Origin: a virus
Virus record (IMG/VR): IMGVR_UViG_3300050821_024069
Span: 1 to 31,550 of that record
DNA: 31,550 nt
Direction: 5' to 3' (one strand)
This document shows, in pieces, positions 1 through 31,550 of the stretch; within the stretch, counting starts at the first letter, position 1; every line of letters starts with the position of its first letter. The notes beneath the pieces were generated by a model. The model made no database searches. It was given only the letters and a program-made list of their open reading frames with translations, and was not told the DNA's origin. Both the position numbers and the translations under genes were made by a program.

Positions 1-1281
1 ATGACACACATATTCGAACCCCATTTTAACCTACAACCCCGCGCAGACGGTGATCCCTACATCATTATGAAGATCGTTTGCACGGATCGCCGCCCCTCTT
101 ACAGCATTGGTTATTCTATCCCTGGTAAGCTATGGGATAAGGACAAGGAAAGAGCTAATCCCAAAAAGCATCCCAACCCCGCCCCGATCAATGACCGGAT
201 AAAGGAAATTAAAGACTGGATCGAAGAATTTACTAAGGGAAAAAATACGGTCCTGGCTGATGATCTGATTGCCTTCCTAAAGACTAAGGACGGCAAGATA
301 AAAGGTCAGCGGTCAGCGGTCAGCTTTTTCGATGTGATTAAAGATAAAATTGACGCTGTTGAGCGCGGTGAGATCATGAATGAGGGTCGGCCATACTCAG
401 CAAATACTATAAAAAATTGGCGCGGCAGCTTAGAGAAAATGAGGGAGTTTGAGCCTTACCTTTCCTTTGATGATACCACTGAAGATGTAAGGGGCAGATT
501 CCTTGCATGGTCTACCCGGCAAGGTTACGCTCTTTCATATGCTGACCGGGTAATAAAGGATTGGAGAAAGTTTTATGAATTGTGTGGTAAGACGCTAGAT
601 TTTAAACGCCTGGATAGTAAAGAAATCACTTCGGCCCGGACTGACGTTTATCTTGATGAAGCTGATATTGTGAAGATGTTGGAATTGAAGCTGACCGGCG
701 CGGACGAATTGATCAGGGATCGGTTTATATTTAACGCTGAGGTCGGGTATAGAATCTCCGATTTTAAGCATATCAACAGCGATAATATTGACCTGGAAAG
801 CGGAACGGTTGATTACTCATTCCAACAAAAGACGAAGAAGAAAAGCGCCTCTATTGACCTCACAGACCGCGCCCGTGCAATCCTTGCGAAGCACAACGGC
901 GAGTTACCCCACCAATATCATGAGGTTGTTGTTAACCGTAGGATCAAGGAGATTGCTAAAGCGGCAGGGATTACCGAAATGGTTGAGTTGTTGGAGAGAG
1001 AGGTTCCTATGAGGATGCGGGAAAAGCTGCAACTTCTCAAGGTGTATAATCTTGATTCTGTCAAAGGGACTGTCAAAATCCCCAAATGTGAATTGATAAG
1101 CAACCATACCGCCCGGCGCTCCTGTATTACCAACCGTTGCGCTGAGGATGGGACAAGTAGTGAAATTGCCTGGATGCTGAATATCGCAGAAAAGACAGCG
1201 GCCCGGTATAATAAATTAACTCCAAAAGAGGTTGCAATGAAGCGGGCGGAAAGAAAGCGAGTGCCAGAAACCGCAGCTTAA
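1..1281 (+). CDS. int: Tyrosine recombinase (phage integrase)
   Basis: This 426-residue protein should carry out site-specific integration and probably excision at att sites. The N-terminal ~60 residues resemble the arm-binding region of Bacteroidota integrases (a SIGYSIPGKLWDKDK-like stretch at 35-49). Residues ~105-205 look like the SAM-like core-binding domain and ~215-410 like the catalytic domain. Visible catalytic residues are Arg251 (GYRISD), a candidate Lys277 (QQKTKKK), His369-x-x-Arg372 (HTARRS) and the nucleophile Tyr403 (ARYNKL). The later His of the usual LGH motif appears to be Asn394 (MLNIAEKTAARY), which is unusual but not necessarily inactivating. The gene begins on base 1, so the start may lie upstream. 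It converges on the late operon, with a shared terminator between them. Confidence 0.93.
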   Translation: MTHIFEPHFNLQPRADGDPYIIMKIVCTDRRPSYSIGYSIPGKLWDKDKERANPKKHPNPAPINDRIKEIKDWIEEFTKGKNTVLADDLIAFLKTKDGKIKGQRSAVSFFDVIKDKIDAVERGEIMNEGRPYSANTIKNWRGSLEKMREFEPYLSFDDTTEDVRGRFLAWSTRQGYALSYADRVIKDWRKFYELCGKTLDFKRLDSKEITSARTDVYLDEADIVKMLELKLTGADELIRDRFIFNAEVGYRISDFKHINSDNIDLESGTVDYSFQQKTKKKSASIDLTDRARAILAKHNGELPHQYHEVVVNRRIKEIAKAAGITEMVELLEREVPMRMREKLQLLKVYNLDSVKGTVKIPKCELISNHTARRSCITNRCAEDGTSSEIAWMLNIAEKTAARYNKLTPKEVAMKRAERKRVPETAA

Positions 1282-1301
1282 ACGACGATTATTCTAAATT
1301 G

Positions 1302-1335
1302 AAAAAGACCCCACAAAACGGGGTCTTTCTTTTTT
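1302..1335. terminator. Bidirectional intrinsic terminator
   Basis: A 9-bp perfect stem (AAAGACCCC at 1304-1312 with GGGGTCTTT at 1320-1328) encloses a 7-base loop. A T-rich run follows on the + strand and an A-run precedes it, giving a U-tract on both strands. It sits between the convergent integrase and the end of the late operon and should stop both. Confidence 0.9.
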
Positions 1336-1367
1336 ATATGCGTTTCTTCCCTGGTAGAGATAACAGG

Positions 1368-1688
1368 TTAAAGAAGCTGCTTTAATTTGCGTGCAACGAG
1401 TTTATAGGTGTAATCTATTGCGACCATTCCAACCACTCCAACCACATAGGATAAAAACCCTACCAATTTTATACCCACTCGTTCGGCAATCAAAGGGGTA
1501 GTAAATCCAGCTACCATCCCCCCAATGAATATTTGTCGAATCGAATCAAAAATATCTGACTTGGTATGAAAGGACCACGCGGCCCCACCAATTACGCCAT
1601 TAGCCAAATATTTCCATGTGATTCCTAGATTGCCTAAGAAGTCAATTATATCCTTTTTCATCTTATACAATTTGTACTGTTGTTCCAT
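1368..1688 (-). CDS. Putative holin (three membrane segments)
   Basis: This 106-residue protein has three hydrophobic segments at about 27-40, 51-68 and 75-92 and a basic tail (ARKLKQLL). That is the size and layout of small phage holins, which permeabilise the inner membrane at lysis. It is the last gene of the late operon, a common place for lysis genes. The annotated start overlaps the fibre gene by 26 bases. An internal ATG at 1661 (MKKDII) lies one base after the fibre stop and may be the true start, giving 97 residues. No endolysin is recognisable beside it. The role rests on topology and position only. Confidence 0.6.
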   Translation of the reverse strand: MEQQYKLYKMKKDIIDFLGNLGITWKYLANGVIGGAAWSFHTKSDIFDSIRQIFIGGMVAGFTTPLIAERVGIKLVGFLSYVVGVVGMVAIDYTYKLVARKLKQLL

Positions 1689-4600
1689 TTAAGTAAATAA
1701 AGAGGTGTGATCCTGTTTTCCAAATATCACCTTCTACCGGGGAGGTTGGTGCGCTCCCGGTTGGTATATTCAGTGAGGCAATATTTGTAGTAGATGCTGC
1801 CGAAACAATCTTACCACCTAATACCTCAATAGCATAGAAGTTAGCAGCACTGGTCAACGTTGGAGAAATAGAAAGCGCAGTGGTTATTCCACTTGCTCCT
1901 CCTGTTTGATTTATCGTTGGCTGCAAAGATATAAGACTGAACGTTCCGCTGCCACTTGTCGGCGCAAAAGATTGAACGAATTGGTATTGATTTACGTTGC
2001 CCGTGGTGTTCGTTGACGCTCCAGAACCATTTATAAAACTTGTTCCGAAGCCTGCTGCTGTAACAGCTAAAACTTGCTCGAAAGTAAAGCCGCTATTATA
2101 GTGGAATTGATTGGCTGTTGCAGGCAACGAACATAAACTAATCCCGGCTCCGCCCACTGGGTTAATGGTTAATCCCGCTGCTCCGAAACTCCAGTTTGTT
2201 GCAGCAGATGAAAACGCAAACGGTGAGACCCACGCGCCGTTAATGTTAAATGATAATACCAAATTACCCGTAATGGTAGAAGGACTTGAACCGCTCACAG
2301 GCTGTAAACCGATCATTGCTTGTACCGTCTCCGATCCTGTTCCTGATTGGGTTGACCATGCTTGACCACTAAATATCACACCCGGCGAGTACTGGGTTTG
2401 TGCTGAAGTAGCAGGGGTTGTATCGTTCAATATAAGTCCTCCTAGCGTTGAGGATACAGTCGAAGCCAAATTGTTGCGGAGTATTGTTATACCACTCGTA
2501 TCAACGTTTATGTATGATCCATCAAACCATATATCCCCGATATTCGGAGCAGTAGGCGCAACACCTGCCGTTAGATTTATTTGAGATCGGGTCGTTGTTC
2601 CTCCAATGATACTCAACCATGTTGACGTTGGTGCGGTATTTCCACCAATTTGAGTAGCCATATTCAAATAGCCAGATGATGCGTTTAACCGAGCAGCAGC
2701 CGTACCTGAAAGAGAACCACCGACATAAAAAGTGTGATTAAAACCACCACCACTATTCGTATTTCCATAGTTCATTCCCACTGCGGCTTGCGCTTGCACT
2801 GCAAAGTTTTCGGCACCTGCTGCAATACCTAACGTGGTTGTACTACCAGAAGAATAAAAGAAGAAATTATTAGAGCCATCAAACCACTGGTCTCCTGGAA
2901 TAGGAGTTGTGGGAGCAACACCCGCAATAAAATTAGTAGAAGAATGACCTGTAGTAGATGCTCCGAAAATAGTTCTTGCTGAAAACGTTTGTCCGCCTGT
3001 CCAGGTATTTGCATGAGCCAAATTCAAAGACGCAATAACCGCTCCTGTTATAGGGGAGATCGTTAGCGTTCCATCAGAATTTGAAACGGATGATACAGCA
3101 TTTTGAGGGATAGGCTGCGTACCAAGCAAACCCGTAGACGAAGCGACCACCATTGTAGTCCCAGTAGAAGCGAGAGAAGTAATAAGGGCATTCCCGTTGA
3201 TATACGTTGAACCATTGACCTGAAGTTTATAACCGTTATCAACTGTCGGATTGCTATTGCCAATAATAACATCTTGAGTGCTTGAACCGAAGATAGCAAC
3301 GTTATTCAAATCGGTTGTGATGCTGTTACCGATAATCGTGGTGTTATTCCAGACAACTGAATTATTCGTGGTCTTATTTGCGAAGCGACCAAGCAGAATA
3401 ATATTATCCATTGTGACATGGCTGAGACCTGACCCGGCCCAAGCACCTATAACCGTGCTGCCGCTTGCTGTTGCAGTCGCGGTATATATGCTGCTGTAAT
3501 TGGGAGAACCACCCGCACCCACACCAACGAAAGTAAGATCAGTACCATTAACTACAATTCCCGCCATAGACCCCAAAAGGGTGCTACCATTAAGAGTGGT
3601 GGATGTATTTGCGGTTGCCCATCCAGCAATAAGATCGCCTATACCTGAAGTCAACTGCTGACCGCAACCAGTACCTAATACAGCACCCCAAAAGTTCTGC
3701 ACACCTGTATAGGCTTGCAACGCACCAAATCCAACCGCAACCGCGCTTTGTACATCAGCGCCGGAAGTATTTCTTGCAGCATATCCAGCATACATACCAA
3801 GATAAACAGAATAGGTATCCTGGCTGTCGTTGGCTCCAAAGTGAAGGAGTGGTATACCCTGGCAGCTAATCATTCCCGGACCCGCGCCGTCCTGGTCTGG
3901 AGTTGTCATTCCTGTCAATTCCAAAACTCCAGTAATCTGAGTATTACCACTGACAGTTAACTGATACGTAGAACCGAAGTGAGCAGGGAGCGGACCGCCA
4001 ATGACAGTATCACCGGCAAACCAGTTCGGGCTTGTGGCACCTCTTTGATAAATGCCTGTCTGCCCCGAGCCGTTATCTTGAATGTCCAGTGTTGAAGCAG
4101 GAGTTTGATTCCATGTACCTTTCCCAAGTAGTGTGTTGTAATGCTTGTCGATCATGAAGAATCTCGTCGATCCTGCACCACCACCTTGACCATTGTTGAA
4201 GTTAACGAAGTCGCTATTCAGCATAGGACCGGGCGCACCTGGATTGGTATAGAAATACTGATCGTAATCATAATACCAAATGGAGAAATGGGAATAGTTA
4301 TCCTGATATCCATTCACACTATAACTATCTCGTCCTGCAAGGTCCAAATTAAAGGCACCACCTTGACCGGCTAAAGCATTAGAAGCAGCACGAATATTCG
4401 GCTGAACTTGACCGGCAACGTTTTGATAGTTGAGGATCAAAAATCCATTATAGGAACTTCCAGACGGCGCATCTGGATTACTCATTTCCAAGAAAACAGA
4501 ATTGTTTCCATCAGCCGTTATGCTCTTAGAAATGAGCAGCGCCGGGTGAGGGAATCCCCATGTGCTACCTGGAGCAGTTCCACCACTTGCCCCACCAACG

Positions 4601-5796
4601 ATGAATTGTGAGTAAGTCGAAGGAGCAAGAGATTCCTTAAGCCATAGATAATTGTTGTTGACTGAAAGATCAATGGTCTTATTCGTCAACGTTACTCCGC
4701 CCAGTATTGCATTAGTGCCACTAATAGAAAGGCCATCATCAGCACCGAACACATTTGAAAACGTAGGCAGTGGCAGTGTTGATAACAACCCGCTGGAATT
4801 TGCGACTACCATAGTCGTGCCCGTGCTTTCAAGGGAAGTGGCTGTAATTGCTCCCGCAAAATCAAATCCGCCCTGTGAAGTCCAAATGGTATTTCCTTCG
4901 GTTAGAATATCTATACCTCCGTTTGAAAGATCAAAGGTTGTATTGCCCGCAGCAAGCCCGACAAATCCTTCCTCAGCAATAATCAAATCTTCAGTACCCG
5001 CAGTATTTGATACCAATAGATGAACGGTCTGTAAACCGTTTGCAGGATTCCAGGTAAGACCTGGAGTGCTCGTTATAGTGTTGCCCGAGCTACCAAATGC
5101 AATTTGTGTAGACGCTAAGAATGGAGGCACCGAAGTTGAGCCAGAAACGTACAGACCATCAATATTCGCTATCAGGGTATTTCCTGGAAAGGCGGATATA
5201 TTGACGTTAGCAATAAGAGGCAAGCACGTTGTCCCGCTCCCATCAAAACTAACGGTTGGGCTGTTCAACACACTCAGACCACCACCACATCCCCCGCCCG
5301 GTTGAACAGGGAAGGGAACGAAAGTGCTGCCTGATGCGCTGCAATCTTTCATAGGTTCATCACACCAACCGAACGTGTTGGGTACTAGGATATCTACATC
5401 AGCGTAAGAACCAGCAACGCGATCACTAAACTTTTCTTCGAATGGAACAACGTTAACATCAAATTCAGGCTCCAGATCGTAGAGGTCGCGCAACAAATAA
5501 AAGATACCGTTAAGTATCATGATGCTGTTACTCTTGATCTCGTTTTCATTGGAGATATCAGGCTTAACCAAATCCATCCAATAGACCCTCAGCTTGTATG
5601 TAATCGTATTGTTACCGATCTTGTTGCCGCGTAGCTCTACCCATAGTAAAGGATAGTTCCTTACCGTCTCAGCCGTTATATTCCAAACGTCCCCGAACCC
5701 GAAAGCATTTACTTGGGCGTGGTCCTGTGCAATCTGTCCGAAGATTTGCACAAGGTTCATTAAGTTCGCATCCGTATTATTGAATAACAAAGCCAT
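1663..5796 (-). CDS. Giant tail fibre fused to a tail-terminator-like N-terminus
   Basis: This 1377-residue protein has two parts. The first ~150 residues (AQVNAFGFGDVWNI, YPLLWVEL, then a LxVYWMDLV strand and a helical stretch) resemble small neck or tail-terminator proteins of Bacteroidota prophages. The rest is Gly/Ser/Thr/Asn-rich beta-structured sequence typical of host-binding fibres. Repeats include STGTTMVVAxSxGLL (near 320-335 and 873-887) and three APTxPxxGDxW units (near 958-973, 1078-1093 and 1345-1360). A Gly-rich stretch at about 640-870 looks like a YadA-like beta-roll and ends in YKLQVNGSTYINGN. No C-terminal S74 self-cleaving chaperone domain is seen. It lies between the DUF6712-like adaptor and the holin. 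Confidence 0.75.
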   Translation of the reverse strand: MALLFNNTDANLMNLVQIFGQIAQDHAQVNAFGFGDVWNITAETVRNYPLLWVELRGNKIGNNTITYKLRVYWMDLVKPDISNENEIKSNSIMILNGIFYLLRDLYDLEPEFDVNVVPFEEKFSDRVAGSYADVDILVPNTFGWCDEPMKDCSASGSTFVPFPVQPGGGCGGGLSVLNSPTVSFDGSGTTCLPLIANVNISAFPGNTLIANIDGLYVSGSTSVPPFLASTQIAFGSSGNTITSTPGLTWNPANGLQTVHLLVSNTAGTEDLIIAEEGFVGLAAGNTTFDLSNGGIDILTEGNTIWTSQGGFDFAGAITATSLESTGTTMVVANSSGLLSTLPLPTFSNVFGADDGLSISGTNAILGGVTLTNKTIDLSVNNNYLWLKESLAPSTYSQFIVGGASGGTAPGSTWGFPHPALLISKSITADGNNSVFLEMSNPDAPSGSSYNGFLILNYQNVAGQVQPNIRAASNALAGQGGAFNLDLAGRDSYSVNGYQDNYSHFSIWYYDYDQYFYTNPGAPGPMLNSDFVNFNNGQGGGAGSTRFFMIDKHYNTLLGKGTWNQTPASTLDIQDNGSGQTGIYQRGATSPNWFAGDTVIGGPLPAHFGSTYQLTVSGNTQITGVLELTGMTTPDQDGAGPGMISCQGIPLLHFGANDSQDTYSVYLGMYAGYAARNTSGADVQSAVAVGFGALQAYTGVQNFWGAVLGTGCGQQLTSGIGDLIAGWATANTSTTLNGSTLLGSMAGIVVNGTDLTFVGVGAGGSPNYSSIYTATATASGSTVIGAWAGSGLSHVTMDNIILLGRFANKTTNNSVVWNNTTIIGNSITTDLNNVAIFGSSTQDVIIGNSNPTVDNGYKLQVNGSTYINGNALITSLASTGTTMVVASSTGLLGTQPIPQNAVSSVSNSDGTLTISPITGAVIASLNLAHANTWTGGQTFSARTIFGASTTGHSSTNFIAGVAPTTPIPGDQWFDGSNNFFFYSSGSTTTLGIAAGAENFAVQAQAAVGMNYGNTNSGGGFNHTFYVGGSLSGTAAARLNASSGYLNMATQIGGNTAPTSTWLSIIGGTTTRSQINLTAGVAPTAPNIGDIWFDGSYINVDTSGITILRNNLASTVSSTLGGLILNDTTPATSAQTQYSPGVIFSGQAWSTQSGTGSETVQAMIGLQPVSGSSPSTITGNLVLSFNINGAWVSPFAFSSAATNWSFGAAGLTINPVGGAGISLCSLPATANQFHYNSGFTFEQVLAVTAAGFGTSFINGSGASTNTTGNVNQYQFVQSFAPTSGSGTFSLISLQPTINQTGGASGITTALSISPTLTSAANFYAIEVLGGKIVSAASTTNIASLNIPTGSAPTSPVEGDIWKTGSHLFIYLNGTTVQIV

Positions 5797-5812
5797 TTGA
5801 ATAGTTTAAATA

Positions 5813-6436
5813 TTATCTGAAATACCAACGGGGGTCCGCTGCGTTCTGATCGTCGTATCCATTACCCAGGTAGATGCCTGAGCGGTACGGCCTGGCTGTC
5901 GGGGCAGTGTCGGCGCTGTTGATGATTCTGTAATAAGAAGGGAAAAGATTTTGATTGGTGATAACGTACTTGATCAATTGGGACGCATACCAATCCCGAT
6001 TTGCCTTTGCCTGATTCGCCAACATCTGCACCTCATCCAGTGAAGCAGGTTTAGAGTTGTCTGAATCCTGCTTTTGTACCCCGAGATTCATCATCTTATA
6101 GGTTATGTAAACCGGAGCCTCAGCCTGGATTGCCCACACAAGTAACGGCTGAATATAGATATTGAGAAGCTGAGTATCTTGAGGCTGCAAATTATACCCC
6201 CACGTTGGCGCTCCCCCATCTGGAGGGATAGTACCCGGAGTAATCGAATTGATAATTCCATTTTGTAGGTAGACGTATAATCCCGTACCCAGTATCAGGG
6301 TTAGATATTTCCGTTGAACCAGATTGATCACCGGCGTTAGAATCTTCATGTCCACATTTTCATTAATCAGACCTTGCGCCTTTAGAGCGGGTTCATCAAT
6401 GAAAAGCGTATTGTATGAAAGCGGATTTAATGGCAT
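5813..6436 (-). CDS. DUF6712-like head-tail adaptor
   Basis: This 207-residue protein starts with a LFIDEPALKAQGLINENVD-type opening followed by a long helical pattern (IQPLLVWAIQAEAPVYITYKMMNLG). This fits DUF6712-family proteins, which are encoded near portal and capsid genes in Bacteroidota phages and probably act as the head-completion or adaptor ring. It follows the portal by 11 bases and precedes the fibre gene by 16 bases, in one operon. The family assignment is from memory of its pattern and the adaptor role is inferred from position. Confidence 0.6.
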   Translation of the reverse strand: MPLNPLSYNTLFIDEPALKAQGLINENVDMKILTPVINLVQRKYLTLILGTGLYVYLQNGIINSITPGTIPPDGGAPTWGYNLQPQDTQLLNIYIQPLLVWAIQAEAPVYITYKMMNLGVQKQDSDNSKPASLDEVQMLANQAKANRDWYASQLIKYVITNQNLFPSYYRIINSADTAPTARPYRSGIYLGNGYDDQNAADPRWYFR

Positions 6437-6447
6437 AGAATTATTTT

Positions 6448-7887
6448 TTATGAGGGATCAGTAGAATCACCAATGTTCTTTTCTCCTGGCGGCGGAACGT
6501 TGTTCGCGGGTTCCGCTTCGTCGTTTGTCTTGTTCGGAGCCGGTTTAACGTTGGTGATACCGATAACCTTTTCATCGTTGAGAATTGCAACCTGAGTGAT
6601 ATAACCCCATTTGTAAAGCAGTTCACGAATTTCCCTACTTGTCATCTGTGACGCAATGAGCGTTTCATCTGTGAACACGGTATTAATCGGCTCGATTGGG
6701 AGGATTTGTAAATCACATCCTTTGAAGTTTATGCCAAGCAGCTTGTTAAAGAGTTGCAGCAATATGCGCTGTTGAGGTTTTACATAGGTGTTCTGGAAAA
6801 TGCTATACCCCTGCAAGTACTCCGATCCGTGCCCGAGTTTACCAGCCGTCTGCACCCCGAAGATTGCGGGAGTAGTGACACGGTGACCGACAAAGATTTC
6901 ATCTCTTACAGAAGTCTGCAAGTTGATGAATCGTTTATCTAAATCCGGCTGCTCGATTGTGTCGATCTTGGGGGCCGCGTCCTTGTTGTCTGCAAACGTA
7001 AAGATCGCTTTACCAGCTTGCGACGATCCGCCCCATTTATCGGTCATCTTCTTTTCAATAAAAGCCTTTTCTTCTTCAGTCGGCTCACCATTCAGGAATG
7101 ATACCATAATCGATGGAAAGAACCCATTGCGAATTTGGTTGAGGTTGAAGTTCGCTATCTCAATCGACGTTTCAATTGCGGGGATCGATCCGATGTACTG
7201 GGGAACGGGATACCATTCGCGGGTTAGTGTACCGCTATAATAGAATATCTTCACCCCGGTAGGATCAGCTTCATCATACAGATCATAATCAATCGTCTTT
7301 ACTCTTTGAAGCGACCAATCCTTTGCATAGCGCAATTTATCCGCATCCAAAGTGAAGCGGAACTTTCTCAGGTCTATATATCTGATCTCAGCAATTTGCG
7401 GTTTCTTAGCCGTCGATCCCTTCGTATAAATAACTTGTAGAGTGAACCCGCCATAGATTTCATAGTCAAGGCAACATTTTCGGAACACTTCATTAAGGGA
7501 ATTACCTGACCTGTTGCAGGAGTTGATAAACTCATTAATCGCCGCGACATTCTTGGTAACGGCTGTGTTACCACTCGGGATCGTTGTTATCGGCACGTAG
7601 AGACCATTAGCAACGATTTCATCAACCTTACGCAGAATGATAGCCTGATGGAGCGAAGACCCCATAAACGCATTTAAAAGGTAATCCGGGTACTTGTTAT
7701 CGTCGCCATAGGTAAGATACCCACCGTTCGCTTTGTTCTCCTTCATCTTCGGAAGGACGTAACTAGGCTGCTGGATAGAGAAGGCAACCCGATTCGCGTA
7801 ACGGTTGATTATATTTTCCTTCGCCGCGTCAATTGCGGTTAACGGCTTAGAAGATTGGGCTGTGCCTGTAAAAGGTTGTTGATCCAT
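6448..7887 (-). CDS. Phage portal protein
   Basis: This 479-residue protein should form the dodecameric portal ring at the capsid vertex through which DNA is packaged. Portal-like features are an N-terminal region ending in YGDDNKYPDYLLNAF (about residue 61-75), a middle alpha/beta region with INFNLNQIRNGFFPSIMVSF-like wing sequence, then EEEKAFIEKKMTDKWGG, and a clip/stem-like VGHRVTTPAIFGVQ followed by a helical crown. The C-terminal ~40 residues are Pro/Asn/Glu-rich and likely disordered. The length is normal for the family. It lies some 14.5 kb from the large terminase, which it normally neighbours. Confidence 0.85.
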   Translation of the reverse strand: MDQQPFTGTAQSSKPLTAIDAAKENIINRYANRVAFSIQQPSYVLPKMKENKANGGYLTYGDDNKYPDYLLNAFMGSSLHQAIILRKVDEIVANGLYVPITTIPSGNTAVTKNVAAINEFINSCNRSGNSLNEVFRKCCLDYEIYGGFTLQVIYTKGSTAKKPQIAEIRYIDLRKFRFTLDADKLRYAKDWSLQRVKTIDYDLYDEADPTGVKIFYYSGTLTREWYPVPQYIGSIPAIETSIEIANFNLNQIRNGFFPSIMVSFLNGEPTEEEKAFIEKKMTDKWGGSSQAGKAIFTFADNKDAAPKIDTIEQPDLDKRFINLQTSVRDEIFVGHRVTTPAIFGVQTAGKLGHGSEYLQGYSIFQNTYVKPQQRILLQLFNKLLGINFKGCDLQILPIEPINTVFTDETLIASQMTSREIRELLYKWGYITQVAILNDEKVIGITNVKPAPNKTNDEAEPANNVPPPGEKNIGDSTDPS

Positions 7888-7889
7888 AT

Positions 7890-8309
7890 TTAGGAGTTGT
7901 AGATATTATTGTTGTAGGCGACAAGGTTGGGATTGACTGCACTTTGGAAAGCCGATTGGGTAGCTGTCACACCAACTACCAGGAGCTTGCCCCATTCGAC
8001 GCGGTGAAGTCCTGAAGGAGATAGAACAGATTCAGGATTCTCATAGACGTTGTAAGAGTATTGACCAGGGAGAGGAAGGTTCACTTGCCCGGCGTAGGGA
8101 TCAGTTGATCCAGACGGGCCGGTTTCAGTGATACAAAAATCATTGTGTCTATACGGGGACGTGCTTACATCAGTCGCAACGCAATAGAAGTAACCGTTTG
8201 TTGTCAGGTTGATAAACTCAAACAGATAAATATTATTATCAGTGAGAACATCCTCCGCAAAAAGTGTTACGACAAGTTTATTGAGGCTATTTTGATTGAT
8301 TATAAGCAT
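7890..8309 (-). CDS. Small conserved structural protein
   Basis: This 139-residue, mostly beta-rich protein opens with a LNKLVVTLFAEDVLTDNNIYLFEFINL pattern. A Gly/Pro-rich middle (PLPGQYSYNVYENPES) and VEWGKLLVVG follow. I recognise the style from small proteins next to portal or capsid genes in Bacteroidota phages, but no function is established. Its stop is 2 bases before the portal start. It is the first gene after the internal terminator at 8370-8400, so it may have its own promoter. The 36-base leader just before its start contains a CCTTA/TAAGG inverted repeat (8327-8345). Confidence 0.6.
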   Translation of the reverse strand: MLIINQNSLNKLVVTLFAEDVLTDNNIYLFEFINLTTNGYFYCVATDVSTSPYRHNDFCITETGPSGSTDPYAGQVNLPLPGQYSYNVYENPESVLSPSGLHRVEWGKLLVVGVTATQSAFQSAVNPNLVAYNNNIYNS

Positions 8310-8369
8310 TTTTCCGGCTTAATATTCCTTAGCATGGTGTTAAGGAGGATGGAGAAAATTGGAAAGACT

Positions 8370-8400
8370 AAAAAAAGTCCCGCATGGAAATGCAGGACGT
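8370..8400 (-). terminator. Intrinsic terminator inside the late operon
   Basis: Read on the minus strand, GTCC-TGCAT pairs with ATGC-GGGAC around a 4-base loop (stem 8377-8398, one internal mismatch). It is followed at once by seven T residues (8376-8370). It lies between the tail-tube-like gene and the small structural gene, splitting the late transcript. Confidence 0.75.
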
Positions 8401-8457
8401 TCTTAATATATGTGCGATCAAAAAAACAGCAAATTGTGTAGTCCCCTGCAATGGTGA

Positions 8458-8970
8458 CTATGCAAGGAGTGCGGGCATCAGGGCGGCAGGAACAGCATAC
8501 ATTGGCTGCGGTTCCTCAGCAAGGAAAGCGAGATCGTAACCATTGAGATCACCGAACGCTTTACCAGTCTTACCTGATGAAGTCTGAAGCTGTGCTCCGT
8601 TTACTGTACCCGTCAACCAATAGTTACCCATGTTATCCAGGATGATAACCAATAGAAGATTCTGAGCCAGTAAATTAAATTCAGACCATTTGTTAGCCGA
8701 AAGCTGATAAAGAACCACCTTGATATCATCCTTGTAATAAACTGATCCATTCGCTTCGTTCGTTTCGATGGTTTCAGTATATTCACTCGTGGCCTTTCTC
8801 AAAGAGTACTGAAAGAATTGCGCTCCCCCGGTCAACGTAATTGCCGTTACGGTTCCCCCCGATGCGCTCAAACTTGCGAGACTTGATTGCTCGGTAAGGA
8901 AGATGGCTTTGATACCACCCACCCCATTTCGACACGCTAAAGGGAAACCTTGTGTTAGGCTACATGACAT
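8458..8970 (-). CDS. Probable major tail tube protein
   Basis: This 170-residue protein opens with MSCSLTQGFPLACRNGVGG and continues as a beta-rich sequence (SEYTETIETNEANGSVYYKDDIKVVLYQL, LLLVIILDNMGNYWLTG, GDLNGYDLAFLAEEP). The pattern matches a Bacteroidota phage protein type that I associate with the tail tube. Size, abundance-friendly position right after the capsid gene and the TGxxxGDLxGYxLxF ending support this. No tail sheath gene is present, so a non-contractile tail is likely. It could instead be another head or tail structural subunit. Confidence 0.55.
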   Translation of the reverse strand: MSCSLTQGFPLACRNGVGGIKAIFLTEQSSLASLSASGGTVTAITLTGGAQFFQYSLRKATSEYTETIETNEANGSVYYKDDIKVVLYQLSANKWSEFNLLAQNLLLVIILDNMGNYWLTGTVNGAQLQTSSGKTGKAFGDLNGYDLAFLAEEPQPMYAVPAALMPALLA

Positions 8971-9019
8971 ATTGAAAGAATTAAATAATTAGAAAAGAAG
9001 AAAACAGAAATGGTATCGA

Positions 9020-9958
9020 CTATCCACCGAAGTTAGTCTGCGATTGCAGCCATACGATTTCGTTACAGAAAGCAACGTTTGCACCTGCTTTGAACTTAAC
9101 CGTCATTCTCACTTCCTGGAAGTCCTGAGACCACCACATACGGAAGGAATCGAAATCGGTATCTTCGCTTTCAAGGTCAACACCCATAACGAAGTTGGAC
9201 AAGCGACCAGCATAAATATTGCCAGTACCATTTAATCCGTTCAACGCGATAATCTTAATATTCGTACCCGGCAAGACTATTTCAAAATCTGATGGATTTG
9301 CATTCTCATAGTGGAATAGGTTGGCGTTAGTCAATGCAACGGTGAATGTTTTGAAAACATCCAGGCCGCAAAGGATAACAGCGTCTTTCTTATCAACTAC
9401 CTGTGCGGGGATAGCCTGATATACTGCCATGAATGCAGCGATTGCATTGGAGGTAGTGATTCCAGTGTACCCGGATACAGCTACATAACCCGTACAACCC
9501 GATACCTGCTTAATGAATCCATCAAACTGAGCCAAGTTAGCGTTAGCACTGTTAACGTCACCCTGCCAAAGAGCCGTTTCAAGCTGTTGAGCAATGATGC
9601 CAGCTTGCAACTCAGTGAATACATCCCAAAACGGAATTTCTTCATTGTAAGAACCGGCGTTTAACTGCGTTTGTGCGTAGATGCTATTCAGTGTAGAAGG
9701 ACACCAGTTTTTATCAACCTTGATATATCCTACAGTGATAGTACGCTGAGAAAGCGTAGTCGTATCCAAAGGATTGAAACCGCAACCACCCGGCTGGAAG
9801 GTAGAGGTATCATCCATGATGTTGATCGTTGCTTGGCTCTTAATGCCTTTTTGCTTACGAACGATTTTCTGTGTCTTTGCGCTGAAAAGCGATTTGTGAA
9901 TCAGCGGATACTCTTGCTGTTCAACGTACGCAGGCAAAGTGGCGACATTATAACCCAT
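9020..9958 (-). CDS. Major capsid protein
   Basis: This 312-residue protein should build the icosahedral shell. It follows the protease and scaffold genes, as expected for a capsid gene. The sequence has an N-terminal arm rich in Lys and Gln (KTQKIVRKQKGIKSQ), a middle region with helices (FWDVFTELQAGIIAQQLETALWQG) and a C-terminal strand set (DFDSFRMWWSQDFQEVRMTVKFKAG, written here in part) that resembles the end of HK97-fold capsid proteins of Bacteroidota phages. It carries several cysteines (PGGCGFN, VSGCTG, ILCGLD, AFCNE). The assignment rests on neighbours, size and the C-terminal pattern. Confidence 0.75.
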   Translation of the reverse strand: MGYNVATLPAYVEQQEYPLIHKSLFSAKTQKIVRKQKGIKSQATINIMDDTSTFQPGGCGFNPLDTTTLSQRTITVGYIKVDKNWCPSTLNSIYAQTQLNAGSYNEEIPFWDVFTELQAGIIAQQLETALWQGDVNSANANLAQFDGFIKQVSGCTGYVAVSGYTGITTSNAIAAFMAVYQAIPAQVVDKKDAVILCGLDVFKTFTVALTNANLFHYENANPSDFEIVLPGTNIKIIALNGLNGTGNIYAGRLSNFVMGVDLESEDTDFDSFRMWWSQDFQEVRMTVKFKAGANVAFCNEIVWLQSQTNFGG

Positions 9959-9989
9959 ATGTGAGAATTTTAAATTTTAATGTGTGTGA

Positions 9990-11168
9990 TTACTTTTTCT
10001 TTGCAGCTTCTTCTGCCTCTTTAGCGGCTTGCATTACCTTGAAGAATTTGCTTGTATTTGCCGAAGTCTGAGGCTTTCTAAAAGGAGTAACTTCATTTTC
10101 AACTGGCTCACCGGCTGGCTCATTTGCAATTGCCTCAACGGTTTCAATTACGGCAGAAAGTGAAGTCTTGAATTGTGAAGAAGTCGTTTGCTGAGTGGTC
10201 AATAAATCCTTGAGATTGCAAACGATATTCTGTAAGTCCCAAATCTGCTGATAGAGAGGCTGAAGTTTTGCGTCGATGTAATCCGAAATGTTCACTACTG
10301 CGGATACAGCAGGATCGGTAACATCGTAATCGTCAAACTCGTCATCAGGAAGATCAGCCCCGGCCCCTGGAGGGGAAACGATGCTGTTATCAGCGCGGAT
10401 TTTCTTTGCGCTCTTGACTACTTCGGCCTTATAGAAATTAGAAGATGCTTTTGCAGCCTTAACTTTTTCGGTTTTCTTCTTCTTGTCCTCGCTCAATTCC
10501 TCATCGTCCTTTTCGGTCTTTTTGGCAATTGAAGGCGGTCCGGCCTTATCAATCTTTTCTTTATATGCTGCAACAATAGCATCCTTAACTTTTGTCAAGT
10601 CTTCGGGAGAATATTGATCAGCATTTTTCTCTTTGTTGATGTAGTTCCATGCGGCTTTGATATGTTCCGCCGTATCAATCGGGTAACGCTGGCGTTTGTC
10701 TTTCTGATAACCTTTGTCGGCATAGTCAACATTACCATAAGGCTTTTTAGCCTCTGCACTCATCTCGTCCTCAAACTCGTCATCGAAATCATCGAAAGTG
10801 CTTCCTTCCGGCTCGTCAACTCCCTCATCTCCGTTATCGTTTTCGCTATCGCCGGTTTCCTTGTCTTTCGCTTGAGCCTGCTTTTTGGGCTTTTTGTCCG
10901 TGTCCTCGTCAGTTGTAGCGGCTTTCAAATCAGCGGCAGTAACGAGACCGTCAGTTATAGTAAATTTGTCCCCGCCCTTCGTTGCATATTCTCCATCAGC
11001 CAGTACAGACCAATCATCGTTTGAATCCATCAGATACACGGTTGTACCTTTTTTGATTTGGTCCCCATCATATTTAATCAGTGAACCGTTTGTTAACTGC
11101 TCCTGACTTAACTTAACTGAGGATAAAATGGCCTTTGCTTTTTTCAAAGCATCAAGTATTTTGGACAT
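9990..11168 (-). CDS. Scaffold-like head protein with a DUF6582-like domain
   Basis: This 392-residue, highly charged protein probably scaffolds capsid assembly. Residues 29-75 hold a small beta domain (LADGEYATKGGDKFTITDG), followed by an acidic, disordered stretch (~85-140). A DUF6582-like module is at about 143-212 (YGNVDYADKGYQ, RYPIDTAEHIKAAWNYI, KIDKAGPP). Then come Lys/Glu-rich sequence and a predicted coiled coil at about 295-345 (ISDYIDAKLQPLYQQIWDL), ending in a Lys/Ala-rich tail. It sits between protease and capsid genes, the classical scaffold position. Whether it is cleaved by the upstream protease is not visible. Confidence 0.7.
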   Translation of the reverse strand: MSKILDALKKAKAILSSVKLSQEQLTNGSLIKYDGDQIKKGTTVYLMDSNDDWSVLADGEYATKGGDKFTITDGLVTAADLKAATTDEDTDKKPKKQAQAKDKETGDSENDNGDEGVDEPEGSTFDDFDDEFEDEMSAEAKKPYGNVDYADKGYQKDKRQRYPIDTAEHIKAAWNYINKEKNADQYSPEDLTKVKDAIVAAYKEKIDKAGPPSIAKKTEKDDEELSEDKKKKTEKVKAAKASSNFYKAEVVKSAKKIRADNSIVSPPGAGADLPDDEFDDYDVTDPAVSAVVNISDYIDAKLQPLYQQIWDLQNIVCNLKDLLTTQQTTSSQFKTSLSAVIETVEAIANEPAGEPVENEVTPFRKPQTSANTSKFFKVMQAAKEAEEAAKKK

Positions 11169-11255
11169 ATTGTAATAATTGGGAAAGCAGGCCGAAAACT
11201 GGCCTACATATAGGTATGTGTAAGAAACTCAAATTTGTTCAAAGCCAGCACACAA

Positions 11256-11888
11256 CTAAAACGGATCTAAAATGCTTTTCAGTTCATCGAAAAGTTGCAG
11301 ATCAGATTTTGCATCATTGCGTGACATAGAGATTTTTGCGTAGTCAAATAATCCCTCGATGCTGAACCCCTGAAAATCTCCTTCTTCAATTGCTTTCCAT
11401 ATTTCAGGATTATCAACAGTGAAAGAGCCATACCAAGAACCCTCAGCAATATCTTCATATCCTACAGGGGGACGATTGCCCCGAGTAGAATCGATAATCA
11501 TTGATTCGAACATATACACGCCAGGGATCAACGTGCCAGAATGCTCAAGGTTTACATTTGTGGTGCGCTGCATCTTGAAATATTTCTTTACTACCTTTTC
11601 GATAGTTGCGGCATCAGCTACCACATACCATTCATCAATGATCTTGCCACTCGAATCCTTTTCATTTCTATAGATCGGCAGATCGGCAATCATTATAGGA
11701 CCGGACACAATTTGTCGCGCCTTATCCTGAATGGTAAATTTGAACGGTTTACTGTTCGCTGAGAACTTTTCAAAGTTTCTAAGGATAGCGGGGTCTTTTA
11801 CAAGACTGACAACGCTGACCCCTGTGAGGTCGTCCGTGTCATCACTAATCACCAATTTAAAAACGGGTTTCTTAACTTTCTTTTCCAT
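11256..11888 (-). CDS. XkdF-like prohead serine protease
   Basis: This 210-residue protein matches the XkdF/prohead-protease pattern: SGPIMIADLPIYR (62-74), a YVVADAATIEKVVKKYF helix, NVNLEHSG with candidate catalytic His116, FESMIIDSTRG, WYGSFTVDNPEIWKAIEEG, and GFSIEGLF with candidate catalytic Ser176. Such proteases mature the capsid by cutting scaffold and capsid precursors. It stands directly before the scaffold and capsid genes and 9 bases after the tape measure. The 87-base gap that follows holds a short AGGCC/GGCCT hairpin without a good T-run. Confidence 0.87.
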   Translation of the reverse strand: MEKKVKKPVFKLVISDDTDDLTGVSVVSLVKDPAILRNFEKFSANSKPFKFTIQDKARQIVSGPIMIADLPIYRNEKDSSGKIIDEWYVVADAATIEKVVKKYFKMQRTTNVNLEHSGTLIPGVYMFESMIIDSTRGNRPPVGYEDIAEGSWYGSFTVDNPEIWKAIEEGDFQGFSIEGLFDYAKISMSRNDAKSDLQLFDELKSILDPF

Positions 11889-11897
11889 AAAATTATT

Positions 11898-14189
11898 TTA
11901 GATCGATGCGGCGTTTCTATATCCTGCCGCTCTTTGTTGTGATCCGGTTACTTGAGATTCTACTACGAAAGCCTGCACGGGTTCAGTACCCCCGGAGCGG
12001 CTGTTATTCATTTGACTGATGCTTTGCGGCGCGATCTGGATAGCGCGACCATTTCCACCGCCAAGAGAAGGAGCCGAACCCCCACCACCAGGGGAGCCGT
12101 TGGAATATGAAGATGATCCGGCCCCCGATCCCGACGATCCACCCTGACCGGGTACTTTGGTTGCTGCGATCTTCTTCACATTGTCATACCCGGCCAGAAG
12201 TGCAGCAGCAGCAGCCGCAGCACCAAGAGCGGGACCAACAACGGGGATTCCTGCCATAGAGTTGTAGGCTTTAACCGCGCTGGATATTGCGTCAATGGTT
12301 GCTCCTGCAATGGCAAATTCTTTCCCGGCCTGAGTACTCTTCCCGAGCGCGGCCCCGATCTTGTTGAGTGAACCCCCAACCTGATCTGCATAGCCAGCGT
12401 AGGCAGATAATTCCTCCAGGGTGATTTGTGTTCTTGCCTTGCTTAGAGCCTCGACCTTTTGAGTATATTGTTCGGAAGATATTACTCCCTCATCATAGAA
12501 GGTATCCAACATATCCCTAGCCGTGTCAAGATCATGCTTCTTTTTTTGCAGTTGGACAATTCGGTTCCGATCATCCCTTGCAGTCAATTCGCTTATTCGT
12601 TTCAGTTCCTTCGCGTCTGCGGTCGCTTCTTGAGCAAATTGCTTATCGTCGAAATCCTTATTGATTGCGGCAAGTTCTTGCTTATGCTGCTTCTCCAAAG
12701 CCTCTAATTCCTTTTCATGACCAGCAAGCGCAGCCTTCTCTTTTTCATAAAATGCGTTCGCTTCATTGAGAGCCTTTTGACGTGCAGATACCTCGATATT
12801 CTGATCCTTGTTATAGTGTGCAGATATCTGATTCTCGATCTCCTGTAGATGTTGTTCAGCTTTAAGCTGCTGATCCTTTATCTCCTGTTGTCTCTTGGCG
12901 TGGTCAGCTTGCGCCTTCTCAAACCTTTTTTCAGCAAACTCATTATGGATCGCGTCAATATTCGCTTCATGTTGACGTGTCAATTCCTCAGTAGCATGAC
13001 CAGCCTTTTCGAGATCGGACTTTATCTTTTCATATTTGATCTGCTCAGTTTCTACAGCCTTCTGTTCCGCATCTTCCTCGATCTTCTGGCTTTCCTCGAC
13101 ATATCTTTTCTGTTCGGCTAATGATTCATCATTCTTTTGCTTCTTACTATCCTTGCCCTTGCCAAGTGTATCGATGCCGGATGCTTTGTCAATCGATGCG
13201 GCTGCATCCTCAGCAGCTTTACCGATCTTGGAATATTCGTCTACCAGGGTTTGCGCATCTTCGCGGTTCTTACCCAACATAGCGTTAGATAGATTCTGAG
13301 CCTTCTGAGCGCCTTGAAAGACACGGGTAAAGAACAAGTCGGTTTTCTGCCAGCCGTTCAATCCTTGTTCGGTTGCGCTTTTTATCTTGTCGGTTAACGC
13401 TTCCTGTTCCAGCTTATACGCAGCCGTTGCAATTGCTCTTTGCTCCATTGCTTGCACGTAATCCGGTGACCGATCAATAAACAATTGTTCGGCTTGGTTA
13501 TAGGTCTTAGCCTTACCAATCGAATCGCCGAATTGCTTATTATATTCATTCAGTACATCAGTGCGGGAAACCAAACCAGCCTGAGCCTCAGAAAATAGAT
13601 CGTTCATCTTTTGAACGTTCACAATGGTTTCAGCTTGTGCGGGAGCTGATTCGGCCAACGTCTTTCCGTACTGCTTGGTAATATCGTTAAGGTCTTTGTA
13701 ATAGGTGTAAGACTTGTACACCTCATATCCCAACGCACCAACGGCAACGGCTGCTATTGTTACGGCTGGCCCGAGTAGAGCAAAGTTAGATGAGATGGAA
13801 CGCAAGCTAAACCCTTGTCCGGTGAGAATCCGTCCGAAGTCCTGGAATGCGATTCTTTGTTTGGACATTGTACCAAGCAATGCAGTCCCTTGAACATTTG
13901 CCTCACGGGTAACGGCAGTGTTTTCGGCTAATGCTCTTGTATTTTGTTCCGTAGCTGATCCAACACTTTTTTTAGCGTTGGCAAGTTCTTTATTAATTGC
14001 TGTGGATTTCTCGGCGATCTGATTGTATTTTTCAGTTTCGGCCATTAGCTCCTCATTAGTGAAAGCAAACCTTTCACCTGCATCCTGTGCGGATTTACCG
14101 GCCTTCTGATACTCCGTTCCTAAGTTCTCCAGGGATTCGACGGCATCTTTTGTATCTACTTTGACTGACTGTATTATTTCGTCGGGCAT
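11898..14189 (-). CDS. Tail tape measure protein
   Basis: This 763-residue protein sets tail length and is probably ejected with the DNA. The N-terminal half has heptad-like helices and a hydrophobic segment at about 136-156 (FALLGPAVTIAAVAVGALGY). A long, charged coiled coil runs from about 340 to 600 (Glu/Lys/Gln-rich). A second hydrophobic, Ala-rich segment is at about 643-668, followed by a Gly/Ser-rich tail. This is the classical tape-measure layout. At the usual ~0.15 nm per residue the tail would be roughly 115 nm. It is separated from its tail-chaperone gene by five other genes, which is more than usual. Confidence 0.87.
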   Translation of the reverse strand: MPDEIIQSVKVDTKDAVESLENLGTEYQKAGKSAQDAGERFAFTNEELMAETEKYNQIAEKSTAINKELANAKKSVGSATEQNTRALAENTAVTREANVQGTALLGTMSKQRIAFQDFGRILTGQGFSLRSISSNFALLGPAVTIAAVAVGALGYEVYKSYTYYKDLNDITKQYGKTLAESAPAQAETIVNVQKMNDLFSEAQAGLVSRTDVLNEYNKQFGDSIGKAKTYNQAEQLFIDRSPDYVQAMEQRAIATAAYKLEQEALTDKIKSATEQGLNGWQKTDLFFTRVFQGAQKAQNLSNAMLGKNREDAQTLVDEYSKIGKAAEDAAASIDKASGIDTLGKGKDSKKQKNDESLAEQKRYVEESQKIEEDAEQKAVETEQIKYEKIKSDLEKAGHATEELTRQHEANIDAIHNEFAEKRFEKAQADHAKRQQEIKDQQLKAEQHLQEIENQISAHYNKDQNIEVSARQKALNEANAFYEKEKAALAGHEKELEALEKQHKQELAAINKDFDDKQFAQEATADAKELKRISELTARDDRNRIVQLQKKKHDLDTARDMLDTFYDEGVISSEQYTQKVEALSKARTQITLEELSAYAGYADQVGGSLNKIGAALGKSTQAGKEFAIAGATIDAISSAVKAYNSMAGIPVVGPALGAAAAAAALLAGYDNVKKIAATKVPGQGGSSGSGAGSSSYSNGSPGGGGSAPSLGGGNGRAIQIAPQSISQMNNSRSGGTEPVQAFVVESQVTGSQQRAAGYRNAASI

Positions 14190-14193
14190 AAGA

Positions 14194-15165
14194 TTAATTT
14201 AAAAAGGCTTTTTCAATTTGTTGGACGTACCAGGACGTGCAAAAAAGCTGGTTGAAATAATCGGCCTTCACTGTTCCGGGTACTTTCAATCTGTAGTGAG
14301 TTTTCATAAACCCGTTTTTGAAGAAAGGGGTCATCCCCGCGTCATGATACAGTGATCTCGATTTTAAAATGTCAATTGGATCAGTTGACCAAGCAAAGGA
14401 AAGATCGGGAGTGATGCGGGTTTCAATTCCTTTTCTCCAGAGAGACCATAAAACTGCCCACATATCAGAACAATAGCTTTGAAAGCCTTCGTTCTCATTG
14501 ATGAAAAATTCATTGTTGACTGTCTGCAAATACCGTTTCAGGGTTATACATCCTGCCAACACATCTTTCCAAAAATCCGCGTCAATACCTTTTAACAGAT
14601 ATTGCGCCCCTCCCGCTCTTTCTTCATTTGCTTGGATTATATTTCTATTTAAAGAGAATATTTTCGCGCATTCATTGAGTACATCAATTTTCCTGTAGTC
14701 GTGCATCTTGTTTAAAATCACCTGACCGCTCTTCGAATCAAAATACTTTGCTCCTATATAGGATACCGTATCCGACAAATAAACGATATCGTCTTGCAGC
14801 AGCTTTTCGAAATCGATCTCCTTCACAAAGAGAACGTCCGAATCGATGTAGAAAACAGGTTGCCCGGATAGCTCAGGAAAGAGACTATAATGTTTCATCA
14901 GCACATATGGCCTTACCAGGGATTCATATCGCAGTTTGTTGATAGTCGTTTCGTAAAGATTATCCTCGTCCCTATACCAATGGAAAGTGACCAGCGGAAA
15001 ATCTTCTTTCAGCCTCAGCCAAATCGGGTCGATCTGCTCATCTTCTTTTGCCAGGACCAGGACATGAAGAAGCCGGTCATAACCATATTGCTGCATGTTC
15101 ACGATCTGTACCCTTGTTTGCCATGCGTACTGAATTACGTTCGGTTGTGCTGTGAGTATTAACAT
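14194..15165 (-). CDS. Glycosyltransferase (GT-A fold, DxD motif)
   Basis: I chose the ATG at 15163-15165 (MLILTAQ, 323 residues). It overlaps the stop of the tail gene by 7 bases, implying translational coupling. A longer form from 15258 would add 31 residues inside that gene and is less likely. The protein shows a nucleotide-sugar-binding DxD (VFYIDSDVLF, Asp108/Asp110) after RPYVLMKHY, then GGAQYLLKG (185-193), CSDMWAVLW (232-240) and YHDAG near the end. These are reminiscent of GT8-like and plant peptidyl arabinosyl/galactosyltransferases, a weak resemblance. No signal peptide or membrane segment is seen, so it should act in the cytoplasm. Its position between two tail genes suggests that it modifies a virion protein. 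Confidence 0.7.
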   Translation of the reverse strand: MLILTAQPNVIQYAWQTRVQIVNMQQYGYDRLLHVLVLAKEDEQIDPIWLRLKEDFPLVTFHWYRDEDNLYETTINKLRYESLVRPYVLMKHYSLFPELSGQPVFYIDSDVLFVKEIDFEKLLQDDIVYLSDTVSYIGAKYFDSKSGQVILNKMHDYRKIDVLNECAKIFSLNRNIIQANEERAGGAQYLLKGIDADFWKDVLAGCITLKRYLQTVNNEFFINENEGFQSYCSDMWAVLWSLWRKGIETRITPDLSFAWSTDPIDILKSRSLYHDAGMTPFFKNGFMKTHYRLKVPGTVKADYFNQLFCTSWYVQQIEKAFLN

Positions 15166-18100
15166 GATCCTGTGCCTAATTGAATTGTTATTTTGTCTGT
15201 TGATAAATAGCTGGTCGATGATAATGTAAAACTTCCCGTTGCTGTCACATTGATACAATCGACAAGAACACCATTTTTGATTAGCGATATAGAAAAGGTT
15301 TCAGGACCACCGGGGATTGATCCCGTAACCGTCACCGCAATTGAGCCGGTGAAAGCTGAATGATATCCTGAATATGTCCCGCTGCCAGTGATACCAGGGA
15401 AGGAAGGGGTTAGGCCGCTGATCCCTGTTACTGAGGTAATGTTGGCTGTGTTGATACCGTTCTGAATTACCACCGTTGGCGAAGGCGTGGTTGTCGTAGT
15501 CGTTGATGTGGTCGATGTTGTCGATGTGGTTGTTGTAGTGGTCGAAGTTGTGGTTGTCGTCGATGATGTTGTTGTGCTGCTTGTGCTGGTACTTGTTCCA
15601 CTGCACTGCCCAGTAGTAAAGATGATACTGATCGTATCCGTTCCGTTAAACGTCTCAGATGAGAAGTTATAGGAGCCGGTTGCGTTCACATCGATACAAC
15701 TTACTGATGTGCCATTCTTAAAGAGAACAGCATACAGCGTGTTGATCGGCAGCGTTGGGCCTGTTATGTCAATGCTGATAACTCCAGTGAACGATGAGTA
15801 AGTTCCATAATATGTTCCATCACCTACCAGGGGCAGACCTTGCGATCCGACTTGTGTAAGCCCGTTGATCCCTGAAACATTGAAGGTATTACCATTCACA
15901 AAGTTTTGAATCGTTACGGTTGGAGCCGGGTAAACAGTTACCGCGGTCGTTGTCGTTCCAGATATGCCGTAATTGTCAACGGCTGTGAATCTATAAACGT
16001 AAGTTCCCGCTGTGGTGATTCCCGTTACATACGTATTCAGTGCGTAAGGGCTTTCGATAACAGATGTTGAACCGCTGATCTGCGTCCACTGAGTAAAGAC
16101 AACATCCGCGCACGAATTGCCCGAAGCTGTACCAAGCAATTCAACCGTTGAACTTGGCAAGGTGATCGGTCCGTTATTTGTTGCCGTTACGGTCGGGGCG
16201 GCTGAGTGTGCGGTTATAGTAACTGAAATCTGCTGATTGGTGCTGAGACCGTAGTTAGTCGTAACATATAAATTAAATTCGTAAGTACCGACTTCAAGAT
16301 TTGTAACTTCTGTGCTATATGCGTTCGGCGTTGCCAGGGTTGCCGTGTTGGGACCGCTTATTTGTGTCCACTTGTAATAATCAATATCCACCCCGTCCGG
16401 ATCAACCACTGAAACCGAAGTCAATTCGAAATTGTCGCAAGCAACGTCCAGCGATCCGATTGCATAGAGGTTGAGAGTGGCCGGGTCGGTGGTGAATTGG
16501 AATAATGGCAGCCGAATTAGTTCGGCCTGAGTGGTAACGCTATCATCTGAAGCATAATCTTTGATAGAGTTAACCCGGTAATTCGTCCCGTCCACTGCTA
16601 TGATATTCGACAAGTCAAGATTTGAAATGTCGATTGAGTTCAATTTTAATTTGCAGTCTACGAACTTCGCCGATTCGTCAGTGATCTCGTTGACTGTATT
16701 GAGCCAATAACGGCTGAATAAATTTCTCGTCGGATAATCAACCGGCAGCGTGAAAAATAACTCGTCGGGTTCTGCAAAGAGCAAATCCCTGGTCGGGTTG
16801 GTCGGATCATCAAGATGCGAACAGAATGGATATTGTGTCCATGTTTCAGCGCCGCTGTTCGTTGTCACGAATGGACTACCCGGCTCAAAATAATAGTATG
16901 TCCCTACAGTTAAGGCAAGTGCTGGCTGAGGGGTATACTGGATAGTGAACGGATTACATTTATTGTTGCCCCCGCTGATCTTCGAGAAAAGCAAAATGCG
17001 TGGCTTGCTCTTATGGGGCTTAAAGGTGATGCCATTATCCGGGGTCTCCGCCATAACTGGCACGATGACGTTAGAATCAGTAATGTAATTGAACCCGTCA
17101 TTTGTGGCGTAGTACGTCCCGTTAACCTGGTTCTCCGTTAGTGGTGAAATAACCGGACGCACGAGTGTACGATCCACCTGGAAACAGTAGTCATTATAAA
17201 CCCCAATAATGGTATATATATTTCCCCAATAGGAAATCTTTGTACCAACCTTCGCGCGAACGAATTTTGTTCCCGAGAAGTTATTTACAATAGGAGGCGT
17301 TCCCCCAACTTCTCCAGACCTGTTTCCATTCACGGCGTAGTATCCAGCAGCTTGAATATATGTGTTGCTCGAATTTTCAACCGGGTCAGTGAAAGGGGTA
17401 TTCATGATCTCAATCGGCCCTTCCGATGGAAACATATCATTTGCGGATTGTACGGGGATCGTCGGCGCAAAGATCAGGTCTTTCATGACGTTCTTTATAC
17501 CAGGGGCAAACTCGTAACCTGTATTCAAACGGAGTTCGCCGTATGAGAAGCCGTTGTATAAACTCTCGTAATATTTGTTATAAAAGTCATCATCTTTTGC
17601 ATAGGTGAATTGCAATTGCGCCGCGTCCAGCTCGGGGATCGGCTTGACGATGAAAGGAGCAAGGTTATCCACTTTCTTCGTCCAATCCAATGTGTCCTGG
17701 TTTGCGAAATATTCGTCGCGGGTGTAGATATTGAAATGCTTAGGGATAACCGGGTCTTGTTCTAAATACAAATTAAAAAGACGAATTATAGAACTTAGGT
17801 AATCCGTTTGCTTGATATTCTTGGGAACAAAGTCTTTGAACCGAAGATATTGCCCGTCCAATATCGTAGACCGTTGCATCTCGATAACAGGAAGATCAGA
17901 CGGCGTATCCCTCAGCAAATTGCAATAGATGAATCCGTCAGAATACCCACCACCGCCATAATAAGGGAAAAGATCGCTTGGCTCCGCTTCGTTGATTACC
18001 GCAACGCAAGAAATTTGAACGTCGAAATATTGATCGTCGGCAGTCAGGAAGATCGGTATATCCGCAAAGTTCACATTGAATGTATCGGATGTAACGGTTA

Positions 18101-19601
18101 CCCCTTCGAAGTATGGCTCCCCGTCGAAAGTAACAGCACCGGTGATTAACTCCGTTTCCCACAAATCAATTGTCTGCAACGGCGCGCCTCCAATAGGGTT
18201 AGCCGTGTCATAGATGTTCACGGTTACAAACATTCCAATCAGCGGGTTTTGCAATTGCCGTCCCGAATCAACCGGCTCAAATGTGAGGTTGAAAGCGTAT
18301 TGCACAGATACGGCATAAGTTCCTGCTTGCTCGGGGTTATAATTACCCAGGGTAGCGTTATATAGATTGTAAGGATCGCTTGCATCGACGTTACCAAATT
18401 GCGCAGACGTTGCGCCGCTCGTATATGGAGCAGGTTCTTCTTCTTCCGATAAATAGGCAGGGAATGTAATTGCCGAGCCAATGTTAGAAGTCGCTTGCAC
18501 ATCGAACGTATCAACGAGCGTAAAGTTTCCTTCGTGAAATGGAATGATCAGCGAGTTAAAATATGTGCTGGCAAGGAATGTACTTGAATAAGTATAACCC
18601 ACCGACGCAAAAATATCGTTGATGTAATTGATCGCATATAAACACGGTCTAAAATTCTGCGTATAGAAACAAGTGAAGTTCGAAGTGCTGTCCTGGTCCC
18701 CGTATTCGATCAATGGATAGACATATGGCGTGTTACCAAACCATGAACTTGTAATATTGCCGATGATGAGTTGATGATCGTACGGCGAATCCAAATCTAC
18801 TATATTGCCGGCGTTGTCTGTAATGGTATAGAGGTCTTGTAAACGCTGATTCGCAAGTAGTGCATTCAAGGCGCCAAGTTCGGACGTAATTTGAATTTGG
18901 TATTCGATCAGTCCATCTACATTCGTCGCTCCTACTAACTTCGCATAGCCTGCCAAAACAATTTGACTGTCTTGCAGGACATAGGCTTTCATTCTCTTTT
19001 TGAAATCCAGATTGTACCCGATGTTTCCACCAAGCCCCGGATTTGTTGTTGAAAAATCGATTTCCAGAATATCAGTATATAGATATTGATCCGAAGGAAA
19101 TAAATACGTGTTGACTGTTGACGTTACCTTATTGGTTTGGATCGTCGTACCATTAACCTTGAAACTGACATAGCCGGACGTGTTGCCTGACACCTCAACG
19201 GACCAATTCACGAAATTGATTTGATCATGCAAAGAGGTCTGATTTGTTCCGTTTGTTATCGGCGTTACCAGGGTTGACCCGTCATAAGTGTTGAACGTGT
19301 TCCCCTCCAGGTTGACCGCCACAACTGCAAGACCAGGGATGTTATTCGAAACCTTTGCAGTATAGGTCTCAGGAATTACGAAATATGCGCCGGTACTTTT
19401 TATGTCAAAGAAATAATTGAAAAGCCTGTTATTATTCTGCGATCCGGGTAGAGTAATGGTATTGGAATAGTTAGACGATTTCTTAGTGATATCCTTAACC
19501 GAAGCAATTTCAAAGTTTGCGGTAATAGAAATCTCGTCCAGCAAATCAACTTCCTGGCCTTCTAAAAAAAGTCGTGTATTTTTTGAACTATTATTTTTCA
19601 T
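15159..19601 (-). CDS. Giant tail/baseplate protein with PKD domains and Thr/Ser linker
   Basis: This is a 1480-residue protein. The N-terminal part (FLEGQEVDLLDEISITANFEI, SNYSNTITLPGSQNNNRLF, then a GYAKLVGATNVDGLIEYQI segment) resembles a large baseplate-type tail protein of Bacteroidota phages. The C-terminal third is modular. Two PKD/REJ-like beta-sandwiches (about 1050-1130 and 1135-1220) share WTQISG and YxFxxxVxxNYG patterns. They are followed by module A (~1222-1333), a ~40-residue linker of almost pure Thr and Ser (~1334-1374), and module B (~1375-1480), which repeats module A (TVxIQN, GxTGSG/GDGTYxGxxSxFTG, CIxVxATGS). Such domains are typical of adhesive surfaces. It overlaps its upstream neighbour by one base (TAATG) and the glycosyltransferase by 7. 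Confidence 0.75.
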   Translation of the reverse strand: MKNNSSKNTRLFLEGQEVDLLDEISITANFEIASVKDITKKSSNYSNTITLPGSQNNNRLFNYFFDIKSTGAYFVIPETYTAKVSNNIPGLAVVAVNLEGNTFNTYDGSTLVTPITNGTNQTSLHDQINFVNWSVEVSGNTSGYVSFKVNGTTIQTNKVTSTVNTYLFPSDQYLYTDILEIDFSTTNPGLGGNIGYNLDFKKRMKAYVLQDSQIVLAGYAKLVGATNVDGLIEYQIQITSELGALNALLANQRLQDLYTITDNAGNIVDLDSPYDHQLIIGNITSSWFGNTPYVYPLIEYGDQDSTSNFTCFYTQNFRPCLYAINYINDIFASVGYTYSSTFLASTYFNSLIIPFHEGNFTLVDTFDVQATSNIGSAITFPAYLSEEEEPAPYTSGATSAQFGNVDASDPYNLYNATLGNYNPEQAGTYAVSVQYAFNLTFEPVDSGRQLQNPLIGMFVTVNIYDTANPIGGAPLQTIDLWETELITGAVTFDGEPYFEGVTVTSDTFNVNFADIPIFLTADDQYFDVQISCVAVINEAEPSDLFPYYGGGGYSDGFIYCNLLRDTPSDLPVIEMQRSTILDGQYLRFKDFVPKNIKQTDYLSSIIRLFNLYLEQDPVIPKHFNIYTRDEYFANQDTLDWTKKVDNLAPFIVKPIPELDAAQLQFTYAKDDDFYNKYYESLYNGFSYGELRLNTGYEFAPGIKNVMKDLIFAPTIPVQSANDMFPSEGPIEIMNTPFTDPVENSSNTYIQAAGYYAVNGNRSGEVGGTPPIVNNFSGTKFVRAKVGTKISYWGNIYTIIGVYNDYCFQVDRTLVRPVISPLTENQVNGTYYATNDGFNYITDSNVIVPVMAETPDNGITFKPHKSKPRILLFSKISGGNNKCNPFTIQYTPQPALALTVGTYYYFEPGSPFVTTNSGAETWTQYPFCSHLDDPTNPTRDLLFAEPDELFFTLPVDYPTRNLFSRYWLNTVNEITDESAKFVDCKLKLNSIDISNLDLSNIIAVDGTNYRVNSIKDYASDDSVTTQAELIRLPLFQFTTDPATLNLYAIGSLDVACDNFELTSVSVVDPDGVDIDYYKWTQISGPNTATLATPNAYSTEVTNLEVGTYEFNLYVTTNYGLSTNQQISVTITAHSAAPTVTATNNGPITLPSSTVELLGTASGNSCADVVFTQWTQISGSTSVIESPYALNTYVTGITTAGTYVYRFTAVDNYGISGTTTTAVTVYPAPTVTIQNFVNGNTFNVSGINGLTQVGSQGLPLVGDGTYYGTYSSFTGVISIDITGPTLPINTLYAVLFKNGTSVSCIDVNATGSYNFSSETFNGTDTISIIFTTGQCSGTSTSTSSTTTSSTTTTTSTTTTTTSTTSTTSTTTTTTPSPTVVIQNGINTANITSVTGISGLTPSFPGITGSGTYSGYHSAFTGSIAVTVTGSIPGGPETFSISLIKNGVLVDCINVTATGSFTLSSTSYLSTDKITIQLGTGSC
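15486..15602 (-). repeat. Low-complexity Thr/Ser codon repeat (mucin-like linker)
   Basis: On the + strand this stretch is an irregular run of GTN/GTG/GAT triplets. On the coding strand it reads as about 40 codons that are nearly all Thr (ACN) with interspersed Ser. It separates two homologous C-terminal modules of the tail protein. Triplet runs like this can expand or contract by slippage, and dense Ser/Thr is a typical O-glycosylation substrate. Confidence 0.85.
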
Positions 19602-20887
19602 TATCTAGGTTGGCGGAAATCGTTGTAAGAGGTTTCGACGGTTAGGTTGAGGTTATATATTTTCTTATTGACAACCTTGTTGACGGGGTTATCATTTGGA
19701 ACTACAGTAACCGCGATCAGGGGACCGTCAGCGTTTCCTTGCTGGATGTAGACGGCAGGAGAAGAAAACAAATCTCTTAGGAATGTTACCTCCTTATCCG
19801 TAAGCTGATCCGTGTTAAAGTCAATCGTATCTTGCAGCTTCGTATAATAAGGGACGGTATTCGATTCGTAGGTTTGAACCGTATAACTGCCGTCCGGGTT
19901 CAGCGTTCCCATTGTCTTTTTATATTGGGACTGCTGCTTTTTGGTTGTTGTCTGATTCTTCTTACTGAACAACCAGGAATCAAATCCTCCCAAGCTATTG
20001 AGGAAATAAACGGAGTAATCCAACGCAGCATATTTACCGCAATCCGTCTCGATGTTGAAGGAGACCGGCCCACCGATTGCAGTGGTCCCCGAGTTAGATA
20101 TTGTAAGGGTGTAACTTGTCTCGTCACCACCACCGAACAAAATGGCCGGGCCGCTTACCGTTGTGTAGGTTCCGTGTGTTGCAAAGTTTGACAATTGCCC
20201 GTAACCCGCATCTACAGCCTGCACCCCATTGCTTTCTACATTTGGATTTGTCGCTTTATACTCGCCAACCTGATCCCCGGCCTCATTATAGGTAACGATA
20301 TTTAGATATTGCGCTGAATGATTGTAGCTGATGAAATAGAGCCATTGACTTTGGGTTACATAAGTTGAGTATGTCACCAAGTCTCTATCTTCTCCAATCA
20401 GAAAATTATAATTGCCAGATGATCCAGGTATGTAAGATATCAAAGCCTCCTGTCCTTCTACTCCCTGATCTTCGTTAAGGAAGGGAAGGGACGAGTTAAT
20501 AAAATATGTGCTGTTGCTGGTAGCTAACGCGCCGGACTGTACGAAGGTGGTCCCGCTTGTGTATTGTTCGGAGAAGGTCAAATATAATTCGATGCAAGAA
20601 TTTGGACACAATTGAAAAGGTTGTTCCCCGCTGTCATCAAAGAAGTAGTCGTAAGACACCAATTGCGAAACGATCTTTTGCAAATTAAAAACACCGTACC
20701 CGTATACAGGATCAGGGAAAGCAGTCATCGTACAGATAGGAGTAGATGAACCCACCTCAAAGATATTGGCAACATATTGGTAGCCCACCGTATTAGGAGC
20801 GAGATACGTAGTGCCACTAACGGTATAGAATACATCGTTATTAGCAGAATTGAAGGCTTGCCCTGGTTGGTATAATATTGTCAGCAT
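19601..20887 (-). CDS. Distal-tail/baseplate-like structural protein
   Basis: This 428-residue, Tyr/Ser/Thr-rich beta protein is coupled by TAATG overlaps to both neighbours. The middle contains SVYFLNSLGGFDSWLFSKKNQTT (about 292-314, shown in part), a pattern that I associate with distal-tail-type proteins of Bacteroidota prophages. The C-terminal part (QLTDKEVTFLRDLFSSPAVYI, NLTVETSYNDFRQ) looks like a second compact domain. It stands between the gp10-like protein and the giant tail protein, as expected for a tail-tip component. No enzymatic motif is seen. The exact role is inferred. Confidence 0.6.
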   Translation of the reverse strand: MLTILYQPGQAFNSANNDVFYTVSGTTYLAPNTVGYQYVANIFEVGSSTPICTMTAFPDPVYGYGVFNLQKIVSQLVSYDYFFDDSGEQPFQLCPNSCIELYLTFSEQYTSGTTFVQSGALATSNSTYFINSSLPFLNEDQGVEGQEALISYIPGSSGNYNFLIGEDRDLVTYSTYVTQSQWLYFISYNHSAQYLNIVTYNEAGDQVGEYKATNPNVESNGVQAVDAGYGQLSNFATHGTYTTVSGPAILFGGGDETSYTLTISNSGTTAIGGPVSFNIETDCGKYAALDYSVYFLNSLGGFDSWLFSKKNQTTTKKQQSQYKKTMGTLNPDGSYTVQTYESNTVPYYTKLQDTIDFNTDQLTDKEVTFLRDLFSSPAVYIQQGNADGPLIAVTVVPNDNPVNKVVNKKIYNLNLTVETSYNDFRQPR

Positions 20888-21435
20888 TATTTGAAGTTTG
20901 CAGTAAAGCCAATTTTATTTTTAGCAAATGAAGTCTTCGCCATGTCAGCGAGAATATCGTTTGTTGTTTCGTTGAGTGCGTCCGTTACGTTCCCCGATAT
21001 CTTATCGATGATGGGACCGATACCGCTTTTCAGATCAGCGCGAAGGATTCCGTTCTTAGCGATTGCCCGAGCAATGACGAAAGCCAGGTCTCTTTGTGCC
21101 CGCGCCAATGGTCTTTGTTTCTTTCCGCTCAAACCAGCGCGGGGCGTGATCCCCCGGACTTGCACCCATTGGAGAATCTTGTCAATGGGTGGGAACTTCT
21201 TTCCTGGTCCCCTGCCGTCATTCACATTCTTAAAGTAGTCGGCAGCGTTGATCTCCAGGATGACGAGTGTATCATATACATCCGTGTTATAGGTGATCGA
21301 ATTGTATAGATTGCCTGTAGCGAGTTTTCCGGCCTGTAATACTTTTTGTCTCAGTTCATCCACTATCAGGGAGCCATCTTTATTGAAAGAGCTTTTAACC
21401 GCGTCGGTAATTTTGGTAGCTATATCAGTGGGCAT
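20887..21435 (-). CDS. HK97 gp10-like tail-completion protein
   Basis: This 182-residue protein has ATGNLYNSITYNTDVYDT, DYFKNVNDGRGPGKKFPP, ILQWVQVRGI and AFVIARAIAKNGI. These form a pattern shared with HK97 gp10-like neck or minor-tail proteins (helix, strand, then WVxxKGI and an IAxxIxxNG helix). It starts within the last 11 bases of the frameshifted chaperone frame (ATGCCCACTGA overlap) and ends in a TAATG junction with the next gene. It probably helps join head and tail or terminate the tail tube. Confidence 0.7.
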   Translation of the reverse strand: MPTDIATKITDAVKSSFNKDGSLIVDELRQKVLQAGKLATGNLYNSITYNTDVYDTLVILEINAADYFKNVNDGRGPGKKFPPIDKILQWVQVRGITPRAGLSGKKQRPLARAQRDLAFVIARAIAKNGILRADLKSGIGPIIDKISGNVTDALNETTNDILADMAKTSFAKNKIGFTANFK

Positions 21436-21760
21436 ACTTTTGCATCTCCTTTTTCTGTAGTTCCGATTCGTAGAGGTGGCGATCTTTGATGAAGGAGAGA
21501 GCGTTGAGAAATTCGATAACCTTCATATTCGTAACAGCATCCCAACGGAGCGGATCGCCATTCGCTACACGGTCGATGCAAATAACCCAACCCCATTTTC
21601 TATTAAAGTCATCTTCTCCTGGATTCGTTTCATTTCCTTCATCAAGGTCTTGCTCTTGCGACTGCTTTGTAACATCGTCGAAAGAGAGGTCAGTTTCTTC
21701 TTCATCACTTGAAGTAAATAGTCCTGCGTAATCCGTATGAATTTTTTCGATACCATGCAA
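21425..21760 (-). CDS. Tail-chaperone T extension, expressed by -1 frameshift
   Basis: This 111-codon frame overlaps the upstream chaperone gene by 196 bases in the -1 frame and has no ATG at its start, only a TTG inside a T-run. The predicted product by slippage is the first 183 residues of the chaperone plus these 111, about 294 residues. The segment RKWGWVICIDRVANGDPLRW and VIEFLNALSFIKD resembles downstream tail-chaperone sequence in Bacteroidota phages. This is the lambda G/GT arrangement. The fused form would recruit tail tube subunits to the tape measure during tail assembly. Confidence 0.75.
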   Translation of the reverse strand: MHGIEKIHTDYAGLFTSSDEEETDLSFDDVTKQSQEQDLDEGNETNPGEDDFNRKWGWVICIDRVANGDPLRWDAVTNMKVIEFLNALSFIKDRHLYESELQKKEMQKYAH

Positions 21761-22308
21761 AAAAAAACACTGATCGCATAGGCATCCGAAATGGACATAT
21801 TGTTAAAGACGATTTCAGCCGTTTCTTTTAGCGGCGTTTCCATGTAGCTTTCGATATCGTTCCACTTCTTCAGCCCTAACCTTTCGGTCAGACGTTGGGC
21901 GGTGGTTTTCTCTTTGCAGGGGATCAACAGGATAGCAATGATGTTGTGAATGTTCTCGTCCAGCTTGTCGGGATCGCTTAACAGTTGCTCCAGGTCGATG
22001 TATTGGCCGGAGGTCAGTTGCTCGATCTGATCGGTCAGCTTGTACTTCCGTCCGGCAAGCTGATAGATAGGTTTGACGGCCCCGATTGGTTTATCAGCCA
22101 AATAAGAAAGGCTATTTAATTTCTCGAATAGCTCAAGCAAAGTGAATTGGTGAAATTCCTTTGCGTCTTGCCCGGATAGGAACGATAACAGACGGATTGC
22201 TTTGTCGGTATCGTCAAGCTGATCGTTTTTGATCTCGCTGTATTGCTGGTAATCGCTGATCGTAAACTCAGCCCAGGAACGTTTAAATTTCATTTCGTCC
22301 ATCGTCAT
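21565..22308 (-). CDS. Tail assembly chaperone (G-type, zero frame)
   Basis: This 247-residue protein is mostly helical, with WAEFTISDYQQYSEI at the start, ending in MTLIENGVGLFASTV. It lies between terminase and tail genes and overlaps a second open frame by 196 bases through a slippery T9 run at codons 181-184. That is the hallmark of siphovirus tail-assembly chaperones, which bind the tape measure and tube subunits but are absent from the mature virion. Both the zero-frame tail (residues 184-247) and the -1 frame look protein-like, so the overlap seems to be dual-coding. Confidence 0.75.
   Translation of the reverse strand: MTMDEMKFKRSWAEFTISDYQQYSEIKNDQLDDTDKAIRLLSFLSGQDAKEFHQFTLLELFEKLNSLSYLADKPIGAVKPIYQLAGRKYKLTDQIEQLTSGQYIDLEQLLSDPDKLDENIHNIIAILLIPCKEKTTAQRLTERLGLKKWNDIESYMETPLKETAEIVFNNMSISDAYAISVFFCMVSKKFIRITQDYLLQVMKKKLTSLSTMLQSSRKSKTLMKEMKRIQEKMTLIENGVGLFASTV
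21756..21768 (-). promoter_or_regulatory. Programmed -1 ribosomal frameshift site (T9 run)
   Basis: On the minus strand codons 181-184 of the chaperone read GTT TTT TTT TGC, a run of nine T (21767-21759) flanked by G. Slipping back one base after codon 183 enters the 111-codon frame exactly at TTG (21760-21758). It contains the classical T TTT TTT slippery heptamer. I do not see an obvious downstream stem-loop. Confidence 0.7.
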
Positions 22309-22353
22309 ATATGGTAGGTGTAAAAAGTTAAAAAAGTTTGTTGTATGTTGGAT

Positions 22354-24195
22354 TTACCACACCTTGTAATGGCCGTAGTTGCTATTGCGAACTAACTTGT
22401 CCTCGATTGCCGCAACGAGACAGTCGCGTATGTCATCATGTATCGGCTCGTTCGCTGTAACTTCAGAAATAAAAGAAGCATTCCAATGACCTTTGACAAG
22501 CACAACCTTTCCAGCTTCTACCTTCGGCGAGATAGCATTTAGGCGAATGGTTTTTGAATCGTTGGTAGCTTTCCCGTCGATAGCGTTCAACGTGGTTTGC
22601 GTCTTGAGGTATTGGGTGATTGATTTTCCGTTTGCCTTCGGCTCGATGTAGATGCGGGAGTTGTGCCCGTAACCATTCGCAGCAGTCCAGCGTTTGAAGT
22701 GCTCGATCAGCTTGGGAAACTCCATCCTTACAACGCTGATGTTAGTGATGTAAAGAAGTTCCCCGATCTTGGCACATGCAAGAATAACGGACGGATCATT
22801 TTTGGAGTTCTCCGTATAAGCAGTATCCGCGAAAAATTCAAAGCGGGGTTTATTGGTATTGCATAGCGTTTCAAACTCGATGGGATCGATAACGTGAAAC
22901 CAGGATTCTTTTAGAATGCTGTCCTCATCGCTTTGCGGGTTCTGATTGATCTGGCTGTTATATGCCCTGGTCCCCATATCAATTTTCTTTTCAGCGAGTG
23001 TGGAAAGGGAAAGCCTGATCGGATCAAGTAAACCATCTTTGTAATTCTCAGCCAGGGACGCGGGTTTAATTGTCTTATTTATTTCTGCGGGCAGGCATAT
23101 GTGATAGTACTCCTTTCCCTTCGTCAACAAATAACCCGTCACATCTTGCCCGTGAAGTCGCTGCTGAATAATCATCATCACAGAAATTTCCGCGTTGATC
23201 TTACGGGTAGATAACGTTTCCGATACCCATGCGTTGGTTGTCTCGCGTTCTGGTTCTGAATCGGCGAGTTCGGGATTCTGCGGATCATCGACAATTAATA
23301 TATGCGCGTGTTGTCCAGTGATCGCGGACCCGGTAGAGGTAGTTATACGTGCTCCACCTCTTTTGGTTTCATAGTTCAGCTTGTTGTTCTGATCCTCTTT
23401 GATCTGGATATATGGAAAGTATTTTTTGAATTTGTCACTCATGATAATGTCGCGGGCCTTTGTTGCCTGGACCGTAGAAAGTTCTTTGGAGTAAGAGCCG
23501 GTAATGATCTTGATCGTATCGTCAATTACCCACAACCACACAGGGAACATTATACTGCATATCGTAGTCTTACTCGTACCAGGGGGAACGTTGATAATAA
23601 CATCCGATTTCTTTTTCTGCCGGTGAGCAATCCCTTCCCCGATCTCCTGAAGCTGATCGCAGATATATTTGATGTGCCAATTCCAAATAGGAACTTCGGG
23701 AATGATCGTACCCCAAAACTCCTGAAGGAAATGATAAAACGATCTTCTACACAATTCCGCTTTCGCAGCGGTCAAATCTGCCATTGTGAACTGAGGCAAA
23801 TTTTTCTGGCTGGAATCAATTGGGGAGGTTGGAATTTTGGGTGCGGTCTTTTTCGATGTTTGTTTTAGCGTACCACTTTTTTTCTTGAGAGTTGATGTGC
23901 GTTTCAGCGTACTGCTTTTTTCAATGAGATTGTTTAATTGTGGGGATGAGATTGTTTCACCTGGAGCAATTGGATCAGGGGAAGGGGGGTTAACTGGATC
24001 AGTCCCCGGATCATTGGGGGGTGGGGTCGATTCGCTTGCAAAATTGGACGTATTACCTACAGATACCCGGTCACCCCTCAGCGACCTCTTTGACGTAAAA
24101 TTCCCACCGCGCTTTCTCCCATCTTGGGACGAGCGCGACGATGTGAACGAATGTGTAGTGGGTGGGGGCAGTGGCACCCGTGAGAAGTCGTACAT
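22354..24195 (-). CDS. terL: Terminase large subunit
   Basis: This 613-residue protein is the ATPase-nuclease of DNA packaging. The ATPase domain shows a Walker A of the NVPPGTSKTT type (202-211), Walker B HILIVDDP (298-305) and a QQRLHGQD coupling motif (344-351). The nuclease domain starts at FFADTAYT (Asp457), with YIEPKANG and a late HDDIRDCLVAA likely completing the acidic site. The first ~135 residues are an unusual disordered, Ser/Pro/Lys-rich extension with STLKRTSTLKKKSGTLK-type repeats, and the protein opens with MYDFSRVPLP. An internal ATG at 23784 (MADLTAAKAE) would remove it, but the ATG at 24195 sits 10 bases after TerS. Confidence 0.92.
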   Translation of the reverse strand: MYDFSRVPLPPPTTHSFTSSRSSQDGRKRGGNFTSKRSLRGDRVSVGNTSNFASESTPPPNDPGTDPVNPPSPDPIAPGETISSPQLNNLIEKSSTLKRTSTLKKKSGTLKQTSKKTAPKIPTSPIDSSQKNLPQFTMADLTAAKAELCRRSFYHFLQEFWGTIIPEVPIWNWHIKYICDQLQEIGEGIAHRQKKKSDVIINVPPGTSKTTICSIMFPVWLWVIDDTIKIITGSYSKELSTVQATKARDIIMSDKFKKYFPYIQIKEDQNNKLNYETKRGGARITTSTGSAITGQHAHILIVDDPQNPELADSEPERETTNAWVSETLSTRKINAEISVMMIIQQRLHGQDVTGYLLTKGKEYYHICLPAEINKTIKPASLAENYKDGLLDPIRLSLSTLAEKKIDMGTRAYNSQINQNPQSDEDSILKESWFHVIDPIEFETLCNTNKPRFEFFADTAYTENSKNDPSVILACAKIGELLYITNISVVRMEFPKLIEHFKRWTAANGYGHNSRIYIEPKANGKSITQYLKTQTTLNAIDGKATNDSKTIRLNAISPKVEAGKVVLVKGHWNASFISEVTANEPIHDDIRDCLVAAIEDKLVRNSNYGHYKVW

Positions 24196-24205
24196 TGTGA
24201 AGATG

Positions 24206-24814
24206 TTATAAGCCTATTCCCGTTTGTGGATCGTCTTTGATCATTCCCTTTTCCATCAGCTTCGTAAAGGTTTCCAACTCATCGACTGTGTAGGCTGAGA
24301 AGTCAACGATATGTTTATGAATGACTTCGGTGGTGTTCTTGATTCGTCCCTTCAGGTTGTTATACTCCTTGATTGCCATGATCTTGCTCTTGAGGTCCGC
24401 GTTCTGCTCGATCAGGAAGGCAAGCTGTTTGTCAACGTGTTCATCGTTCAATCCTTCCTGGCTCAATAGCATAGCACACAACAACTTAACTCCGTCTGAT
24501 GCTAACGCATGGCTTGCGTACCTGGATGCGTTTGCCCGGCCCGCTGGACTACTGATCTCGATTCCATAGGCATCAGCAGCAGCCTGGATACCGTTGCCGA
24601 AATAATCCTTTCGCAAGGACATATATAACTCGCAGAATTTGATTTGTTTAGGAGTTAATCCCAAATCCTTCCCTATCTCAAATGCGGTTAGGGTTCCTTC
24701 TGACAAATGCCGTATGCCGCGATCTACTATTTCCTGCCGAGTGAACTGTTTTTGAGGTAGTTGTGACGGATTTGGTAGGGGCTGGTTGATTGCCGGCGAC
24801 TGATTTGCTTTCAT
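24206..24814 (-). CDS. terS: Terminase small subunit
   Basis: This 202-residue protein contains EIGKDLGLTPKQIKFCELYM (residues ~67-86), a helix-turn-helix-like DNA-binding region typical of small terminases. NGIQAAADAYGIE and a helical oligomerisation region (KSKIMAIKEYNNLKGR) follow. It recognises the packaging start site and hands DNA to TerL, whose gene follows after 10 bases. Its first 46 codons overlap the previous gene by 137 bases in another frame. A shorter product starting inside is possible, but the helix-turn-helix then needs the upstream part. Confidence 0.82.
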   Translation of the reverse strand: MKANQSPAINQPLPNPSQLPQKQFTRQEIVDRGIRHLSEGTLTAFEIGKDLGLTPKQIKFCELYMSLRKDYFGNGIQAAADAYGIEISSPAGRANASRYASHALASDGVKLLCAMLLSQEGLNDEHVDKQLAFLIEQNADLKSKIMAIKEYNNLKGRIKNTTEVIHKHIVDFSAYTVDELETFTKLMEKGMIKDDPQTGIGL

Positions 24815-25229
24815 TTTGAATAGGTGTTAGGGTCTGTGAGGCTATTAGAGGCGTTTCTACAGGGGTCTTTTCTGGCAAGGCAACTGGTCCAGAAATGGGC
24901 TCAGTGGGCTGGATTGGCTCATCAATGACCGCAGCGGCCTGTTTTGCTGCTTGGATCGCTTCAAAAGCCTCCATCTTTCGCCAAAGTCTGCGCATAGCGT
25001 CAATAATGCACTTGTTACAGTTGACGTTGACGTTTCCCCCGAATAGTGCGTTATGAATTGATCTCATTTTAGCTAACCAACCGGCTGTAATATTCCTTGT
25101 GTATCCGATAGTTAGCAGCTTCACAAATTCAGCGCGTTCCTGGTTGAGTGTGTCGAATTGCTCCTGGTTGAGAGCGTCATCTTTCATATTGTACATAGTA
25201 ATGTGTTTGAGAAAGGATTTAGGGGTCAT
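24678..25229 (-). CDS. Unknown protein with CxxC and Pro/Thr-rich tail
   Basis: This 183-residue protein is the first gene of the late operon. The N-terminal half is helical (EQFDTLNQERAEFVKLLTIG) with one CNKC motif at about residues 71-75, followed by IIDAMRRLWRKMEAFEAI. The C-terminal half is Pro/Thr/Ser/Lys-rich and probably disordered. I have seen a short CxxC-type gene at this position next to small terminases in Bacteroidota prophages, but know no function. Internal ATGs at 25196 and 25187 are alternative starts. It overlaps TerS by 137 bases. Confidence 0.55.
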   Translation of the reverse strand: MTPKSFLKHITMYNMKDDALNQEQFDTLNQERAEFVKLLTIGYTRNITAGWLAKMRSIHNALFGGNVNVNCNKCIIDAMRRLWRKMEAFEAIQAAKQAAAVIDEPIQPTEPISGPVALPEKTPVETPLIASQTLTPIQNESKSVAGNQPAPTKSVTTTSKTVHSAGNSRSRHTAFVRRNPNRI

Positions 25230-25658
25230 TTGACTAACTATTTGTCTAAAAGCTGTGTAATCAATTGAGAGTTAATATAGGTTAGTAGTCCAGAATGGAA
25301 TACCCTACTGGATTGGTCCCCACCGGCTCCTGATCTGCCAGCGGTCCCATTATGGGAGAATCAATGAAGGATAAACAGGTGAATCGAGTGAAATTCCCAC
25401 CGAACCGTCTATTTTCCCATTTTGGGGCATCAATTTGGTTTTTTAAGTGGGTAAATGAGGGCAAAACTCCCACTTAGGTTAAGTGTTTAAATTTTGCATC
25501 AGTATGGTGGTGAAAATAACTACTAACTATATTGTTGATAATGAGTTATGTACGGTTTGGACCGCCTGGTTTGAGCCCCAATCCCCTCATTTTGGCCTTA
25601 TTTGGATTTCCCACCAATGGCCTATTCTATCCCTGGTTGATCCTGGTTAACCTCCTGG
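25230..25658 (-). promoter_or_regulatory. Putative late-operon control region with repeated TCCCA sites
   Basis: This is non-coding sequence upstream of the late operon. It holds several TCCCA-containing sites: an odd palindrome TCCCAT-T-ATGGGA (25345-25357), a variant TCCCATTTTGGGG (25415-25427), TCCCA at 25395, 25468 and 25608, and an inverted pair TAAGTGGG/CCCACTTA (25444-25451 and 25469-25476). These look like operators. I found no good Bacteroidota promoter match on the minus strand here, so the late promoter is not placed. Confidence 0.4.
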
Positions 25659-25660
25659 TT
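25565..25660. repeat. Four CCTGGTT direct repeats
   Basis: CCTGGTT occurs at 25565, 25632, 25642 and 25654. The last three are spaced 10 and 12 bases, close to one helical turn, and a partial CCTGG follows at 25676. They lie at the 3' end of the small gene at 25659-25883 and could be a protein-binding cluster. This is modest evidence. Confidence 0.35.
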
Positions 25661-25883
25661 AGGTAACCTCCCTATCCTGGATCATCGATATGATTGTTGA
25701 AACATCGTCGCCGGTCAATACAGCATTTCTATTTAAGTGAGCAACCCACTGTCCTTTGATTAGCGTTATGGCCCCTTGATAATATCCATCTACCATAATG
25801 AAATAGGTTTGCCCCGCCACTCCTTTGATGGGAGAGATATCTACCAACTTCTTCTCATGTCCGAAGGTTGCGAGATACGCCAT
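25659..25883 (-). CDS. Small conserved-looking protein of unknown function
   Basis: This 74-residue protein reads as a compact beta-rich domain: TYFIMVDGYYQGAITLIKGQWVAHLNRN followed by LTGDDVSTIISMIQ (written in parts). I recognise the layout from small Bacteroidota ORFs with YxVxIDGxYxG...GxW...LTxxDIxxLG, but know no function. It sits alone in the control region between the late operon and the early genes, transcribed leftward. Because no repressor gene is recognisable in the window, a regulatory role is possible but not supported by any DNA-binding motif. Confidence 0.6.
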   Translation of the reverse strand: MAYLATFGHEKKLVDISPIKGVAGQTYFIMVDGYYQGAITLIKGQWVAHLNRNAVLTGDDVSTIISMIQDREVT

Positions 25884-25961
25884 AGTCTTTTTATGTTAGC
25901 CGGGTAGCAGATATAATAGATGAATGAAATGATACCGACGATCCGACAAGCTGATGAAATG

Positions 25962-25988
25962 AAAAAAGCCACTCCTTTCGGAATGGCT
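25962..25988 (-). terminator. Leftward intrinsic terminator
   Basis: The stem is GCCACTCC (25968-25975) with GGAATGGC (25980-25987), one mismatch and a 4-base loop. On the minus strand it is followed by six T. No gene lies just upstream of it on the minus strand, so it may end a small RNA. Confidence 0.65.
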
Positions 25989-26282
25989 CAGGATAGAACG
26001 TGAATAGTCGAAACCCTTAATTTTTTCTACTCGCACCTTCTGATAGCCGAAGGTAACGGATAATATAATACTCCCACTGCGATCTAACTGCGGTCTTCTC
26101 GGGTTATCCGCGTCTTCTCGGGGTAATTTAAAAAAAAGGTGTTTTCACGGTGTTATATTCGGAAACACTTACGTAGCTTAGAATTCTAATAGGATAAGGT
26201 TTAATGGTTATGGTTTTTGTTTAGTGTAGGTTTCCGCCCTCAGCCTTAAAGAGAGGGAGAGAACAAGAATCGCAGAATCGTT

Positions 26283-26316
26283 AAGGTCGGGAGCCTAATT
26301 AACTCCCGACTTTTTA
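26283..26316 (+). terminator. Rightward intrinsic terminator
   Basis: A perfect 8-bp stem (GTCGGGAG at 26286-26293, CTCCCGAC at 26303-26310) has a 9-base loop and is followed by TTTTTATTT. No gene precedes it on the + strand. Confidence 0.8.
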
Positions 26317-26437
26317 TTTACTTCAATTGCAGATTTTTTAAGTGGACATAATAAGCCATCAATATTCGTTTTGAAGGCTTCATATTGGCCCGGCTCGTTA
26401 ACCTAGTAGCGTATATCTTGCTCATTATTATCCATTG

Positions 26438-26466
26438 CCATCCCCACAGCCGGGGATGGTTTTTTA
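26438..26466 (+). terminator. Second rightward intrinsic terminator
   Basis: A perfect 8-bp stem (CCATCCCC at 26438-26445, GGGGATGG at 26452-26459) has a 6-base loop and is followed by six T. It lies 120 bases after the previous terminator with no gene between. Confidence 0.85.
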
Positions 26467-26596
26467 TTCCTGTCATATATACAACGGCTCACACCTACAA
26501 TTCAAACACAAGTGTTTACTATTTATTTTCTAAGTGGTTAAATTTAGTTCATCTACGTATTTACATTGAGATGAACCAACGATTAAATCAACTGCC

Positions 26597-26851
26597 ATGA
26601 GAATTTTCCTACTGTTTATTACTCTCCTTTGCTTCGCGCCGCCCGCTGGAAAACGCAACGGGAAAATTGTGGAACTGGGTGTTAATAATGTACAAGTGTC
26701 CACGAAAGATGTTGAGTACAGCATTTCCAAAGATCATATCTATTACAAAAACCCGAAAGTCGGTGATTCTGTTTGGGTCACTCCTGGCCCCGCTGTACCG
26801 GATATCTATAGAGATAGCCGATTGATAAAAGAAGTCGATCCCGCCCAATGA
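26597..26851 (+). CDS. Small secreted protein
   Basis: This 84-residue protein begins with a likely signal peptide (MRIFLLFITLLCFAPPA) followed by a small beta-rich domain (GKIVELGVNNVQVSTKDV, DHIYYKNPKVGDSVWV) that looks OB- or SH3-like. It is the first of three envelope-type genes. No lipobox is clear, although Cys12 lies within the hydrophobic stretch. Not recognised as a known family. Its place on the rightward early strand suggests expression during lysogeny or early infection. Confidence 0.6.
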   Translation: MRIFLLFITLLCFAPPAGKRNGKIVELGVNNVQVSTKDVEYSISKDHIYYKNPKVGDSVWVTPGPAVPDIYRDSRLIKEVDPAQ

Positions 26852-26893
26852 CCTTTGCACTGTCTTTAACTGTTAAACCAAACCGCCTATTAT

Positions 26894-27397
26894 ATGCAAC
26901 GAAAATTCCCGCTGCAAACTCATTTGCTTGTTATCAATTGCGCCTTGCTGTTAGTCCTCATTATTCTTATTTTGGCTCTATCTTGCACAAAGCGAACAAT
27001 TCAAAACAACAATGCGTGGGAGCCAGGACAGGCCCCAACCTCTCCAAATTCTACTCTCAGCTTCTCGTATGGTCAGCCATTTCCTGAATATACATTTACC
27101 GGGGCGAATGTTGCCAGTAGTGGAACTTTTGGCCTTTTCGCTTCTGATGGATCAGGAGCTAGTGTCCAATTGAATTTTCCCTTTGATAACATCCGCAACG
27201 ACACAATGACCTGTATTGGTTCAGCTACATACATGACACGGGGATTTGCAATAGAGTGCGACAATGTTAATTTCACCGTCATCTTTCAGGACAGTTTGAT
27301 TTACGGGATATACAGCGGCAGCGATTGGAATTCAAATGGCACTCCTTTTTCAAAGACGCCCGGTTATGGATATTTCACTAACATCATAATACAATAA
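26894..27397 (+). CDS. Putative lipoprotein
   Basis: This 167-residue protein has a long N-terminal hydrophobic stretch ending in ILALSC, a good lipobox with Cys31, so it is probably lipidated and anchored in the envelope. The mature part is Gly/Ser/Thr/Asn-rich and looks beta-structured (SFSYGQPFPEYTFTGANV, FTVIFQDSLIYGIYSGSDW, shown in parts). Its stop overlaps the start of the next gene by one base (TAATG). Phage lipoproteins of lysogens often block adsorption or DNA entry of related phages. That is only an inference here. Confidence 0.65.
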   Translation: MQRKFPLQTHLLVINCALLLVLIILILALSCTKRTIQNNNAWEPGQAPTSPNSTLSFSYGQPFPEYTFTGANVASSGTFGLFASDGSGASVQLNFPFDNIRNDTMTCIGSATYMTRGFAIECDNVNFTVIFQDSLIYGIYSGSDWNSNGTPFSKTPGYGYFTNIIIQ

Positions 27398-27681
27398 TGA
27401 CCACTCAGGAAACAGATTTTGCAGAATCAAAACGATACGTTACTTATCTGGCAGTTCTTATCGGCGGCATGATTGTCGGAGCGGGAATTGCAATCGTTGC
27501 TTATAGCCTTCGCCCGATAGAAGGTTATAAAGGATATGGATTGAATATTGATGACTACAATAGGTTGTACAGCATTTGGGATTATAAAACGCATCAACAA
27601 ATATATTCCTTCCCGGTTGGCCTGATCCCGGACCTTGACAGTGCAATTAATCAACATGAAAAAACAAAGGCAGGGCATTAG
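27397..27681 (+). CDS. Single-span membrane protein
   Basis: This 94-residue protein has a short polar N-terminus and one clear membrane helix at about 17-37 (LAVLIGGMIVGAGIAIVAYS). A C-terminal domain of ~55 residues follows (NIDDYNRLYSIWDYKTHQQ, FPVGLIPDLDSAINQHEK). It is translationally coupled to the lipoprotein. The positive-inside rule does not settle orientation. Unknown family. With its two neighbours it forms an envelope cassette. Confidence 0.6.
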   Translation: MTTQETDFAESKRYVTYLAVLIGGMIVGAGIAIVAYSLRPIEGYKGYGLNIDDYNRLYSIWDYKTHQQIYSFPVGLIPDLDSAINQHEKTKAGH

Positions 27682-27755
27682 TTACTCATATGTGGTATTC
27701 GTAGGTGAGGTTAGGTAGTAAGTCTACCTTGAGTGGTAAGAACCCGCTCTCAAGC

Positions 27756-27803
27756 AAAAAAACCCCCGCCTTCTTAAGCATACAAGTTGATCGGGGGATT
27801 TTT
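27756..27803 (+). terminator. Terminator after the envelope cassette
   Basis: CCCCCG (27763-27768) pairs with CGGGGG (27792-27797) around a 23-base loop, with a 5' A-run and a following ATTTTTG tail. The loop is long, so it is weaker than the others. It fits the end of the cassette. Confidence 0.6.
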
Positions 27804-27885
27804 GTTTCCATCAAAATAGTTATGAGCAAGATTTTCTCGTATTGATTTTGGTTTAAAGGTTTCCTTTATATCTATATAGGAATCT

Positions 27886-27917
27886 CCCCCGGTTCACGTA
27901 ATCTCCGGGGGCTTTTT
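27886..27917 (+). terminator. Second terminator downstream of the envelope cassette
   Basis: A perfect 7-bp stem CCCCCGG (27886-27892) with CCGGGGG (27905-27911), a 12-base loop and CTTTTT after it. No gene lies between it and the previous terminator. An imperfect AT-rich hairpin (TTCCTTTATAT with TATATAGGAA, about 27861-27882) precedes it, so a short RNA could be made here. Confidence 0.8.
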
Positions 27918-28002
27918 ATGCAGGTAACTTTATGGGACCAAACGAGTAACTTTTGTTCCCTTTCCAGGATCAGTATTTTCCCCGGTCCCTTACCTTCATG
28001 GT

Positions 28003-28428
28003 ATGATAGCTCTATATGAATTCATACAATCGAATTTGGTCCAACAGAAATACCAACACATTGAAGACCTGTTGAACGAATGCAGCCCCGAAGATTGGGC
28101 ATCGATATGGAAAACGTCTTTGGTCGTAGCGAAGCGGAAAGTTGCCAATTCTGATAAACTGATCTTTCGAGACCTCAACAGGACAGCAGATTATTTTAAA
28201 GTGCAGCATGACGAAATTATTAAGCTGGCTTCTTTCATCGATAACAGGCCGCGCAAACCAAGTGCAACGGACGTGCTGGATTGGCGAGTTTACACCCTTC
28301 ACCGAATGATGTACTTTTTAGACAGATATCTTTCTCTAGCCAAAGAAGACTATAAACCCAAATCGGAAAATGATAGGCGGCGCGTCTGCCTTCATGCTGT
28401 CGATGATCTACTGAGGAAATTTGACTGA
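28003..28428 (+). CDS. Unknown helical protein
   Basis: This 141-residue, probably all-helical protein (EDLLNECSPEDWASIWKTS, RDLNRTADYFKVQHDEIIK, VYTLHRMMYFLDRYLSLAK) has a charged C-terminus. I recognise no family or motif. It lies alone between the two terminators and the iteron-like array, pointing toward the initiator-like gene. The composition is soluble and cytoplasmic. Confidence 0.6.
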   Translation: MIALYEFIQSNLVQQKYQHIEDLLNECSPEDWASIWKTSLVVAKRKVANSDKLIFRDLNRTADYFKVQHDEIIKLASFIDNRPRKPSATDVLDWRVYTLHRMMYFLDRYLSLAKEDYKPKSENDRRRVCLHAVDDLLRKFD

Positions 28429-28628
28429 AATCTTCGTGATACGTGGCGCGAAGCGGACCTATCCACCCTCCATTCCAAAAATATCATATGCTGACCTTTT
28501 CTTTCTCCATTCACTATCCGGGTCCAGCTCTTTTTTACATAGAAAGCAAATACGGGATATTGCCACTGGAAAAGAGTAGAGGGAGCGATTTGGGGCAAAA
28601 CGGATCTTCCTGACTCACTATCAATTCA

Positions 28629-28840
28629 TTACACGAAAAAATCAGTCTTCGCGATCTCATTGTGGGAGTGAGACAATCTCATTGTGGGGATGAACAAATC
28701 TCATTGCCACAATGATATAATCTAATTATTTCCGATGAATCACTGCCAGGATGAGATGATCTAATCGAATGCAATTATAAAACCTAGCAAGTTTTGTTAG
28801 ATGCTTTTTACACGAAAATGCTATATGAGTTACACGTTTA
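28629..28840. repeat. Iteron-like array, candidate origin or operator
   Basis: Four units beginning ATCTCAT or ATCTAAT start at 28654, 28676, 28698 and 28720, exactly 22 bases apart. Degenerate copies follow at 28739 and 28759. Unit 3 contains a perfect inverted repeat TCATTG-CCA-CAATGA (28701-28715). TTACACG occurs at 28629, 28808 and 28830, flanking the array, followed by AT-rich sequence. An inverted copy AATGAGAT lies at 28915-28922 next to the start of the initiator-like gene. The exact 22-base spacing points to side-by-side protein binding. Confidence 0.75.
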
Positions 28841-28870
28841 TACCATATAAGGGATGGTTGACACCTCAAA

Positions 28871-28902
28871 CTTGCATCTCTCATTTTTTGTGATTAATTT
28901 TG
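28871..28902 (+). promoter_or_regulatory. Bacteroidota-type promoter of the initiator-like gene
   Basis: CTTG at 28871-28874 and TAATTTTG at 28895-28902 match the Bacteroidota -33/-7 elements (TTTG, TANNTTTG) with 20 bases between. The predicted transcript starts near 28909 and the ATG is at 28924. The inverted iteron half-site AATGAGAT lies in the leader, so binding there could repress the gene. Confidence 0.75.
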
Positions 28903-28923
28903 TTGTATAAAAAGAATGAGATC

Positions 28924-29436
28924 ATGTCTAAGAAAACAGTCCTTCGCTCTCAAACAATAAATGGAACTACCGGGGAGGTGACCGAAATTGTCAGCGTCAC
29001 CAAAGAAGTCAAACGAACCGGCGATTTTATATTAACCTATTACAAAGACATTGGCAAGCTGATCGGATGCAGCAGGGGAGAAATTGCGATAGTCCTGGCA
29101 TGTCTCAAGTATGTAGAGTATACATCCAACGAACTCGTATTGACCCCGGATAGGAAATCTGAGATATGTGATATAACGAAGATTACGAAGGACAGCTTTT
29201 ATAACATCACAAGCCGTCTCTTTAAGAAAAACATTTTCATCCGCGATAAGGAAAAGACCTTTTTAAATCCGAAATTATTCTTTAGAGGTAAAGACATTGA
29301 TCAGGAAAAATGGTTTTCCCTTCATATCGATTACAAAATTCTGGATGATTCGGATTTGGATAAAACCGGCGAGACAGGAATGTATGATTTCTCGAAAATC
29401 CCGCTTCCCAAATATCAGCCCTTCAAAGTTGCATAA
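28924..29436 (+). CDS. Winged-helix replication initiator-like protein (RepL-like)
   Basis: I start it at the ATG 28924 (MSKKTVLRSQ, 170 residues). A longer frame from a TTG at 28900 would overlap the -7 box. The core from about residue 37 (LTYYKDIGKLIGCSRGEIAIV) to 125, with ITKDSFYNITSRLFKKNIF and FLNPKLFFRG, fits a winged-helix fold like RepL-type plasmid initiators. The protein ends in GMYDFSKIPLPKYQPF, which repeats the first ten residues of TerL. It has an adjacent 22-bp iteron-like array and its own promoter, and is coupled by TAATG to the next gene. A regulator is the alternative reading. Confidence 0.65.
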   Translation: MSKKTVLRSQTINGTTGEVTEIVSVTKEVKRTGDFILTYYKDIGKLIGCSRGEIAIVLACLKYVEYTSNELVLTPDRKSEICDITKITKDSFYNITSRLFKKNIFIRDKEKTFLNPKLFFRGKDIDQEKWFSLHIDYKILDDSDLDKTGETGMYDFSKIPLPKYQPFKVA

Positions 29437-29648
29437 TGAAACAGAGAAAATTTACCCCTGACGAAATCCGTTATATCCGCAAGCTGCGAAAGGTTATGAG
29501 CAACGGCAGACCTTATCACACCTATTCCTCAATTGTGTCAGCCGTTCAGCTAAGAGCATCTATTGGCCCCGCTCGACGTAAATTGAAGACAAACAAATCT
29601 GAGATTGGGAAGATTTTGAGAGGTGATATTTATGCGGAAGTAAAGTAA
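29436..29648 (+). CDS. Small basic helix-turn-helix-like protein
   Basis: This 70-residue basic protein (many Lys/Arg) has an N-terminal helix (FTPDEIRYIRKLRKVMSNG). Its C-terminal NKSEIGKILRGDIYAEV resembles the helix-turn-helix tails of HNH/NUMOD proteins. It starts in a TAATG overlap with the initiator-like gene, so the two are probably made together. A DNA-binding accessory or regulator is plausible, but no family is certain. Confidence 0.6.
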   Translation: MKQRKFTPDEIRYIRKLRKVMSNGRPYHTYSSIVSAVQLRASIGPARRKLKTNKSEIGKILRGDIYAEVK

Positions 29649-29677
29649 ATCAGTTGACACCTTTAGCCCCTGCAAGG

Positions 29678-29709
29678 CTTGCAATCACGCCGTTTCAGCC
29701 GTATCTTTG
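29678..29709 (+). promoter_or_regulatory. Second Bacteroidota-type promoter
   Basis: CTTG at 29678-29681 and TATCTTTG at 29702-29709 are separated by 20 bases, the same layout as the promoter at 28871. Both share CTTGCA at the upstream box and a GTTGACACCT 10-mer upstream (29653-29662 here, 28857-28866 there). The ATG is 12 bases after the -7 box. Confidence 0.7.
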
Positions 29710-29720
29710 AGAAGAAAACA

Positions 29721-29945
29721 ATGATACATTTAATGCCGAATGGATTCAAGTTTTTAAGTGAAGCAGAAAAGATTTTGAATGAGCAGGGTTTCGATGGGAA
29801 GGATTTCGTAAAGTGGTGTAAGGTTAATAATCCTGGCTTATATAACGGCTGTTACGGTCTTTCCGATCTAAATAACCATGCTAATCACTGGTTCAAACTT
29901 CGAGAGCAAGAAAGGATTGCTAGGCAACAGTTGTCCTTATTCTGA
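29721..29945 (+). CDS. Small protein ending in a beta-clamp-binding motif
   Basis: I take the ATG at 29721 (MIHLMPNGFKF, 74 residues). The frame could start at a TTG at 29679, but that lies inside the predicted promoter. The body is helical (FLSEAEKILNEQGFDGKDF, SDLNNHANHWFKLREQERI). The last residues are RQQLSLF, and QLSLF is the textbook bacterial beta sliding-clamp-binding pentapeptide, placed at the exposed C-terminus. It may tether a phage factor to the host clamp or compete with host clamp partners. Its own promoter precedes it. Confidence 0.65.
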   Translation: MIHLMPNGFKFLSEAEKILNEQGFDGKDFVKWCKVNNPGLYNGCYGLSDLNNHANHWFKLREQERIARQQLSLF

Positions 29946-30127
29946 AATTTATTCGTTCTTATATTATATCTATAACTAACCCCACTCCCAACCGTTAGTG
30001 TCTACTATGTGGTTGCACCTTTGGGGACCGTAAATTTAAAAGTCGCTCCATTAAGCGCAACGCCATCACTGGCGTAAATCTCTCGGGCCAATTTACCTTG
30101 TATGAGGATAAAAGATTGGCCGCTCAC

Positions 30128-30379
30128 ATGCCCAAGCAATCTCCCGAATTAAAGAAATTCTACACTCAGCGTAAGACAATATTAGAATTACTACTCAACA
30201 TCGTCGATGAAGTCCCTGAGTTATCGGTTCCCGCAATACTCGTTACCCTGATGCGCCGCAAAGGTGGTGATGACCCATATTTCTGGACGGACGAACAGTT
30301 AATCGAAAAACTCCGCTTATTCCAGCAGGATATTTTCTCTAATCCTCTCGATCCCGTAATCATCGAAAAAGACTTTTAA
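30128..30379 (+). CDS. Unknown early protein
   Basis: I choose the ATG at 30128 (MPKQSPELKKF, 83 residues). An in-frame TTG at 30098 would add 10. The sequence is helical and charged (YTQRKTILELLLNIVDEV, EQLIEKLRLFQQDIF) with no motif that I recognise. A GTTGCACCTTT element at 30012 resembles the 10-mer before two other early promoters, but I see no clear promoter here. It is directly followed by a 59-codon frame one base after its stop. Confidence 0.5.
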   Translation: MPKQSPELKKFYTQRKTILELLLNIVDEVPELSVPAILVTLMRRKGGDDPYFWTDEQLIEKLRLFQQDIFSNPLDPVIIEKDF

Positions 30380-30380
30380 A

Positions 30381-30560
30381 ATGTATTATTCTACTGTGGC
30401 TATGCCCGAGTGGGTAAGCAAATCATTGTCTAAAATTTATGTGCCTGATAACTATTTCGATCAATACAAAGATGCGAAACCACTGGCGAGCATATTTCCT
30501 AAACTCCTAAAGAAAAAGTTATGTCGATCAAAACGAAGTTTCCAACGAAACCCCAGTTAA
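30381..30560 (+). CDS. Small ORF (59 residues) of unknown function
   Basis: This short frame starts with ATG one base after the previous stop. It reads MYYSTVAMPEWVSKSLSKIY, then VPDNYFDQYKDAKPLASIFP and a basic tail, ending 40 bases into the HNH gene. Tight spacing, a sensible composition and lack of any other gene in this gap support it, but the overlap with the next gene lowers confidence. No family is recognised. Confidence 0.45.
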   Translation: MYYSTVAMPEWVSKSLSKIYVPDNYFDQYKDAKPLASIFPKLLKKKLCRSKRSFQRNPS

Positions 30561-30883
30561 TTCCTGGTTATCCCTCCTACACTGCCAATCCGGTCACCGG
30601 CTTAATTCAGAACATCGAAACCGGAACATTCCTCCAATCCTTCGGTAAATATTACAACAAAGTCAATATGGTAGATGCCAAAGGCAAAAGAAAAGCGCCG
30701 TTGGTGGCTCGTATGTTGGCGTTAACGTTTATCCCTAATCCAAAGCATTATCCGAATGTATTGCACATGAACGGCAATACAAAGGACGATACCTTATCTA
30801 ACCTCAAGTGGGGAACGGCTCGGGATGTGGTGATTAAAACAATCCGATTGAAAAATAAATATACCCCTGCTGAAAATGCGTGA
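30521..30883 (+). CDS. HNH endonuclease-like protein
   Basis: This 120-residue protein has LVARMLALTFIPNPKHYPN (61-79) followed by VLHMNGNTKDDTLSNLKWGT (80-99). This is the HNH_3-type pattern (VNHxDGNxxxNxxxNLEW) with the catalytic His82 retained. The upstream YPSYTANPVTGLIQNIETG resembles a NUMOD4-like start. Such proteins are mobile or packaging-linked nucleases. It has no C-terminal helix-turn-helix. It overlaps the next gene by 8 bases, so the two are coupled. Confidence 0.75.
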   Translation: MSIKTKFPTKPQLIPGYPSYTANPVTGLIQNIETGTFLQSFGKYYNKVNMVDAKGKRKAPLVARMLALTFIPNPKHYPNVLHMNGNTKDDTLSNLKWGTARDVVIKTIRLKNKYTPAENA

Positions 30884-31550
30884 AATCGTTCTCCCGAGTA
30901 GAGATAAGAATATTAGTATAAGTGAGGCGGAATATGTCGCGCTGACAAACCGCAGCCGGGCCGGGCGCAAACGCCGTGCAGTTGAACAAGCTGTAGACCT
31001 GCCTGGAGAGATTTGGGGAACGATCCCGCAGACCGCTGAATACTTTTACTCCAATCTTGGCAGGGTTAAAAGAGAGTACGAATTGCGCAACGGACAGATT
31101 AGAAGTGTCCTGATCAAACCCAGTATCTATAACAACAATTACTCCGTCTGTGTCATCCTCCAAAACAACTACAAGGTAAGGACCAATATTGCGCGGTTGG
31201 TGTTAATGGCTTTCAAGCCGTGTAAGGACCAGGAATATTTATTTCCTGTCAACCTGGACGGGGACAGATCGAATAACCGGATTGAGAATCTAAAATGGTT
31301 GACGCGGGCCGAACGAAAGGAATATCTCGTTACCAATAATCAGCGCAAGCCTAATTTAAAGGTAAAGCAGTATCTCGATAAGAGGGGCAAGCTGAGATAT
31401 CGAAAGGTCGCTTTTTCGGATATCGATATAAAGAAGATTTACCAGCTTCACGAATTAGGCTATTCACAATCTTTTATTGCAAATGAAATTGGATCATCTC
31501 AACAATACATCTCAAAAGTTCTATCGAATAAGATTCACCATGTCCAATAA
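30876..31550 (+). CDS. NUMOD4/HNH-type protein with C-terminal helix-turn-helix
   Basis: This 224-residue protein has a NUMOD4-like start (EIWGTIPQTAEYFYSNLGRV, 45-64), an HNH-like core (VNLDGDRSNNRIENLKWLT, 125-143) and a C-terminal helix-turn-helix (IKKIYQLHELGYSQSFIANE at 185-204, then YISKVLSNK). In the core the residue where the catalytic His is expected is Asn126, so nuclease activity is doubtful. A DNA-binding role with the helix-turn-helix could remain. It is coupled to the preceding HNH gene by an 8-base overlap and ends at the last base of the window. Confidence 0.75.
   Translation: MREIVLPSRDKNISISEAEYVALTNRSRAGRKRRAVEQAVDLPGEIWGTIPQTAEYFYSNLGRVKREYELRNGQIRSVLIKPSIYNNNYSVCVILQNNYKVRTNIARLVLMAFKPCKDQEYLFPVNLDGDRSNNRIENLKWLTRAERKEYLVTNNQRKPNLKVKQYLDKRGKLRYRKVAFSDIDIKKIYQLHELGYSQSFIANEIGSSQQYISKVLSNKIHHVQ

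Follow-up and report, generated by a model that had tools for sequence, protein, structure and literature searches.

The window analysed here is the whole of a 31.5-kb IMG/VR virus record. Its structural operon lies on the minus strand and encodes, in the order of transcription, terminase, structural proteins, a 428-residue protein, a 1480-residue tail-region protein, a 323-residue glycosyltransferase (GT), a tape-measure-like protein, an XkdF-type protease and further head proteins (Table 1). The GT follows the tail-region protein and precedes the tape-measure-like gene, in agreement with the initial annotation, which had placed it within a tail operon. The arrangement between positions 6448 and 24195 is unusual, with the terminase and tail genes (tail protein, GT and tape measure) ahead of the protease, capsid-like and portal genes, and locus L002 shows the same arrangement from the GT on. 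A tyrosine-recombinase-like integrase is encoded on the plus strand at positions 1–1281, opposite to the structural operon, and the phage is therefore probably temperate.

At the junction of the tail gene and the GT gene (GGA TCA TGT TAA) the ATG of the GT falls within the last two sense codons of the tail gene, and the resulting overlap of seven nucleotides suggests that the two genes are translationally coupled. The GT had been described as starting inside the stop of the tail gene; the overlap is real, with the trivial correction that the ATG lies just ahead of the stop. A scan of the window for promoters and terminators produced no signal exceeding chance.

Table 1. Features of the GT and tail-protein genes in the window.
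Feature	Position	Strand	Basis
Glycosyltransferase, 323 residues, PHROG 4417, predicted GT-A fold	14194..15165	-	ORF, profile match, AlphaFold2, Foldseek
DxD motif, D108-S-D110	14836..14844	-	Alignments of relatives
Overlap of tail-gene end and GT start, 7 nt, ATGTTAA	15159..15165	-	Sequence
Tail-region protein, 1480 residues, with proposed acceptor tract	15159..19601	-	ORF; K319L-like PKD, E 7e-21; structural operon, beside tape-measure-like gene
C-terminal module copy 2, residues 1374-1480	15162..15482	-	45% identity to copy 1
Thr/Ser tract, 37 residues (1336-1372), proposed O-glycan acceptor	15486..15596	-	Sequence
C-terminal module copy 1, residues 1229-1334	15600..15917	-	45% identity to copy 2, E 1e-20
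PKD-like domain, residues 1060-1129, best of two stretches	16215..16424	-	Pfam PF22352 (K319L-like_PKD)

The GT is a full-length match to PHROG 4417 (E 9.9e-48; residues 1–320 against profile positions 1–291 of 293), a family without an assigned function that appears as 'prophage pi2 protein 34' in phages of lactic acid bacteria. It matches no Pfam family at E ≤ 1 and no NCBIfam model. Both aspartates of the DxD motif are invariant in alignments of 19 and 30 sequences (A2 and A3), as are a GAQ and an H-x-x-G motif in the aligned relatives. The AlphaFold2 model, calculated from a 30-sequence alignment, is confident (pLDDT 94.5, pTM 0.91), and a Foldseek search of the PDB with it gave 193 matches at E ≤ 0.001, those listed being glycosyltransferases and nearly all of them GT-A enzymes. 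The top matches (E ∼1e-6 to 1e-5, TM 0.4–0.55) are WbbM, UGGT (GT24), xyloside xylosyltransferase, glycogenin (GT8) and LARGE1. The structural model thus supports well the assignment of the protein as a GT-A glycosyltransferase with predicted sugar-transfer activity, and the DxD glycosyltransferase proposed from the letters alone is borne out. Since the nearest folds include the retaining families GT8 and GT24, retaining chemistry would be expected. The GT shares its fold and DxD motif with the GT8 and GT24 group (glycogenin, XXYLT1, LARGE1 and UGGT), but differs from it in sequence (9–14% identity, with no Pfam GT model matching) and in its proposed acceptor.

A scan of genome contigs with the GT alone returned a single locus (L003), which was rejected as a false positive because the gene is pentose-phosphate epimerase-like. 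Some database labels in these phages have probably been misled by Thr-rich sequence: LpeD orf68 (L417 3584–3988) is labelled herpesvirus glycoprotein gp2 and the tag protein of ENFP1 (L415 3365–3958) Rv0538. The GT of Enterococcus phage 9183 (L006 8001–8870), a PHROG 4417 member, is labelled a PqqD-like chaperone homologue.

The C-terminus of the tail protein consists of two modules of about 106 residues, preceded by PKD-like domains and separated by the Thr/Ser tract. The modules are true duplicates as judged from their alignment over 109 columns. The 'about 40 nearly pure' Thr/Ser residues reported initially are exactly 37, all of them Thr or Ser, compared with 20% Thr plus Ser in the rest of the protein. 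The tract uses eight different codons and is therefore not a DNA microsatellite; a 12-codon WCN pattern matches it 19 times and has no match in 100 dinucleotide shuffles. No other such run occurs in the window. A pattern scan of viral contigs found no relative of the tail protein, so its fold is without alignment support; the single-sequence model of the C-terminal 440 residues is poor (pLDDT 46), showing disorder together with β-rich modules.

The distribution of Thr/Ser runs around GT relatives was analysed in IMG/VR, where a profile scan identified at least 596 stretches encoding such relatives. The best 80 were retrieved regardless of Thr runs and fall into 26 clusters at 80% identity. A run was defined as at least seven residues with at least 60% Thr and at least two codons. 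With a strict length of at least 12 residues, tracts are found at only 22 of the 80 loci; this limit was lowered for test and control alike, because tags beside the GT usually comprise 6–10 residues, often repeated. Among these best 80 of at least 596 relatives, 24 of the 26 clusters have a run on the strand of the GT and within 3 kb; the two others have either a run about 8 kb away (L271) or none (L324). Density falls steeply with distance from the GT, from 2.36 runs per kb at 0–0.5 kb to 0.91 at 0.5–1 kb, 0.25 at 1–2 kb, 0.02 at 2–3 kb, zero at 3–7 kb and 0.02 at 7–10 kb, and the opposite strand holds two runs in total across all loci. In poly-Gly control loci the density is 0.013 per kb and a run is present on the chosen strand in three of 102 windows (Fisher p 1e-20); the base composition of this control is unlike that of GT-bearing phages, but the distance profile within loci is independent of it. 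GT homologues thus do not lie mostly beside tail proteins that lack Thr/Ser stretches.

The converse comparison started from 120 viral loci with twelve consecutive ACN codons, taken among the matches listed, and 118 control loci retrieved for ten GGN codons. The GT is encoded at 13 of the poly-Thr loci and at none of the poly-Gly loci, and elsewhere in the contig for two more of the 50 remaining poly-Thr records tested. It was not found for the other 105, a set with many short contigs and some noncoding or repeat matches; poly-Thr alone therefore does not imply the GT. Enzymes of GT2, GT1 and GT60 (PF11397) flank poly-Thr genes in which phrog_4417 is missing, and none of the three appears in the 25 Pfam families seen most often around the poly-Gly loci, with 11 rarer families beyond these. 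GT60-type transferases near poly-Thr genes occur at L330 and L331 (the records of L080 and L017), and could represent an independent enzyme for the same acceptor.

In annotated phages, a tblastn search located the GT in 74 records from phages of Lactobacillus, Enterococcus, Lactococcus, Staphylococcus, Arcanobacterium and Chryseobacterium. The proposed co-occurrence with Thr/Ser stretches is not confined to the phages of Bacteroidota for which it had been suggested. Pure Thr/Ser runs are found near the GT in 16 of 17 regions examined from isolated phages, and the remaining one (ENFP1) has a TTVAP-repeat protein one gene upstream of the GT. In phages of Bacillota the runs are tags at the C-termini of major capsid and major tail proteins, which come from unrelated families. 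Whole-genome scans place them in the capsid protein, a small tag protein and the major tail protein of PLE3 (only head and tail genes), in the capsid and major tail proteins alone of phiFL1A, and only in the major tail protein and in the capsid reading frame past its stop in bIL285; the first 50 kb of 1706 has runs in the capsid/protease gene, the major tail gene and one small, unassigned gene beside the holin. Capsid and tail carriers belong to different PHROG families, which also differ between phages. The tag ends nevertheless match on the capsid and tail proteins of one phage (SK/SK, RHD/RHD and HHD/HHD, within TTTTTTTSK, TTTTTTRHD and TTTTTTTTTHHD), which argues for selection on the tag.

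In Enterococcus phages 9183, nattely and vipetofem (L006 7760–7893, L411 3680–3875 and L412 3630–3815) the capsid gene stops just ahead of the GT and the Thr-tag frame runs on in the −1 frame across the stop, with C CCA AAA just upstream in 9183; a programmed frameshift tagging a fraction of the capsid subunits is possible. In Lactococcus phage bIL285 (L007 7920–7985 and L337 21120–21190) the reading frame continues past the capsid TAA with NDKTTTTTTRHD up to a second stop. This tag has the same RHD end as that of the major tail protein, and could reflect either stop readthrough or a recently lost tag. Small proteins of ∼60–90 residues are encoded 3′ of the GT in many phages (L250–L329, e.g. 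L252 11006–11520 and L308 11005–11519), often in tandem, with a common LKAFVRxDGSGR...ECC head and a C-terminal Thr tag; they are possibly capsid decoration proteins.

Homologues with and without the GT were compared in prophages. Five of 298 Lactobacillales genomes contain the GT, and at each of these five loci proteins the size of a capsid and/or tail-tube protein carry C-terminal tags. In the paired negative sample (248 Lactobacillales genomes), all 60 major tail homologues (phrog_238 and phrog_88) lack a Thr tag, and the GT is missing from every one of their 3.5-kb loci. A GT-less major tail homologue (L369) ends in ERPGETTGDFGSDDLGQ, while the phiFL1A protein has QRPGETTGDYSNIDNG and then TTTTTSTTTTTTSSTTTTTTTQASSK; the tag is therefore an appendix that accompanies the GT. 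Taken at the level of sequence, these comparisons establish that the GT family and the Thr/Ser runs of virion genes are associated specifically, recurrently and in both directions, and that the presence of a run is independent of the carrier protein family.

Since GT relatives almost always lie beside virion proteins with Thr runs, these phages probably sugar-coat their own particles, and O-glycosylation of Thr/Ser tags on virion proteins by the GT is very probably what this gene pattern reflects. We infer in this the enzymatic activity, Thr and Ser as the acceptor, and the donor and sugar. The GT would work in the host cytoplasm during virion assembly, moving a sugar from a nucleotide-sugar donor via a metal held by the DxD motif to the 37-residue tract in the adjacent tail protein, at its Thr and Ser side chains. 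The stretch between the two C-terminal modules would thereby become an extended segment with dense O-glycosylation on the virion surface. In relatives, the C-terminal Thr tags of major capsid, major tail and small tag-bearing proteins would be glycosylated likewise. The benefit may be shielding, adhesion, protease protection or stability. Of the original proposal that the phage glycosylates its own tail tip, modification of its own Thr/Ser tract is thus strongly supported on comparative grounds, but tail tips in particular are not: acceptors in relatives would be mostly major capsid, major tail and small tag-bearing proteins, and a C-terminal tag is more usual than the internal linker seen in the window.

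The runs could instead be plain disordered spacers, with glycosylation by the GT taking place elsewhere on the virion. Linkers rich in Thr/Ser can have a structural role, and the tract in the window is predicted to be disordered (pLDDT about 31–34 in a low-confidence single-sequence model), but the C-terminal tags have nothing to space, the runs are made up almost wholly of Thr/Ser and not of Gly/Ser/Pro, and the presence of a run follows the GT and not the carrier family. This explanation is accordingly improbable. Phage GTs that modify host surface polymers are well known, and a role of this GT in superinfection exclusion or serotype conversion would make the Thr/Ser neighbourhood incidental. 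GTs with that role are noted in PMC12619734, and the nearest folds include glycan-acting enzymes (WbbM). However, in nearly all annotated phages examined the GT is embedded in the head and tail genes and immediately follows one for a capsid, tail or tag protein, and no flippase or polysaccharide-synthesis gene is annotated beside it in the annotated phage records; nor would a host polymer as substrate explain why Thr runs cluster within 1 kb of the GT and track its presence. A host-surface role therefore appears very improbable.

Co-inheritance of tags and GT by common descent, with no functional link, would fit the relatedness of all phrog_4417 genes and their often conserved position. It is extremely unlikely given that tags occur on several capsid and tail-tube PHROG families as well as on small tag proteins, that they reappear in phages of Lactobacillales, Staphylococcus, Arcanobacterium and Chryseobacterium whose gene neighbourhoods differ, and that matching capsid and tail tag ends within one phage imply selection. 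Glucosylation of modified phage DNA bases, a known role of some phage GTs, can practically be dismissed in view of the placement of the GT among late structural genes and of its nearest folds, which are protein- or glycan-acting GT-A enzymes and not T4-type DNA glucosyltransferases.

The nearest precedent for the proposed O-glycosylation of Thr tags by phrog_4417 enzymes is the virion O-glycosylation of mycobacteriophages Che8, Corndog and Myrna, whose capsid and tail-tube proteins are reported to bear O-glycans at their C-termini (Freeman et al., 2023, doi 10.1016/j.chom.2023.05.028, as described in PMC12619734, PMC12363180 and PMC11652166). Antibody shielding of glycosylated mycobacteriophages is documented as reported in PMC12363180 and PMC11652166. 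The phrog_4417 system may work alike: a phage-encoded GT is common to both, and the C-terminal Thr tags of the Bacillota relatives lie exactly on the major capsid and major tail proteins, whereas the proposed acceptor in the window is an internal tract of a tail protein. The phrog_4417 system differs in having the GT beside its proposed acceptor and a Thr/Ser run as that acceptor. It is set apart further since the 74 tblastn records, when tallied by organism name, include no mycobacteriophage, and the capsid and tail proteins of Che8, the one mycobacteriophage checked, have no poly-Thr tail.

The GT60 polypeptide α-GlcNAc transferases (PF11397) act on Thr-rich mucin-like proteins. They and phrog_4417 are separate sequence families, and with GT60 found near poly-Thr genes in two virus records, GT60 could be a convergent partner rather than a relative of phrog_4417. 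Tentatively, and with rather less than even confidence, the observations could be extended to a portable glyco-tag system in phages of several bacterial phyla, in which a GT-A enzyme and poly-Thr tags on outward virion proteins would give a bottle-brush sugar coat, recoding would set the share of tagged capsid in some phages (−1 frameshifting in 9183, nattely and vipetofem, and readthrough in bIL285), and GT60 and GT2 would have converged on the same acceptor.

No report of poly-Thr virion tags in phages was found in the open-licence literature, bioRxiv preprints lying outside its coverage, and virion glycosylation is documented for only a few mycobacteriophages in the literature found. The present results tie a phage gene family that has no name but is common (at least 596 IMG/VR stretches) to a readable sequence signature in capsid and tail proteins, so that the modification can be predicted from sequence and tested at once in the easily grown phages of lactic acid bacteria. 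If correct, O-glycosylation of Thr/Ser tags by this family would bear on phage antigenicity, adsorption and mucus adhesion, and would provide a compact enzyme and peptide tag for O-glycosylation in bacteria.
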